NCBI RefSeq assembly: GCF_000092125.1 | Contig: NC_014212.1 | Location: 2,004,001 to 2,068,000 of the forward strand | Source: Allomeiothermus silvanus DSM 9946 | GTDB lineage: Bacteria; Deinococcota; Deinococci; Deinococcales; Thermaceae | Direction: 5' to 3' | Length of the DNA stretch: 64,000 bases | Made by a program: the position numbers and the translations under genes | Notes under the pieces: model-generated | The model's input: only the letters and a program-made list of their open reading frames with translations | Database searches by the model: none | What the model was told of the DNA's origin: nothing | Shown: positions 1 to 64,000 of the stretch, piece after piece | Layout: each line of letters starts with the position of its first letter | Position numbering within the stretch: the stretch's first letter is position 1

Positions 1-177
1 GGGAGCGGCCCCATGTACCCGTTTACTCACTATCTAAGCGCCCCGGTGGTGGCCATCGGCATCAGCTACCCCGGCAGCCGGGTACACAGCCCTAACGAAA
101 ACATCCGCATCGCCGACTTTGAGCGGGGGGTAGCGGCGATCAAGCGGGCTATGGAGAAATTCGCTGCGCTGCCCTAG
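1..177 (+). CDS. M20-family metallopeptidase, C-terminal end (partial)
   Basis: The window opens inside a gene. Frame 1 runs from base 1 without a stop to TAG at 175-177 and gives 58 residues. The peptide contains SYPGSRVHSPNENIRIADF followed by a short amphipathic helix. A His-Ser-Pro-Asn-Glu segment before a final helix is the usual C-terminus of M20 peptidases and deacylases (ArgE/DapE/carboxypeptidase G2 group), where the His is a zinc ligand or near the active site. The substrate cannot be told from this fragment. The gene runs in the same direction as the hydrolase that follows 53 bases later. Confidence 0.75.
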   Translation, partial: GSGPMYPFTHYLSAPVVAIGISYPGSRVHSPNENIRIADFERGVAAIKRAMEKFAALP

Positions 178-230
178 CCACCGTAACCCTGCACCAAGCC
201 TGCTGGGAACGCGCACGGTAGGCTTGAATC

Positions 231-1163
231 ATGTGGCCTTTGTTCGGTGGCATTCTCCTGGCTGGCAGCCTTGCCCTGGCTCAAAGTGGCCTGACGATTG
301 GCGATCTCAGCAAACGCACCTACGGCCTCGGGCAGATCGCCATCGAGCGGGTGATGGCCCGCAACCCCGACTTCACCCGGTATCTGATCCACTACCCTTC
401 CGATGGCCTTAAGTTGTACGGCTTCATGAATGTGCCCAGCGGCAAGGGCCCCTACCCGGTGGTACTGGTGCTGCACGGCTACGTCAACCCCGCCACCTAC
501 CGCACCCTGGCCTACACCACCCGCTACGCCGACGCCATCGCCCGCATGGGCTACGTGGTCATCCATCCCAACTACCGGGGCCACCCGCCCTCCGAGGGCC
601 GCCCGGAAGGCCCCTTCCGGGTGAACTACGCCATCGACGTGCTCAACCTGGCGGCCATCGTGCGCGAGCAGAGCGGCAAGGGGCCGCTCGCCAAGGCCGA
701 CGGGAGCCGGATGGGGCTGTGGGGCCACAGCATGGGCGGGGGCATCGCCCTGCGGGTGGCGGTGGTGGACCCCAAGATTTGGGCGGTGGTGCTGTATGGG
801 GCGATGTCCGGCGATGAGGCGAAGAACGCACAGCGAATCTACTACGTATTCTCGGGGCAGCAGCGGGGCCTAGAGGAGCTACGCACCCCGGCCTCGGAAC
901 TGGCCAAGATTTCGCCGATCAACTACCTCAGCCGGACCAAAGCCGCCTTCAGCATCCACCACGGCACCGCCGACGAGCAGGTGCCCTACGCCTGGAGCGT
1001 GGAGCTGTGCCAGAAGCTAAAAGCCCTGGGCAAGAGCGCCGAGTGCTTCAGCTACCGCGGCGCCCGCCACACCTTCCCCAGCGGCAGCCGCGCCGACGCG
1101 AGCTTCCTCGCCAAAGTGCAGGACTTTTTCGCCCGGACGCTGAAAGGTGCCGATAGTCGATAG
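231..1163 (+). CDS. Secreted alpha/beta hydrolase, prolyl-oligopeptidase-like
   Basis: A 310-residue protein with a hydrophobic N-terminus ending LALAQ that reads as a signal peptide, so it is probably exported. The mature part has the alpha/beta-hydrolase layout: an oxyanion region LVLHGYVNPA near residue 82, the nucleophile elbow GHSMGG near residue 165, an Asp in HHGTADEQVP and a His in GARHTF near the end, which completes a Ser-Asp-His triad. This is the S9/dienelactone-hydrolase type, so it is an esterase or peptidase of unknown substrate. TAGGCT at 219-224 lies exactly 6 bases before the ATG, with no ribosome-binding site in between, which suggests a leaderless transcript. Confidence 0.85.
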   Translation: MWPLFGGILLAGSLALAQSGLTIGDLSKRTYGLGQIAIERVMARNPDFTRYLIHYPSDGLKLYGFMNVPSGKGPYPVVLVLHGYVNPATYRTLAYTTRYADAIARMGYVVIHPNYRGHPPSEGRPEGPFRVNYAIDVLNLAAIVREQSGKGPLAKADGSRMGLWGHSMGGGIALRVAVVDPKIWAVVLYGAMSGDEAKNAQRIYYVFSGQQRGLEELRTPASELAKISPINYLSRTKAAFSIHHGTADEQVPYAWSVELCQKLKALGKSAECFSYRGARHTFPSGSRADASFLAKVQDFFARTLKGADSR

Positions 1164-1213
1164 CCGATGGCAGCGGCAGTGTGTCATCATCGACTGGCCT
1201 GACCGGCCTCCGT

Positions 1214-2329
1214 ATGCGAAGCCTCTACGTCCACGTCCCTTTCTGCCCCACCCTCTGCCCCTACTGCGATTTTCACGTAGTGCGGCGCTACGGCGGGGTC
1301 GTGGAGGCCTACCTCGAGCGCCTCGCCGAGGAAGCCGCAGCCCTCTACGAGCGCTTCCCCGGCCCGCTGGAGACCCTTTACTTAGGCGGGGGAACCCCAA
1401 GTTTCCTGAGGAACCGCGAACTCGAGCAGCTTTTCCGAGCCCTGCCCTGGAACGTCCCTTCAATCCACGAGGTCACCATGGAAGCCAACCCCGGCACACT
1501 GAACCCCGAGCGGCTCGAGTTGCTGAAAGACCTGGGGGTAAACCGGCTCTCCCTCGGGGTGCAGAGCTTCCAGGACGGCGTGCTGGAGAGCTTAGGACGA
1601 GCGCACGGGCGCAAGGGGGCGCTCCGGGCGGTGGAGATGAGCCTCCAGGCGGGGTTTCGTACCTCTATCGACCTAATCCTGGGGCTCCCCGGTCAGGACT
1701 TCGCCGCCGACCTGCGCGAGGCCGCCGCCCTGGGGGTAGGGCATGTCTCGGCCTACACCCTGCAAATCGAGCCCGGCACCCCCTTCGCGGCCCGGGGCGT
1801 ACGGCTGGACGAAGACCTCGAGGCCGCCGCCTTCGATATGGCGGAGCAAGTGCTGGGCGCAGTCGGTTTCGTGCGGTACGAAGTCTCTAACTTTGCCAAG
1901 CCGGGCCAGGAGAGCGCACACAACCAGGTCTACTGGCGGGCCGGGTTTTGGGGCGCGCTGGGGCCGGCGGCGGTGGGGCACTACCCCCAAGGGGCCGAGG
2001 ACCGCGAAGTCTACTCGGTGAGGGCTACCAACCCCCCGCTGCCGCGCTGGCGGGCGGGCGAAGCGCCCTCGCTCGAGGTTATCACCCCCCTCGAGCACGC
2101 CCGCGAGGCCCTGATGCTGGGCTTGAGGCTCTGCGAAGGGGTAGACGTGAACGAGATCGAGCAGCGAACGGGTTTGGAGCTTTGGGAGAGGCTCGAGGCG
2201 GTAGTGCGCGAACTCGAGGGGCAAGAACTTTTATGGGCTCGAGGTAAGAGAATAGGGGTGGCTCGAGCGGGGGTGGCCATTCTCCACCGGATCATCCTGC
2301 GGCTGTGGGAAGCTTTGGAGGCTGAATAA
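1214..2329 (+). CDS. hemW: Radical SAM heme chaperone HemW
   Basis: A 371-residue protein in the HemN/HemW family. The radical-SAM cysteines are in CPTLCPYCDF directly after the start, in the CxxxCxxC spacing. GGGTPS follows at about residue 55, and a DLILGLPGQ block at about residue 150. The length and the short N-terminus fit HemW, which binds heme and hands it to respiratory proteins, better than true oxygen-independent coproporphyrinogen oxidase HemN. The ATG at 1214 was chosen because the family begins just before the YVHVPFC stretch; an upstream in-frame start at 1181 would add 11 unlikely residues. A ba3 oxidase operon that needs heme lies elsewhere in the window. Confidence 0.85.
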   Translation: MRSLYVHVPFCPTLCPYCDFHVVRRYGGVVEAYLERLAEEAAALYERFPGPLETLYLGGGTPSFLRNRELEQLFRALPWNVPSIHEVTMEANPGTLNPERLELLKDLGVNRLSLGVQSFQDGVLESLGRAHGRKGALRAVEMSLQAGFRTSIDLILGLPGQDFAADLREAAALGVGHVSAYTLQIEPGTPFAARGVRLDEDLEAAAFDMAEQVLGAVGFVRYEVSNFAKPGQESAHNQVYWRAGFWGALGPAAVGHYPQGAEDREVYSVRATNPPLPRWRAGEAPSLEVITPLEHAREALMLGLRLCEGVDVNEIEQRTGLELWERLEAVVRELEGQELLWARGKRIGVARAGVAILHRIILRLWEALEAE

Positions 2330-2353
2330 ATCCCCCTAAGACCCGCGGATACC

Positions 2354-2717
2354 TCAGCCCAGCCACCGCCTTTTCATCCCCTCCCGCTGGATGCGCAAGA
2401 GGGGCTCTAAGTCCCAGTATTCCCGCACCACCCGCGAAACATAGCTGCCCACGCAAAACCCCTCCCGCCGGTAAATCACCCTGTTGGCCCGCACCACCTC
2501 GAAGGCCAGCACCGGCGGGGCCTGGTTCAACACCACCAGGTCGGCGCGCTCAAAACCGGCTTTCACCAAGTCGGTAAGGATCTCCAGCAGGGGGTCGGGT
2601 TCTGGGGGCTCGAGGTACACCGCCAGGTCCCAATCGCTATCCGGGCGAGCCCCCCAAAGGCACGGGAGCCAAACAAGAAAGCAGCTTGCACCTGCGTGTG
2701 CCTGACAAATACAGCAT
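2354..2717 (-). pseudogene. Nucleotidyltransferase (MNT-type) relic, frameshifted and truncated
   Basis: Reading the minus strand from 2717, one frame gives AAFLFGSRAFGG. After the run of six G (C on plus, 2650-2655) the sense continues in another frame as ARPDSDWDLAVYLEPP and on to the stop at 2354. Together these are the GSxARG and DxD hallmarks of MNT-type nucleotidyltransferases, the fold used by MntA-like antitoxins. The break sits in the homopolymer, so a one-base indel is likely. The N-terminus is missing because the IS4-like element begins at 2718. No HEPN partner gene is visible nearby. Confidence 0.7.
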
Positions 2718-3410
2718 CTGATTTTACGCAGTCAGGCTGCGAACTCCAGCAAAGGGGATAAATCAGGGGGTATAGCGCCAGAGATGAGGTTACGACGGTA
2801 TTGGTAGAAGGTCATCTTGTGATTGGATCGTGAGCGGTGAAACTCGATCAGCGCGTAGCTAAGAAAGCCCAGGGCTAGATGTGCAGCGAGTTTCTCGCGT
2901 TTGTGGTGGCGATGCCCCTGCCAGCCGAGTTCGAAGTTGAAGGCCTCGAAAGGCTTCCTCGATGTTGGGACGGATGCGATAGATGCTTGGGGAGCTCTGT
3001 TGCGTTGGTGCAGAGGTAGAAGTTACCCCTGCGGAGTACCTTGACCAAGAAGCCTAGACCTTTGAGTTTGCCCTCTTTGACCCAGAAAGGCGATCCATGG
3101 TGTTTGCGCTGGCGACCGTCCAGCAATCGGTTCTTGCGTAGTCTGGTGACCACCCGAGTCCATGAATCTTTCTCAACAGCTCCTTGGAGGCGTACCCTGC
3201 ATCAAACAGCACGTACTCGGGTTTGAACCCTTGCTCCACCGCCCACAACAGCAGTTCCATGGCCAGAGTGTGTTTGTTTCGCCCTTCACCTTCATCACTC
3301 CAACACCCCCGAAAGGCCAGCGGCAGACGAATCCATCCATTCGTCCACAGCAGCACCACCACACAGAAACCCCACACATACTGCCCTGTGGAAGTGAGGT
3401 TCCGTCAATA

Positions 3411-4773
3411 GGTGTGTAAACCTGCTCAGGCAGCGACCTCCTCCTGGGTGACCTCGATGCCGTCCTCGTAGCGCACCCCGGCGTGGACCTTGGCCAGCAA
3501 CTCCGGGGCATTCAACCGCCGGAACCTCTTTTGGGCCACCATCAGCATCTTCCAGATCACTGCCGTGGCCCGTTCCACCTTCTTGAACCGCTTGGCCGCA
3601 TCCGTCCGCAGCCGCAGTGCGGCGAAGGGCGATTCGATCACGTTCGTGGTCCGCAGGTGGCGCCAGTGCTCCTTGGGGTACCGGTAGAAGGTCACCATCC
3701 GCTCCCAGTCCCGCCCCAGCGTCTGCGCCGCCTTGCCGTAGCCGTGCCGGTGACACCAGGCCTCGAACTCCTTGCCCTTCCGTTCCGCCTCCGCCCGGGT
3801 CGGCGCGTAGGCGATGGCCCCCAGCATGGGCTTGGCCACGGCCTGCTGGTGGCGCGGCAACTGCTCCAGCACATTGAGCACCTTGTGGTTCCAGCACCGC
3901 TGCTCGTCGGCCTCCGGCCACACGTTGCGCAGTGCCCCCCAGATCCCCAGGTGCCCGTCCCCGATCACCAGCCGCGGCGCGTTCATCCCCCGCTCCCGCA
4001 GGTCCCGCAGCACTTCCGACCAGCTCTCCACCGACTCCCGGTACCCGGGTACGACCGCCACCACCACCTTGCGGCCATCCGACAAGGCGGCGATGGCCAC
4101 CAAGAGCGCCGCCCGCTCGCGCTCCAAGCCCGCCTTCACGTACACCCCGTCCACCCACAGGTAGACCACCGCCCGGTCGTCCAGCCGCTGCGTGCGCCAG
4201 GCCTCCCACTCCGCCTGCCACCGCTCCTTCAGGCGGGCTACCGTCCGGGCCGAAAGCGCCGCCTCCTCTCCGAGCAGCCCCCGCAGGGCCAGGTCGAAGT
4301 CGCCCTCGGCCAGCCCGTGCAGGTACAGCTCGGGCAACAGCTCCGAGACCTCCCTCGTGCGCCGGGCGAACAGGGGGAGAATCCGGCTCTCGAACCGCTC
4401 CTCCACCCCCCGGACCCGGGGCCGCCGCACCTCGATGGTGCCCATGGAGGTCGTCAGCTTCCGCGGCTTGCCGTAGCCGTTGCGGTAACCGCACGCATCG
4501 ACGGCCGCCCGCCTCTCATACCGGGCACGGCCCAGAAATTCCGTCACTTCCTCCTCCAGCAGCCCCTGCATCAACTCCCGGATCTTCCCCCTCAGCCAAT
4601 CCCGCAACGTCTCCCAGGTGGGAGATGACGAACGGGCCTCAAGGTGTTCGCCTATCGGCGAAGCAGCCACTTTGGTACGCTTCCCCATGGCGGTGTGCCT
4701 CCTCCCTCGGGCTTCAAGCCCTCACTTTTTTGCCAGGAGGAAGGATACACCGCCCTCAGCGTATTTCCACACC
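3411..4773 (-). mobile_element. IS256-family insertion sequence, apparently intact
   Basis: The ends are imperfect inverted repeats of about 23 bp. The left end starts GGTGTGTAAACCTGCTCAGG at 3411, and the right end read on the minus strand starts GGTGTGGAAATACGCTGAGG at 4773. They enclose one full-length transposase gene. The 8-9 bp next to each end do not match, so no clear target duplication remains. It was inserted inside the IS4-like transposase. Confidence 0.8.
3426..4688 (-). CDS. IS256-family (Mutator-type) transposase
   Basis: A 420-residue transposase of full family length with no internal stop. The three acidic catalytic positions are visible: Asp in LWVDGVYVKAG, Asp in VIGDGHLGIWGAL, and Glu in TTNVIESPFAALR, which is the characteristic IS256/Mutator C-terminal motif. 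The start ATG at 4688 lies inside the right terminal repeat region by about 85 bases. Because frame and motifs are intact it may still be active, in contrast to the IS it landed in. Confidence 0.93.
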   Translation of the reverse strand: MGKRTKVAASPIGEHLEARSSSPTWETLRDWLRGKIRELMQGLLEEEVTEFLGRARYERRAAVDACGYRNGYGKPRKLTTSMGTIEVRRPRVRGVEERFESRILPLFARRTREVSELLPELYLHGLAEGDFDLALRGLLGEEAALSARTVARLKERWQAEWEAWRTQRLDDRAVVYLWVDGVYVKAGLERERAALLVAIAALSDGRKVVVAVVPGYRESVESWSEVLRDLRERGMNAPRLVIGDGHLGIWGALRNVWPEADEQRCWNHKVLNVLEQLPRHQQAVAKPMLGAIAYAPTRAEAERKGKEFEAWCHRHGYGKAAQTLGRDWERMVTFYRYPKEHWRHLRTTNVIESPFAALRLRTDAAKRFKKVERATAVIWKMLMVAQKRFRRLNAPELLAKVHAGVRYEDGIEVTQEEVAA

Positions 4774-5128
4774 CCTTGATGGTATCTCTGGAAGTGTCCA
4801 TAACCTTAGGTAAATCCAGTAGCCCCCGTTGCCAGCAGGCAATCACCACGTCATCCAAGATCAGATAGCCCTTCCCTAACCCTCCTAACCGCTTCAACAA
4901 GGCCAAACAGCACGTGAAATACCGCTCCAGCTCCACCTCCAAAGCTCGATAAATGCTGTCATGGGCATATTTACATCCCTCTGCTATCCCCCAGCAGCTT
5001 CGGGTATCCGCAGCTTTCATCATTGCTTCAACAGCCTTTACCATCGGGCGTGGTAGATTCATATCGGGCCTCCTGTGTCCGCAGGAAGCCCTATTTTATG
5101 CCCTATAAACTCAACCGCGTAAAATCAG

Positions 5129-5357
5129 TTCTTACTCCTAGAGTAGGGTTCCGCACAACGGCTGTAAATACCGCTCCCAACAGGCTTGCCGAGGGTTAAG
5201 ACCGACCGGCTTATGGCATGCAAACACTTTTTCAGGACGTCACTCCTCGATTGGCTATGCCCGTGTAGCCACACTGCAAGAGCCTGGCCTTGATTGTGGA
5301 CTAAGTTGCGGCACTGCCCCGGCTCGAGCCTCGCCGCATGGCCGGTATGGTAATTTG
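5129..5357. other. Intergenic region before treS
   Basis: About 230 bases between the IS end and trehalose synthase. I see no coding sequence. TATGGT at 5346-5351 lies 6 bases before a GTG at 5358 and could be the -10 box of a leaderless promoter. Confidence 0.5.
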
Positions 5358-7019
5358 GTGGGCATGGCGGCAGTTTCTACTTCAGATCCGCTGTGGTATA
5401 AGGACGCGGTTTTTTACGAGCTGCACGTGCGTTCCTTCCAGGACTCCAACGCCGACGGCATAGGTGACTTTCCCGGTCTCACCTCACGCTTGGACTACCT
5501 ACAGGCTTTAGGGGTGGATTGCCTCTGGCTGATGCCCTTTTATCCCTCGCCTCTCAAGGACGACGGGTATGATATAGCCGACTATAAAGCGATCAACCCC
5601 GACTATGGAACGCTGGACGATTTCCGGCACTTCCTCGCGGAAGCCCATGCCCGCGGTATCCGGGTCATTGCTGACTTGGTGGTCAATCACACTTCCGATC
5701 AACACTTTTGGTTTCAAGAAGCACGCAAAGGACCCGACAACCCCTATTACCACTACTACGTTTGGTCGGACACCCCGGAGAAGTACAAGGAAGCCCGTAT
5801 CATCTTCACCGACACCGAGACTTCCAACTGGACTTTCGAGCCTGCAGTGGGCAAGTTCTACTGGCACCGTTTCTTTTCCTCACAGCCCGATCTTAACTAC
5901 GACAACCCCAAGGTGCGACAAGAGATGCTGGACGTGGTGCGTTTCTGGCTCGAGCTGGGCTTGGATGGTTTCCGGGTGGACGCGGTGCCTTACCTGTTTG
6001 AGCGCGAGGGAACCAACTGCGAAAACCTACCTGAAACGCACGCTTTCCTGGCCGAGCTGCGCCGCTTCGTGGACCAGAACTTTCCGGGCAGGCTGCTGCT
6101 AGCTGAGGCCAACCAATGGCCTAAGGATGTGGTCGCTTACTTTGGCACTGCCGAGCAGCCTGAGTTTCACATGTGCTTCAACTTCCCGGTGATGCCGCGC
6201 ATCTTCATGGCCCTAGCCCGCGAGGAGGCGAAGCCTATCGAGGAGATCATGCGCAGCATCCCGGAAATCCGCCCAGACTGCCAGTGGGCGATCTTTTTGC
6301 GCAACCACGATGAGCTGACCCTGGAGATGGTTACCGACGAGGAGCGCAGCTTCATGTACGCGGTGTATGCCAAAGACCCGCGCATGAAGGTCAACGTGGG
6401 TATTCGGCGTCGCCTAGCTCCCCTAGTGGATGGGGGACGGCGGCAGCTCGAGCTGCTGCACTCCATCTTGCTCACCCTGCCGGGGAGCCCCATCCTCTAC
6501 TACGGAGACGAAATCGGAATGGGGGATAACATCTACCTAGACGACCGCCACGGGGTGCGCACTCCCATGCAGTGGAGCATCGACCGCAACGCGGGCTTCT
6601 CCCAAGCCGACACGGCTAAGCTATATAGCCCGGTGATCGTAGACCCGCCTTATGCCTACCAGGGGGTCAACGTAGAGGCCCAAGAGCGCAGCGCCTATAG
6701 CTTGCTCCAGTGGGTGCGCCAGGTCATTCGGGTGCGCAAACAGTACCCCGTTTTTGGGCGGGGTAGCCTTGCTTTCCTCACCCCCAATAACCCCAAGATC
6801 CTGGCTTACCTGCGTAGCTACGAAGGCATGCAGGTATTGGTGGTGCACAACCTTTCGCGCTACGCTCAGCCGGTAGCCCTCAACCTCTCCCCCTGGAAAG
6901 GCTTTACCCCGGTAGAGATGATCGGCCAGGTCGCTTTCCCTCCGATCGGCGAACAGCCCTATCTCCTCACCTTAGGGCCCCACGCTTTCTTTTGGTTCCG
7001 CCTCGACCAATCCAGCTAG
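5358..7019 (+). CDS. treS: Trehalose synthase, GH13 (maltose alpha-glucosyltransferase)
   Basis: About 553 residues of glycoside hydrolase family 13. Near the start it has [19 protein letters not shown], typical of TreS, the enzyme that interconverts maltose and trehalose. Catalytic residues are visible: the nucleophile Asp in [13 protein letters not shown], the acid/base Glu in LLAEANQWP, and the third Asp in FLRNHDELT. This is the core-length form; the long Thermus-type enzyme of about 960 residues carries an additional C-terminal domain that is absent here. GTG 5358 was preferred because TATGGT stands 6 bases upstream; ATG 5364 and TTG 5355 are alternatives. It probably makes a compatible solute. 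Confidence 0.88.
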
Positions 7020-7055
7020 ATACATCTCACGGGGGCCTTTGCTAGGCTAAAGCAG

Positions 7056-7565
7056 ATGTCGCTCGCTCGAGCCAATCTCTTACGTTGGGGCTTGGCGGTG
7101 CTGGTTGTGGGGGGGGTGGTGTACGGTCTGTTGGGCCGCCCGACTTCCCGCCCAGCGGCTGTGCCGTTGCCGAATCTAGTCCTTGAGACCGAGCAGGGCC
7201 AGCCACAAAACCTCCGGGCTTTCGTGGGTAAGCCGGTGGTGCTCAACACCTGGGCTACGTGGTGCGGCCCCTGCCGCCGGGAGATGCCTTTGTTGCTTGA
7301 GGAAGCTGCCCGCCAGCACAACGTGCAGTTTGTCTTCGTCAACATGGGCGAAGGTCCAGAGGCCATCCGCATCTTCTTGGATGAGGTCAAGCTCAAAAAG
7401 ATCCCCAATTTGCTGCTTGACAAAAAGACCGCGCTGTCGGAGGTTTTGCAAATCCAAGGCTTGCCCACCACGTTATTTTTCGACGCGAAGGGCAATCTTC
7501 TGGCCCGGCACCTGGGGGAGATCAACCGAGAAGAGCTGAGCGGGTATTTGGGACGGCTTGAATAA
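7056..7565 (+). CDS. TlpA-like thioredoxin, membrane-anchored
   Basis: A 169-residue protein with one N-terminal hydrophobic segment (residues 9-27), then a TlpA/ResA-type thioredoxin fold with the redox motif WATWCGPCRREMP at about residue 70 and a cis-Pro loop GLPTTLFFD. It should sit outside the membrane and reduce disulfides, for instance in cytochrome c or CuA-site maturation; that role is inferred. TAGGCT at 7043-7048 lies 7 bases before the ATG, the leaderless layout. It converges on the RNase J gene. Confidence 0.88.
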   Translation: MSLARANLLRWGLAVLVVGGVVYGLLGRPTSRPAAVPLPNLVLETEQGQPQNLRAFVGKPVVLNTWATWCGPCRREMPLLLEEAARQHNVQFVFVNMGEGPEAIRIFLDEVKLKKIPNLLLDKKTALSEVLQIQGLPTTLFFDAKGNLLARHLGEINREELSGYLGRLE

Positions 7566-7572
7566 TGCCAAC

Positions 7573-7604
7573 CGCCCCCTCCTGCAGATTGCAGAAAGGG
7601 GGCG
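7573..7604. terminator. Bidirectional hairpin between tlpA-like gene and rnj
   Basis: CGCCCCCT pairs with AGGGGGCG, and inside it CTGCA pairs with TGCAG around a 3-base loop. The hairpin lies between two convergent genes. No long T-run follows on either strand. Confidence 0.6.
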
Positions 7605-7620
7605 ATCCCAGGAAGGGTGC

Positions 7621-9357
7621 TTACCCCTCAATCACCATCGGGATGATGACCGGGTCACGCCCGGTGGCTTTGCGCAGGAATTTCTTCACTGGGTAGTAGA
7701 TATCGTCGCGGATGACCTCGAGCCGCTTTTTCTCCCGCACCCCGGTGTGAATAGCCTCAAAAACCAGATTACGTACCTCGGAGAGCAGACGCTCCCCGGC
7801 CTTTACGAAACCCTTGGAAACGATCTGCACGGTGGGCGCCTCGCGGCTTACCAGCGCGGCAATGACCACCACGCCCTCGGCGGCCATGTGCTGGCGGTCC
7901 TCGAGGATTTCGTCGGTGATATCGCCCACCCCTAGCCCGTCCACGTAGAGCACGCCCGCCGGTACCTGGCCATCCACGCTGATGCTATCCGCAGTGAGCT
8001 TGACCCGCGCTCCGTTCTCCACGATCAGGGTTTGCTGCGGCGGATGTCCCATGCTCTCGGCCAGCCACTTGAAGTTGGTCTGCTGGCGGTTTTCCCCGTG
8101 CCAGGGCAAGAAGAACTTAGGATTAGTAAGGTTCAAGATGATCTTGAGTTCTTCCTGCGAGGCGTGGCCGGAAGCGTGCACCCGGTAGGTGGGCGGGTAG
8201 TAGACGTAAGTCCCCAGCCGATACAGCTGGTTGATGACCCGGTTTACCGCTTCCTCGTTGCCGGGGATAGGGCTCGAGGAGAGGATTACCGTATCGCCTG
8301 GCTTGAGGGCGAACTTGGCGTGTCCGCCGAAGGCCAGTCGGGAGAGGGCGGCTTCAGGCTGACCCTGCGAGCCAGTGGAGAGCACCAGGACTTGCTCATC
8401 GGGCAGGTGGTTGATCTCGTCAAGGGTGTAGATACGGTCGCGCACGCTCATGTAGCCCAACTCATGAGCGATCCGGCTGAACTTCAGCATGCTGCGGCCT
8501 TCCATCGCTACCTTACGCCCGTACTTCTCGGCGGCGGTAATCACCGACTGGATGCGGTGGATGTGCGAGGCGAAGGTGGTGACGAAGATGCGGCCCTTGG
8601 CTTTGCCGATGATAGCGTCGAGGCCCTTGGCAATCTCCGACTCGCTGGGGGTGATGCCGGGCCGCTCGGCGTTGGTGGAGTCGGCGATGAGCAACAGCAC
8701 CCCCTCAGCCCCAGCTTGCGCGATTTTAGCCAGGTGGCTGGTTTTGCCGTCGATGGGGGTAGGGTCCAGCTTGAAGTCCCCGGTGTGGACAATTTTGCCG
8801 ATAGGGGTATGGATGATCATCCCCGAGTTGTCGGGGATAGAGTGGGTCATGCGGAAAAGGTCTACGACGAAGAAGCGCCCAATCTGGATACGCTCATCGG
8901 GCGAGACTTCCTTGAAGTTAAAATCCCCGGCACGCAGGCCGAACTCCTCGAGCTTCCCCTTGACCAGTCCCAGGGTGAGCTTAGCTCCGTAAACGGGAAC
9001 CCGGGGAAGCTGGGGCATGATAAAGGGCAAGGCTCCGATGTGGTCTTCATGGCCGTGGGTGAGCACCCAGCCTTTGATGAGTTCCTGGTGCTCCAGGAGA
9101 TAGTCGATCCGGGGGATCAGTAGGTCTACCCCCGGCATATGTTCTTCAGGGAAAGCCAAACCGCCGTCTACTACCAGAATCTCATCGTGGTAGCGGAAGG
9201 CGAACATATTTTTGCCGATCTCGCCCATGCCCCCCAGCGGGATGATCTCCACGTGCTCGCTGGGCTTGGCGAGGATCACCGGGCCGGTGGGCTTGGGACG
9301 CATCCGGCGTTTGCGGGGCCCCCGTTGGTTAGGGGAGCGGTTGGGGATGTCGTTCAT
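7621..9357 (-). CDS. rnj: Ribonuclease J
   Basis: About 578 residues of metallo-beta-lactamase/beta-CASP RNase J, an enzyme with 5'-3' exo- and endonuclease activity in mRNA decay and rRNA maturation. After a basic N-terminal stretch come IIPLGGMGEIGKNMF, the metal site LTHGHEDHIGALP near residue 85, HSIPDN, HTGDFKLD, and the beta-CASP and C-terminal domains with PWHGENRQ. I prefer ATG 9357 because GGAG is spaced 6 bases before it; an in-frame ATG at 9369 adds four residues. It lies directly downstream of pnp on the same strand, so two RNA-decay enzymes are neighbours. Confidence 0.92.
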   Translation of the reverse strand: MNDIPNRSPNQRGPRKRRMRPKPTGPVILAKPSEHVEIIPLGGMGEIGKNMFAFRYHDEILVVDGGLAFPEEHMPGVDLLIPRIDYLLEHQELIKGWVLTHGHEDHIGALPFIMPQLPRVPVYGAKLTLGLVKGKLEEFGLRAGDFNFKEVSPDERIQIGRFFVVDLFRMTHSIPDNSGMIIHTPIGKIVHTGDFKLDPTPIDGKTSHLAKIAQAGAEGVLLLIADSTNAERPGITPSESEIAKGLDAIIGKAKGRIFVTTFASHIHRIQSVITAAEKYGRKVAMEGRSMLKFSRIAHELGYMSVRDRIYTLDEINHLPDEQVLVLSTGSQGQPEAALSRLAFGGHAKFALKPGDTVILSSSPIPGNEEAVNRVINQLYRLGTYVYYPPTYRVHASGHASQEELKIILNLTNPKFFLPWHGENRQQTNFKWLAESMGHPPQQTLIVENGARVKLTADSISVDGQVPAGVLYVDGLGVGDITDEILEDRQHMAAEGVVVIAALVSREAPTVQIVSKGFVKAGERLLSEVRNLVFEAIHTGVREKKRLEVIRDDIYYPVKKFLRKATGRDPVIIPMVIEG

Positions 9358-9424
9358 GTTGTACTCCATTTGCTCAATGCCTACCGCCAGGGATAGACTG
9401 CGTTTTGCGTCAGGCGTTTTACGT

Positions 9425-11581
9425 TTAGCGCTTTACCGGCGGTTTACGCGGGGGGATTTGGCCCTCGAGTTCGGGACGGACCAGATCCACCCGGCCTTTC
9501 TCGTCGATCTTGTTGACTTTGACCCGGATCTTATCTCCCAGCTTTAGCACGTCCTCGACCCGCTCCACCCGGCCCGGGGCGATCTGGCTGATGTGCAGCA
9601 GGCCATCGGTGCCGGGGAAAAGCGTCACGAAAGCGCCGAAGTTGGTGATCCTGGAGACCGTGCCCTCATAGATCTCGCCGATGCGGGCCTCTTGGGTCTG
9701 ACCCAGGATGCGGCTTCTGGCTTCCTCGGCGGCTATGGCGTTGGCCGAAAAGAGCCGTACGGTGCCGTCCTGCTCGATATCTACCTCGACACCTAGCTCC
9801 TCCAGGGCCCGTACGTTCTTCCCGCCGGGGCCGATGATGGCTCCAATTTTCTCGACCGGGACTTTGAGGGTGAGGATGCGCGGGACCTGCGGCTTGAGTT
9901 CGCGGCGCGGTTCGGGCAGGACCTCAGTCATCTTATCTAAGATGAACAGCCGGGCTTCCCTGGCTTGCATCAAGGCCTGGCGCAGGGTCTCCGAGGAGAG
10001 GCCGGAGATTTTGATGTCCATTTGCAAGGCGGTGACCCCGTCTTTGGTGCCGGTTACCTTGAAGTCCATGTCGCCCAGGGCGTCCTCGAGGCCCAGGATA
10101 TCGGTGAGCACCACGTGGCGGTCGCCTTCGCTGACTAAGCCCATAGCTACGCCGGCAACCGGCTTTTTGATCGGCACGCCGGCGTCCATCAGGGCCAGAC
10201 AGCCTGCACAGGTTGTCGCCATCGAACTCGAGCCGTTGGACTCGAGCACATCCCCCACCACCCGGATGGTATAAGGGAACTCCTCTTGGCTGGGCAGTAC
10301 TGCACGCAAAGCCCGCTTAGCCAAGTTGCCGTGCCCTACTTCGCGGCGGCTTACCCCACGCAGGCGCTTGACCTCGCCGGTGGAATAGGGGGGGAAGTTA
10401 TAGTGCACCAAGAAAGGGTCTTCTGTATCTAGGCCGAGGTCGTCCACCAGTTGGGCGTCACGGCCTGTGCCGAGCGTGACCACCCCTAAGACCTGGGTCT
10501 CGCCGCGGGCAAAGACTGCCGAGCCGTGCGCCCGGGGCAGCACGTCTGCTTCGATCCAGATGGGCCGCACCTGGGTGTTGGTGCGCCCATCGGCACGGCG
10601 ATTCTCCTCCAAGATCAGCCGCCGCAGCTCCCGCTTCACCACCTCGTCAAAAGCCTGCTGATAAAGCCTGCGCCGCCGCTGGGCTTCCACCTCGTCCAGA
10701 GCAGAATCTGTTGACGCAAGTACCTCCGCCACGATAGTTTCACGGAAAGCCTCCAACGCTGCGCTGCGCTCGCCCTTAGCGGCGGTAAGCAGCACGTTGG
10801 AAAGGCCACGTTCAAGTGCCAGACGGCGGAAAGCCTCGGTTTCTTCATCACCGAGCTTCTCGGGGGCTGCCACCTCGAACTTAGGTTTACCCAGCTCAGC
10901 CCGCATCTGCTCTTGCAGCTCGATGATCGGCTGCATGGCCCGGTGGGCGAACTCGAGGGCCTGCACCAGTTGCTCCTCGGGGATCTCCCTGGCTCCGGCT
11001 TCCACCATAATGATGGCATCTTTAGAACCGGCTACCACTAAGTCGAGATCGCTCTCCTCAGCGGCCACCGGGTTTAACACCAATCGCCCATCCTGCAGGC
11101 CTACGCGCACGCTGGCAATAGGCCCATTCCAGGGGATGTCGGAAAGGGTCAAAGCAGCGCTGGCAGCGATCGGCCCTAGAATGTCGGGGGTGTTTTCCTG
11201 GTCGGCGGAGAGCACGGTCAGGATGACCTGTACTTCGTGCCGAAAGCCTTTGGGAAATAGGGGGCGGATGGGCCGGTCGGTAAGCCGGGCCGAGAGAATG
11301 GCTTTCTCGCCCGGGCGGCCCTCGCGGCGCATGAAAGAGCCAGGGATCTTGCCCACCGCGTAGTGGCGTTCCTCGAACTCTACCGTGAGGGGAAGGAAGT
11401 CGGCTTCGATCGGTTTGTCGGAAGCTTGAGCAGTGGCCATCACCACGGTGTCGCCGTAGCGCACCCACACCGAGCCGGACACTTGCTTGGCGTATTTGCC
11501 GGTCTCGATGGAGAGGGTGCGCCCGCCGACCTCGAGGCTATAGCGGTGGCCTTGGGGGGCGTTAGGACTTTGTTCTGACAT
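9425..11581 (-). CDS. pnp: Polyribonucleotide nucleotidyltransferase (PNPase)
   Basis: About 718 residues with the full PNPase order: a first RNase PH domain, an alpha-helical linker, a second RNase PH domain ([15 protein letters not shown]; catalytic region [19 protein letters not shown]), then KH ([14 protein letters not shown]) and S1 ([20 protein letters not shown]). It degrades RNA 3'-5' using phosphate and forms a trimer. ATG 11581 is preceded by an AGGAG; an in-frame GTG two codons upstream is an alternative. It is downstream of rpsO, the classical rpsO-pnp pairing, with a long structured spacer between. Confidence 0.96.
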
Positions 11582-11893
11582 ATTCACTCCTGTTTTCTTC
11601 TACCCCCAAACGGAGCGCCTGCGTTTCATAAAGGTTAGGGTGCTTCATAAATTTCGGCACAGCGACTCCGTTTGAGGTGCATACCTAATGTATTGTTTGC
11701 CAGGCTCTTAGCAGCGAACGTGCGCTGCTAAACACAGTGGTTCGAACCGCCTGGCCCTGGCTAAATCCGGGTGGGCGTGTCGTCCCTCGAACCCGGTTCC
11801 GTTAGGCACTCTAACACGCCCGTGGGGTCCCCACCAACAAAACGGCGGGGCCGGGGGACCGGCTCCGCCTGATTTTCTGTGTCTTGTACGCAA
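11582..11893 (-). promoter_or_regulatory. Structured rpsO-pnp spacer (pnp leader)
   Basis: No gene is visible in these 312 bases. Read toward pnp they contain the rpsO terminator, then GGGCGTGT (11814-11821) pairing with ACACGCCC (11773-11780) around an inner CTAAC/GTTAG stem, then an 8-bp stem TAGCAGCG/CGCTGCTA at about 11709-11730. PNPase is autoregulated through its leader in enteric bacteria. Whether these stems do the same here is inference. Confidence 0.5.
11838..11869 (-). terminator. Terminator after rpsO
   Basis: On the minus strand GGCGGAGCCGG and CCGGCCCCGCC pair (one mismatch) around a TCCC loop and are followed by GTTTTGTT, the form of an intrinsic terminator just downstream of rpsO. 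Confidence 0.7.
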
Positions 11894-12163
11894 CTATTTG
11901 CGCAACCCCAGCCGCTCGATGAGGGCCTTATAGCGCGCTTCGTCCACGCGCTCGAGGTAGCTGAGCATCCGCTTACGGCGCCCTACCATCATCAACAGAC
12001 CCCGGTGCGAGTGGTGGTCGTTCTTATTGCGGGCGAGATGGGCCGAGAGGCGGTTGATCCGCTCGGTGAGCATGGCAATCTGGACTTCGGTGGAGCCGGT
12101 GTCCTTCTCGGAGCTGCCAAATTCGCTTGCGATGCGGGCCTTGTCTTCTTTTGCTAGCGGCAT
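11894..12163 (-). CDS. rpsO: 30S ribosomal protein S15
   Basis: An 89-residue protein of standard S15 length with [19 protein letters not shown] and the rRNA-binding stretch [21 protein letters not shown]. It binds 16S rRNA early in assembly of the small subunit. GGAGGAAGA directly precedes the ATG. A 10-bp hairpin in its leader (12211-12238) and a good promoter (12246-12274) lie upstream. S15 of Thermus is known to bind its own mRNA. Confidence 0.97.
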
Positions 12164-12210
12164 TCTTCCTCCGTCGGGAACAGGAACGTACGCTGACCTT
12201 CCTGCCCTCC

Positions 12211-12238
12211 GGCTCTACCGCCCGCGAGCGGTAGAGCC
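12211..12238 (-). promoter_or_regulatory. Hairpin in rpsO 5' leader
   Basis: GGCTCTACCG and CGGTAGAGCC form a perfect 10-bp stem with an 8-base loop in the rpsO leader, about 48 bases before the start codon. It is a candidate S15 feedback site. Autoregulation of S15 is established in E. coli and Thermus; its use here is inferred. Confidence 0.55.
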
Positions 12239-12245
12239 AAAAGCC

Positions 12246-12274
12246 AGTGTATGGGGGAAATAGTGCCGAGTCAA
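12246..12274 (-). promoter_or_regulatory. rpsO promoter
   Basis: Minus strand: TTGACT (12269-12274), 17 bases, TACACT (12246-12251). Both boxes and the spacing fit a housekeeping sigma promoter about 85 bases upstream of rpsO. Confidence 0.7.
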
Positions 12275-12652
12275 GCTGGTAGCCGATTTGGCTAAAGCAA
12301 CGATTGCAGCTACGCACCGATTCCGAGATGCCCGGCTCAGATCCTAGGCCAAATCTGATCGAAAAGCGCGTCAGCCCCACGGCGGGGTAGACCTTACTAT
12401 GCCTGCGGGTGGGTGGCCCGGTAATGAGAGAAAGTCGTGGACCAGGGGGCCACGATGGAAAGCTCGAAGGGGGCCATTAGCTACAACAGAAAGCGGAAAA
12501 CCGAAGCCAGATCGAAGAAAAGCCCTCGAGGATGCGCCGACCCGCTCGGTAGACCTAGTCATCGGCCAGGCGCCACTGCCCACCCGTTCACCGGCAGCAG
12601 CTTGGATTGTGACGGCCGCGCTGTGCTCGAGCTGGAAAAGGAAGGCTTTCAT
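12275..12652. other. Intergenic stretch without a recognised gene
   Basis: Roughly 380 bases between the rpsO promoter and the end of the MFS gene. The open frames that cross it overlap the MFS gene antisense and show no family features. I see only short imperfect inverted repeats such as CAGAT/ATCTG near 12339-12357. Confidence 0.5.
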
Positions 12653-13813
12653 CTACGCTTCCAGGGTAGCCGCCGGTGTTCTGGGCTCGAGCACGAACAG
12701 CACCAGCGCTACCCCCGCCAAGGCCGCACTAGTGAAGAAGGCGGTGCTGACCCCTGCGTGCTCCCACAAAAATCCAAAAAGGGCGCTCGCCGGGAACAAC
12801 AAAAGCCCCACCAGGGTGTGGTATAAGCCGATGGCGCTAGCTTTCTCGGTAGCGGGGATAATCGTTGCCAGGTAGGCCCGGCTGCTGCCCTCGAAAGCGG
12901 CGCTGTACACCGCGTAGAGCAAAAATAGCCCAATTCCCTGCCAGATCGCCGTAGAAAGACCAAAACCCAGGTACACCAGGGCGTAGGTGGCGAAGCCGGT
13001 CGCCACCAAGCGGCGCAGCCCAATGCGGTCTGCGAGCGAGCCCAGCGGGTAAGAGATCAGCGCGTAGAGGAGGTTATAGCCGGTGTAGACCAGCGTGGTC
13101 TGGGTGCTGGAAAGGCCCAGGCTCGAGAGCTTCAGAATCAAGAAAGCGTTGGAGGAAAGCCCCGGGGTGAAGACGCTCGAGACCAGCAAAAACCAGCGGT
13201 AACCGAAGGAGAACCCCCGCCACCGGAAGCGCGGCAGCGGCTTGGCGGTGCCCGGCTTTTCCCGCACGAAGAAAACAATCACCCCTACCGCCAGTAAGGC
13301 TGGGATAGCCGAGATCCAGAACACCCCCCGGTAGCCCACCAACGGCAGCAGCACCACTGCCAGCAAAGGCCCGATGGCCGCTCCTGCTGAGTCCATCGCC
13401 CGGTGCAGCCCATAGGCCCGCCCGTACTGCTCTTTTGGGGTGGCCTCGGCGACCAGGGCGTCACGGGGGGCAGTGCGCACCCCTTTGCCGACCCGGTCCA
13501 AGAACCGGTACAAAAGCACGTGCCAGGGAGCCGTGGCCAGCGCCAGGATAGGCCGGAAAAAAGCCGGAGCGCCGTACCCTGCCAGCAGCAGAGGTTTGCG
13601 GGCGGCAATTCGGTCGGAGATCCGCCCTCCCACCACCTTGAAAAGGCTCGAGGTGGCCTCTGCGACCCCTTCCACCAGGCCCACCGTGGTCTTGCTGGCC
13701 CCCAGCACCGTGGTCAGGAAGAGGGGCAAGAGCGGGTAGACCATCTCCGAAGCGATGTCCATCAACAGGCTGACCCAGCCTAGGGCGTAGATAGCTCGAG
13801 GCAAACGGGGCAT
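12653..13813 (-). CDS. MFS transporter
   Basis: 386 residues, strongly hydrophobic, with about 12 predicted membrane spans. The motif-A-like loops GGRISDRIAARKPLLL (after TM2) and GSLADRIGLRRLVATG (after TM8) mark a major facilitator superfamily permease in two pseudo-symmetric halves. YRFLDRVGKGVRTAPRDAL after TM4 is typical of a drug/unknown-substrate subgroup. The substrate cannot be deduced. It lies downstream of cbaA on the same strand but is separated by a strong hairpin, so it is probably a separate unit. Confidence 0.88.
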   Translation of the reverse strand: MPRLPRAIYALGWVSLLMDIASEMVYPLLPLFLTTVLGASKTTVGLVEGVAEATSSLFKVVGGRISDRIAARKPLLLAGYGAPAFFRPILALATAPWHVLLYRFLDRVGKGVRTAPRDALVAEATPKEQYGRAYGLHRAMDSAGAAIGPLLAVVLLPLVGYRGVFWISAIPALLAVGVIVFFVREKPGTAKPLPRFRWRGFSFGYRWFLLVSSVFTPGLSSNAFLILKLSSLGLSSTQTTLVYTGYNLLYALISYPLGSLADRIGLRRLVATGFATYALVYLGFGLSTAIWQGIGLFLLYAVYSAAFEGSSRAYLATIIPATEKASAIGLYHTLVGLLLFPASALFGFLWEHAGVSTAFFTSAALAGVALVLFVLEPRTPAATLEA

Positions 13814-13827
13814 ATAGCTAGCTTAAG

Positions 13828-13860
13828 CCCCTCTCCCCGGTAGAGCGCCCGGGGAGAGGG
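13828..13860 (-). terminator. Hairpin after the cba operon
   Basis: CCCTCTCCCCGG and CCGGGGAGAGGG form a perfect 12-bp stem 17 bases downstream of the cbaA stop. It lacks a T-run on the minus strand. Confidence 0.6.
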
Positions 13861-13876
13861 CGCGTTTGGGGCAAGG

Positions 13877-15550
13877 TTACCAAAGCCGCATCCCCGGCAC
13901 CGGGTTGAGGCTGGTGAACATCTGAATGAGCGGCAGCCCGTAGGCTACTACAATCAAGATCACCGCGACCGCGAACCAGAACCCTACCCGGTCGGTAAGC
14001 TGCGCTACCCGGTTGCCCTCAGGGCCAGAGACCACTTCGGTGAACGGGATTTCGGGGGTTTGGGCCTCAGGGAGGCGGCGGTTTTGCAGCGCGGTAGCGA
14101 AGATCACATAGAAGAAGAAGCCTGCCGCGACGAACAAGATCACCCCGGAGATGGCGTTGAGAGCCATGAAAGGAGCGGCGCCCTGGTATTGGCTGGCCAC
14201 CTCGGAGATATGAGCGCGGCGGGGTACGCCCAGATAACCCATCCAGTGCAGCGCGAAACCCATCAAGTTCATCCCGATGAACCACAGCCATTGCGAGGCC
14301 CGGGCATACCCTATGCCTACCAGGGGTTTACGGGTCAGGTGGGGAATGAGGAAGAAAGCCGCCCCCATCGCGCTCATGGTGACCATCGTGGCTACTTGGA
14401 GGTGGAAGTGGCCGACGATCCAGGTGGTGTTGTGGATGACCTGGTTTAAGGGGAAGCTGGCGTTGACGAAACCCCCTGCCCCGCCGGGGATGAAGGAGAT
14501 GAGGCCCAAGGTTGGGCCTAGGAAGACCGGGTTGCCCCAAGGGAGCGCCCGGATCCAGCCCAGTAGCCCCTTGCCGCCCCGAGCCCGCCCGGCGTTCTCG
14601 AGCGAAGCCGCCAGGGTAAAGGCGGTCATCAGGCTGGGTACCGCGACCATCAGGGTCAGGACGGTGTGGAAGAACTTCCAGCCGGAGCTGATCCCAGGGT
14701 CGGCAAACTGGTGGTGGAAACCTACCGGGACCGAAAAGAGCAGGAACAGCAGAAAGGCCAGCCGGGCCAGGGGGTCGGAGATGAGTTTGCCCCCAGCTAC
14801 TTTGGGGAGGATGGTGTAAGCCACCACGTAAGCTGGCAGCAACCAGAAGTACACGATGGGGTGACCGGTGTACCAGAATAGGGTACGGCTTAGTAGAGGA
14901 TCTACCCCCTCAATCAGCCCTAGCGACCAGGGGATCAGAAATACCGCTACCTCCACCACTAGCCCCAGGCTGGCTAGGAACCACATCAGCCAGTGGGTCA
15001 GGCTCAGGTAGGTTACGAGCGGGGTGATCTTACCGGGGTTGGCCCGCTTCCAGCGCCGCCAGAGGTCAAGCACCAAGTAGATGCTCACATAGCTCGAGAG
15101 CACGAAGATAGCGGCCCCCACGTAGAAGGCCCAGTGCCCCTTGAGGGGAGGGTAGAAAGTATATAACACCGTAGCGGCATTTCCCAATAATGGGATGGCG
15201 GCGATACCCAGCCCGATAAAGGCCATCCACCAAGAGATCCAGGCCAAGGTCATGTTGGGCCGCATCCTGAGTTCGCGGGCGGGCAGATAGACCAGCAAAG
15301 CCTGGGCGAAAAGCTGAGTGAATATGATCGCGTTTAATACCCCATGCAGGGTGAGGCCCTGGTAATACGACTGCACCAATGGCTTGAGCAGCGGGTAGGC
15401 ATCGATCCCACCATAGTTGAGGGCCTGCAACGGGCCGAAAAAAGTACCCAGGAGCAAGGCAAAAAAGCCCAGCATCAGCATGTACAGGGTGACTTTTTTC
15501 TCCGGGTACCCGGCGTAGACATCTACATGGGATAGGGTCCTTACAGCCAT
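13877..15550 (-). CDS. cbaA: ba3-type cytochrome c oxidase subunit I
   Basis: 557 residues, about 13 membrane spans, close to the 562-residue Thermus ba3 subunit I. Visible are LTLHGVLNAI (heme b His), WYTGHPIVYFWLLPAYV (CuB/active-site His region), GFHHQFADPG with the His pair for CuB, and HNTTWIVGHFHLQVA (heme ligands). This B-type heme-copper oxidase reduces O2 and pumps protons at low oxygen. It is the last gene of cbaD-cbaB-cbaA. GGAG precedes the ATG, and only 11 bases separate it from cbaB. Confidence 0.95.
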   Translation of the reverse strand: MAVRTLSHVDVYAGYPEKKVTLYMLMLGFFALLLGTFFGPLQALNYGGIDAYPLLKPLVQSYYQGLTLHGVLNAIIFTQLFAQALLVYLPARELRMRPNMTLAWISWWMAFIGLGIAAIPLLGNAATVLYTFYPPLKGHWAFYVGAAIFVLSSYVSIYLVLDLWRRWKRANPGKITPLVTYLSLTHWLMWFLASLGLVVEVAVFLIPWSLGLIEGVDPLLSRTLFWYTGHPIVYFWLLPAYVVAYTILPKVAGGKLISDPLARLAFLLFLLFSVPVGFHHQFADPGISSGWKFFHTVLTLMVAVPSLMTAFTLAASLENAGRARGGKGLLGWIRALPWGNPVFLGPTLGLISFIPGGAGGFVNASFPLNQVIHNTTWIVGHFHLQVATMVTMSAMGAAFFLIPHLTRKPLVGIGYARASQWLWFIGMNLMGFALHWMGYLGVPRRAHISEVASQYQGAAPFMALNAISGVILFVAAGFFFYVIFATALQNRRLPEAQTPEIPFTEVVSGPEGNRVAQLTDRVGFWFAVAVILIVVAYGLPLIQMFTSLNPVPGMRLW

Positions 15551-15561
15551 ATTCGCTCCTT

Positions 15562-16044
15562 TTATTCCTCCACCACGATCTTGCCGAACATCTGGGCGTG
15601 GCTGATGCCGCAGTACTCGTTACAGACAATGCGGTAGGTGCCAGCTTTCTTAAAGACGTACTCGAGCTTGGTCACCTCGCCCGGGATGATCTGCGGGTTG
15701 ATATTGGTGCCCTCTACGTAAAAGCCGTGCTGCACGTCGGGGCTGGTGATGTAGAAGGTCACCTTAACCCCCTTCTTGACCTTGATCTCGGCCGGGAGGT
15801 AGCCGAAGGCGAAAGCCTGGACATACGCCACATACTCCCCGCCAACCTGCTCGACCCGGGGATTGGCGAAGGGGCTGGTAGTGCGTACTGTGGCCACATC
15901 AATCTGCCCAGCGCCCCGCGAGATGGTCTCGCCGCGGTTCAGCACGGTATAGCTGATAATGACGATAAACACCAAGATCATCGCCAGCCCGAAGATGAGC
16001 CAGCCGCGCTCGTAGGCTTCGACCACTTTATGGTTGTCCTGCAT
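15562..16044 (-). CDS. cbaB: ba3-type cytochrome c oxidase subunit II (CuA)
   Basis: 160 residues with a single N-terminal membrane anchor (about residues 15-35) and a periplasmic cupredoxin domain. The CuA ligands are in SPDVQHGFYVEG (His) and CNEYCGISHAQM (Cys-Cys-His-Met), so it accepts electrons from cytochrome c. The short one-helix form matches Thermus ba3 subunit II. It starts 3 bases after the cbaD stop. Confidence 0.95.
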   Translation of the reverse strand: MQDNHKVVEAYERGWLIFGLAMILVFIVIISYTVLNRGETISRGAGQIDVATVRTTSPFANPRVEQVGGEYVAYVQAFAFGYLPAEIKVKKGVKVTFYITSPDVQHGFYVEGTNINPQIIPGEVTKLEYVFKKAGTYRIVCNEYCGISHAQMFGKIVVEE

Positions 16045-16047
16045 GCA

Positions 16048-16155
16048 CTACCCCCGTGACAGAAAGACCCAGAAGGTCACGAACCAGAAGGTCAGGATGA
16101 AAATCGTCAGGATTACCACCACGCCTAGCGCGCCCGTTGGTCGCTTTTCCTCCAT
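16048..16155 (-). CDS. cbaD: ba3-type cytochrome c oxidase subunit IIa
   Basis: A 35-residue protein starting MEEKRPTGALGVVVILTIFI, followed by one continuous membrane helix and ending FLSRG. Thermus ba3 oxidase has a 34-residue single-helix subunit IIa (CbaD) encoded just before cbaB, and size, topology and place all match. The gene is small enough to be missed easily. Confidence 0.9.
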   Translation of the reverse strand: MEEKRPTGALGVVVILTIFILTFWFVTFWVFLSRG

Positions 16156-16329
16156 AGCATTACCCTCTCCACGACTAAGTGTAGAGAGCAGGGGAGGGAC
16201 GAGTGTCCCACGAGGTGCAGCTCGTCGGTACGTGGCGGTTCTTCTTAGCCTGAGCAGGATTCCTCTAGCAGTAGAGTTCAGGGCGGAGCCCTCCCCGATA
16301 ACCGCTGGGGCTGCGGTATCATGGCAGGC
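16156..16329. promoter_or_regulatory. Divergent cbaD/tkt control region
   Basis: It holds two inverted repeats: CTCTCCAC/GTGTAGAG (16165-16186, one mismatch) and GACGAG/CTCGTC (16198-16226). TATCAT at 16317-16322 stands 7 bases before ATG 16330 of transketolase, a leaderless-type -10 box. Confidence 0.5.
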
Positions 16330-18288
16330 ATGATCACGAAGGATTTGCAGTCCCTTTCCATCAACGCCCTGCGCATACTGGCCTTGGACGCGGTGGAGCA
16401 GGCTAAGAGCGGGCATCCGGGGATGCCGATGGGGATGGCTCCGACGGCGTATGTACTGTGGACGGAATTTCTCAAGCATGATCCCCGGGACCCACAGTGG
16501 CCGGATCGGGACCGTTTTGTGCTGTCGGCGGGGCATGGTTCGATGCTGCTGTACGGGCTGTTACACCTGAGCGGGTATGACCTGCCGCTGGAGGAACTGC
16601 GCCGCTTTCGGCAGTGGGGGTCCAAGACCCCAGGGCACCCGGAGTACGGACATACGCCGGGGGTAGAGACCACCACCGGCCCCTTGGGGCAGGGGCTGAG
16701 CACGGCAGTAGGGATGGCGATTGCCGAGCGTAAGCTGGCGGCGGAGTTTGGTTCAGAAATCGTGGATCACTATACCTACGTGATCGCCTCGGACGGGGAT
16801 CTGATGGAGGGGGTTACGGGGGAGGCTTCTTCGCTGGCGGGACACCTGGGCTTGGGCAAACTGATCGTGTTCTATGACGATAACGAGGTTTCCATCGACG
16901 GGAGCACCGCGCTGGCCTTTAGCGAGGACCGCTTGCTGCGCTACGAGGCCTACGGCTGGCAGGTGATTCGGGAGGTACATGGGGAGGACCTGGCGGCGAT
17001 CCGCTCGGCGATTCGCGCGGCGCAGGCCGATCCCCGCCCCTCGATCATCTCGGTACGCTCGATCATCGGCTTCGGCTCTCCCTTGGCGGGGAACCATAAG
17101 GCCCACTCCGACGCGATGGGACCGGAACGGGTAGCGGCCACCCGGGCGGCGTTGGGCTGGGAGTACCCCCCCTTTGTGATCCCGGAGGAGGTGTACGCCG
17201 ACTACCGGCGCTCTTTGGAGCGGGGTCAGCAAGCCCACGCCCAGTGGCAGGCCCGCTTCGAGGCCTTAGCACAAGCTCAACCCGAGCGCGCGGCGGAGTT
17301 TCGCCGGCGACTGGAGGGGAAACTTCCGGACCTCACCTCGGCGCTGCCTCACTTCGCGGCGGGGGAGCGGCTGGCCACCCGGGCCGCTTCGGGGAAGACC
17401 CTGGAACGGCTGGTGCCAGCACTGCCCGAACTGGTGGGAGGCTCGGCGGACCTCACCCCCTCCAACAACACCCGCACCCCGGATATGGAGGACTTCAGCC
17501 GGACCAACCCCCGCGGACGGTATATCCACTACGGGGTGCGCGAGCACGCCATGGCGGCGGCGATGAACGGGATCACCCTGCACGGGGGGTACCGGGCGTA
17601 CGGGGGTACGTTTCTGGTGTTTTCCGATTACCTGCGGCCTAGCCTGCGGCTGGCGGCGCTCATGGGGGTGCCTACGGTGTTCGTGTTCACCCATGACTCC
17701 ATCGCCCTGGGGGAGGATGGCCCTACCCACCAACCCATCGAACACCTGATGAGCCTGCGGGCCATTCCCAACCTGTGGGTGATCCGCCCGGCGGACGCCA
17801 ACGAGACCGCGGTGGCCTGGAAGATGGCCCTACAGCGGCGGGAAGGGCCTACCGCTTTGGTGCTGACCCGGCAGGCGGTGCCGGTGCTATCGGAGGTGGA
17901 GCGGGCCGGGGTGGAACGCGGCGGTTACGTGATCTCCGAGGTGCCGCAGCCCCAGGGCTGCATCGTGGCTACCGGTAGCGAGGTGAGCCTGGCGCTGGAG
18001 GCCCAAGCCCTGCTGTTGCAGCAAGGGATAGCGGTGCGGGTGGTGAGCCTGCCCTGCTGGGAGGCGTTCGAGGGGCAACCCCAAGCCTACCGTGATTCCG
18101 TGCTGCCGCCTTCTTTGCCGACCCTGGCGGTGGAGGCCGGGGCCAGCCTGGGCTGGGAGCGCTACGCCGATGCGGTGCTGGGGATCGACCACTTCGGGGC
18201 CAGCGCGCCCTATCCCGCGGTCTACCACAACCTGGGGTTTACCAAGGAGCGTGTAGCCGACAAGGTAAAAGCCTTGCTGGGGGTCTGA
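16330..18288 (+). CDS. tkt: Transketolase
   Basis: About 652 residues in the usual order: a ThDP pyrophosphate domain with [44 protein letters not shown] and the Mg/ThDP motif [10 protein letters not shown]; then a pyrimidine domain with [13 protein letters not shown] and [20 protein letters not shown]; and a C-terminal domain. It moves two-carbon units in the pentose phosphate pathway. ATG 16330 was chosen over 16321 because a -10-like TATCAT overlaps the upstream ATG. Confidence 0.95.
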
Positions 18289-18289
18289 G

Positions 18290-18547
18290 ATGCCAACGCA
18301 TCGTCGGATGGGTCAATGGGTCGCTCTAGTGGTCTGGCAAACTGCCCTTGCCCAGGGCCAGAACCGAGGTTTGGGCTTGGTCTTCCAGCAGCTATCCGCG
18401 CTGCTATTTACCTTGGCCCTTGGTTTTGCCGTGGTGGGGGGGCTGGTGTATATTCTGGCCAGCCAAGGAGCAGCGAACCGCCGCTGGGCTTACCTACTTT
18501 GGGCGATGGGTGCCACGTTGTTCGTTTTGGGCTGGACCCAGCGATAA
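18290..18547 (+). CDS. Small membrane protein, unknown
   Basis: 85 residues starting one base after the tkt stop. A hydrophobic N-terminus ending TALAQG could be a signal peptide, followed by two membrane segments (about residues 34-57 and 66-82) joined by a short basic loop. The layout loosely recalls VirB2/TrbC pilins, but no motif supports that. I do not recognise the family; it may simply be co-transcribed with tkt. Confidence 0.55.
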   Translation: MPTHRRMGQWVALVVWQTALAQGQNRGLGLVFQQLSALLFTLALGFAVVGGLVYILASQGAANRRWAYLLWAMGATLFVLGWTQR

Positions 18548-18578
18548 GAGTGGTGAGCCGGTGTAAAATAGCGCGTCT

Positions 18579-19478
18579 ATGCCCAAGCACGTGGTCAGCG
18601 TTTCTATCGGGTCATCGAAGCGTAACGCCAAAGCCGAGGTCCGGCTTGAGAGCCTGAACGAGACCTTCATCCTCGAGCGCATCGGCACCGATGGATCTTG
18701 GGAGAAAGCTATCGAGCTCGTCCGGTCCCTGGACGGCAAGGTAGACGCCTTCGGGCTGGGGGGAGCCGACCTCTACGTGTGGGCGGGAAAGCGCCGCTAT
18801 ACCTTCCGGGATTCCCTGCGGTTGGCCCGCGCCGCCCAGAAGACCCCCATGCTCGATGGCTCGGGGCTCAAACATACCCTCGAGCGCAAGGCGGTCCAAG
18901 ACCTCGAGCCCATGATCGGCTGGAAGGGCAAGAAAGTGCTGGTCCCGAGCGCTATAGACCGCTTCGGGCTGGCCGAAGCCCTCACCGAAGCCGGGGCCCA
19001 GGTACTCTACGGAGATTTCATCTATGCGCTGGGCATCGACATCCCCCTGCGTACCCTCTCGGCCCTACGAACCTGGGCTTATATCCTCTTGCCTATCATC
19101 ACCCAGCTCCCCTTTAAATGGCTTTACCCGACCGGTGAGAAGCAGGAAAAACAGGTGCTTGACTGGCGGCAGAAGTACTTTCGCTGGGCCGACGTGATCG
19201 CTGGCGACTGGCACTTCATGCGCCGCTACATGCCCCAAGACATGCAGGGCAAGATCATCCTGACCAACACCACCACCCAGGATGACCTCACGTTCATGCG
19301 CGCTCGGGGGATCACGACCCTCATCACCACCACCCCCCGGCTCAGCGGGCGCAGCTTCGGTACCAACGTGATGGAAGCTTTCTTCGTGGCGGCGGCGGGC
19401 AAGTACCCCCTGAGCGAGCAGGAGTACCTCGAGTACATCGAAAAGCTCGGGCTACGCCCGCAGGTGACCGAGCTATAA
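18579..19478 (+). CDS. Conserved protein, 'quinate 5-dehydrogenase'-type annotation
   Basis: 299 residues, soluble. It resembles a family found in Thermus, Deinococcus and some Firmicutes that genome annotations call quinate 5-dehydrogenase. I see no Rossmann glycine motif of classical shikimate/quinate dehydrogenases, so the name should be treated as doubtful. Recognisable stretches are GLGGADLYVWAGKRRYTFRD, PMLDGSGLKHTLER and VLVPSAIDRFGLAEAL. TAAAAT (18564-18569) stands 9 bases before the ATG. Confidence 0.7.
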   Translation: MPKHVVSVSIGSSKRNAKAEVRLESLNETFILERIGTDGSWEKAIELVRSLDGKVDAFGLGGADLYVWAGKRRYTFRDSLRLARAAQKTPMLDGSGLKHTLERKAVQDLEPMIGWKGKKVLVPSAIDRFGLAEALTEAGAQVLYGDFIYALGIDIPLRTLSALRTWAYILLPIITQLPFKWLYPTGEKQEKQVLDWRQKYFRWADVIAGDWHFMRRYMPQDMQGKIILTNTTTQDDLTFMRARGITTLITTTPRLSGRSFGTNVMEAFFVAAAGKYPLSEQEYLEYIEKLGLRPQVTEL

Positions 19479-19493
19479 GTCGGGCCGTTCCTG

Positions 19494-19523
19494 TTTACCG
19501 AAGTGAATATAACCATGTACAAT
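19494..19523 (+). promoter_or_regulatory. Probable efp promoter
   Basis: TTTACC (19494-19499), 18 bases, TACAAT (19518-19523), about 70 bases upstream of efp. A GGGAGGA lies just before the efp start. Confidence 0.5.
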
Positions 19524-19596
19524 CTCCTTTTGGAATGCTCCACCCCGCCTATCGGCGGCGAAAGAAGCATCTGTGGGGAGCTTTTGGGAGGAATGA

Positions 19597-20151
<555 letters not shown>

Positions 20152-20177
20152 TCTAGCTGAAGCCAGCCCAGCTCGAA

Positions 20178-20207
20178 CCCGCCCGACTTCGCGGCGGGCT
20201 TTTATTG
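20178..20207 (+). terminator. efp terminator
   Basis: CCCGCC pairs with GGCGGG around a CGACTTCGC loop and is followed by CTTTTATT, an intrinsic terminator 27 bases after the efp stop. Confidence 0.75.
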
Positions 20208-20351
20208 GCATAGGTCCAATGTTAGGGCTCGAGAGGGGATTGGAACGCTTTTCTTGCTTGCTGAGGTATGATTCGGGCGGATTATCCGTAAGCCCCGGTG
20301 AGGGGTTCGCAGCGAACCCATGAGTGAGCTAACGTCGCCAGGAGGAGCAGC

Positions 20352-20873
20352 ATGAATGCCAAAGAACTCAAAGCGATTTTGCAGGCCCTGATGGAGCACG
20401 AAGTCTCAGAGATGAGCCTCGAGACCCCCGATTACAAACTCAACATCAAACGGGGCAGCTCGCTTGCGCAGGTGCAGTACGTCCCTGCCCCGGTAGCTAC
20501 CCCCCAGATCACGGCTCCCCAGCCTGCCGTGGCCGTGCCTGCTCCGCAGCCTGCCGCGGTGGCTGCTCCCGCAGCTACCTCACGCCCCGCCACGGCGGGG
20601 CGGGAAGCTGAGGATAAGAAGGAAGAAATCAAAGGAGTAGAGGTCAAGGCCCCCATCGTGGGCACCTTCTACCGCTCGCCCGCTCCCGACGCCGAACCCT
20701 ATGTCAAAGAGGGAGACAGCGTGAAAAAGGGTCAGGTGCTGTGCATTATCGAGGCCATGAAACTCATGAACGAGATCGAGTCTGAGGTCACTGGGGTGGT
20801 GCGCAAGATCCTGGTGAACGATGCCGAACCGGTTGAGTACGGCCAAACCCTCTTCATCATCGAACCGGCGTGA
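20352..20873 (+). CDS. accB: Biotin carboxyl carrier protein of acetyl-CoA carboxylase
   Basis: 173 residues: an N-terminal helical part with LKAILQALMEHEVSEMSLE, a flexible Pro/Ala-rich linker (about residues 45-80), then the biotinyl domain with the lysine motif EAMKLMNEIESE near residue 139. The Lys between two Met is biotinylated and carries CO2 for fatty-acid synthesis. CAGGAGGAGCAGC precedes the ATG. accC follows after 63 bases on the same strand. Confidence 0.97.
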   Translation: MNAKELKAILQALMEHEVSEMSLETPDYKLNIKRGSSLAQVQYVPAPVATPQITAPQPAVAVPAPQPAAVAAPAATSRPATAGREAEDKKEEIKGVEVKAPIVGTFYRSPAPDAEPYVKEGDSVKKGQVLCIIEAMKLMNEIESEVTGVVRKILVNDAEPVEYGQTLFIIEPA

Positions 20874-20936
20874 TGGCTATACACCGGACGCGAAACGCCC
20901 GACGCCTTTTGAGGCAGGAGGCCCTTGCGAGGTTTT

Positions 20937-22277
20937 ATGTTCAAAAAAGTTTTGATCGCTAACCGGGGGGAGATCGCCTTACGGATCATCCGGGCCGCCA
21001 AAGAGCTGGGGGTCAAAACGGTAGTGGCCCACTCGGAGGCCGATACCCAGTCTTTACCGGTACTCTTGGCCGATGAGGCCATATGTATCGGCCCGGCTCC
21101 TTCAGCCCAGTCGTACCTCAACATCCCCAACCTGCTCTCGGCAGCCATCATTAGTGGGGCCGACGCTATCCATCCCGGTTATGGCTTTCTGGCCGAGAAT
21201 GCCCAATTCGCTGAGATGTGCAAAGACTACGGGATCATCTTCATCGGTCCCACCCCCGAGAACATGCGGGCTTTGGGCGATAAAGCCACCGGGCGGCGGG
21301 TGGCTCGGGAGGCTGGCGTACCCACCACCCCCGGCACCGACGAACTGGAGGACGTAGAAACCGCCAAGAAAGCCGCCGCCGAGATCGGCTACCCGGTGAT
21401 CCTCAAGGCCACCGCCGGGGGCGGCGGGCGAGGGATGCGGTTGGTGAGCGATGAAAGCGAACTCGAGCGGGCCGTGCAACAAGCCCAAGAGGAGGCCCGT
21501 GCGGCTTTTGGCAACCCCACCGTCTACCTCGAGAAATATATCCAAGAGCCCAAGCATATCGAGATCCAGGTCTTGGGGGACGGCGAGAACGTAATTCACC
21601 TTTGGGAACGCGATTGTTCGATCCAGCGCCGTCATCAAAAGCTCCTGGAAGAAGCCCCCTCGATCCTGCCCTTTGAAGTGCGCCAAAGCATCGCCGAGGC
21701 AGCAGTGCGCCTGGCTAAGCACATCGGCTACGTCTCGGCGGGGACCCTCGAGTTCTTGGTGGACCGCGAGGGCAACTTCTACTTCATGGAGATGAACACC
21801 CGCATCCAAGTTGAGCACCCGGTGACCGAGATGATCACCGGCATCGACCTGGTGCGCTGGCAGTTCCTCATCGCTGCGGGGGAGAAGCTCACCCTAAAAC
21901 AAGAGGAAGTCCCCATGATGGGCCATGCCATCGAGGTGCGGATCAACGCCGAAGACCCCGCCCATAACTTCCGCCCCTCCATCGGGAAGATCGAAACCCT
22001 GCACTTCCCCGGAGGCCCTGGCGTGCGGGTGGACTCTCACCTCTACACCGGCTACTCCATCCCCCCAAACTACGACTCCCTCATCGCCAAGATCATCGTA
22101 CATGCCCCCGACCGCGAACAGGCCATCGCCCGCATGCGCCGTGCCCTGAGCGAAACCGTCATCGAGGGGCCGGGCCTCAAGACCACCATTCCCTTTCACC
22201 AGAAGGTGCTGGAAAACGCCTTCTTCAAACGGGGTGCGGTCTACACCAACTTCGTCACCGAGCGTATGGGCGAGTGA
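20937..22277 (+). CDS. accC: Biotin carboxylase subunit of acetyl-CoA carboxylase
   Basis: 446 residues, an ATP-grasp enzyme that carboxylates biotin on AccB. Visible are [36 protein letters not shown], the glycine-rich ATP loop [22 protein letters not shown]-type region [17 protein letters not shown], and the catalytic block [23 protein letters not shown] 20937 matches the family N-terminus; a TTG four codons upstream is too close to the AGGAGG at 20916-20921. The gene pair accB-accC is the typical arrangement. Confidence 0.97.
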
Positions 22278-22280
22278 TGT

Positions 22281-22835
22281 ATGGGTGCGGCTCCGGAGAA
22301 TCCCTGGAAGACCCTAGACTCCCGCCTCGTCTACGAAAACCGCTGGATCTCGCTCAGCGAGCACAAGGTCATCAACCCCGGCGGGAACCCCGGCATCTAC
22401 GGGGTGGTCCACTTCAAAAACCGGGCCATTGGGGTAATCCCCTTAGACGAGGAGGGGTGCACCTACCTGGTGGGTCAATACCGGTACCCGCTGCATCTTT
22501 ACACCTGGGAGATTCCCGAGGGCGGCGGACCGCTCGAAGAAGACCCTCTGGAAGCCGCCAAGCGTGAGCTACGCGAGGAGACCGGCCTCGAGGCCGACCA
22601 CTGGGAACACATCCTCACCTTGCATCTTTCCAACTCGGTCACCGACGAGATGGGAATCATCTACCTGGCCCAGGGTTTGCGCCAGGGGGAATCCGAACCG
22701 GAGGACACCGAGGCGTTGCAGGTTCGGAGGGTGCCCTTCGACGAGGCATACCGTATGGTGCTCTCCGGCGCGATCACCGACTCGCTCACGGTGGCTGCGG
22801 TATTGCGGCTCAAACTGAGGCTGCTAGGCCAGTGA
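22281..22835 (+). CDS. NUDIX hydrolase, ADP-ribose pyrophosphatase type
   Basis: 184 residues with a clear NUDIX box (RELREETGLEAD, preceded by the required Gly-rich start near residue 77). N-terminal features such as WISLSEHKVINPGG and YRYPLHLYTWEIPEGG fit ADP-ribose/nucleoside-diphosphate-sugar pyrophosphatases (NudF-like). It starts 3 bases after accC and is probably co-transcribed. The substrate is inferred from resemblance only. Confidence 0.85.
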   Translation: MGAAPENPWKTLDSRLVYENRWISLSEHKVINPGGNPGIYGVVHFKNRAIGVIPLDEEGCTYLVGQYRYPLHLYTWEIPEGGGPLEEDPLEAAKRELREETGLEADHWEHILTLHLSNSVTDEMGIIYLAQGLRQGESEPEDTEALQVRRVPFDEAYRMVLSGAITDSLTVAAVLRLKLRLLGQ

Positions 22836-22848
22836 ATATCCCGCTCGC

Positions 22849-22880
22849 TGATGCCGCGCAGCGAAACACACGCCTCGAGG
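22849..22880 (+). repeat. Hairpin repeat, family 1, copy 1
   Basis: CGCTGATGCCGCGCAGCGAA followed by ACACACG and CTCGAG. It matches copies at 23957 and 26899 except for three bases in the left arm, which weaken the hairpin. It lies between the NUDIX and nucleotidyltransferase genes. Confidence 0.75.
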
Positions 22881-22904
22881 CTCGGCGTGGGGTAACGTTA
22901 ATAC

Positions 22905-25469
22905 GTGCGGCTGGTGGTAGCTCACGAAAACCTGGACTTTGACGCCTTGGGCTCGCTGCTGCTAGCAAAGCGGCTGTTCCCCGGCGCGGTGGGGGTCTTG
23001 GTAGGGGGGCTCGAGGGCCGCCTCAAAGAGGTTGTAGCCCTCCACGAGGATCACCTGGGGTTGCTTCCGGCGTCTGCGGTAGATCTCCTCCAGGTGCGCG
23101 AGGTAATTGTGGTGGACACCGCCCGTGCGGATCGCATCGGGCCGATAGGGGAGTTGGTAGGGAAGGTGCCTTTCCAGGTCTACGACCACCATCCCCGCAC
23201 CCCCCAAGACCTCCCGGCGGCTGGGGGGGTGGTGGAGGCGGTGGGCTCGACGGTGAGCCTCTTGATGCCGATGCTGCTGGCGCAGGGCCTCGAGCTTTCC
23301 CCCCTCGAGGCTACCCTGGCCTACGCGGGCATCTGGGAGGATACCGGGGGGTTCAGTTACCCCGGCACCACCGCCCAAGACCTCCAGGCCGCAGCCCAGC
23401 TCCTGCGTCAGGGGGCCGAGCCCGAGCGGGTTCGGGAGTGGGTACGCGAGCGCTATGGCCCCGAGGCCCGCGAACTCCTCAGCCAGTTGTTACGCCAAAG
23501 CCGCGTGGAAGAGCGGCACGGCTTCCGGCTCTTGATAGCGGCGGCCAAAGAGGAGGGCTATGTGCCTGCCTTGGCCCCCCTGGCCCACACCCTCCTTGAC
23601 CTCTATGACAGCGCAGGGGTGTTGATGGAGCTCGAGTTGGGCAAGGAAACCCTTTTCATCGCCCGCAGCCGCGAGCGCCTAGACGTGGGTGGATGGCTGG
23701 CTGAGGTGGGCGGAGGGGGGCATGCCCGGGCGGCTTTTGCCAAGGTGGAGGGGCCGCCCGATCCCACCGAGCAACTCTTGCTGAGCCGCCTCGAGGCCCA
23801 CCTTGATGCTGGCCCCACCCTCCGCGAGCGGATGAGCCGCCCGGTGGCGGTATTGCCCGAAGGGCTCACCGTAGCCCAGGCGCTGGAAGAGCTACGGCTG
23901 CGCGGGTTCGGTGGGATGCCGGTGGTCGCTGCCGCGGCTCTCGCGCACACACGCCACGCTGCTTTCGCGCAGCGAAACACACGTCTCGAGGAGGGACAAG
24001 CAGTGCGCGTGTACGGCATCGCTCGCCGTCGTGATCTGGAGAGGGCACTGCGCCACGGTTTGGGCGAGGCTCCCGTGCGCGGAGTGCTCTCCCGTGCGGT
24101 GATCCTGCCGCCCCAGACCCCCCTCCACGAGGCCGAACAGGCCCTCAAGAGCGGCGCGGGTCGGGTGTTGGTGGGCGAGCCGCTCGGAGATGACTTGTAC
24201 TGGCTCGAGGGCATCTTCACCCGCACCGACCTTTACCGCGCTCCCCCTCCGGGCCCCCGGGGGAACCTGGCCCAGCAGATCTGGGAGCGCTTGCCCCGAG
24301 GGGTACAGGAGGTCCTTGAGCGCATCCAGCAGGCCTATCCCGAGGGAGGCATCTACGTGGTGGGTGGCACCGTGCGCGATGCCTTGCTGGGGATGGGCGG
24401 TCCGGATTTAGACTTGGTGCTCGAGCCCCTCACGGTGTTTGCTTCGCAAAGCAACCACAGGCGCAATCGGCTGGACGAGCTAGCCCGTCAGCTGGTGGGT
24501 TGGTTTGGAGGTAGCTTTGGGCTGCACGTGGCTTTTGGTACGGCCCGGGTCAAGCTAGGCTTTGGCCTGGAGGTAGACCTAGCCGAAGCCCGCGAGGAAT
24601 ACTACCCCCACCCCGGCGCCTTGCCCCAGGTGCGCCCCTCGAGCATCGCCCGCGACCTCGAACGCCGTGATTTCACCGTCAACGCATTAGCCCTACGGCT
24701 GAGCCCGCGGCTGGAGATCGTGGATCTGTTCGACGGCCTGGCTGACCTCGAGGCCCGCCTATTGCGCCCTTTGCATCCGCTTTCCTTCGTGGAGGACCCC
24801 AGCCGAATCCTGCGCGGGGTTCGCCTGGCCGCTCGGCTGGGCTTTCGCTTTGCCCCTGAGGCCCTCGCCCAGATCCCATCGGCGGTGCAGCCAGAGGTGC
24901 TCGCCCAGGCTTCCAAAAGCCGCTTGCGCGACGAACTCCTGCTGACCCTAGGCGAAGCCTCCGCCACCCGGGCCTTGGGGTTGCTGGCCGAGCTAGGGGT
25001 GGCTGAGCCGATGTTCGGGATGGGCGCGAGCCCCCAGGTACGCGAGGCTTTTGCGGCCCTCGAGCCCATCCTGCAGACCACCTCCGACCCCGAAGCTGCC
25101 GTGGCGGCCCGGCTTTACCTCCTGCTTCATTTCCACCCCGACCCCGAGGGTTTCCTCACCCGCTATAACTTGCCGCGCCGCTACGCCGAGGGGCTGCGCC
25201 ACCTGCGCTTTCCCCCGGAAGACCCCGACGACATCCGCAAGTTCGTGGGCCTCCCCGAAGCCTTCCGGGCCCTGCACCCCGAGCGGGCCTTGTGGCTCCT
25301 TACCCCCCGGCGGATGCTGATGGGCCGAGACTTGTTGGAGATGGGCTTGCCCTCTGGGCCGAAGATCGGGGAGGTGCTGCGCAAGGTAGCCGAGGCCCGT
25401 TTGCGCGGAGAGGTCTTGAGCTATGAAGACGAACTCGAGTTTGCCCGTAAACTAGTAAGCGATGCTTAA
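22905..25469 (+). CDS. DHH-CBS-poly(A) polymerase fusion (tRNA CCA/A-adding type)
   Basis: 854 residues. Order: a DHH phosphoesterase-like domain (HENLDFDALGSLLLAKRLFP at the start, VYDHHPRTPQDLP near 84), a pair of CBS motifs (about 305-440), then a class II poly(A) polymerase/CCA transferase head (GIYVVGGTVRDALLG near 480; DLDLVLE; LERRDFTVNALAL; EDPSRILRGVRLAARLGFRF). Such fusions in Aquifex, Thermus and cyanobacteria add A or CC/CCA to tRNA 3' ends. Two short hairpin repeats appear to be inserted in frame (23957-23992 and about 24437-24462). TAACGT stands 6 bases before GTG 22905. Confidence 0.88.
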   Translation: MRLVVAHENLDFDALGSLLLAKRLFPGAVGVLVGGLEGRLKEVVALHEDHLGLLPASAVDLLQVREVIVVDTARADRIGPIGELVGKVPFQVYDHHPRTPQDLPAAGGVVEAVGSTVSLLMPMLLAQGLELSPLEATLAYAGIWEDTGGFSYPGTTAQDLQAAAQLLRQGAEPERVREWVRERYGPEARELLSQLLRQSRVEERHGFRLLIAAAKEEGYVPALAPLAHTLLDLYDSAGVLMELELGKETLFIARSRERLDVGGWLAEVGGGGHARAAFAKVEGPPDPTEQLLLSRLEAHLDAGPTLRERMSRPVAVLPEGLTVAQALEELRLRGFGGMPVVAAAALAHTRHAAFAQRNTRLEEGQAVRVYGIARRRDLERALRHGLGEAPVRGVLSRAVILPPQTPLHEAEQALKSGAGRVLVGEPLGDDLYWLEGIFTRTDLYRAPPPGPRGNLAQQIWERLPRGVQEVLERIQQAYPEGGIYVVGGTVRDALLGMGGPDLDLVLEPLTVFASQSNHRRNRLDELARQLVGWFGGSFGLHVAFGTARVKLGFGLEVDLAEAREEYYPHPGALPQVRPSSIARDLERRDFTVNALALRLSPRLEIVDLFDGLADLEARLLRPLHPLSFVEDPSRILRGVRLAARLGFRFAPEALAQIPSAVQPEVLAQASKSRLRDELLLTLGEASATRALGLLAELGVAEPMFGMGASPQVREAFAALEPILQTTSDPEAAVAARLYLLLHFHPDPEGFLTRYNLPRRYAEGLRHLRFPPEDPDDIRKFVGLPEAFRALHPERALWLLTPRRMLMGRDLLEMGLPSGPKIGEVLRKVAEARLRGEVLSYEDELEFARKLVSDA
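23957..23992 (+). repeat. Hairpin repeat, family 1, copy 2 (inside coding sequence)
   Basis: CGCTGCTTTCGCGCAGCGAA then ACACACGTCTCGAG. It differs from the copy at 26899 by a single base. TTTCGC and GCGAAA form a stem. It is read in frame as HAAFAQRNTRLE within a CBS motif of the tRNA nucleotidyltransferase fusion. Confidence 0.85.
24437..24462 (-). repeat. Hairpin repeat, family 1, diverged copy 3 (inside coding sequence)
   Basis: On the minus strand GTTGCTTTGCGAAGCAAACA, with a TTTGC/GCAAA stem followed by CACCG, resembling the other copies in both sequence and fold. It lies in the catalytic head just after DLDLVLE, where it encodes part of TVFASQSNHRRN. Confidence 0.55.
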
Positions 25470-26088
25470 TATCGGTCTCCTTTCCCTCCTCGCTGACCCT
25501 TTGGCTTTTTTGGTGGCTTTCGCCGCTTGTGCTTTCGGGCTGGTTATGCACAACGTGGCCCAGGCTTGGTTGGCGAACCGCTATAAAGACTCCGGTCCGG
25601 CTCGTTATGGCTTTCTCTCGTTGGAGCCCAGGGTTCACCTAGACGTCTTGGGCATCATCTTTTTGATCTTGTTGGGCTTTGGTTTTCCTCGCCCTGTACC
25701 CTTCCGGCTTTACGGGGCCAAGGAGGCCCAGGTAGCTCTGATGGGGCCGCTGGCTTTCTTCCTAATGGCCTTTATTTATGGCTTGCTGGCAGCCTTGCTC
25801 GGAGGAGGGGCTACCAGCTCTTTTGCCGAAGGGTTGAGCCGGGCGATGGGGGTGATGCTCCTGCATGCGGCGATCTTTCTCTTCCCGGTTCCCCCGCTGG
25901 ACGGGGCCCGGGTGGTCTACGCGGTGGGAAGCCCCCAAGCGCGGCGGTTTATGGATCAGCTCGCGAGCTACGGCCCTTTGGGCTTTTTGGTGATCTTTTT
26001 GGTGCTCAACTTCGCCGGGGTCACCTCGGCGGTCATTTACGGCCTCTCGGGGCTTTTGGGGACGATCTACCGGGCCATCGGGCTCTAA
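25462..26088 (+). CDS. M50-like membrane protein lacking the zinc motif
   Basis: 208 residues, about five membrane spans. It is laid out like a small site-2 protease: the first helix carries GLVMHNVAQAWLANRYKD where active M50 enzymes have HExxH, so both the catalytic Glu and the second His are replaced (HNVAQ). The second conserved motif, PVPPLDGARVV, is kept. It overlaps the upstream gene by 8 bases (ATGCTTAA) and precedes a true M50 protease. It is probably an inactive paralogue, perhaps a partner or substrate binder. Confidence 0.8.
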   Translation: MLNIGLLSLLADPLAFLVAFAACAFGLVMHNVAQAWLANRYKDSGPARYGFLSLEPRVHLDVLGIIFLILLGFGFPRPVPFRLYGAKEAQVALMGPLAFFLMAFIYGLLAALLGGGATSSFAEGLSRAMGVMLLHAAIFLFPVPPLDGARVVYAVGSPQARRFMDQLASYGPLGFLVIFLVLNFAGVTSAVIYGLSGLLGTIYRAIGL

Positions 26089-26202
26089 GCGTAACCCGGC
26101 CCAGGATCGAATTTTGGATTTGCTGTGCAATAAGAATCAGGTGCGTTGATCGATGCCGGTCGGTATTTGGTGATCAGCGCCTTAGTCAGGGAGGAACCTT
26201 AG

Positions 26203-26883
26203 GTGCTCTTACAGCTCTTGGGCCAAGACCCGGCCCTTTTTTTTCTGATCTTGGTAATTCTCAGTTTGTCGTTAGTGCTTCACGAACTGGGGCACGCAGT
26301 CGCGGCCTTGTGGATGGGAGATCGTACCGCCCAGGAGCAAGGCCGCATCACCCTTAACCCCTTCAAGCATCTAGACCCCATCGGGACGATCATGCTTTTG
26401 GTGGCTGGGCTGGGCTGGGCCCGGCCCGTGCCCATCCACCCGCCGAACTTTCGCAGCTACCGCCTGGGACTTTTCGTGGTGAGCATCGCGGGGATCGTCG
26501 TCAATATGCTGCTGGCCTTAGGATTTGCCCTTTTGGTACGGTTTCTCTTGGACCTCGATCCAGCCGGGGTGCGCTCAGCGTTTGCCGGCGGGCAGCGGGA
26601 CTTCTTCGGGCTGTTGGCATTGGCTGCTTATTTCTCCTTCGCCATCAACCTGGCTCTGGCGGTGTTCAACCTGCTACCGGTGCCACCTCTGGACGGTTCC
26701 AAGATCGTGCAGAGTTTTCTACCTTCCGCTTTGCAGCGATATTTCTGGCAGCTCGAGGCCAACCCCACCTACGCCGTCGTGGTCCTGGTGCTGTTTTTGA
26801 CGGTCTTGCGCGGGCCTATTGGCCGCTTCATCGGTTCGGCGCAGGAGATCTTCTTGAATTTGATCCTCAATCTAGGCCGGTGA
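26203..26883 (+). CDS. Site-2 protease family (M50) membrane metalloprotease
   Basis: 226 residues with about five membrane spans. The zinc site [17 protein letters not shown] (HExxH) is at about residue 26, and the third-ligand motif [14 protein letters not shown] at about residue 160. It is a minimal M50B protease without PDZ or CBS domain and is expected to cut transmembrane segments. GTG 26203 follows AGGGAGGAACCTTA. Its neighbour is the motif-less paralogue. Confidence 0.88.
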
Positions 26884-26890
26884 AGTTCGC

Positions 26891-27739
26891 TTATTCCTCG
26901 CTGCTTTCGCGCAGCGAAACACACGACTCGAGCCACCTGCGCAACGTTGCCAGGTTGTGGGCGTCGTGGGTTTCGCCGCGTTCGGTTTCCATCACGAAGA
27001 GCTTTCCCCGAAGCCGGGGGTGGCACACCACCTCCCGCAGCGCTTCCCCGATCCGGCCCTGACGCAGATTGGCGTGTTGGTCAATATGGCTACCCCAAGC
27101 CCCCACAGAGTCATTGAGGTGGATGAGCGGGACCCGTTCGAGCCCGATTTCCTGGTCAAGCTCCTCAATCACCCGCTCTGGCTCGAGGTGGAGGGGGTAA
27201 CCAGCGGCGAAGGCGTGGCAGGTATCGAAGCAGACGCCTAAAGGAGTGCCCTCGATGAGCCAGGCCAGATCTTCGAGCCTCGAGCCGATTCTTTCTCCGC
27301 CCCCGGCGGTGTTTTCCAGCAGCAGCTTAGGTCCTCGTTTGCCAATTTGGGCCAGCTCGAGGGCCCTCAGGGCGCCCTCTCTTATGCGCTTTTTCTCCCC
27401 GGAACCCGGGTGCACCACCACTAGCTCGATTCCTAAGACCTGCGCTTTGGTGAGGTCATCGGCCAGGCTGAAGATGCTTTTCTCCCATAGCTCGCCGGTA
27501 GCTCCCAGGTTGACCAGATACGAGGCATGGATGGCTGCCGGAAGATGCCCTAGGTTCTCTCGCCCGGCACGGAAACGCTCGACCTCGCCGGGGCCCAGGT
27601 TGCGGGTTTTCCAGCTGCGGGGGCTTTTGGCGAAAATTTGAAAGCCCGATAGCCCTAGCCGCTGAGCCTCTGCCACGGCTCCGGCTACGCCCTGCTTGCC
27701 CGCGATCGAGAGGTGAAAGCCGTAATGGATGGACTGCAT
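26891..27739 (-). CDS. nfo: Endonuclease IV (AP endonuclease)
   Basis: 282 residues, TIM-barrel AP endonuclease that cuts abasic sites in base-excision repair. Zinc-ligand motifs are visible: IHASYLVNLGA, VVHPGSGEKK, LLENTAGGGERIGS, GVCFDTCHAFAAGYPL, and IHLNDSVGAWGSHIDQHANL. Its last residues, SCVSLRESSEE, are encoded by a hairpin repeat, so the repeat supplies the stop-proximal tail. TAGACT lies 9 bases before the ATG. Confidence 0.93.
   Translation of the reverse strand: MQSIHYGFHLSIAGKQGVAGAVAEAQRLGLSGFQIFAKSPRSWKTRNLGPGEVERFRAGRENLGHLPAAIHASYLVNLGATGELWEKSIFSLADDLTKAQVLGIELVVVHPGSGEKKRIREGALRALELAQIGKRGPKLLLENTAGGGERIGSRLEDLAWLIEGTPLGVCFDTCHAFAAGYPLHLEPERVIEELDQEIGLERVPLIHLNDSVGAWGSHIDQHANLRQGRIGEALREVVCHPRLRGKLFVMETERGETHDAHNLATLRRWLESCVSLRESSEE
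26899..26932 (+). repeat. Hairpin repeat, family 1, copy 4 (nfo 3' end)
   Basis: CGCTGCTTTCGCGCAGCGAA then ACACACGACTCGAG. It overlaps the 3' end of nfo on the other strand and provides its last codons. Confidence 0.85.
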
Positions 27740-27765
27740 CGCTTTCGGAGTCTACCCGATGGGCG

Positions 27766-28326
27766 CTAGCGCAGCACTTCCAAGCGCACCCGTTTGCTCC
27801 CGCGTAGGCCGATGCGCTGTGCGGCAGCATACGAGAGATCGATGATGAACCCCGGGGTAAACGGTCCCCGGTCGTTGATCCGTACGACTACGCTTTGCCC
27901 GCTACCCGGGTTAGTCACCCGGACCCGCGTGCCAAACGGCAGGCTGCGGTGGGCTGCGGTAAAGGCATACATGTCGTAAGGCTCGCCGCTGGCCGTGCGC
28001 CTGCCGTGGAACTTAGGGCCGTACCAGGCCGCTAGCCCCTCGAAGCTCGCGCTTACCGTAGCTTCCACAGCCGATGACCCCGCAACCGTGAGTACCTGCC
28101 CGACCTTGATCACATCGCCGGATAGGTTATTGGCCTGTTGGAGTGCTTGCACGCTGGTTCCGTACTTATGGGCGATGCTGTAGAGGGTGTCGCCTTTTTG
28201 GACGGTGTGGGTTTGGGCGAGGGCAAGCGACCCCAGGAGCGCGAGCAGAAGCAAAACGAGGGCAACAGGCACCGAACCCCCAGAACACCCCGCAGGCCCA
28301 TACCCTAAACTCGGAGCCGTCCTCAT
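27766..28326 (-). CDS. LysM-RlpA-like cell-wall protein
   Basis: 186 residues. An N-terminal hydrophobic segment ends SLALAQ (signal peptide), followed by one LysM repeat (HTVQKGDTLYSIAHKYGTSV, about residues 40-82) and a double-psi beta-barrel of RlpA type (GLAAWYGPKFHGRRTASGE; LPFGTRVRVTNP; VVRINDRGPF). RlpA proteins bind or cleave peptidoglycan stripped of stem peptides. ATG 28326 overlaps the upstream peptidase stop as ATGA, which implies coupled translation. The longer open frame upstream is an extension through the peptidase gene. Confidence 0.88.
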   Translation of the reverse strand: MRTAPSLGYGPAGCSGGSVPVALVLLLLALLGSLALAQTHTVQKGDTLYSIAHKYGTSVQALQQANNLSGDVIKVGQVLTVAGSSAVEATVSASFEGLAAWYGPKFHGRRTASGEPYDMYAFTAAHRSLPFGTRVRVTNPGSGQSVVVRINDRGPFTPGFIIDLSYAAAQRIGLRGSKRVRLEVLR

Positions 28327-29366
28327 AGCTCCAACCAGCCCTTCGGTGTCTGGGAGAGTACCTCGTAGCCCCTCTCGGTCACCAGGACTAAATCCTCGAT
28401 GCGCACCCCGCCCAAATCCGGGATGTAGACCCCGGGTTCGATGGTGATTACCATCCCCGGCTCGAGCACGTCCTGGGAGATCTTGTTCAGGCTGGGGGCC
28501 TCGTGGATCAGCAGGCCAACCCCGTGGCCGAGCCCGTGGCTGAAGTACTGCCCGTACCCTTTGTCCTCGAGGATGCCTCGAGCCAGGGCATCGAGTTCCT
28601 GGCCGGTCTTGCCAGGGGCTACCGCCTCGAGCGCCCGTTCTTGGGCCTCGAGCACGGCGGCGTAGATCCTCTTCAGCTCGCCTGTGACCTCCCCGATCCC
28701 CACCGTACGGGTCATATCCGAGCAATACCCCTGAATCACCGCCCCAAAGTCCAGCGTCACTAGATCCCCCCCTTGCAAGACCCGCTCGCTAGGGGAGCCG
28801 TGGGGCATGGCGGTGCGCGTTCCCGAGACCACCGCGGTATCGAAGGCGACACCCTCCGAGCCGTTTTTCCGCAGGAAGAATTCCAACTCGAGGGCTATGT
28901 CAATTTCGCGGACTCCGGGCTTCAAGAAAGGTAGGATGTGCTCAAAAGCCCGGTCAGCCAGGGCGGCGGCCTGTCGAATATACCCGATTTCTTCCAGAGT
29001 TTTATGTACTCGCTGCTGCTCGATGAGGTCGTAGGTGGGAACCCACTCGCCGGGAGCTTGCTGGCGCAGGGCCTCGAGCTGGCCATAGCTGAGCCCCATC
29101 GCTTCGAAGCCGATCCGCCCCCCGAGCAGCTCGGCGTACACCTGGGGGCGTTCCTCACGCCCCGCGATCCGCACCGGGAGGCGTGATTCCTGTCCAGCCT
29201 GTACGGTGTAGCGTCCGTCGGTAAGCAAGATGGCTCCGGTTTTGTTCACGATCACCTGGCCGTCTTTGGGGTTGGTGAAACCTGACAGATAGCGCACGTT
29301 GGCCGGGCTGGATATGAGCAGGGTATCCAATGCATCAGCGCTCAGCAGCTTTTCGAAATCCACCAT
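28323..29366 (-). CDS. M24 aminopeptidase (Xaa-Pro type)
   Basis: 347 residues: an N-terminal creatinase-like domain (RYLSGFTNPKDG) and a C-terminal pita-bread metallopeptidase domain. Metal ligands fall in VTLDFGAVIQGYCSDMTRT, HGLGHGVGLLIHEAP and the final VTERGYEVLSQTP region. It cleaves X-Pro dipeptides or N-terminal X-Pro bonds (PepQ/PepP group; which one is not certain). TAGACT (29374-29379) stands 7 bases before the ATG, a leaderless promoter. Confidence 0.9.
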   Translation of the reverse strand: MVDFEKLLSADALDTLLISSPANVRYLSGFTNPKDGQVIVNKTGAILLTDGRYTVQAGQESRLPVRIAGREERPQVYAELLGGRIGFEAMGLSYGQLEALRQQAPGEWVPTYDLIEQQRVHKTLEEIGYIRQAAALADRAFEHILPFLKPGVREIDIALELEFFLRKNGSEGVAFDTAVVSGTRTAMPHGSPSERVLQGGDLVTLDFGAVIQGYCSDMTRTVGIGEVTGELKRIYAAVLEAQERALEAVAPGKTGQELDALARGILEDKGYGQYFSHGLGHGVGLLIHEAPSLNKISQDVLEPGMVITIEPGVYIPDLGGVRIEDLVLVTERGYEVLSQTPKGWLEL

Positions 29367-29426
29367 GTGAGGAAGTCTAACACGGCTATTTGGGGCGCCG
29401 GGCTTACCCTGACCTATGCAAAGCAG

Positions 29427-29464
29427 ATACTTTTCACGAATCAGAGTATCGTGTAATAAATCAC
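29427..29464 (+). repeat. 40-bp intergenic element, copy E
   Basis: TCACGA, 9 bases, TCGTGT, then AATAAATCAC. It is the most diverged of five related elements and lies about 48 bases upstream of the -10 box of the M24 peptidase gene. Confidence 0.65.
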
Positions 29465-29500
29465 ATAATACATTTTGTGTCTTGCCCAGTGTTATCCCAA

Positions 29501-29536
29501 AACGCTACGGGCGTCTGGCCAGACGCCCGTAGCGTT
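29501..29536 (-). terminator. Perfect 36-bp palindrome after ileS
   Basis: AACGCTACGGGCGTCTGG is followed directly by its exact reverse complement. It lies 17 bases beyond the ileS stop, and on the minus strand the 3' arm ends in a TTTT. It probably serves as the ileS terminator. Confidence 0.65.
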
Positions 29537-29552
29537 AGGTTCCCCGAAATCC

Positions 29553-32500
29553 TCAAGCCTTACGAAGCCCGATGACAACCTTACCCTCATCGTCCTCAAG
29601 CTGGGCCAAGAACCCTTCAGGGGTAGGGTTGGGCTCGAGGGAAAGGGCCAAAGTTTCTTCAGCCAGCCGGGTGCCAAATCTGGCCAGGGCTTCGGCGTAC
29701 TTGCCTTCAGCCTGGTAGGTAAGATGGATGCGATCCGAGACCTGCAGACCCATGTCTTTGCGGGCCTGTTGCACTAGCCGCACCAACTCGCGCGAAAGCC
29801 CCTCTAAGTAGAGTTCCTCGTCTATGCGCACCTCGAGCGCGGCCAGATAGCCCCGCTCCTCCAGAGCCTCGTAGCCTTCGGGGGAGAGGGCCTCGAGGAG
29901 CACCTCCTCTGGCTTTAGCTCTATCCCGATTTCCGGAAGGGGAATGGGCTCACCCCGCTTGACCCGCTCCGCAACCGCCTTGCCCTCAAGCCTTGCCAGG
30001 GCCTCGCGGATGGCGGGGAGCTGCTTGCCGTACTTTTTCCCCAGCACCGGCAGATTGGGCAACACCCGGTACGAGAGCACCGCCTCGCCCGGCCCTAGCA
30101 CCCGCAGCTCCTTGACGTTGAGCTCATCAGCGATCTCGGGGGCGAAGTGGGCCAGTCCAGCCCGCTCCTCCTCGGAGGGGGCGGTCACCAGCATCAGGGG
30201 TAGGGGGATGCGGGTCTTGACCCCACTTTTGGCGCGAGCGGCGCGGGCTAAGCCTACTACCTCGAGCGCTGCGTGCATGGCCCGCAGCAGCCTTAGGTCT
30301 TTCAGCTCGGGCTTGGCCTCAGGCCAGGACTCCAGGTGCACGCTCTCGGGAGCTTCCGGGCGCACCGATCGCACCAGGTTCTGGTACAGTCCCTCGGCGA
30401 AGAAGGGGGTGAAAGGTGCGGCAAGCAGCGCTACCGTGGTCAGCGCTTCGTAGAGGGTGGCGTAGGCGGCCTCGCGGTCGGCGGCGTCTTCATTCTTCCA
30501 GAAACGACGGCGGTTCCTGCGAACGTACCAGTTGGAAAGCTCTTCCACGAACGTCTCGAGCGCCCGGGCCCCTCCCCGGGCGTCGTAGCTCTCGAGGGCC
30601 TGGGTGACTTCCTCGATGAGTTCCTGGGTCCGCGCTACCAGCCAGCGGTCGATCTCCGGGCGGTCAGCCACCTTAGGCGGATTTTTGAGGTCGGGACGAT
30701 CCAAATTAGCGTACAGCACGAAAAAGCTATAGACATTCCAGAGCGTGCCCAAGAAGCCGCGCATGGCCTCAGCCACCAGCCGCTCGGAAAAGCGCTTGGT
30801 GTCTCCGGGGTCACTGGCGGTGAACATGTACCAGCGCACCGCATCCGCCCCATACTTGTCGAAAGCAGGCAAGGGCTCGACCACGTTGCCCTTGCTCTTG
30901 GACATCTTCTGTCCTTTCTCGTCTACCAGATGGCCCAGGCAAATCACGTTCTTGAAGGCGGGCATGCCGTAGAGCAGGGTGGCGATGGCATGTAGCGAGT
31001 AAAACCAGCCGCGGGTTTGGTCAATGGCCTCGCTGATGAAGTCGGCGTTGAAGTGCTTCTTGAACTGCGCATAGTTGGCCTCGTAGCCGGGCATAGGTTC
31101 TTCGCCTTGCATCATCAGATGCCACTGCGCGTAGGGCATAGCCCCCGAGTCGAACCATACGTCCAGCACCTCCGGTACCCGGCGGAAAGTCTTGCCGTTC
31201 TTGACAAAGGTGATGTCGTCTACGTAAGGGCGGTGCAGCTCGAGGCCCGACAGGTCACGCCCGGCCAGCTCAGAAAGCTCCTGCACGCTTCCCACGCAGA
31301 TCTTCTCCGAACCGTCTTCTGCCACCCAGAAGGGGAGGGGAGTCCCCCAGTAGCGTTCGCGGCTGATGGCCCAATCCACGTTGTCCTTGAGCCAGTTGCC
31401 GAACCTCCCGTGCTTGATATGCTCGGGCACCCAGTTGATTTGCTCGTTGTTCTCGAACAACTCTTTACGGTACTGCGAGGTCTTGATGTACCAGCTTGGC
31501 TTGGCGAAGTAGAGGATGGGGTCGCCGGTGCGGTCGTGGAAGGGGTAACGGTGGCGGATCGTCCCGACGTGGTACATCACCCCGCGCTCCTTCATGGCGC
31601 GGATCAGACCCTTATCGGCGTCCTTGAAAAACTTGCCGCGTTCGTCGGTGACCCGCATGATTCCGTACTCGTCAGTGCCGAAGAGCAGCGGTGTGCCGTA
31701 CTTACGGGAAAGCTCGAGGTCCTCCGCTCCATAGACCGGGGCCTCGTGGGCTACTCCCGAGCCATCGGCGGCCGTAACAAAGTCGGCCAGCGCTACGAAA
31801 TGCATCACTGGCTTGCCATCGGGCCGTCGCTGGCCTTGCTCCTTTACCACCCCCAGTTCGACGCAGACCTCAGGGAAAGGTGGGGTATACTCCCACCACT
31901 CCATCTGTGCACCTTTGAGGTGTGCCACCACCTCCAGTTCTTCTTTATGCAACTCCTCGAGCCGCTCCACCGCGTCCATCGCGAAGATCAGGTGCCCCGC
32001 CGAGGGCGAGCGCACCACGGCGTAGTCCATCTCGGGGTGCACCGCCGCCATGGTGTTCGAGGGTAGGGTCCAGGGGGTGGTAGTCCAGACTAGGATGGCC
32101 AAATCGGGCAAGTCCTCGAGCCTTACCCCTTGGGCGGCGAGCGCTTCGCGTACGGCGGCAGGCGTGGTTTCGAGTTTGAGCGGGAAGCGTACGTAGACGC
32201 TGGGATCGTCTACCTCGCGGTAGCCCTCGGCAATCTCGTTTTGCGAGAGGGTGGTGGAGATACGGGGGGAAAGCGGCACCACCTTATAGTCCTGGGTGAT
32301 GAGGCCTTTGTCCCACAGCCGTTTTAGCAAGTTCCACACCGACTCGATGTACTCGTTGCTATAGGTGATGTAGGCGTTCTCCAGGTCCACCCAGTACCCG
32401 AGCCGTTCGGTAAAGTAGTTCCAGTCCTGGATGTTCTCGAAGACGTACTGCTTGCATGTTTCGTTGAACTCGGCGATCTCCTCGCGCGAGAGGGCCTTGC

Positions 32501-32828
32501 GCCCCAGCACGCCCAGCCGCTTCTCCACCGCGATCTCTACCGGCAGCCCATGGGTATCCCAGCCGCCCTTGCGGGTCACGTGGTAGCCCCGCATGGTGCG
32601 GTAGCGGGGAAAGAGGTCCTTGAAACTCCGGGCCAGCACGTGGTGCATGGCCGGTAGCCCATTGGCGGTGGGGGGCCCTTCGTAGAATACGAACTCACCC
32701 CGGGGGGCGGGCTTTCTATCCGACTTCTGGAAGATGCTCTCCCGCTTCCAGAACTCCAGCACCTGGGTCTCGAGGGCGGGGAAGTTCATTTCCCCCACTT
32801 CCTTGAACAGCTTTTTTTCTTCTACCAT
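29553..32828 (-). CDS. ileS: Isoleucyl-tRNA synthetase
   Basis: About 1091 residues, class Ia synthetase of the long type. PTANGLPAMHHVLAR holds the HIGH-like motif, GGWDTHGLPVEIAVEK is typical, WVAEDGSEKICVGS belongs to the editing/insertion part, and KMSKSKGNVVEP near residue 620 is the KMSKS loop; a C-terminal tRNA-binding region follows. ATG 32828 is preceded by AAGGAG with good spacing; the frame is open further upstream only because the T-box leader happens to lack stops. Expression is expected to depend on the T-box. Confidence 0.95.
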   Translation of the reverse strand: MVEEKKLFKEVGEMNFPALETQVLEFWKRESIFQKSDRKPAPRGEFVFYEGPPTANGLPAMHHVLARSFKDLFPRYRTMRGYHVTRKGGWDTHGLPVEIAVEKRLGVLGRKALSREEIAEFNETCKQYVFENIQDWNYFTERLGYWVDLENAYITYSNEYIESVWNLLKRLWDKGLITQDYKVVPLSPRISTTLSQNEIAEGYREVDDPSVYVRFPLKLETTPAAVREALAAQGVRLEDLPDLAILVWTTTPWTLPSNTMAAVHPEMDYAVVRSPSAGHLIFAMDAVERLEELHKEELEVVAHLKGAQMEWWEYTPPFPEVCVELGVVKEQGQRRPDGKPVMHFVALADFVTAADGSGVAHEAPVYGAEDLELSRKYGTPLLFGTDEYGIMRVTDERGKFFKDADKGLIRAMKERGVMYHVGTIRHRYPFHDRTGDPILYFAKPSWYIKTSQYRKELFENNEQINWVPEHIKHGRFGNWLKDNVDWAISRERYWGTPLPFWVAEDGSEKICVGSVQELSELAGRDLSGLELHRPYVDDITFVKNGKTFRRVPEVLDVWFDSGAMPYAQWHLMMQGEEPMPGYEANYAQFKKHFNADFISEAIDQTRGWFYSLHAIATLLYGMPAFKNVICLGHLVDEKGQKMSKSKGNVVEPLPAFDKYGADAVRWYMFTASDPGDTKRFSERLVAEAMRGFLGTLWNVYSFFVLYANLDRPDLKNPPKVADRPEIDRWLVARTQELIEEVTQALESYDARGGARALETFVEELSNWYVRRNRRRFWKNEDAADREAAYATLYEALTTVALLAAPFTPFFAEGLYQNLVRSVRPEAPESVHLESWPEAKPELKDLRLLRAMHAALEVVGLARAARAKSGVKTRIPLPLMLVTAPSEEERAGLAHFAPEIADELNVKELRVLGPGEAVLSYRVLPNLPVLGKKYGKQLPAIREALARLEGKAVAERVKRGEPIPLPEIGIELKPEEVLLEALSPEGYEALEERGYLAALEVRIDEELYLEGLSRELVRLVQQARKDMGLQVSDRIHLTYQAEGKYAEALARFGTRLAEETLALSLEPNPTPEGFLAQLEDDEGKVVIGLRKA

Positions 32829-32864
32829 CTTTTGGTCTCCTTCTGGAAACCCTAAAGCTGGGGT

Positions 32865-33166
32865 AAAACAAAACGCCCGTACCTTCTTCCCACAATAGGG
32901 TTTCTCAGGTGCGGACGAGAGGGGCGCTCCCGCGTTACCACCGCACTTCTCGGCATCGGAGCTTTCGGACTTGCCGAGCACTCTTGAGCGCTATTACGGG
33001 CGCACCCGTCGGGTTCTACTTGGAGTCTAGGGCTTTTTAGCTCCCGACGCCTTTCTTCCCGCGGCTCCAGGGTGATGGCCCCTTCCTATGGCGCTTGGCG
33101 CGCTCGCCTTTACATCGAACCCAGCCTGTGCTAATCTCCACATTTGGCGGCTAGGCCGACAGGTAC
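32865..33166 (-). ncRNA. T-box riboswitch of ileS (isoleucine)
   Basis: The leader carries GTGCGGTGGTAACGCGGGAG and CTCTCGTCCGC (32908-32946), the conserved T-box bulge and antiterminator. An alternative terminator pairs CGTCCGCACC (32908-32917) with GGTACGGGCG (32874-32883), followed by TTTTGTTTT (32865-32873). An ATC at 33074-33076 is a candidate isoleucine specifier codon. Uncharged tRNA-Ile would favour the antiterminator and so ileS transcription. The Stem I fold was not computed. Confidence 0.85.
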
Positions 33167-33195
33167 ACTCTAGCAAGTCCCCTAGGGCGAGTCAA
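33167..33195 (-). promoter_or_regulatory. Promoter of the ileS T-box transcript
   Basis: TTGACT (33190-33195), 17 bases, TAGAGT (33167-33172) on the minus strand. Transcription from here would begin at the 5' side of the T-box. Confidence 0.75.
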
Positions 33196-33340
33196 CGCGA
33201 AACGGTTGCACGTCGGATGGCGCTAGGGTAAACTGCACCTGAAGCCAACAGCCCAGGCTGCTCAACAGCTAATCTTGCCGTGCTGTAGGCAGCCCACGCT
33301 GTCACCCCCATACAAACCGGATTTAAAAGGAGCTTGAGGT

Positions 33341-34000
33341 ATGGACTTATACCTGGATACTGCTGAAGTTAGCGAAATCCGCGAGATTGCGTCTTGGGGC
33401 GTGCTAGGGGGGGTTACCACCAACCCCAGCCTAGTCGCCAAGTCGGGGCGCGGCTTTGAGGAAGTCATCCGAGAAATCAGCGCGATCGTCCAAGGGCCGG
33501 TTTCCGCCGAGGTAACTGCTATGGAGGCTCCGGCCATGATCGCCGAGGGACGCAAGCTCGCAGCGATTGATCCCAACGTGGTGGTCAAGCTCCCCACCAT
33601 CGTGGAGGGGCTCAAAGCCTGCAAGGCGCTTTCTGCCGAGGGCATCCGGGTGAACATGACCCTGATCTTTTCCGCCAACCAGGCTCTCCTGGCGGCTCAC
33701 GCTGGGGCTTGGTGCGTTTCGCCGTTCGCCGGACGCCTCGACGATATCTCCTGGGACGGTATGGACCTGGTGGCCGAGATCGCTCAGATCTTCGACATCC
33801 ACGCCATCGGTACCCGGGTGCTGGCGGCCTCGATCCGCCATCCGATGCATGTCCTGCAAGCGGCTAAGGCCGGAGCTGACATCGCCACCATGCCGGCCAA
33901 GGTGTTCCAACAACTGATCCAACACCCGCTCACCGATAAAGGCTTGCAGCAATTCCTGGCCGACTGGGAAAAATCCAAGGAGAAAGCGAAGCAACCATGA
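33341..34000 (+). CDS. tal: Transaldolase (short, FSA/TalC-type)
   Basis: 219 residues, the compact TIM-barrel transaldolase/fructose-6-phosphate aldolase group. It begins [20 protein letters not shown] and has [31 protein letters not shown] with the Schiff-base Lys, [19 protein letters not shown] and FVGRLDDI-type [11 protein letters not shown]. It links the pentose phosphate pathway to glycolysis, together with tkt elsewhere in the window. AAAAGGAGCTTGAGGT precedes the ATG. Its TGA overlaps the rho ATG. Confidence 0.93.
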
Positions 34001-35289
34001 GAACCGCGCGCGGCAAGAAGACCGCTACCGAACCCACCTCTCTGTCGTATCAAGAACTCTCCGCTAAGATCCTGCCCGAGCTACATCTCATCGCTGCCCA
34101 ACAGGGCATCGAGGACTACAAGAAAATGGGCAAGGACGACTTGGTCATGGCCCTGTTGCAACAGGAGGCTACCGGGGAGGGCCTAAAGCTGGCCAAGGGC
34201 TATCTCGAGATCAGCTCTGACGGCTATGGCTTCTTGCAGGAAAACCTGTATAACCTCGAGACCCGCTCGGTCATCGTCTCGGCGGGCCTGATCAAGCAGC
34301 ACCAGCTCCGCACCGGCGATTACGTGGTGGGCAAAGCCCGCCCTCCGCGCGAAAACGAGCGTTATGGCACGCTGATGCGGGTAGAAGCGGTCAACAATCT
34401 AGACCCCGAAGCCGCGGCCCGCAGGCCCAAGTTCGATGAACTCATCCCCCAGTTTCCTGATCGGCAGCTTAGGCTCGAGACCACTCCAGATGAGATGTCC
34501 ACCCGGGTCATCGACCTACTCTCGCCCATCGGGCGGGGACAGCGCGGGCTGATCGTAGCGCCACCCAAAGCGGGTAAGACTACCCTGCTCAAGAAGATCG
34601 CCAAGGCCATCCTCAAAAACGAGCCGGATGTCAAAGTGATCGTGCTGCTCATCGATGAGCGCCCTGAGGAGGTCACCGACTTCCGCGAGAGCGTGGAGGG
34701 GGCCGAGGTCATTGCCAGTACCTTCGACGAACCCCCCCAGAACCACATTCGGGTGGCCGAGTTCGTACACGAACGCTCCCGCCGCATCGTAGAGGAGGGT
34801 GGGCACGTGGTGATCCTGCTGGACAGCATCACCCGTTTGGCGCGGGCAAATAACCTGGTCACTCCGCCTACCGGGCGTACACTATCGGGTGGCTTGGACT
34901 CGGCGGCCCTGCACTTTCCCAAACGCTTCTTGGGGGCGGCCCGCAATATCCGCGGGGGAGGCTCGCTTACCATCTTGGCCACGGCCTTGGTCGAGACCGG
35001 CAGCCGCATGGACGACGTGATCTTCGAGGAGTTTAAGGGAACCGGAAACATGGAACTGCAGCTCAACCGCCGTCTTGAGGAGCGCCGCATCTTCCCGGCT
35101 ATCGACATCTCCAAGTCTTCCACCCGCCGTGAAGAACTTCTCTTGGGCGAGGAAGTGCTGCAAAAGGTCTGGCTGCTGCGCAAGGTATTGGCCGACATGG
35201 ACCCCGCTGAGGCGATGGAAATGCTGCTTTCTCGGCTTTCCCGCACCAAGAGCAACAAGGAGTTCCTTGCAACTTTGGCGGGAAAGTAG
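33997..35289 (+). CDS. rho: Transcription termination factor Rho
   Basis: 430 residues, a hexameric RNA helicase. N-terminal Rho domain, RNA-binding OB fold ([13 protein letters not shown]), Walker A in [19 protein letters not shown] near residue 185, Walker B in [16 protein letters not shown], and the Q/R loops [16 protein letters not shown] and [19 protein letters not shown]. It starts by a 4-base ATGA overlap with the transaldolase gene, so the two are translationally coupled, an uncommon pairing. Confidence 0.97.
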
Positions 35290-35360
35290 TTATACTCTCG
35301 CAGGGTAGCCCAAAGGGTAGCTCGCCAAGCTAGCCAACACCACTCCCGGAGGACTTGACC

Positions 35361-36605
35361 TTGCCTAACGAATGGTGGAGACTCGCGTTTGCTGGAGCTT
35401 TGCTCAATCTTCCTCTAGCCACGCTGGACATCCCGAAGGAGCTAGCTCCCTCGAACGAAGTTGTCTTAGACGCCCCTGCTAAAAAAGGTTGGGTGCTGTA
35501 TACGGTACAATCCGGCGATACCCTGAGCGCCATCGCCAGCCGGTATGGGGTAGATCCTCGGGCCATCCTGTGGTCTACAGGTATAACCAGCCCCGATCTC
35601 AAACCGGGGCAGACGTTGCGTATCCCCATCACCGAGCAGGTCGAGCGGGAGGTACGCCTCCCGCCAGGGGTGCGGGAGTACGTAGTGCAAAGTGGGGATA
35701 CCCTGCAAACGCTGGCTCGGCGTTACGGGGTGACCGAGTTGGAGCTGGTATCGGCCAACCCTAGCCTCTCTAGCCTGGACCGGCTGGTCGAGGGAAGCGT
35801 CCTCTACATCCCCACCCAGACCAAGGGCTTGCTGGTAGAGATGGGCAAGGGGCAGACCCTTGCTGACCTGGCTGAGCGCTTCGGGGTCCCGCTGCTGTCT
35901 ATTGCCAAGGCCAACGGGGTCAAAGACCCGCTCGAGCTTCGCGCCGGGGATCTGGTGCTCCTACCCGGCATCCAGGCCCGCACCACCTATGACCGGCTGT
36001 TGGCCGTGCGCGAAGAGGAGCGCCGCCAGCGCGAGGAGGAACAGCGCCGCCTGGCCGAGGAGCGCCGCAAGCAGGAGGAAGCCCGCCGTTTGGCCGAACA
36101 GCAGCGCCAGCAGCAACTGGCCCAGGCTCGCCTACAACGCCAACGGCAGCAACAGGCCGCAGTGGCGCACCGCTCCCAGGCCGGGAAATCCCCCACGGTG
36201 CGCCGGGTTGACTATGAAGCCGCCGCCAGCGGTTTCCAGTGGCCGCTGGGCAACTTTGTCATCACCACCTATTACGGCCAGCGAGGGGCCTATCAGCGCT
36301 TCCATACCGGAATAGACTTGGCTGCCCCCATGGGCACCCCCATCTATGCTGCTAAAGCAGGCCAGGTAGAAACCGCCGGGTGGAGCAGTTGGGGTTACGG
36401 ACTTCACGTTATCATCGATCATGGCTCGGGAGTGGAAACCCTCTACGGGCATATGTCTCGCATCGCAGTACAGCCGGGTCAGTTTGTCGAACGTGGCCAG
36501 CTCATCGGCTACGTGGGCTCCACCGGCTGGTCCACCGGCCCGCACTGCCACTTCGAAGTGCGGGTGGGTGGGGGAACCCGTAACCCCCTGGCGTATCTCC
36601 CCTAG
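35361..36605 (+). CDS. LysM-repeat M23 peptidoglycan endopeptidase
   Basis: About 414 residues: an N-terminal hydrophobic stretch, two clear LysM repeats (YTVQSGDTLSAIASRYGV and YVVQSGDTLQTLARRYGV), a third weaker one (KGQTLADLAERFGV), a long charged Gln/Arg-rich coiled coil (about residues 205-275), and a LytM/M23 domain with HTGIDLAAPMGTPI, LYGHMSRI and GPHCHFEVRVGG. The zinc ligands are present, so it should cut peptide cross-links or activate an amidase, like EnvC/NlpD. TTG 35361 fits a GGAGGA 7 bases upstream. Confidence 0.9.
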   Translation: MPNEWWRLAFAGALLNLPLATLDIPKELAPSNEVVLDAPAKKGWVLYTVQSGDTLSAIASRYGVDPRAILWSTGITSPDLKPGQTLRIPITEQVEREVRLPPGVREYVVQSGDTLQTLARRYGVTELELVSANPSLSSLDRLVEGSVLYIPTQTKGLLVEMGKGQTLADLAERFGVPLLSIAKANGVKDPLELRAGDLVLLPGIQARTTYDRLLAVREEERRQREEEQRRLAEERRKQEEARRLAEQQRQQQLAQARLQRQRQQQAAVAHRSQAGKSPTVRRVDYEAAASGFQWPLGNFVITTYYGQRGAYQRFHTGIDLAAPMGTPIYAAKAGQVETAGWSSWGYGLHVIIDHGSGVETLYGHMSRIAVQPGQFVERGQLIGYVGSTGWSTGPHCHFEVRVGGGTRNPLAYLP

Positions 36606-36642
36606 AGCGGTTCCCACGAATACTCGGCCCAGCAAACTGCTG

Positions 36643-36673
36643 CCCCAGTCAGCCGAAGGTGAGGCGACTGGGG
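36643..36673 (+). terminator. Hairpin after the LysM-M23 gene
   Basis: CCCCAGTC and GACTGGGG form a perfect 8-bp stem with a 15-base loop, 38 bases downstream of the stop. No T-run. Confidence 0.5.
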
Positions 36674-36778
36674 CGGTTGGCTATCGGCAGGCATTGTCGC
36701 CTCGAACCGTGCTTTTCGTTCTGTCGGGTGGTAGATTAGAACACGGTTGCTTTGTGCAGCAAATACCGGGAGGAAGTA

Positions 36779-37690
36779 ATGGAGAAAGGTACCCTACGTG
36801 TAAAGACCGGCTTCGCCGAGATGTTCAAGGGCGGAGTGATCATGGATGTGATGAACCCCGATCAGGCCCGCATCGCCGAGGACGCCGGGGCCACTGCGGT
36901 GATGGCCCTCGAGCGCATCCCTGCCGATATCCGGGCCCAGGGCGGGGTGGCCCGGATGTCCGATCCGGAGATGATCGAAAAGATCAAAGAGGCGGTCTCT
37001 ATCCCCGTGATGGCCAAGGTGCGCATCGGGCACTTCGTGGAGGCGCAGATTCTAGAAGCCATCGGGGTGGATTTTATCGATGAGTCCGAGGTGCTAACCC
37101 CTGCCGACGAGGCGTACCACATCAACAAGTGGGACTTCAAGGTGCCTTTTGTTTGCGGGGCTACCAACATCGGCGAGGCGCTGCGCCGCATCGGCGAGGG
37201 AGCGGCCATGATCCGCACTAAGGGCGAAGCCGGGACCGGCAACGTGGTAGAAGCGGTGCGCCACGCCAGGAGCGTTTTGGGCGCTATCCGCCAGATTCAG
37301 GCGATGCCCAAAGAAGAGCTCATGACCTTTGCTAAGGAGAACGGAGCTCCCTACGACCTTGTGCTGTGGGTGCACGAGAATGGTCGCCTGCCGGTGGTGA
37401 ACTTCGCCGCCGGAGGAGTGGCTACTCCAGCGGATGCCGCTTTGATGATGCAGCTCGGGATGGACGGGGTGTTCGTAGGATCAGGCATCTTCAAGTCGGC
37501 GGCTAGCCTCTCCGAGGCCGAACGCCCTAAAGCTTGGTTCCGCCGTGCTCAAGCCATCGTCAAGGCGGTTACCCATTACCGTGACCCTGCCGTGCTGGCC
37601 GAGGTCTCTCGCGGTCTGGGGGAGGCTATGGTGGGCATTAACCTCGACTACCTGGCTGAAGAAGAAAAGCTCGCCAAGCGTGGGTGGTAA
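36779..37690 (+). CDS. pdxS: Pyridoxal 5'-phosphate synthase subunit PdxS
   Basis: 303 residues, the (beta/alpha)8 synthase subunit of the DXP-independent PLP pathway. [44 protein letters not shown] (with the active Lys), [17 protein letters not shown] and [10 protein letters not shown] are all typical. It uses ribose 5-phosphate, glyceraldehyde 3-phosphate and ammonia from PdxT. GGGAGGAAGTA directly precedes ATG 36779. pdxT lies downstream after a hairpin. Confidence 0.97.
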
Positions 37691-37697
37691 AACAACA

Positions 37698-37725
37698 AGG
37701 GTCAGGGCTGGATCTCCCTGACCCT
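37698..37725 (+). terminator. Hairpin between pdxS and pdxT
   Basis: AGGGTCAGGG and CCCTGACCCT form a perfect 10-bp stem with an 8-base loop, just after pdxS. A short TTT follows 6 bases later. It may attenuate read-through into pdxT. Confidence 0.55.
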
Positions 37726-37853
37726 AAGCTTTGTGCTACGGCCGTCTAGGCCCGACCCGGTTATTTAGAAAGATTGCTATCTGCACTTGTCAAAAGGGGC
37801 TTTTGTCAATCTGACCCTTGACTCCAGACCCTAGACGCTAGACGATATTGAGC

Positions 37854-38426
37854 GTGAAGATCGGGGTTCTTGCCCTTCAGGGCGATTTTCGTGAGCATAA
37901 ACAGATGCTGCAAAGCCTAGGGGTGGAGGCCCCCGAGGTGCGCAAGCAAGAGCAGCTCGAGGGCCTCTCCGGCCTCATCGTACCGGGGGGCGAGTCCACC
38001 ACCATCGGCAAGCTGGCCCGCGAGTACGGCCTCGAGCAGGCGGTGCGCGAGCGGGTGGAGCAGGGGAGCCTAGCGGTTTGGGGAACCTGCGCAGGGGCCA
38101 TCTGGTTGGCTAAAGAGATCATCGGCTATCCCGAGCAGCCGCGGGCTGGTCTGCTTGACATCGCCATCCGGCGCAACGCTTTCGGGCGGCAGGTGGACTC
38201 CTTCGAGGAACCCCTCGAGATCCAAGGCTTCGCGACTCCTTTCCCTGCGGTTTTTATCCGCGCTCCGGTGATCGAGCGGGTGGGTCCGGGGGTCGAGGTG
38301 CTGGCACGCGAGGGAAACCGGGTGGTGCTCGTGCGCAGCGGTAAGCTGATGGCCTCGAGCTTCCATCCCGAACTCACCGGAGATAGCCGGTTACACCGGC
38401 TTTTTGTAGAGATGGCCAGGGGATAA
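37854..38426 (+). CDS. pdxT: Pyridoxal 5'-phosphate synthase glutaminase PdxT
   Basis: About 190 residues, class I glutamine amidotransferase that feeds ammonia to PdxS. KIGVLALQGDFREH opens the protein, LIVPGGESTTIGKL is the family marker, GTCAGAIWLA holds the nucleophile Cys, and SFHPELTGDSRLH the His-Glu pair. GTG 37854 gives the family N-terminus; a TTG two codons earlier is possible. It is separated from pdxS by about 160 bases. Confidence 0.95.
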   Translation: MKIGVLALQGDFREHKQMLQSLGVEAPEVRKQEQLEGLSGLIVPGGESTTIGKLAREYGLEQAVRERVEQGSLAVWGTCAGAIWLAKEIIGYPEQPRAGLLDIAIRRNAFGRQVDSFEEPLEIQGFATPFPAVFIRAPVIERVGPGVEVLAREGNRVVLVRSGKLMASSFHPELTGDSRLHRLFVEMARG

Positions 38427-38443
38427 ACCCCTGGCTAAGACGG

Positions 38444-39769
38444 TTAGGGCCGCATCCGGGTGTACATCCGTGGGAAGGGGATGGCCTCACGGATATGCTC
38501 GATGCCGCAGATCCAGCGCACGGTACGCTCGAGGCCGATCCCAAAACCTGAGTGGGGCACCGTGCCGAAGAGCCGCAGGTCCATGTACCAGTCGAAGACC
38601 TCCTCGGGCAGTCCGTGCTCGCGGATCTTCTGCAGCAGCAGTTCGGGGTCGTGGATGCGCTGGCTACCGCCGATGATCTCGCCCACCCCCTCGGGGGCCA
38701 ACAGGTCGGCGTTGAGGACCAAGCGGGGGTCTTCTGGGTCGGGCTCCATATAAAAGGCCTTCACCGCCGCCGGGTACTTTTCCACGAAGATCGGGCGGTC
38801 GAACTGGCCCGTCAAGGCGGCCTCGTGGGGGGCACCGAAGTCGTCGCCCCACTGCATGGGGGCGAGCTCGAGTTCGGGTCGCTCCTGAGCGATCTTATTC
38901 ACCATCTCCACGGCTTGGGTGTAGTGGATACGGGGGTAATTCCCCTGGGCGGTGGTTTGCAAGACGGTGGTGTCCCGTTCGAGTATCTCCAACTCGCGCT
39001 TTTTCTCCTCCAGCACCCGGCCCACCAGGTAGGCTACCAGCTCCTCCTGGAGCTGCATATTCTCCTCGTGGGTCATGAAGGCCACCTCGGGCTCGATCAT
39101 CCAGAACTCCAACAGGTGGCGGCGGGTCTTGCTCCGCTCGGCGCGGAAGGTGGGCCCGAAGGTATAGACCTTGCCGAAGGCCATGGCCCCGGCCTCGGCA
39201 TAGAGCTGGCCCGACTGGGACAGGTAGGCCTTCTCCCCATCGAAGAGATCCACCTCAAAGAGGTCGGTAGTGCCCTCCACCGCGTTGGGGGTGAGGATAG
39301 GGGCATCCATGCGCACGAAGCCGCGTTCCCCAAAAAAGTCGTGGATGGCCCGCTCGAGTTCGTCGCGTATCCGTAGCACGGCCCAAGGGCGGCGGTGGCG
39401 CAAGTAGAGATGGCGGTGGTCCATCAAAAAGTCCACCCCGTGCTCCTTGGGGGTGATGGGGTACTCTTTGCGAGGCAGGCTGACGACCTTCAGGCTTCGC
39501 ACCAAAAGCTCGTAACCGCCAGGAGCCCGGGAATCGGCCTTGACTTGCCCGCTTACCTCGAGGGCGGCCTCCTGCGGTAGGTGATCGGCCTGCTCGAACT
39601 CTTCGTCGGGAAGTTCCCCTTTGAACACCGTAGCCTGGAGGAAGCCGGTTCCATCCCGGAGGGTGAGGAAGTGGATCTTGCCTTTGCTGCGGCGGCCCAT
39701 GACCCAGCCCCGGATCAGGATTTCCTGGCCTTCGTACTTGCTGATCTCCTCGATAAAAACCCGTCGCAT
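38444..39769 (-). CDS. asnS: Asparaginyl-tRNA synthetase
   Basis: 441 residues, class IIb synthetase: an N-terminal OB anticodon-binding fold ([21 protein letters not shown]), then catalytic motifs 1-3 including [21 protein letters not shown] (motif 2) and [20 protein letters not shown] (motif 3). [13 protein letters not shown] and the length favour AsnRS over AspRS; a separate aspS is also present. TAGACT stands 9 bases before the ATG. Confidence 0.93.
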
Positions 39770-39863
39770 ACCTTCAAGAGTCTATCGCACCCCTAGCCAG
39801 CTAGCCCATGCCGGCTACAGTATCAACCGAAGTTTTGTGGATCTCGGCCTGGAGCGGACCAGA

Positions 39864-40679
39864 TTAGCCTAGCCAGTGGCGATATACCACTGCGGCGATC
39901 CGACCGATTAGCAGGACGGCCGGGTGGTCGGGGTGGAAGCGGGGGTCGCTTTCGCTCTCGGTGAGAACCGCCATCACCACCGCCCGGTCACCCTTGGCCA
40001 GGATCCCGGCGTCGTGGCGACAGCAGCGAATCTCGCCCGACTTCGAGTAGAGCTTGAGCGGGGTGGTGCCCTCTTCAAGATCATCCAGGTCCACCGGGAT
40101 GTAGCGCAGAAAGCTGGTGAACTGTTGCCTCGAGAGGATATCCAGGGCGGTCCGGGCCTGGGGCAACTCCCCCCACCACAGCGCCTTCAAGATGGCCGCC
40201 TGGTCGCGGGCGCTGGTCCGGCTGAAATCCCCCTTTTCCCTTTTCGGGTCAGGCCTATCCTCCGGCAGGGAGAGCATCCCCGCGGTGTGGGTCTCCCGCC
40301 AGCCTTGGGCTTGGTAGTAGGCATTGAAGGGCTCTTTGTGCCCGAAGAAGTCCAGCACCACGTTGGTGGCGGTGTTGTCGCTCACCACGATCATCAGCGT
40401 CAGGATGTCGCGCAGAGGCAACGCCAGGCCCGGCGAAAGCTCTTTGAGGATGCCCGTGCCGAGCCCTACGGTTTCGGGTCGGATGGAGATTTTTTGCTCG
40501 AGGTCGGCTCCGGTCGAAAGTGCGTAGCACAGCATTGGCAGCTTGATGGTGCTGGCCGCCGGGAAGGGTCGGGTTTCCTGGTAGGAGAAGCGTTCCCCGG
40601 TGGCAAGGTTCTCCAGCACTATCCCCACCTCGCCGGGGAAAGCGGCGATAAGCGCTTGAAGCTCCTCAGCGAGCGGCAT
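39864..40679 (-). CDS. Class A beta-lactamase-like serine hydrolase
   Basis: 271 residues without a signal peptide. PAASTIKLPMLCYAL has the SxxK nucleophile, VVSDNTATNVVL the SDN loop, and YSKSGEIRCCRHDAG the K(S)G triad. The omega-loop region (LPEDRPDPKREKGDFSRTS) lacks the deacylating Glu in the usual ExxLN setting, and no export signal is present, so antibiotic hydrolysis is unlikely. It may be a cytoplasmic esterase or peptidase. It overlaps the HAD gene upstream by 14 bases. Confidence 0.82.
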   Translation of the reverse strand: MPLAEELQALIAAFPGEVGIVLENLATGERFSYQETRPFPAASTIKLPMLCYALSTGADLEQKISIRPETVGLGTGILKELSPGLALPLRDILTLMIVVSDNTATNVVLDFFGHKEPFNAYYQAQGWRETHTAGMLSLPEDRPDPKREKGDFSRTSARDQAAILKALWWGELPQARTALDILSRQQFTSFLRYIPVDLDDLEEGTTPLKLYSKSGEIRCCRHDAGILAKGDRAVVMAVLTESESDPRFHPDHPAVLLIGRIAAVVYRHWLG

Positions 40680-41481
40680 AGTTGTACTCCAGGATGTGCT
40701 CGATGGCCTCGGCGAAACCGTTCTCGCGGACGTGCCCCACGATATGGTCGGAAACTGCCTTGACCGCTTCGACGGCGTTGCCCATAGCGATTCCTAGCCC
40801 GGCGCAGCGCAGGGCGGTCAGGTCGTTGTCGGAGTCGCCGATCATGGCGATCTCGCCGATATCCAGTCCGTAGTAGCGGGCTAGCCACTCCAGTCCGGTG
40901 GCTTTGGAGACACCCTTACGGATGATCCCCACGATGGCCTCGCGAGGGGAGAGGTACTCGGCGAGATCGATATCCGGGACTGCCTCGAGGTCCGGCTTGG
41001 CCACCTCCCAATCGGTGGGGTCAGCGGCCACCCACCAACTCCGCACCACGGTTTCGTCTAGCCGCTCAAGCACCGCCGACCGAGCCGGAACCCCCACCAT
41101 CGCTACGTGCTCTTCGATGCCCGGTGGGATCAGGTCAGCCTCGTAGTAGCGTCCGCCGCTCTCAGTCAGCACGTCGAAAGGGATCCGGTGCTTGCGCGCC
41201 AGCTCGACGATCTGGGCCAAGTTGGGCAGGGGTTCGTAGTGCAGGGGTCGCCCCAGGGCGTCACAGATCGAGGCTCCGTCGTTGAAGATATGGACTCCTT
41301 CCGGCTCCATCCGCCTAGCCCACTCTAGCCCATAGCCACCCTGGGGTCTGCCGGTACAGACCGCAAAACGCAGCCCCGCACGCTTTCCCCGCTCAATCGC
41401 GGCCCAGGCGCTCTCTGGGACCCCTAGCCGGGGCCCGGCGTAGAAAGTTCCATCGAGGTCGAGGGCGACGAGCTGGATCAA
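40666..41481 (-). CDS. HAD-superfamily Cof-type phosphatase
   Basis: 271 residues, HAD subclass IIB. Motif I is LVALDLDGTFY at the N-terminus, motif II VCTGRP, and motif III/IV K...GEIAMIGDSDNDLTALRCAG; IAMGNAVEAVKAVSD follows. It dephosphorylates small sugar or nucleotide phosphates; the substrate is unknown. TTG 41481 is preceded by AAGGAGGATCGC, which fixes the start. A second HAD paralogue lies immediately upstream. Confidence 0.88.
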   Translation of the reverse strand: MIQLVALDLDGTFYAGPRLGVPESAWAAIERGKRAGLRFAVCTGRPQGGYGLEWARRMEPEGVHIFNDGASICDALGRPLHYEPLPNLAQIVELARKHRIPFDVLTESGGRYYEADLIPPGIEEHVAMVGVPARSAVLERLDETVVRSWWVAADPTDWEVAKPDLEAVPDIDLAEYLSPREAIVGIIRKGVSKATGLEWLARYYGLDIGEIAMIGDSDNDLTALRCAGLGIAMGNAVEAVKAVSDHIVGHVRENGFAEAIEHILEYNYAAR

Positions 41482-41497
41482 GCGATCCTCCTTAGCA

Positions 41498-41537
41498 TAT
41501 TTATTTCACGAGCCTGAATTATCGTGAAAAATATCAC
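41498..41537 (+). repeat. 40-bp intergenic element, copy A
   Basis: TCACGA (41506-41511), 10-base spacer, TCGTGA (41522-41527), then ATATCAC. It lies between the two HAD genes, just upstream of the ribosome-binding site of the first. Confidence 0.75.
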
Positions 41538-41546
41538 GTATACCCT

Positions 41547-42380
41547 TCATCGGATCGTCGGGGAAGGGGCATCCGCGCGGTTGTCTGCTATCACCCTCCG
41601 CAGAGCCTCGGCCAAGCCGCATTCTTCAACCCTGGGCACCACGTATCGCGCCGCCGCCTTGACTGAAGCCGGGGCGTTGCCCATGGCGATGCCCAACCCC
41701 GCCGTGCGGATCAGCTCGAGATCGTTCTCGCCGTCGCCGACCATGGCGGTCTCTTCCAGGGTGAGGCCATACCGCTCGGCCAGCCAGGCCGCTGCCGAAA
41801 GCTTGGAGACCCCCTGCGCCGTTACCGAGTTGAAGCCCACCCCGGGTATGCCTGGGCTGGTGGCTTCGTGGAGTTCCACCCCGGCGACTTTTAGTACCCG
41901 CTGGCGCAACACCTCCCAGGCCCCTCCGAGTTCCACCACGTACTGCACCCGGATGATCTGGCCGGGTACCCTCTCCAGGTCGCGCACCTCAGCCGGAAAA
42001 CCCAGCATCCGCTCGTGGGCCAGCAGGTAGGGATGTTCGCTTTCGCGGTAGAAGCCCCCCTCGGCGGTATAGACCTCAAAAGGAAGGCCAGCCAGGCGGG
42101 AAAGCTCGAGCAGGCTTTGGTAAGCCTCCGCGGGAAGGGGAAAGACCCGCTCGAGGCCGCTACTTCCCACTACCACTGCCCCTGACTCGAAGATATGCAG
42201 GCCCGTTGGGTCCAGCCGTCGGGCGTACTCGAGGGCAAACCCCCGCCCAGGTCGCCCGGTACACACTGCCAAATGGATCCCCGCTGCGCGGGCCAGCTCG
42301 GCGGCGGCCCAGGCGCAATCGGGAACTCCGTCTGGCCCGTATAGGGTTCCGTCCACATCGATCAAAACCAAACCGATCAC
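41547..42380 (-). CDS. HAD-superfamily Cof-type phosphatase (paralogue)
   Basis: About 277 residues, HAD subclass IIB, similar in layout to the next gene. Motif I LVLIDVDGTLYG, motif II VCTGRP, motif IV ETAMVGDGENDLELIRTAGLG. The start is ambiguous: ATG 42389 overlaps a TAGAAT box (42388-42393), while GTG 42380 lies 7 bases beyond that box and puts motif I at the usual distance from the N-terminus, so I prefer the GTG. Confidence 0.88.
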   Translation of the reverse strand: MIGLVLIDVDGTLYGPDGVPDCAWAAAELARAAGIHLAVCTGRPGRGFALEYARRLDPTGLHIFESGAVVVGSSGLERVFPLPAEAYQSLLELSRLAGLPFEVYTAEGGFYRESEHPYLLAHERMLGFPAEVRDLERVPGQIIRVQYVVELGGAWEVLRQRVLKVAGVELHEATSPGIPGVGFNSVTAQGVSKLSAAAWLAERYGLTLEETAMVGDGENDLELIRTAGLGIAMGNAPASVKAAARYVVPRVEECGLAEALRRVIADNRADAPSPTIR

Positions 42381-42413
42381 GAGGGTCATTCTACCCCCGG
42401 ACGGTCAGGAGAC

Positions 42414-43319
42414 TTAGGGCTCGAGCCCGCTGCTGTCGATGTGGACGGCTTTCCCTCCGATAAATACCCGGTAGGGTTCTCCTCCTGCGCTGAACTCTAC
42501 CCGCACCTCTACTGTTCCGGGCATCCCCAGGCGGTGGCCCTGGAGCACGGTCAGATTGACCGCCCCTTCGCGCCGGGGAACCACCCCGGCCCTTGCCAGC
42601 AGGGCCCCCAGAGCAGCGTTGGCCGAACCGGTCACGGGGTCTTCGGGGATGCCCAACAGAGGAGCGAAGTCGCGGGCGTAAAAGGTGCGGGGCCCCAGAG
42701 GGGCATAGGCGTGGAGGGTGGAGACCTCGAGCCGGGCACAGAGCTCCCCCAGCCGCTCCATCTCTGGCTCTACCTCGTCCACTAATCCCGGCGCCACAAA
42801 GGGTAAAAAGAGCGACCAAAGCCCGGTAAAAGCTACCCCATAAGGCAACCCCCGGTGCAGGTAACGGTCGCCCACCCCCAGTACCTCCATCACCTCCTGG
42901 ATATCCCGCCACTGCGGCGGGTCGCGGAAGCGCGGGGAAGGCCCGCGCAAAATCGCCTTGACCGGGACCCCAGCTTCGTACTCCAGTTCCACCGGCAAGG
43001 TTTCCACCGGAGTGCGCAAGAATAGGCGGGTTTCTCCCTCCCGGGCCATCCCTTGCCGCACCAAAGTCAGGGCCAAGGCGATAGCGGCATGCCCAGCGAA
43101 CTCCACCTCGCCGCTAGGGGTGAAAAACCGCACCGAGTAGCTCCCGCCTAGCCAGTCGGTGACGAAGGCCACCTGCGGGTACCCGAGCCGCTGGGTGATC
43201 TGGTGCATCTCCTCCGAGGACATCCCCCGCGCATCCAGCACCAGGGCTACCCGGTTACCCCCGCCGGGGGTGTCGGTGAAGGCATCCACTAACAGATAGG
43301 GGATTCGGGCTTTAGCCAT
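42414..43319 (-). CDS. PhzF-family isomerase/epimerase
   Basis: 301 residues, two-lobed diaminopimelate-epimerase fold of the PhzF family. It has VDAFTDTPGGGNRVALVLDA at the start, GEVEFAGHAAIALALTL with the catalytic Glu, and EDPVTGSANAALGALLA for the second lobe. Most bacterial members are of unknown substrate; phenazine genes are not present, so the phzF name would mislead. Confidence 0.87.
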   Translation of the reverse strand: MAKARIPYLLVDAFTDTPGGGNRVALVLDARGMSSEEMHQITQRLGYPQVAFVTDWLGGSYSVRFFTPSGEVEFAGHAAIALALTLVRQGMAREGETRLFLRTPVETLPVELEYEAGVPVKAILRGPSPRFRDPPQWRDIQEVMEVLGVGDRYLHRGLPYGVAFTGLWSLFLPFVAPGLVDEVEPEMERLGELCARLEVSTLHAYAPLGPRTFYARDFAPLLGIPEDPVTGSANAALGALLARAGVVPRREGAVNLTVLQGHRLGMPGTVEVRVEFSAGGEPYRVFIGGKAVHIDSSGLEP

Positions 43320-43440
43320 AGCAGACCTGCCGGGTACAAGACCGAACGCCGAGGGCCGTGCGGGCCGAGCTTGGATGCCAACCGCCGACCGCTAGATCCA
43401 TGGAATGCAACTCAAGGCGAAGCAAGGACATAGCTTAAGC

Positions 43441-45183
43441 CTACTCCGTGGGCTTGCATACGATACCTAGCTCAGCGAGCTGGGCTGGGCTTACTGGACT
43501 GGGAGCCCCGGTGAGGGTTTCGCGGCCTTCCTTATTCTTGGGGAAGGCGATCACCTCGCGGATGGACTCCTCCCCCGCCAGGGTAGCGATGAAGCGGTCC
43601 AGCCCCCAGGCGATCCCGCCATGCGGCGGCGCTCCGTAGGAAAGGGCCTCGAGCAGAAACCCGAATTTCTCCTGGGCCTCCGCGAGGCTGATCCCCAAGA
43701 GCGCAAACATCCGCTCTTGCAGATCGCGGCGGTGAATGCGGATCGAGCCACCTCCGACCTCGAGGCCGTTGAACACCAGGTCGTAGGCATAGGCACGCAC
43801 CTTACCGGGGTCGCTTTCCAGCAGAGGCAGATCATCCAGATTAGGGCTGGTGAAGGGGTGGTGCATATAGGTCCAGCGCCCGCTTTCTTCGTCCCATTCC
43901 AAAAGGGGAAAGTCCACTACCCACAAGAAGCGATACCCCGGTCCGATCAGGCCCAGCCGCCTGCCCAGCTCGAGCCGCACTGCCCCCAGGCTCTCCACCG
44001 CCTTGCGCCAGGGGCCGGCCACGAAAAGCAGGGTCTGGCCATCGCTGGGCCGGACCTGCTCGAGCAGGGCTGCCGGGATGAATTTGGCGATGCCCCCGCT
44101 AAGCTCACCCCCCTCGAACTTGGCCCAAGCCAGCCCAGCGGCCCCCTTGGATTTAGCCAGGGCCGCCAGCTCTTCGATCTCCCGGCGCGAAAGCAGGGTG
44201 GGGACCACCAGGCACTTCACCGTCTCGACACCGGCGAAAGCGCGAAACTCGCCCCCTGCGAACAGCGCGGTTACCTCCTGGAGCTCGAGGCCAAATCTCA
44301 AGTCCGGCTTGTCCGAGCCGTAGGTATCCATCGCCTGCTGGTAGGTGAGCCGGGGGAAGGGGAGGGGGAGTTCGATGCCCAGCGCCTCCTTCACCACATA
44401 AGCGGCGAGCTGCTCGTTGATGGCAAGGATGTCTTCCTGCTCCACAAAGGACATCTCCATATCCAGCTGGGTGAAGTCCGGTTGGCGGTCGGCCCGTAAA
44501 TCCTCGTCGCGGAAGCAGCGGGCGATCTGGAAGTAGCGGTCATACCCCGCCACCATCAGCATCTGCTTGAAAAGCTGGGGCGATTGCGGCAGGGCGTAGA
44601 AGTGGCCGGGTGCAAGTCGCGAAGGTACCAAAAAGTCGCGGGCTCCCTCTGGCGTACTGCGGGTTAGGTAGGGGGTCTCCACGCTAGTGAAGCCTGCTTG
44701 ATCAAGAAACCGGTAAATGGCCGCGATCACCCGGTGGCGCAGCCGCAGGTTTTGGTGCAAGCGCCTACGCCGCAGATCTACCACCCGGTTCCTAAGCCGC
44801 ACCTCCTCGCTCACACCCTGGTCTTCCTCCCCGCGCCATCCCGCATCCACCTGAAAGGGGAGAGTGCGGGCCTCGGAGAGAACCTCCAGGCCCTCGGCCA
44901 CGACCTCGACCTTACCGGACTGGAGCTTTGGGTTGATCTGTTCTACGGGCCGCTCCCGAACTTTTCCCTGTACGCGCACTACCCACTCGTTGCGCACCCG
45001 GTCGGCCTCGGTAAAAGCCGGGCTACCCGGGTCCACCACCACTTGAACCAGGCCCTCCCGGTCGCGCAGGTCTATAAAGATCAGCCCGCCGAGATCGCGT
45101 CGGCGGTTAACCCAACCCTCTAGGGTTACGGTTTGTCCTACCAGTTGTTCGTTGACTTTGCCACAGTAGTGCGTACGGCGCAT
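43441..45183 (-). CDS. aspS: Aspartyl-tRNA synthetase
   Basis: 580 residues, the bacterial long form: an OB anticodon fold ([21 protein letters not shown]), the catalytic core with [40 protein letters not shown] (motif 2) and [15 protein letters not shown] (motif 3), and a GAD insertion domain (about 285-420). A 580-residue AspRS alongside asnS suggests a discriminating enzyme. TAGACT (45191-45196) is 7 bases before the ATG, the leaderless pattern. Confidence 0.96.
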
Positions 45184-45240
45184 GAGGTTTAGTCTAAGCC
45201 TCGTGGGCGAAAGCTCAAGGGTGGGAGGATGATTCCATAG

Positions 45241-45281
45241 ATATTTCCATCACAAGCCATATTTATCGTGAAATATATCAC
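45241..45281 (+). repeat. 40-bp intergenic element, copy B
   Basis: TCACAA, 10-base spacer GCCATATTTA, TCGTGA, then ATATCAC. It lies between the divergent aspS and smpB genes. Confidence 0.75.
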
Positions 45282-45364
45282 TTATTAGTCCCCGTGGGCC
45301 GCGTGCTTTTGCCTTACAATGGTCGACACCGGGCTGAAATCAGGCCCGGATTCAGGATCCTGAT

Positions 45365-45796
45365 ATGGCTTCCATGGAAAACCGCCGAGCGCGGCATGAT
45401 TACGAAATCCTCGAGACCTACGAGGCTGGCTTGTCCCTGCAGGGAACCGAGGTCAAGTCGTTGCGGGCCGGGCAGGTAGACTTCACCGGCAGCTTCGCTC
45501 GGTTTGAGGGAGAAGAACTTTTCTTGGAAAACCTGTATATCGCTCCCTACGAGAAGGGCTCTTATACCAACCACGATCCACGGCGGCTACGCAAGCTGCT
45601 CTTGCACCGCCATGAACTCGATAAGCTACGCTCGAGGGTTGAGCAGAAGGGGCTTACCCTGGTCCCCCTCAAGATCTATTTTAACGATCGGGGTTATGCC
45701 AAGCTCCTGCTGGGCCTGGCCCGAGGGAAGCGGGCGTATCAGAAAAAAGCCGACGATAAAAAGCAGGCCGTGCAGCGGGCCCTGGAAGATTGGTAA
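45365..45796 (+). CDS. smpB: SsrA-binding protein SmpB
   Basis: 143 residues, the tmRNA partner in trans-translation. ETYEAGLSLQGTEVKSLRAG and the following SFARFEGEELFLENLYIAPY are diagnostic; a basic C-terminal tail (GKRAYQKKADDKKQAVQ) enters the decoding centre. AGGATCCTGAT precedes ATG 45365. No tmRNA gene was found in the window. Confidence 0.96.
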   Translation: MASMENRRARHDYEILETYEAGLSLQGTEVKSLRAGQVDFTGSFARFEGEELFLENLYIAPYEKGSYTNHDPRRLRKLLLHRHELDKLRSRVEQKGLTLVPLKIYFNDRGYAKLLLGLARGKRAYQKKADDKKQAVQRALEDW

Positions 45797-45804
45797 GGGC
45801 CCGT

Positions 45805-45835
45805 TTGACAACCTCACGCAAGACTGGCGTAGGAT
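45805..45835 (+). promoter_or_regulatory. Promoter of the amidase gene
   Basis: TTGACA (45805-45810), 19 bases, TAGGAT (45830-45835), then ATG 45844 after 8 bases. The short distance implies a leaderless mRNA. Confidence 0.65.
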
Positions 45836-45843
45836 ACCGGGCG

Positions 45844-47172
45844 ATGCGGATGTATATCTCCAGGAGCCTGATAGGAGCGCTGCTCAGCTTGGCCATCGGG
45901 CTGGCTCAGAATCCCACCCCAGCACCTATTTCCCCACCGCTACAAACCCGTCCGGCGGTGCTGGGTAGTCTTGAAAGCTACGTAGCTTACCCCGCGGGTG
46001 CAGGGGTGCCTTATGCCCCTGCATCCCAGCTTGCCAAGGCTTTGGGGCTCGGCTATCTGGGAGGGGGAAGCCGCCTCAGCTTGAGCATTGGCAGCCGAGT
46101 AGCGAGCTTTACCGTCTACCCGAGCGAAGCCCAGGCGGTGAGCGGCGGGGGAGCTTGGCAACGCTCTGGAGGCATATGGGTTCCGCTGCCCCTCCTGGCC
46201 CGCACCCTCGATCTGTTTTACGAGGTCCGGGGCCGCGAGATAGCGGTGGGGCTCAAACCGGCCCGGCTGTTGGGTGCGGTGGTAACCCAGTCCGAGGGGG
46301 TCGAGCGGATCACCCTGCAGCTCGACCGGGACGTGTCGGCCCGGCTCTTAAGCGACGACCGGGTGGGTCTGGTAGGGGTGACGGGTGGAGAGGCAGAAGG
46401 GGTGACGATCAATTCGGTGGCCTATGGCCTCGAGGTCGGCCTCCCCGGTAGCGGCCCCGCGCGGCTTTACTTCCTGCCCCGCCAGGTAGTGGTAGAGCGG
46501 GGCAACCCCAAGGGCTCGAGGATCCCCCTAGTGGTGATCGACCCCGGCCATGGCGGGGCAGATCCGGGAACGATCCAGTCGGGGATTCGCGAGAAGGACC
46601 TGACCCTCAATCTAGCCCAGACCCTGCGCACCTTGCTGGCCCCCAGCGGGATTCGGGTGAGCCTGACCCGGCAGGGTGACCAGGCACTCTCGCTGCAAGA
46701 CCGGGCCAATGCTGGGGCCTTCGCCCAGGTGCTGCTGAGCGTGCACGTAACCCCGGGCGACCGGGTGAACCTCTATACCAACCCCAACCAAGGGAAGCTG
46801 CTGTTCATCAGCAAGGGCCGCCAGCTCCTCCCCAATACCCCCGAGCCGCGCAAGAGCCTGCTCCTTGGCTACGTCTCACCGGAGGGCTCGAGCACTGATT
46901 TCGCCAAGTTGCTGAGCGAGGAGATCTCCGCGGTGGGGGTTGTAAGCGCCCTAGGCGAAGGGGACTACTTGGCACTCTCGCAAAATGGCGGGGCCGCGGT
47001 GCTAGTCGAGTTCGGCTTTGACAACGTTTCCACTCCCCAGGGTCGGCAGCAACTAGCCCAAGCGATGGCAAACGCGATCCTCAAATACCTAGGCCGCTTC
47101 CAGCCGACCAATAGCGCTCCCGGGACCAACCCCCCGCCTAGCTCCCAACCCAAACCGGGAGGTAACCCGTGA
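45844..47172 (+). CDS. N-acetylmuramoyl-L-alanine amidase (AmiC-type)
   Basis: About 442 residues. A signal peptide ends IGLAQ, followed by two copper-amine-oxidase-N/AMIN-like regions (residues about 35-210) and an Amidase_3 domain: VVIDPGHGGADPG (zinc His), EKDLTLNLAQ (zinc Glu), LLSVHVTPG, and AVLVEFGFDNV with the catalytic Glu. It removes stem peptides from glycan strands during cell separation. A Pro-rich C-terminal tail follows. The TGA overlaps the GTG of the next gene. Confidence 0.9.
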   Translation: MRMYISRSLIGALLSLAIGLAQNPTPAPISPPLQTRPAVLGSLESYVAYPAGAGVPYAPASQLAKALGLGYLGGGSRLSLSIGSRVASFTVYPSEAQAVSGGGAWQRSGGIWVPLPLLARTLDLFYEVRGREIAVGLKPARLLGAVVTQSEGVERITLQLDRDVSARLLSDDRVGLVGVTGGEAEGVTINSVAYGLEVGLPGSGPARLYFLPRQVVVERGNPKGSRIPLVVIDPGHGGADPGTIQSGIREKDLTLNLAQTLRTLLAPSGIRVSLTRQGDQALSLQDRANAGAFAQVLLSVHVTPGDRVNLYTNPNQGKLLFISKGRQLLPNTPEPRKSLLLGYVSPEGSSTDFAKLLSEEISAVGVVSALGEGDYLALSQNGGAAVLVEFGFDNVSTPQGRQQLAQAMANAILKYLGRFQPTNSAPGTNPPPSSQPKPGGNP

Positions 47173-47708
47173 TCCGCCGCATGTTGAGTCTTTGGAACTT
47201 GTTAGGGGTCTTGGTGCTAGCGGTGGGCCTGTGGGCCTTCTGGGCCAGCAGCAACACCACCGTGAGCAATGCAGTAAACCTCCCCTCTGAGGACCAGAAA
47301 GCCAAACCCGGCCCCAAGGCCCTGCGCCTGTACTTCGCCGATCCCAGCGGGGAAAAATTCATCGTCGAGACCCGCACCGTAGAACTCGGACCCGATGAGG
47401 AAGTGCACAATCGGGCTCTAGCTGAGCTGCTCAAGGGGCCGCAGGTCCAGGGAGCGAACCCGGTGGTGTCACCGGGATTACCGGTTCCCACCGTCTTTCT
47501 GCGGGACAATCTGGCCTACGTGGACCTCCCGGCGGCTTATGGCCGATTGGGGCTGGGCACCACCGGCGAGGTGATGCTGGTATATGGCCTAGCCTATACC
47601 CTGCTGGACTTTTCCGACGTACAAGGGGTGCGCTTCCTGCTCGATGGCAAGGAGATAGACTCGCTCGGACATCTATCGCTCCTCGAGTCTATTCGCAGGC
47701 CGCAGTAA
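47169..47708 (+). CDS. GerMN-domain membrane-anchored protein
   Basis: 179 residues. It has an N-terminal membrane anchor (about residues 7-25) and then a GerMN domain (LRLYFADPSGEKFIVETRTV; LAELLKGPQVQG; AYVDLPAAYGRLGLGTTGE; VRFLLDGKEIDSLG). GerMN proteins are found next to amidases and are thought to act in cell-wall hydrolysis control, though their biochemistry is open. GTG 47169 overlaps the amidase stop (GTGA), so the pair is coupled. Confidence 0.82.
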   Translation: MIRRMLSLWNLLGVLVLAVGLWAFWASSNTTVSNAVNLPSEDQKAKPGPKALRLYFADPSGEKFIVETRTVELGPDEEVHNRALAELLKGPQVQGANPVVSPGLPVPTVFLRDNLAYVDLPAAYGRLGLGTTGEVMLVYGLAYTLLDFSDVQGVRFLLDGKEIDSLGHLSLLESIRRPQ

Positions 47709-47792
47709 ACAGGGTAAAGCCAGCCAAGACCATCGCGGTAGAATCCACTCGGCTTTCATCACCCCATAACGGAAGGGCGCAAGGCATGCTCT

Positions 47793-50700
47793 ATGAAGAT
47801 CGACCGTCTCATTCTGCAAGGGTTCAAATCGTTTGGCGAACGCACGGTGCTTGAGTTTGGCTCCGGGGTGACGGGGATCGTAGGTCCTAATGGTTCGGGC
47901 AAAAGCAACCTCGTCGAAGCGTTGCGCTGGGTAGTGGGAGCGAAGCCCCGGGAGCTACGCGGGGAAGAGGCTCAGGCTTTGTTGTTCCACGGATCGGATG
48001 CTCGAGCGCCAATGCCCTTTGCGGAGGTAGTGCTCGAGCTTTCCCGCGGCTCCGAACGGCTCACCGTAAGCCGCCGCCTAGACCGTGACGGGGAGGCCGA
48101 GGTGCGGCTGGGGCATAAGGTTTCCACCTTGCGGGCGGTGGAACGAGCGCTGGCCGGAGCTGGGCTGGGGCGGGGCGGCTACGCAGTGATTGGGCAGGGC
48201 GAGATCGGTAGCATCCTGCAAGCCGGCCCGGAGGTGCTCCTGGGCTACCTCGAGGAAGCCGCTGGACTCAAGGCGGTAGCCTTGGCCGCCAACAACACGC
48301 GCGAACGGCTTGCAGCAGCGGCGCAGGAAATGCAGGCCCTCGAGGCCGAGCACGCCCGCATGCAGGGGGCCCTGCGGGAAAAATCGGCTCAGGCCGAGGC
48401 CGCCCGCCAAGCCCGAGCCCTAAGCACGCAAATCCTCCGGCTGCGGCACGCGCTGATCCGGGTCAGGGCTGAGGAGGCCCTCGCTGAAGCCCGTAAGGCC
48501 GAGGAACGGATCACCGCGCTCGAGGCCGAGCGGCAGGAACTCTCGGAACGCCTGGCGCAGATACAGATCCAGAAAACCCAAGCCCAAACCGCCCTCGAGA
48601 CCCTCCAGACAGCCCACGCTGAGGCCTTGCGTCAAGCCGAGGCGCTGGTCGGGCGGCGTCGGCTGCTGCAACAGGAGCGGCAACACCACGCCGATCTGGC
48701 CCGAAGGTTAGAGCGCGAACACAGCCTGCTAGAAAGCGAACACTCCCGCCTGGCCGCCCTACAGCCCCCGAAGCCGCCCCAGATTCCGGAAGAGCAGGTA
48801 GAAAAGCGCTTGGCGGAAGCCAGCCGGCTGCAACACATCGAAATCGAACTGCATGAGGCCCAGTCTGCCCTGCGTGCGGCTCAGGCCCGCTACGAGGCCT
48901 ATCTCAAAGCCCAAGCCACCTACGAGGCTCAGCGGACTGCCTTCCTCCAGGCCCAGCGCGAGCGCGAACGGCTCGAGGCGGAGCAGGCGCAGCTTTCCCA
49001 ACGCCTAGCCGAAGCGACCCAGCACCGCCAGCAGGCCGAGATCGCCGAGAAAGCCCTGCGCGCCGAATTGAACCAGCGGGTGGAGCAGGAGAGCAAACTA
49101 TCCGCCGAAGCCCGCGCGCTACGGGCAGAGGTAGAGCGGCTGGAGGCCTTTTTGCAATCTGGGGCCGACCTCACCGAGGGGCCCCGCCGGGTCAAAGAGG
49201 CCAGGCTCGAGGGCATCATCGGCGTGGTCGCGGACCTGCTCGACGTTCCCGAGGGGCTGGAACTCGCGGTCGAGGTGGCCCTGGCCGCTCGGCTCCAGTG
49301 GGTGCTCACCGAGGACGACCGCTCGGCCCAAGCAGCCATCAAGCTGCTCAAGCAAAAGGGTGGACGGGCCACCTTCTTGCCCCTGACCCTCCTGCGGCCC
49401 GCCGCCAGGCCCCGCCGCGACTGGAGCCAGGAAAAGGGGGTTCGCGGCCTGGCGCGGGAGCTGGTGGAGGTGCGCGGCTACCCGCAGGTAGGGGCCACCC
49501 TGTTTGGCGAAACGCTGGTGCTAGAGTCGCTAGAGGCGGCCCTTTCCCTGGCCAAGCGTTACCCCGACGCGCCGCGCATGGTCACCCGGGAGGGCGAGCT
49601 CCTTGAGCCCAGCGGGGCCCTCACCGGCGGAAAGCTGCCCAAAGGCGGGCAGATGCTGGCCCTGCGGCGCCGGGTGCGGGAGGCAGCCGCCCAAGCCGAA
49701 GGGCTGGAGGGCGAGATACTCCGGCTTGCACAACAGGCCCAGCGCCTGCGCGAGGAGCTGGCTAAACTCGACCTCCCAGCGCTCCGCCAACAGGAGCAGA
49801 CCCTGCAGGCCGAGCTGCGCTCGCTTGGGGCCAACCTCGGGCGGCTACCTAAGGTCTCGGCCCCCCAAGCCCCCGAGCCGGTGGAACCCCCCGAACCCAG
49901 CGGGCTCGAGGCCCTCTTCCGCGAGCGCGAGAGGCTCCGTCAGGATTTGCAGGAGGCCCGCGAACTCCAGATGGCCTGGCGGCGCTACCGCGAGGACCTA
50001 GCCCGCTACCAGGAGGCCCAAACCCGCCTTGCCGAGCTTATCCAGCGGAAACATGCCCTGCAAAACGAACGGCAGGGAATCGAGGCCCGCCTAAGAGAAA
50101 TCACCCTCCAGGAAACCGACCTGGCCGCCCAGGAAGCCGAGCTAGGGCTTGCCGCCCTCGAGGCCGACCTCCGCGAAGCCCGCCAGGCTACCCGAGCCTT
50201 AGCCGACGAGGAATCCCGGCTGCTCTCGCGTACTAACGCGGTGCTGGCCGAACTTGAGCAGTCCCGCATTACCCGGGCTCGCCGCGAAGCCACCCTGGAA
50301 GCTCTCCAGACCGAGCAATCCGAGCTTCCGCCGGTAGAGGGAGAACTCCCCCAGGGCAGCCACCGTACCCTAACCCGCCAGTTGGCCGAAGCCGAGGCCG
50401 CTCTCCAGGCCCTAGGTGCAGTCAACCACCTAGCCGAAGCCGAGCATCACTCCCTTGCCGAGCAGGCTGAAACGCTCCAGGCTGCTTTGCGCGAGGCCGA
50501 GGAAGTGATGAGCAAGCTCGAGGCCGAGCTCGAGGCGGTCGAGCGCGAGTACCAGGGGAAGCTCACGGTAGCCTACGGGCGCTTCCGACACAAGTTCGCT
50601 GAGTACGCCGAGGCTTTGTTGGGTGCGGAGGCTCGGTTGGAGATGCTTCCTTCGCCGCCATCCAGCGGGCTGCCCCATCACCGCGGATTGCACCTGGTGC

Positions 50701-51035
50701 TGCGCCCTGCGGGGAAGCGGACCGTGGACCTCAATCTGCTCTCTATGGGTGAGCGTACCATGGGGGCCTTGGCTTTCCTCTTTGCCTTATCGGAAGCCTC
50801 GGAAGAGGGGAGAGGGTTACCGGTAGCTGTACTTGACGAGGTAGACGCCCCCCTCGACGAAGCCAACATCTTAAGGTTTGCCGGTTTTCTGCGGCGCTTT
50901 TCCCAGGAGACCCAGTTCATCCTCATCACCCACCAGAAACGCACCATGGAGGCCTGCGACGCACTGTACGGAGTGACCAGCGAGCAGGGCTTGAGCCGGG
51001 TGTATAGCATCCAGCGGGATGAGGCCCTAGCTTGA
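47793..51035 (+). CDS. smc: Chromosome segregation ATPase SMC
   Basis: 1080 residues, somewhat shorter than the typical 1150-1190. Walker A GPNGSGKSNLVEALRWVVG near residue 32, two long coiled coils rich in Ala/Glu/Arg/Gln (about 160-450 and 620-930), a hinge between (about 455-600, with EGIIGVVADLLDVP and TREGELLEPSGALTGG), and C-terminal ATPase parts with Walker B LPVAVLDEVDAPLDEANI. The ABC signature reads LLSMGERTMGAL where most SMCs have LSGGE. It organises and segregates the chromosome. Confidence 0.95.
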   Translation: MKIDRLILQGFKSFGERTVLEFGSGVTGIVGPNGSGKSNLVEALRWVVGAKPRELRGEEAQALLFHGSDARAPMPFAEVVLELSRGSERLTVSRRLDRDGEAEVRLGHKVSTLRAVERALAGAGLGRGGYAVIGQGEIGSILQAGPEVLLGYLEEAAGLKAVALAANNTRERLAAAAQEMQALEAEHARMQGALREKSAQAEAARQARALSTQILRLRHALIRVRAEEALAEARKAEERITALEAERQELSERLAQIQIQKTQAQTALETLQTAHAEALRQAEALVGRRRLLQQERQHHADLARRLEREHSLLESEHSRLAALQPPKPPQIPEEQVEKRLAEASRLQHIEIELHEAQSALRAAQARYEAYLKAQATYEAQRTAFLQAQRERERLEAEQAQLSQRLAEATQHRQQAEIAEKALRAELNQRVEQESKLSAEARALRAEVERLEAFLQSGADLTEGPRRVKEARLEGIIGVVADLLDVPEGLELAVEVALAARLQWVLTEDDRSAQAAIKLLKQKGGRATFLPLTLLRPAARPRRDWSQEKGVRGLARELVEVRGYPQVGATLFGETLVLESLEAALSLAKRYPDAPRMVTREGELLEPSGALTGGKLPKGGQMLALRRRVREAAAQAEGLEGEILRLAQQAQRLREELAKLDLPALRQQEQTLQAELRSLGANLGRLPKVSAPQAPEPVEPPEPSGLEALFRERERLRQDLQEARELQMAWRRYREDLARYQEAQTRLAELIQRKHALQNERQGIEARLREITLQETDLAAQEAELGLAALEADLREARQATRALADEESRLLSRTNAVLAELEQSRITRARREATLEALQTEQSELPPVEGELPQGSHRTLTRQLAEAEAALQALGAVNHLAEAEHHSLAEQAETLQAALREAEEVMSKLEAELEAVEREYQGKLTVAYGRFRHKFAEYAEALLGAEARLEMLPSPPSSGLPHHRGLHLVLRPAGKRTVDLNLLSMGERTMGALAFLFALSEASEEGRGLPVAVLDEVDAPLDEANILRFAGFLRRFSQETQFILITHQKRTMEACDALYGVTSEQGLSRVYSIQRDEALA

Positions 51036-51074
51036 TAAGTCCCCCACCCCTCGCCATCCCGCTTCGTGGTGAAA

Positions 51075-51104
51075 GCTGCTTTGCCCGTTAGGCAAACATG
51101 TCTT
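51075..51104 (+). repeat. Hairpin repeat-like sequence, diverged copy
   Basis: GCTGCTTTGCCCGTTAGGCA then AACATGTCTTG. A TTTGCC/GGCAAA stem follows GCTGC, as in family 1, but the sequence has drifted. Confidence 0.45.
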
Positions 51105-51110
51105 GTAGCG

Positions 51111-51137
51111 TCTCGCTCGGCGAAACTACACCTCGAG
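51111..51137 (+). repeat. Hairpin repeat, family 2, copy 1
   Basis: TCTCGCTCGGCGAAACTACA then CCTCGAG. The core TCGCTCGGCGAAACTAC recurs on the minus strand at 61230-61256. It overlaps the 3' end of the recombinase gene. Confidence 0.6.
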
Positions 51138-52187
51138 CTTATCCACCACCTCAAACAGCCCCTGCAAATCCATCTTGGCGTAGATGGCGCTGGTGTTGAT
51201 GTTGCTATGGCCTAAGAGCCGGGCGGTGGCGTGGAGGTCTCGAGACACCTGATAAAACCTCGTCCCGGCGGTGTGGCGCAGCAGGTGGGCCCCCGAGTAG
51301 CGGGCCGGGAAGCCCAGGGTGCGGTAATGCCGGTTCAGGATCTCCCGCAAGCCCCGTACCGTCATGCCCCGCCCGTCCGCCTTGCGCCCGCCTAGGTTGA
51401 CCAGGACCCGCCCTTCGCCCGCCGCGGCGTGGGCCAATCGGATCCTGAGCCAGTCCTGGAGTTCTGCCACCAGTGATTTGCTCAAGGGCACGCTGCGGGA
51501 TTTGCTGCCTTTGCCGCGCTTGACCTCGAGCAGCCGCTCGGCCAGGTGAATATCCTGCACCTGCAAGTGCACTACTTCACTTATACGCAGCCCAGCTTCG
51601 GCCATCAATCGCACGGCGATGCGGTCGCGGCGGTGGTGGGGTTCCCCGGTCTCGAGGTGGGCCAGCAGATGCCGGTACAGCGAGACCGGCAACGCCGGGC
51701 GGCGCTCGTAGGCCGGGGTGGGGTCGCGCGGGGCCCTAACGCCCATAGGGAGGGTCGCGGCGTCAGCCCACTCGAGCGCTTTGTACAGCGCCCGTACCCC
51801 AGCGAGGTAGGTGGCGATGCTGCTGGGCTTGAGTGAAGGGCCATTGGCCCCCGGCTGGCGCCGGTACTCAAGCACGCGTCCGACCAGGTGGCTGCCCTCG
51901 GTCTGGAGGTCGGCGATGTACCGATCCAGGTCGTCGGCGGTAGCCTTTAGGATCTGCACCTGGGGCGCAGGGGCATCTGGGGGCCAAGCCCAGGCCAGGA
52001 AGTCGCGTACCCCCAGGCGGTAGGTCTCGAGCGTCTTGGGGCTCAAGCTGGCCCGTTTGCGCCCTTTGAGGATTAAATAGGCCTCGAGCAGTTCGAGCAG
52101 CGCCGCTTCATCGCGCTCCTGAGCGGCCCGAATGGCCGCGATGCGGCGCTTGCTGGGGTTTTGCCAGTTGGCGAGTGGGACCAGCAT
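51126..52187 (-). CDS. Tyrosine recombinase (XerC/XerD-like)
   Basis: 353 residues. An N-terminal SAM-like core-binding domain (about 30-160) precedes a catalytic domain with AEAGLRISEVVHL (Arg I), KRGKGSKSRSVPL (Lys), GAHLLRHTAGTRF (His-x-x-Arg), LLGHSNINTSAIYAKMD (His/Tyr nucleophile). It is longer than Xer proteins of about 300 residues. LEYRRQPGANGPSL in the linker is encoded by a copy of the 39-bp repeat found at 61308. TATACT (52194-52199) stands 6 bases before the ATG, and a 28-bp dif-like palindrome is immediately upstream. Confidence 0.9.
   Translation of the reverse strand: MLVPLANWQNPSKRRIAAIRAAQERDEAALLELLEAYLILKGRKRASLSPKTLETYRLGVRDFLAWAWPPDAPAPQVQILKATADDLDRYIADLQTEGSHLVGRVLEYRRQPGANGPSLKPSSIATYLAGVRALYKALEWADAATLPMGVRAPRDPTPAYERRPALPVSLYRHLLAHLETGEPHHRRDRIAVRLMAEAGLRISEVVHLQVQDIHLAERLLEVKRGKGSKSRSVPLSKSLVAELQDWLRIRLAHAAAGEGRVLVNLGGRKADGRGMTVRGLREILNRHYRTLGFPARYSGAHLLRHTAGTRFYQVSRDLHATARLLGHSNINTSAIYAKMDLQGLFEVVDKLEV
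51833..51871 (-). repeat. Single 39-bp repeat unit inside the recombinase gene
   Basis: Matches the tandem unit at 61308-61541 in 37 of 39 positions. The two stems GGGCC/GGCCC and CCGGC/GCCGG are unchanged; both differences fall in loops, and one turns a TAG of the tandem unit into CAG in the recombinase frame. 39 bases equal 13 codons, so the frame is kept. Confidence 0.9.
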
Positions 52188-52193
52188 GGGGTG

Positions 52194-52199
52194 AGTATA
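52194..52199 (-). promoter_or_regulatory. -10 box of the recombinase gene
   Basis: TATACT on the minus strand followed by 6 bases and the ATG. The palindrome at 52202-52233 lies directly upstream, where the -35 region would be. Confidence 0.6.
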
Positions 52200-52201
52200 T
52201 C

Positions 52202-52233
52202 AAATTTCCCCTAAGATGTCTTAGGGGAAATTT
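52202..52233. promoter_or_regulatory. Perfect 15-bp inverted repeat; dif-like site or operator
   Basis: Two 15-bp arms separated by TG. Read as a Xer site, ATTTCCCCTAA and TTAGGGGAAAT are 11-bp arms around the 6-bp centre GATGTC; the inner TAA/TTA and outer AAAT agree with the general dif pattern. It may alternatively be an operator for the recombinase promoter. Confidence 0.6.
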
Positions 52234-52261
52234 TCGCTATTTTAGCTTGGTGCAAATGCCA

Positions 52262-52289
52262 TTGAATTTGTAAACGAGGCGTTTATACT
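52262..52289 (+). promoter_or_regulatory. Promoter of the 115-residue gene
   Basis: TTGAAT (52262-52267), 16 bases, TATACT (52284-52289), and ATG 52297 after 7 bases. A leaderless start is likely. Confidence 0.65.
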
Positions 52290-52296
52290 TTTCTTC

Positions 52297-52644
52297 ATGA
52301 ATGCATCCATTGCACTGATGGGGCTGCTGCTGCTGGGGTTGCTGGGGTTAGTGCTATATGCCCCCAAGGTGGGCGAGCATAAGCGGGATGCAAAGGTGCG
52401 GGCCCTGGCCAAGATGTCGCGCCACGCTCGCCGCCACAACACGGTGGTGCGCTACCACAACGGGGTTCCTTTCGTGGTCACGCACCAGCGGCGGGGGCTG
52501 GTGTATATGCTCGAGGGTCGCAACGTGAGCCGTGAACGCCTGGTGCGGGCCTTGGGGCACGGCGGCGAGGCGGTGGTGAGCAAGGTCGAGCAAGAAGAAG
52601 CCATGACGGCCCCCAACCCTACCCATCTGACCATGCTGGGCTAA
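52297..52644 (+). CDS. Small membrane-anchored protein, unknown
   Basis: 115 residues. One N-terminal membrane helix (about residues 4-22) is followed by a basic cytoplasmic-type domain rich in Arg/His (MSRHARRHNTVVRYHNGVPF) and a short acidic end. I recognise no family. It has its own promoter and its own terminator, so it is a single-gene unit and likely expressed. Confidence 0.75.
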   Translation: MNASIALMGLLLLGLLGLVLYAPKVGEHKRDAKVRALAKMSRHARRHNTVVRYHNGVPFVVTHQRRGLVYMLEGRNVSRERLVRALGHGGEAVVSKVEQEEAMTAPNPTHLTMLG

Positions 52645-52663
52645 GCGGGTTTTGGGTCATTTT

Positions 52664-52691
52664 CCCCGCCAGCCTAGTGGCGGGGTTTTTT
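52664..52691 (+). terminator. Intrinsic terminator
   Basis: CCCCGCC and GGCGGGG pair around an 8-base loop and are followed by six T. Confidence 0.85.
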
Positions 52692-52747
52692 ACGCGATGG
52701 ATGCTTGACGCAGTCCCTGCGAAGCAGAGGTGTAAAGTGAGGATCGC

Positions 52748-54040
52748 ATGCTGAAGTCCGTCCCCGGAACCAACGATATCTTTTCCCAAAGCAAGGAATA
52801 CGCCTTTCGCGAGCCGGTGTTTCGCTACATCGTCGAGACGGCCCAAAAGGTGCTGGCCTCGAGCGGCGCCCAGCCCATCCACACCCCCATCTTCGAGTAT
52901 GCCGAGGTCTTCCAAAAGGGCGTGGGCCTGACCTCAGACATCGTGGTCAAGAAAGAGATGTACGTTTTCGAGGACCGCGGCGAGCGTCTGCTGGCGTTGC
53001 GCCCCGAGCCCACCGCCTCCATTGTGCGGGCCTACAACGAGCACGGGATGAAGGTCTGGCCCCAGCCGGTGCGGCTTTTCACCTGGGGTCCGATCTTCCG
53101 CGCGGAGCGCCACCAAAAAGGCCGCTACAAGCAGTTTCATCAGGTGGACTACGAGGCCATCGGTTCGGCGGATCCCCTGGTAGACGCTGAGAGCATCGCC
53201 TTGATGGTCAAGATCTACCGGGAACTGGGGTTGCAGGGCCTCGAGGTCAAACTAGGCTCGGTGGGCGACCCAGAAGACCGCTTGCGCTATAACGCCTACC
53301 TGCGCGAGCTTTTCCGTCCGCACGTAAAGCGGCTGAGCCAGGACTCCCAAGCGCGGCTCGAGAGTAACCCCATGCGCATCCTCGACTCCAAGGACCCGGG
53401 TGACCAGGCTTTGTTGGGGGAACTGCAGGTCAAACCCATGCTCGAGTTTTTGGGATCGGAGTCCTCGGCTTTTCACCAGGCGGTGCAGCGGTATCTCGAG
53501 AGGCTCGGGATCCCCTTTCACGTGGACCCCAGCATCGTGCGGGGGCTTGACTACTATGTGCGTACCGCCTGGGAGGTACACCACCGACAGATCGGGGCCA
53601 AGTCGGCCCTGGGCGGAGGCGGGCGCTACGACGGACTTTCGGAGATGCTGGGGGGGCCCCGGGTTCCGGGGGTGGGCTTTGGTATCGGGATCGAGCGGGT
53701 AGCGATCGCACTCGAGGAGGAAGGGATATCCATTCCCCCAGACCCCTCCCCTGACCTCTACTTGGCCCCGCTGGACGAGGCCGCCAAGGGCGAGGCGCTC
53801 TCCCTGGCCGAACGGCTGCGCCCGAAATTCCGGGTGGAGATCGGCTATAGCGTCAAGAAGGTGGGAAAAGCGCTCGAGGAGGCCCTCAAACGCGGAGCCC
53901 GCTACGTCGGTTTCTTAGGCGAAGCCGAGCGACAAAAGGGCGTGGTGGCGCTCAAACACCTCGCCTCGGGCGAGCAGCGCGAGGTGCGCTGGGAAGCGCT
54001 CGAGGAGGCCTTAGGCCCGGTGTCCGGGGTACAGCGCTGA
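52748..54040 (+). CDS. hisS: Histidyl-tRNA synthetase
   Basis: 430 residues, class IIa synthetase. Motif 1 region PIFEYAEVFQKGVG, motif 2 PVRLFTWGPIFRAERHQKGR, the histidine-specific IVRGLDYYVRTAWEV and ALGGGGRYDGLSEMLGG, and motif 3 GVGFGIGIERVAIAL are all visible; a C-terminal anticodon domain follows. AGTGAGGATCGC precedes the ATG. Confidence 0.95.
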   Translation: MLKSVPGTNDIFSQSKEYAFREPVFRYIVETAQKVLASSGAQPIHTPIFEYAEVFQKGVGLTSDIVVKKEMYVFEDRGERLLALRPEPTASIVRAYNEHGMKVWPQPVRLFTWGPIFRAERHQKGRYKQFHQVDYEAIGSADPLVDAESIALMVKIYRELGLQGLEVKLGSVGDPEDRLRYNAYLRELFRPHVKRLSQDSQARLESNPMRILDSKDPGDQALLGELQVKPMLEFLGSESSAFHQAVQRYLERLGIPFHVDPSIVRGLDYYVRTAWEVHHRQIGAKSALGGGGRYDGLSEMLGGPRVPGVGFGIGIERVAIALEEEGISIPPDPSPDLYLAPLDEAAKGEALSLAERLRPKFRVEIGYSVKKVGKALEEALKRGARYVGFLGEAERQKGVVALKHLASGEQREVRWEALEEALGPVSGVQR

Positions 54041-54063
54041 GAGGCGTTTGGTAGACTCACGCC

Positions 54064-55311
54064 GTGCAGACCCAGCGTATACGCCCCCTCGGCAACCGCC
54101 CCGCGCTCTTGCTCGGGGCAGCGGTGTTGCTGAGTCTGATCCGCTTGGCCGTGGCCCTCGAGCTGCTCCCCGGCTGGACCTATGGGCTCGTGGCGGTGTT
54201 GCTCGCGGGAGCGACGCTCGAGGCAACTGTTAGAGCCTTGCGCACGGCCTTGCTGCCGGGGCTAGGGCTCCTGCTGATAGGCGTAGGCTTGGGGTATAGC
54301 TTTCCTATCGCCGTCCTGCTAGCGCCCATCGGGGTAGGAGCCCTCTATCTGGCCTGGACTCCCTACATGTCCGAGCGCGAGCAGGCCGCCTTCTGGGGCT
54401 GGTTGTTGGTGTGGCCTTCGGTGGGGCTGCTTTTGGTCTGGCAAATCGTACCCAGTCTCTATGCCCTGTGGCTGTCGTTGTTGGATCGGTTCAACTTCAT
54501 CGGCCAGAGCAAGTTTGCCGGACTCCTTAACTACGAGATCTTGCTGACCCGCGATCCCTTGTTCTGGAAGGCCATGGGCAACACGGTGTGGTTCGTGGTT
54601 TTCACCGTTCCGATAGGGATTCTATTAGCGACCTTGGTGGCCATCTTGCTCAACGAGAAGGTGCGCTGGCAGGGGGTCTTCCGCACGCTGTACTTCCTGC
54701 CTTACATCACCGCACTCACCGCCGCCGCAGCGGTGTGGGACTGGATTTACAACCCCCAGTTCGGATTCCTCAACTGGCTGCTGGGCACGCCGGGCCTGGA
54801 CTGGCTTTCCACGCCACAGGGGATCTTCGCGCTGGCCTTGGCCCCCTTGGGCATCAAGCTGCAAGGCTTCTGGGCGGGTCCCAGCGTGGCCTTTGTAGCG
54901 ATCATGGTGATGAGCCTGTGGCACCTGCTGGGGTACCAGGTGGTGGTGATTCTGGCCGGGTTACAGAACATCCCTAAGGAGTACTACGAAGCCGCCCAGC
55001 TCGACGGGGCCAGCTGGTGGCAGCAGCAGCGCTACATCACCTGGCCGCTGCTCTCCCCTACCACCTTTTTCCTCGCTACCTTGGGTTTGATCGGCGCTTT
55101 CCAAGTCTTTACCCAAGTGCTCATCATGACGCCCACTGGAGGGGTCTTGCAGGACACCCTGACCATCGCTTTGTACCTGTATAACAAAGGATTTCGTGAC
55201 TCGGATTTCTCCTACGCCAGCGCCATCGCGGTGGTGGTGTTTGCGGTTATATTGGTCCTGACGGTAGTGCAGCAGCGCGTGCTCGAGCGGCGGGTGACGT
55301 ATGAAGCTTGA
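54064..55311 (+). CDS. ABC sugar transporter permease (MalF-like)
   Basis: 415 residues with about eight membrane spans: two to three extra N-terminal helices, then the usual binding-protein-dependent permease core. The EAA loop that contacts the ATPase is EYYEAAQLDGASWWQQQRYI. TAGACT is 6 bases before GTG 54064, so this gene probably opens a leaderless transcript of the transporter operon 23 bases after hisS. It overlaps the next permease by 11 bases. Confidence 0.9.
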   Translation: MQTQRIRPLGNRPALLLGAAVLLSLIRLAVALELLPGWTYGLVAVLLAGATLEATVRALRTALLPGLGLLLIGVGLGYSFPIAVLLAPIGVGALYLAWTPYMSEREQAAFWGWLLVWPSVGLLLVWQIVPSLYALWLSLLDRFNFIGQSKFAGLLNYEILLTRDPLFWKAMGNTVWFVVFTVPIGILLATLVAILLNEKVRWQGVFRTLYFLPYITALTAAAAVWDWIYNPQFGFLNWLLGTPGLDWLSTPQGIFALALAPLGIKLQGFWAGPSVAFVAIMVMSLWHLLGYQVVVILAGLQNIPKEYYEAAQLDGASWWQQQRYITWPLLSPTTFFLATLGLIGAFQVFTQVLIMTPTGGVLQDTLTIALYLYNKGFRDSDFSYASAIAVVVFAVILVLTVVQQRVLERRVTYEA

Positions 55312-56521
55312 ATTCCGCTCTGTCTTGGCTCGCTTTCTGGTCTATGCGGTTTTATCTGTGGGCGCGGTGGCGATGGCCTTTCCCTTTTACTGGATGCTGG
55401 CCACTAGCCTCAAAAGCCCACAGGAAGCCCAACAAACCCAACCCATCTGGATTCCCGAGCGGCTCAAACCGGCCAACTGGATGGCCGCGGCCCGGTTGGG
55501 GGCCCAGGGCGGCAGTGCCCTTTGGGGGGGGTATGAGGCAGGTCGGACGGTCACTTTGCGGATCTACACCGGGGTACAAGGACAAAAACCCCGGGTGAGC
55601 ATCCCCACCGCCCTGGGGGCCTTCTCCGACCCCCGGGCCGAGGGCAGCCTAATACGTATCCGCTACGCCGAGGGTTACTGGGAGATCTCGTTCACCAACG
55701 CCTCGAGCGAGTCCTTCCGGCTGCTGCCGGTGGTAGTGCTGCTTTCTAAAGAATATGTAGGGTATCGGCCTGAGCTGCCTCCCGACGCGGTGCGCTCGAG
55801 CGGCGACGCCTGGCGGCTGGAGTGGGTCAACGTGGCCCCGGGAGCCCTGGGGTACATCTTCCACAACTACCGCGAAGCCTGGAGCGCGGCCCCCTTCGGG
55901 CGGTATTTTTTCAACAGCTTCTTCACCGCAGGAACCCAGGTGCTGGTGGGGCTTCTGCTGGCGGCGATGACCGCTTTTGCCCTGGCGCGTATTGACTTTC
56001 CCGGCAAGGGCGTGGTGTGGCTTTTGATCCTGGCGACTTTGATGATCCCCGGTGAGGTGCTGTTGATCCCTAACTACATCCTGCTCTCGAGGTTGGGGTG
56101 GATCAACACCTACTATGCCCTGATCGTGCCCTGGCTGGCTTCGGTGTTCGGGATATTCCTGTTGCGGCAGTTTTACCTCTCCCTGCCAAATGATCTTTTT
56201 GACGCGGCACGGATCGACGGGGCGAGTTACTGGACCCAGCTAGTGCGCCTCGCTTTGCCGCTATCGGTGCCTGGGCTGGTTACCTATGGCATCTTCACGT
56301 TTTTGGGGGCCTATAACGCCCTGCTGTGGCCCCTGATCGTGACCGATAAACCCGAGATGTACACCATCCAGCGGGGGCTGCAGGTATTCATCGGAGAGGC
56401 GGGGAGCGATTACGGGGCTTTGATGGCTGCTTCTACGTTTTCGATCCTGCCTATCGTCTTGGGGTATTTTTTCGCCCAGAAACAGTTTGTTCAAGGCATA
56501 GCGAGAAGCGGAATCAAGTAG
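55301..56521 (+). CDS. ABC sugar transporter permease (MalG-like)
   Basis: 406 residues, long for the family because a large extracytoplasmic insertion (about residues 50-200) sits between the first membrane span and the core, as in MalG-type subunits of Thermales and Deinococcus. The EAA loop is DLFDAARIDGASYWTQLVRL. It pairs with the preceding permease; the 11-base overlap indicates coupled translation. Confidence 0.9.
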   Translation: MKLEFRSVLARFLVYAVLSVGAVAMAFPFYWMLATSLKSPQEAQQTQPIWIPERLKPANWMAAARLGAQGGSALWGGYEAGRTVTLRIYTGVQGQKPRVSIPTALGAFSDPRAEGSLIRIRYAEGYWEISFTNASSESFRLLPVVVLLSKEYVGYRPELPPDAVRSSGDAWRLEWVNVAPGALGYIFHNYREAWSAAPFGRYFFNSFFTAGTQVLVGLLLAAMTAFALARIDFPGKGVVWLLILATLMIPGEVLLIPNYILLSRLGWINTYYALIVPWLASVFGIFLLRQFYLSLPNDLFDAARIDGASYWTQLVRLALPLSVPGLVTYGIFTFLGAYNALLWPLIVTDKPEMYTIQRGLQVFIGEAGSDYGALMAASTFSILPIVLGYFFAQKQFVQGIARSGIK

Positions 56522-56524
56522 GGT

Positions 56525-56555
56525 TTGACAGGTGTGCCAGGAGGTAGCGTAGACT
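56525..56555 (+). promoter_or_regulatory. Possible promoter of the binding-protein gene
   Basis: TTGACA (56525-56530), 19 bases, TAGACT (56550-56555). It could boost the binding protein over the permeases, a common pattern. The spacing is long. Confidence 0.45.
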
Positions 56556-56621
56556 TGACCGTGCGCTGACAGCGTTGTGGGGATATACAGGTTGTGGCTT
56601 CGCGCCCGAAAGGAGAAATCT

Positions 56622-59095
<2,474 letters not shown>

Positions 59096-59163
59096 ACTTT
59101 TACCGGATGGCCGGGAGGGGGGTACGTGTTGGGTTCTCCCCTCCCACCGGTTTGGGGTGATCT

Positions 59164-60351
59164 ATGCGAACACTCAAAGATTTGAACGCCGCTGGCAAGC
59201 GTGTACTGGTACGGGTAGATTACAACGTTCCTATCAAAGACGGGAAGGTCAAAGACGATACCCGAATAACCGCCAGCCTACCTACGCTGCAATACCTGCT
59301 CGAGCAGGGCGCGACCCTGGTGCTCCTGAGCCATCTGGGAAGGCCTAAGGGCGGCTTCGAGGAGGCCAGCAGCCTGGCGCCGGTGGCCAAAGTCCTGGAA
59401 AAACACTTGGGCCGCCCCGTCCGCTTCATCGGCGGAAGCCCCGAGCTAACCCCGGCTTCAGAGGCCACGCTCGAGCAGGTTAAATCCCTCCCCCAAGGTT
59501 CGGTAGCCCTCCTCGAGAACGTGCGCTTTGAGCCAGGCGAGGAGAAAAACGACGAGGGGTTGGCGCGGAAGTACGCCCGGCTAGGCGATGCCTTCGTGCT
59601 CGATGCTTTTGGCTCGGCCCACCGGGCCCACGCCTCAGTGACCGGGGTGGCCAGATTCCTGCCTAGCCACGCCGGGTTCTTGATGGAAAAGGAAGTCAAG
59701 AACCTCAAGCGCGTCATCGACAACCCCGATAAACCCTACTGGGTAGTGCTGGGCGGGGCCAAGGTCTCGGATAAGATCGGGGTAATCGAGAACCTGCTGC
59801 CGCGGGTAAACGGGATGCTGATCGGTGGGGCCATGGCCTTCACCTTCATCAAGGCTCAGGGCGGGCAGGTGGGCAACTCGCTGGTGGAAGACGACAAGCT
59901 CGAGCTAGCCCGCAACCTTCTACAAAAAGCCCAGGACTTGGGTGTGAAGTTCTTGCTCCCCACCGACGTGGTAGCGGCCCAGAAGATCGAGCCGGGCGTT
60001 GAGAAGCGGATCTTCCCGGCGGACCAGATCCCCCAGGGCTGGATGGGTCTCGACATCGGCCCGGAAACCCGCAAGACCTTCGCCCAGGCGCTACAAGGAG
60101 CCAAGACTGTCCTTTGGAATGGCCCCATGGGGGTCTTCGAAATCGAGGATTTCGCGGCGGGAACGCTAGCGGTGGGCCAAGCCATCGCTGACTTGCCGGA
60201 GGCCTTCACCGTGATCGGCGGGGGCGACTCGGTCGCGGCGGCCAACAAGCTGGGCGTAGCCGAGAAGTTTAGCCACGTCTCTACAGGGGGTGGGGCCAGT
60301 CTGGAGCTGCTCGAGCTGGGCACCCTGCCGGGGATCGAAGCCTTGTCGTGA
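59164..60351 (+). CDS. pgk: Phosphoglycerate kinase
   Basis: 395 residues, the usual size. N-terminal [43 protein letters not shown] and, in the C-terminal nucleotide domain, [30 protein letters not shown] and [13 protein letters not shown]. It makes ATP from 1,3-bisphosphoglycerate. It lies 68 bases after gap and just before tpiA. Confidence 0.97.
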
Positions 60352-60392
60352 ACGCGGGGATGCGCCCCTGGGCTATTAGGCAGGGAGTTTTT

Positions 60393-61145
60393 ATGCGTAG
60401 AACCTTGGTTGCAGGCAACTGGAAAATGCACAAAACCCCCACCGAGGCCAAGGCCTGGTTCCAAGAGCTGCTCCGCCGGATGCCCCCAGTCTCGGCTGAA
60501 CCCGCGCTGATGGTCCCGTTTACCGCGCTTGCGGCGGCGCAGGAAATCCTTGCGGGCACGGGCGTGGCCTACGGGGCTCAGGATGTCTCAGCCCACCTCG
60601 AGGGCGCCTACACCGGGGAGGTCTCGGCCCGGATGCTCGAGGATCTGGGCTGCACCTACACCATCGTCGGCCACTCCGAGCGGCGGCAGTACCACGGAGA
60701 ATCCGACACTTTGGTGGCGCAGAAGGCCAAGCGTTTGCTCGAGCACAGCATCACCCCCATTCTCTGCGTGGGCGAGCCCATCGCGGCACGCGAAGCGGGC
60801 AACGCGGTGGCCTACACGCTCTCCCAGCTCGAGGGCAGCCTGGAGGGAGTCGAGCCGGGCTCCCCCGATCGCTTGGTCATCGCTTACGAGCCGGTCTGGG
60901 CCATCGGGACGGGAAAGACCGCTACCCCTCAGGATGCCGAGGCTATGCACGGGGAGATCCGAAGCTGGCTAGCCGGGCGCTACAGTCCCGGGTTTGCCGA
61001 GGGGGTGCGGGTGCTCTACGGGGGCTCGGTCAAGCCGGACAATGCCGCGGCCCTTTTCCGCCAGCCCAACATCGACGGCGGGCTTGTAGGCGGGGCGAGT
61101 CTGCAACTCGACGATTACCTAAAGCTGCTCGAGGCCGCCAGGTAA
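60393..61145 (+). CDS. tpiA: Triosephosphate isomerase
   Basis: 250 residues. [13 protein letters not shown] (catalytic Lys), [14 protein letters not shown] (His), [16 protein letters not shown] (Glu) and [15 protein letters not shown] (phosphate loop) are all present. ATG 60393 follows AGGGAG with short spacing and matches the family N-terminus; upstream in-frame starts would overlap pgk. Completes the glycolytic trio. Confidence 0.97.
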
Positions 61146-61307
61146 TACCAGATTCGGTTGATTCGTTACCGAACGGTAACTCCGCCCCGCCTTGGCGGGG
61201 CGGCCGACCGAAGTTATCCGCGTAGCGGTGGCGTAGTTTCGCCGAGCGAAGCGAGGGGTGGGCGATACCGCCCCTTGGAAGGGATACGCTTTCTTCGCCG
61301 ACCGTCA
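61146..61307. other. Intergenic region after tpiA
   Basis: Contains GTTACCGAACGGTAAC, a perfect hairpin CCGCCCCGCC/GGCGGGGCGG at 61182-61203 (likely tpiA terminator, no T-run), and a family-2 hairpin repeat. No gene seen. Confidence 0.6.
61230..61256 (-). repeat. Hairpin repeat, family 2, copy 2
   Basis: On the minus strand TTCGCTCGGCGAAACTACGC, which shares TCGCTCGGCGAAACTAC with the copy at 51111. Confidence 0.6.
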
Positions 61308-61541
61308 GTGAAGGGCCATCGGCCCCCGGCTAGCGCCGGTACTCAAGTGAAGGGCCATCGGCCCCCGGCTAGCGCCGGTACTCAAGTGAAGGGCCATCGG
61401 CCCCCGGCTAGCGCCGGTACTCAAGTGAAGGGCCATCGGCCCCCGGCTAGCGCCGGTACTCAAGTGAAGGGCCATCGGCCCCCGGCTAGCGCCGGTACTC
61501 AAGTGAAGGGCCATCGGCCCCCGGCTAGCGCCGGTACTCAA
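61308..61541. repeat. Six perfect 39-bp tandem repeats
   Basis: Unit starts at 61308, 61347, 61386, 61425, 61464 and 61503, all identical as read. Each unit holds two hairpins, GGGCC-ATC-GGCCC and CCGGC-TAGC-GCCGG. There are no spacers, so this is not a CRISPR. The unit also occurs once inside the tyrosine recombinase gene (51833-51871). Confidence 0.95.
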
Positions 61542-61559
61542 GGGAGGGGTGTGCTCTAG

Positions 61560-61614
61560 GATTCAAAAAGACAGCCTCTGGAGTTTTTAGCTTTGTAAAC
61601 TGTCTTTTTGAATC
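61560..61614. repeat. 15-bp perfect inverted repeat upstream of the aminotransferase
   Basis: GATTCAAAAAGACAG and CTGTCTTTTTGAATC, 25 bases apart. AT-rich, unlike its surroundings. It may be an operator, a terminator on either strand, or a tiny insertion. Confidence 0.7.
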
Positions 61615-61658
61615 CGGTATAAGCGGGCTATTCGCCACCCGCGGCGTAGACTGGATAT

Positions 61659-62783
61659 ATGCCCGCTGGCCTTCACCCCCGTACCCACCTCTCCAAGGAG
61701 AGCATTTTCTCGCGTATGAGCCGCCTGGCTCAGCAGTTCGGCGCGGTAAACCTGGGTCAGGGTTTCCCCTCGAATCCGCCCCCCGCCTTTTTGCTCGAGG
61801 CCGCCCGCCGCGCAATCGGTGTGGTAGACCAATACACCCCGCCGATCGGCCTGCCCCGGTTGCGCGAAGCGCTGGCGGAGGACCTACAGGTCGCCCCCGA
61901 GAACGTAGTGGTGACGGCTGGGGCCACCGAGGCCCTGCACGCCCTGGCCGAGGCTTTGTACGGGCCAGGGGACGAGGTGGTGATGTTCGAGCCGTACTTC
62001 GACGTGTACATCCCTCAAGCCCGCCTCGCAGGAGCTACCCCGGTGCTGGTTCCGATGCGGCTCGAGGACCGCTGGCAGGTGGACCTCTCCGCGCTCGAGG
62101 CAGCCATCACACCCCGCACCAAAGCTATCTTGCTCAATAGCCCCTACAACCCCACCGGCTCGATCTTCTCGCACGAGGATCTGGAGCGCATAGTGGCCCT
62201 AGCCCGCCAGCACGACCTCTGGATTGTGAGCGACGAGGTCTACGACGAGCTGTACTTCGAGGAAGCCCCGACTCCGCTGCGCCAACTGGCTCCCGAGCGG
62301 ACCTTCACGGTGGGATCGGCAGGGAAGCGGCTCGAGGCCACCGGCTACCGGGTAGGCTGGATTGTCACCCCGCCCGCTCTGGCCCCCTTGGTCGCGGGGA
62401 TGCGCCAGTGGTCGAGCTTCTGCTCTGCGGCTCCGCTTCAGGCCGCGGTCGCTGAAGCGCTGCCGGTTGCCCGCAGGGAAGGTTTTTACTCCGCGCTTCG
62501 CTCGAGCTACCGCTCCCGGCGCGACTTATTGGCAAGGGGGCTCGAGGGGATGGGCATCCAGGTCTTCTTGCCCCAGGGGACCTACTTCCTGACCGCCAAA
62601 TTCCCGGGCATCGAGGCGGAAACCCTGGTGCGCGAAGCCAGGGTGGCAATCATCCCTGGCGCCGCTTTTTACGCAGACCATCCAGCGCCCGAAGGGCTCT
62701 TCCGGCTAGCCTTTTGCAAGAAGCCCGACGAAATCGAGCTGGCTTTAGAACGACTCGAGAGGTATATATCGGTAAAACGGTAA
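61659..62783 (+). CDS. Class I/II PLP aminotransferase (methionine/kynurenine type)
   Basis: 374 residues, fold-type I. VNLGQGFPSNPPPAFLLEA near the start is typical of the YbdL/kynurenine/glutamine transaminase K group. AGATEALHALAEALY, LLNSPYNPTGSIFS, IVSDEVYDELYF (Asp and Tyr to PLP) and FTVGSAGKRLEATGYRVGW (Schiff-base Lys) complete the set. A role in methionine salvage or aromatic amino-acid turnover is plausible but unproven. The start codon is not marked by a strong ribosome-binding site. Confidence 0.88.
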   Translation: MPAGLHPRTHLSKESIFSRMSRLAQQFGAVNLGQGFPSNPPPAFLLEAARRAIGVVDQYTPPIGLPRLREALAEDLQVAPENVVVTAGATEALHALAEALYGPGDEVVMFEPYFDVYIPQARLAGATPVLVPMRLEDRWQVDLSALEAAITPRTKAILLNSPYNPTGSIFSHEDLERIVALARQHDLWIVSDEVYDELYFEEAPTPLRQLAPERTFTVGSAGKRLEATGYRVGWIVTPPALAPLVAGMRQWSSFCSAAPLQAAVAEALPVARREGFYSALRSSYRSRRDLLARGLEGMGIQVFLPQGTYFLTAKFPGIEAETLVREARVAIIPGAAFYADHPAPEGLFRLAFCKKPDEIELALERLERYISVKR

Positions 62784-62827
62784 GCCGAACCATGGCTCGT
62801 AAAAACCAGGGGTTGGTGTGTATGTTA

Positions 62828-62868
62828 GTGAATTTTATCACGATAAATCATGTTTGTGAAGATTGTAC
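62828..62868 (-). repeat. 40-bp intergenic element, copy D
   Basis: TCACGA, TAAATCATGT, TTGTGA. It lies between two convergent genes, unlike the other four copies. Confidence 0.7.
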
Positions 62869-62932
62869 CTATTATTTGTCCAGGCAAGCAGCAGACTGAC
62901 GTTCACCACTACCCAGGGCCATAAAGCCTTCA

Positions 62933-62970
62933 AGAAAAACCGGCGCGGCGGATTGCCCGTGCCGCGCCGG
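62933..62970 (-). terminator. hsp20 terminator
   Basis: On the minus strand CCGGCGCGGC and GCCGCGCCGG form a perfect 10-bp stem followed by TTTTTCTT. Confidence 0.85.
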
Positions 62971-62981
62971 GAGGCCGTTTC

Positions 62982-63449
62982 TCACTGGACCTTGACGGCG
63001 ATCCTGCGGGCTTTGGCCTCGGGAGTCTTGGGCATGGAAATCCGCAACAGGCCGTTGTGCACCGTAGCCTGCACCTTGTCCACTTCTACCCCGGCGGGCA
63101 GGGTCAGGGTGCGGCTGAAGGCCCCGCGCGGAATGCCCTGGAGCCAGTAGCGCCGCTCTTCAGAGGCGGCTGGGTTGTAGTTACCCCGAATGGTGAGCTG
63201 ACGGCCCTCGAGGCTGATGTCCAGGTCATCTTTGCTGATGCCAGGAACCGCCATCTCGAGCACCACCTCTTCCCCGGTCTCGTAGAGGTCTACCGGGTAA
63301 CTCTCAGCCCAGCGCCCGAAGGAGGAAGCCACCTCGCTCCACAGCCGATCGAATTCGTTGAAAAGATCGCTGAAGCCGCCAAGGTTGGCCAGATTCCAGC
63401 TCCTGTAAGGCACCGGTTGACCATTGGTCCTGCGGATGATGTCCAACAT
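62982..63449 (-). CDS. Small heat-shock protein Hsp20
   Basis: 155 residues. The alpha-crystallin domain (about residues 45-140) has YPVDLYETGEEVVLEMAVPG, ISLEGRQLTIRGNY and the closing FSRTLTLPAGVEVDKVQATV, then NGLLRISMPKT with a following conserved region. It holds unfolding proteins in an ATP-independent way. ATG 63449 is 6 bases from AAAGGAGG; an upstream in-frame GTG overlaps that site. Confidence 0.93.
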   Translation of the reverse strand: MLDIIRRTNGQPVPYRSWNLANLGGFSDLFNEFDRLWSEVASSFGRWAESYPVDLYETGEEVVLEMAVPGISKDDLDISLEGRQLTIRGNYNPAASEERRYWLQGIPRGAFSRTLTLPAGVEVDKVQATVHNGLLRISMPKTPEAKARRIAVKVQ

Positions 63450-63490
63450 AGCCGACACCTCCTTTCGTCCGGTTGGTAGATAGTTTTGAG

Positions 63491-63521
63491 GGGGTCGAAG
63501 TGGGCAGAGTCTTTCGACCCC
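63491..63521. promoter_or_regulatory. Inverted repeat in the hsp20 leader
   Basis: GGGGTCGAA and TTCGACCCC, perfect 9-bp arms 13 bases apart, between the hsp20 -10 box and ribosome-binding site. It does not match CIRCE. It could be a repressor site or an RNA thermometer stem. Confidence 0.6.
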
Positions 63522-63531
63522 GCAATTTGCA

Positions 63532-64000
63532 TTATATAAAACCTGAGCGCAGTTTTGTCAATATTGTGTAATCGGTCAACACATTTGAGACTCTTTGAGG
63601 AACCGACTCCTCTTGCATCTTAGCCAAAAACTCCAGCGGAGCAAGACCCCCCAGGGCCATGTGAGGCCTTCGGCGGTTGTAGTAGTCCAGGTAGGTATCC
63701 AGCTCTGCCTGCAGCTCGCTGAGCGGGGTGGGCAAAGGCCGGGTGTAGAACTCCTCCTTGAAGGTCCGCTGCATCCGCTCCACGTGACCATTGAGTTTAG
63801 GACTCCTCGGCGGTAGCACAAACAAGGCAATCCCCAGAGCACAGCAGGCCTCCTCAAACTCGGCCATGAACTCGCTGCCCCCATCCACCTGGATGGCCCG
63901 GATGGGAAAAGGGGCCCTGGCCAGAAGCAAGGACAAGAACCCCTCAGAAAGCTTAGCCGTGGCCCGGCTGTGCACCTCCGCCAGGACAAACCGGCTATGG
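63532..64000 (-). CDS. IS481/IS3-type integrase-core transposase (partial, runs off the window)
   Basis: The minus-strand frame is open from base 64000 to the stop at 63532, giving about 155 residues of an rve integrase core: SRFVLAEVHSRATAKLSEGF, IRAIQVDGGSEFMAEFEEA (second catalytic Asp), LPPRSPKLNGHVERMQRTFK (catalytic Glu) and YNRRRPHMALGG. The first Asp lies beyond the window. The last codons run through the presumed IS end, so the stop lies in flanking DNA. Confidence 0.88.
   Translation of the reverse strand, partial: HSRFVLAEVHSRATAKLSEGFLSLLLARAPFPIRAIQVDGGSEFMAEFEEACCALGIALFVLPPRSPKLNGHVERMQRTFKEEFYTRPLPTPLSELQAELDTYLDYYNRRRPHMALGGLAPLEFLAKMQEESVPQRVSNVLTDYTILTKLRSGFI
63533..63561 (-). 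promoter_or_regulatory. hsp20 promoter using an IS end as -35
   Basis: TTGACA (63556-63561), 17 bases, TATATA (63533-63538; TATAAT overlaps two bases downstream). The TTGACA coincides with what looks like the terminal bases of the neighbouring insertion sequence. Confidence 0.65.
63556..64000 (-). mobile_element. IS481-like insertion sequence, one end
   Basis: TGTCAATATTGTGTAATCGG at 63556 looks like a terminal repeat beginning TGT. The other end is outside the window, so length and target duplication cannot be checked. Confidence 0.6.

Follow-up and report, generated by a model that had tools for sequence, protein, structure and literature searches.

The inverted repeat that lies directly upstream of a tyrosine recombinase gene on the main chromosome of Allomeiothermus silvanus DSM 9946 (M. 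silvanus) raises the question of whether it is the chromosomal dif site of a Xer system or, as the original prediction also allowed, an operator over the recombinase promoter. The window, that is, the whole 64-kb stretch of DNA that was analysed, lies on the main chromosome (C1, 3,249,394 bp); the genome has three replicons and totals 3,721,669 bp. The sequence-level evidence (site geometry, arms that co-vary, linkage to the gene, a position at the terminus, no XerC or XerD above the cut-off, an FtsK gamma domain, promoter overlap and further copies) points to a chromosomal dif site of a single-recombinase Xer system, a reading to which we give a probability of about 0.86.

The repeat and the adjacent recombinase

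The inverted repeat is present as predicted and perfect over its length (Table 1), although its extension through the centre GATGTC is due only to the chance pairing of GA with TC. The proposed reading as two 11-bp arms around that 6-bp centre was borne out by comparison with relatives. Judged from these comparisons, the 11-6-11 parse is the biological one, because the centre varies while the arms are constrained and paired across relatives. The 28-mer is the sole match in the window even when three mismatches are allowed, and shuffles yielded none. Perfect 11-6-11 repeats number three in the window as compared with 0.01 per simulated window, and the remaining two (12211 and 29505) are GC-rich hairpins. 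Elsewhere in the window, at 57931-57968, a perfect 14-bp inverted repeat (GATTATTTTCACGA/TCGTGAAAATAATC) of operator-like appearance was seen just upstream of a GAPDH-like ORF.

Table 1. Coordinates of the site, its gene and related copies. Bare numbers are window positions; C1 to C3 without a genome label are replicons of M. silvanus.
Feature	Position	Strand	Details
Tyrosine recombinase, 353 aa, presumed single Xer enzyme	51126..52187	-	PF00589, E 3e-28
Promoter-like pair of recombinase gene	52194..52222	-	-35 AAGACA (52222-52217, inside site), -10 TATACT (52199-52194), 17-bp spacing
Full perfect inverted repeat around dif-like site	52202..52233	.	15-bp arms, 2 bp between
Dif-like site, 11-6-11	52204..52231	.	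ATTTCCCCTAA-GATGTC-TTAGGGGAAAT
6-bp centre GATGTC, presumed crossover region	52215..52220	.	Differs in every other genomic copy
Arm copy	C1:1574041		Centre GCCTTA; 48.4% of chromosome; arms identical to window site
Arm copy	C2:335907		Centre GGGAAA; plasmid-sized replicon
Arm copy	C3:69321		Two arm mismatches; plasmid-sized replicon
Thermus site examples	G029:C1:606380, G048:C1:1138013, G024:C3:1000817		

The distance to the recombinase ATG is 14 bases for the 32-bp repeat and 16 for the 28-mer; the claimed adjacency stands, and the claimed distance of 15 bases does not. The adjoining gene encodes a complete tyrosine recombinase, as had been stated, and the next gene is indeed smc (47793-51035, named from its translation), which converges on it. 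On the other side, a diverging 115-aa ORF is followed by hisS, likewise named from its translation.

The candidate catalytic residues of the recombinase, R201, K226 or K229, H301, R304, H327 and Y336, are all invariant in alignment A1. The protein falls below the curated cut-offs for XerC, XerD, XerS (NF003462, 89 bits against 267) and archaeal XerA (NF040815, 105 bits against 220). For its predicted structure (mean pLDDT 77, pTM 0.53), the nearest solved fold is archaeal XerA 4a8e (Z 21.6, rmsd 11.2 over 258 residues) and XerH 5jk0_B is near the top of the matches (Z 18.0, rmsd 7.4 over 269 residues, 19% identity); because the rmsd values are large and the pTM is 0.53, the relative domain placement in the model is not reliable. 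In a tree from which the rows of G002, G009 and G049 were left out as wrong-frame extractions, and whose rows did not include XerH sequences, the Meiothermus-type and Thermus recombinases are separate from each other and from E. coli XerC and XerD. As to a rival recombinase with a better dif, a concern of the original prediction, no canonical XerC or XerD reached the NF001399 cut-off in any of 50 Thermaceae genomes (5 of 14 control genomes were positive). An FtsK gamma domain was present in 6 of 6 genomes tested (PF09397, 92 bits in M. silvanus, G000).

Meiothermus-type genomes also encode another conserved tyrosine recombinase, about 250 aa long and short at its N-terminus (G000:C1:553338, G008:C1:555273 and homologues), beside which no dif-like repeat was seen. 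This protein was considered as the dif enzyme and rejected for two reasons: its gene is found 17-18% along the chromosome in the two complete genomes, and in G016, where the gene start was resolved, it has no inverted repeat upstream.

Conservation, terminus position and promoter overlap

Besides the window genome, each of the 21 genomes of Meiothermus, Calidithermus or Allomeiothermus type has a relative of the 353-aa recombinase (best match 57-88% identity), the relative in G011 being a fragment with 55% identity; among the Thermus genomes searched, just one (G037) has a recombinase of the Meiothermus type. The expectation that the site would recur beside this gene in Thermales relatives held: a repeat of the 11-6-11 type stands upstream of the recombinase gene at 25 of 32 loci examined. 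At a further locus (L093) the repeat is displaced upstream. The others, namely G010, G011 and four distant loci from MAGs (L089-L092), showed no convincing repeat before the gene, and these six were counted against the dif reading.

Twenty-four sites were tabulated, comprising 23 of the 32 examined loci and one Oceanithermus plasmid gene. Every one of them has a 6-bp centre, and between the repeat and the tabulated start codon there are 16 to 23 bp. Arm sequence varies with the clade: it is ATTTCCCCTAA in the window genus, ATTTCCCTTAA in Calidithermus, ATGCGCACTTA or AAGCGCACTTA in the ruber group and ATTTCGCATAA in the plasmid-type paralogue. Arm-to-arm pairing is kept at 234 of 264 positions in this set, and therefore a change in one arm is mostly matched in the other. 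In G001, G009, G015, G019 and G008 the arms are incompletely symmetric, like those of ordinary dif sites.

The chromosomal position of the site was compared with cumulative GC skew, which was sampled along the chromosomes with a nearly continuous reading around the switch. dnaA is at the chromosome start both in M. silvanus and in G008, a single-contig relative of 3,097,457 bp. The M. silvanus skew peaks at 1,987,198 on a broad plateau from 1.96 to 2.065 Mb, and the site at 2,056,204 is 69 kb (2.1% of the chromosome) from the maximum; in G008 the peak is at 1,618,027 and the site at 1,588,871, an offset of 29 kb (0.9%). The predicted proximity to the GC-skew switch was thereby found in both chromosomes. 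In the survey of Kono et al., dif offsets of 0-1.39% correspond to one sigma, and outliers reach at most 3% (PMC3025954). In G018, counting from dnaA, the site is 52.4% of the way along the chromosome. The M. silvanus site is 13% off the geometric opposite of dnaA, and the skew switch is displaced the same way; this offset and the breadth of the skew plateau were both counted against the dif reading. Motifs of the E. coli KOPS type (GGGNAGGG) are skewed in orientation left of the site in M. silvanus (131:79), and there is no such skew left of the site in G008.

The site also overlaps the promoter-like pair of the recombinase gene. A -10-like box stands at the equivalent place in relatives and is weaker in the plasmid-type paralogues. 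The original prediction had posed an operator instead of dif, which proved to be a false choice: a recombinase on the site would cover the -35 region, and therefore dif and operator are not alternatives. The site probably serves as both, and the recombinase likely represses its own gene.

It is improbable, in our estimate, that the repeat is an operator alone, through which the recombinase or another dimeric repressor would control the recombinase promoter without strand exchange. The repeat does lie exactly over the promoter-like pair, its symmetric arms suit a homodimer and its position relative to the start codon is conserved. However, gene and site are at the terminus in distinct genomes, a place that an operator does not need, and this placement recurs in Thermus with an unrelated recombinase. 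The spacing is always 6 bp, the spacing of dif. Furthermore, the other copies are not found at the promoters of a gene set: they are on plasmids, where they have no common neighbour, or about 200-280 bp upstream of unrelated integrases.

Further copies and a counterpart in Thermus

A single copy per chromosome had been expected of a dif site, but the site is not strictly single-copy. The M. silvanus genome holds four copies of the arms with centres that all differ, and two of them are on C1; the number of copies was counted against the dif reading. The second C1 copy is inside an integrated element and has another centre. It is flanked by a Prim-Pol gene (PF09250) on one side and an unrelated integrase on the other, as is an extra copy in G008, and arrangements of this kind recur in further genomes. 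A group of integrated elements (L031, L173 and similar ones in L043, L047, L048, L052, L053 and L055) has a dif-like site beside an integrase, and for several of them a Prim-Pol-type protein of about 1000 aa on the other side of the site is shown or likely. These elements are possibly phage-plasmids of Thermaceae. A scan of viral contigs for the exact site pattern gave no matches.

In G006, G007 and G016, the element arms are of the silvanus/Calidithermus type and the host's own site is of another type, a pattern suggestive of transfer between hosts. Related elements in G008, G016, G017 and G021 have a common centre, CTTTAC, unlike the centres of their hosts. Plasmids also carry recombinase paralogues that have a site of their own upstream, one of the 58% class in M. 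taiwanensis and a more distant one in Oceanithermus; the plasmids concerned are pMtWR-220 and pOCEPR01. We infer that plasmids and elements would resolve their multimers at the extra copies by means of the host enzyme.

A motif, GACCGCGTAAAA...CGCTAAGG, followed by a GC-rich hairpin and then AGGGGTAGAC, was observed near two site copies that do not adjoin the gene, at L001 1631-1700 (G000:C1, about 1,574,175) and L003 1405-1470 (G000:C2, about 335,815). It is absent from all other loci fetched.

The C1:1574041 copy could itself be the true chromosomal dif, with the window copy secondary. Its arms are the same and it is nearer the geometric opposite of dnaA, but it sits inside the integrated element, GC skew remains positive for the most part past it, as far as about 1.99 Mb, and in relatives the gene-adjacent copy is the one opposite dnaA; we regard this as very unlikely. 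Least likely of all is that recombinase and site are a mobile-element integrase and its attachment site, unrelated to chromosome dimers: integrases often adjoin their own att sites, and paralogues with upstream sites occur on the two plasmids named above, but the gene is present throughout the 21 relatives (as a fragment in G011), it stands beside the housekeeping genes smc and hisS without a surrounding element, and no flanking duplicate of the site is nearby.

Thermus has a distinct recombinase (open frames of about 304-330 aa); where it aligns with the window protein, the identity is 28%, and its identity to E. coli XerD is 33%. Directly before its gene, in the promoter and ahead of a TATAAT-like box, is TTCGCGAAA-GGTACA-TTTCGCGCA. 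Gene and site are opposite dnaA in all six genomes checked (47.6-54.6%). The Thermus-type pattern occurs in 26 of 50 family genomes, all of them Thermus, and a reversed control pattern in none. The centre of the gene-adjacent site is GGTACA in 23 of the 26, a count that includes a G034 site some 295 bp ahead of the gene match, which is perhaps not the promoter site. None of 40 other Thermus copies shares its centre with the gene-adjacent site of its own genome, as chance would likewise give. In G037, the Thermus genome with the Meiothermus-type recombinase, the Thermus-type site is missing and the Meiothermus-type gene is preceded by a repeat of its own; it therefore seems that one recombinase/site pair can stand in for the other as a unit.

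A proposed single-recombinase system and its relatives

Linkage to the gene in relatives, proximity to the GC-skew switch and the lack of XerC or XerD above the cut-off support the dif reading. General features of Xer/dif systems are likewise found here: a 28-bp 11-6-11 site, a location at the terminus and skew switch, intact catalytic residues and FtsK gamma. In the mechanism that we propose, two monomers of the adjacent recombinase would bind the matching arms. On a dimeric chromosome, two sites would pair at the division septum, presumably delivered there by FtsK, and the recombinase would cleave and swap strands across the 6-bp centre, converting the dimer into two monomers. Bound to the site that covers its promoter, the enzyme would also repress its own gene. 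Plasmids and elements with similar arms and other centres would probably resolve their own multimers without recombining with the chromosome.

A broader and more tentative model, to which we give slightly less than even odds, is that one Xer enzyme would serve all Thermaceae replicons through shared arms, with the replicon-specific centre as an address, the chromosomal site as the switch of the enzyme's promoter, and two recombinase types that are exchangeable, as in G037. Differing centres among copies are also expected by chance and alone are no proof of the address idea; the constancy of GGTACA at the gene-adjacent Thermus sites is the stronger point.

With a defined site and its cognate enzyme, the resolution of chromosome dimers becomes open to testing in thermophiles, T. 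thermophilus among them. The system would add one, perhaps two, single-recombinase Xer lineages, would show a dif embedded in the promoter of its own recombinase, and would offer a thermostable site/enzyme pair for DNA work. The summary table of a large bacterial dif survey has no Deinococcus-Thermus row (PMC3025954), and we found no published description of a dif site for either Thermus or Meiothermus in a search that did not extend to subscription papers or supplementary tables; priority is therefore not certain. The phage phiOH3 paper mentions Meiothermus and dif and does not describe the host dif.

From its sequences, this is apparently an undescribed single-recombinase Xer/dif system that has a recombinase lineage of its own and can be compared with XerS, XerH and XerL. 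Like XerS/difSL of streptococci and lactococci, it has one recombinase (about 355 aa in XerS), a site adjoining the gene and a terminus location (PMC5357621); difSL, however, is 31 bp long, its arms are unequal and its central region measures 11 bp, in contrast to the 6-bp centre here. XerH/difH of Helicobacter and Campylobacter similarly combines one recombinase of 354-362 aa with a site near the GC-skew peak, linked to the gene in most species (PMC2731167, PMC5357621). The arm sequences differ, those of difH being AGTTATGAAAA/AAAAGTTTGA; in the present system the symmetry of the arms is nearly perfect and the promoter of the gene contains the site. XerL/dif of Legionellales is alike by description, with a single recombinase outside XerCD, a terminus site and a mobile-element dif mimic, and in Coxiella the recombinase gene is on a plasmid with an adjacent site (PMC9765430). 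The Legionella mimic integrates at dif, whereas the Thermaceae element copies have other centres and their own integrases. Archaeal XerA/dif shares the single recombinase and provides the nearest solved folds, yet XerA is reported to act without FtsK (PMC5357621), while FtsK gamma is present here. Finally, XerCD/dif and plasmid pdif share the 11-6-11 geometry, the inner TAA/TTA and plasmid-borne relatives of the chromosomal site, but XerCD differs in using two recombinases and unlike arms.
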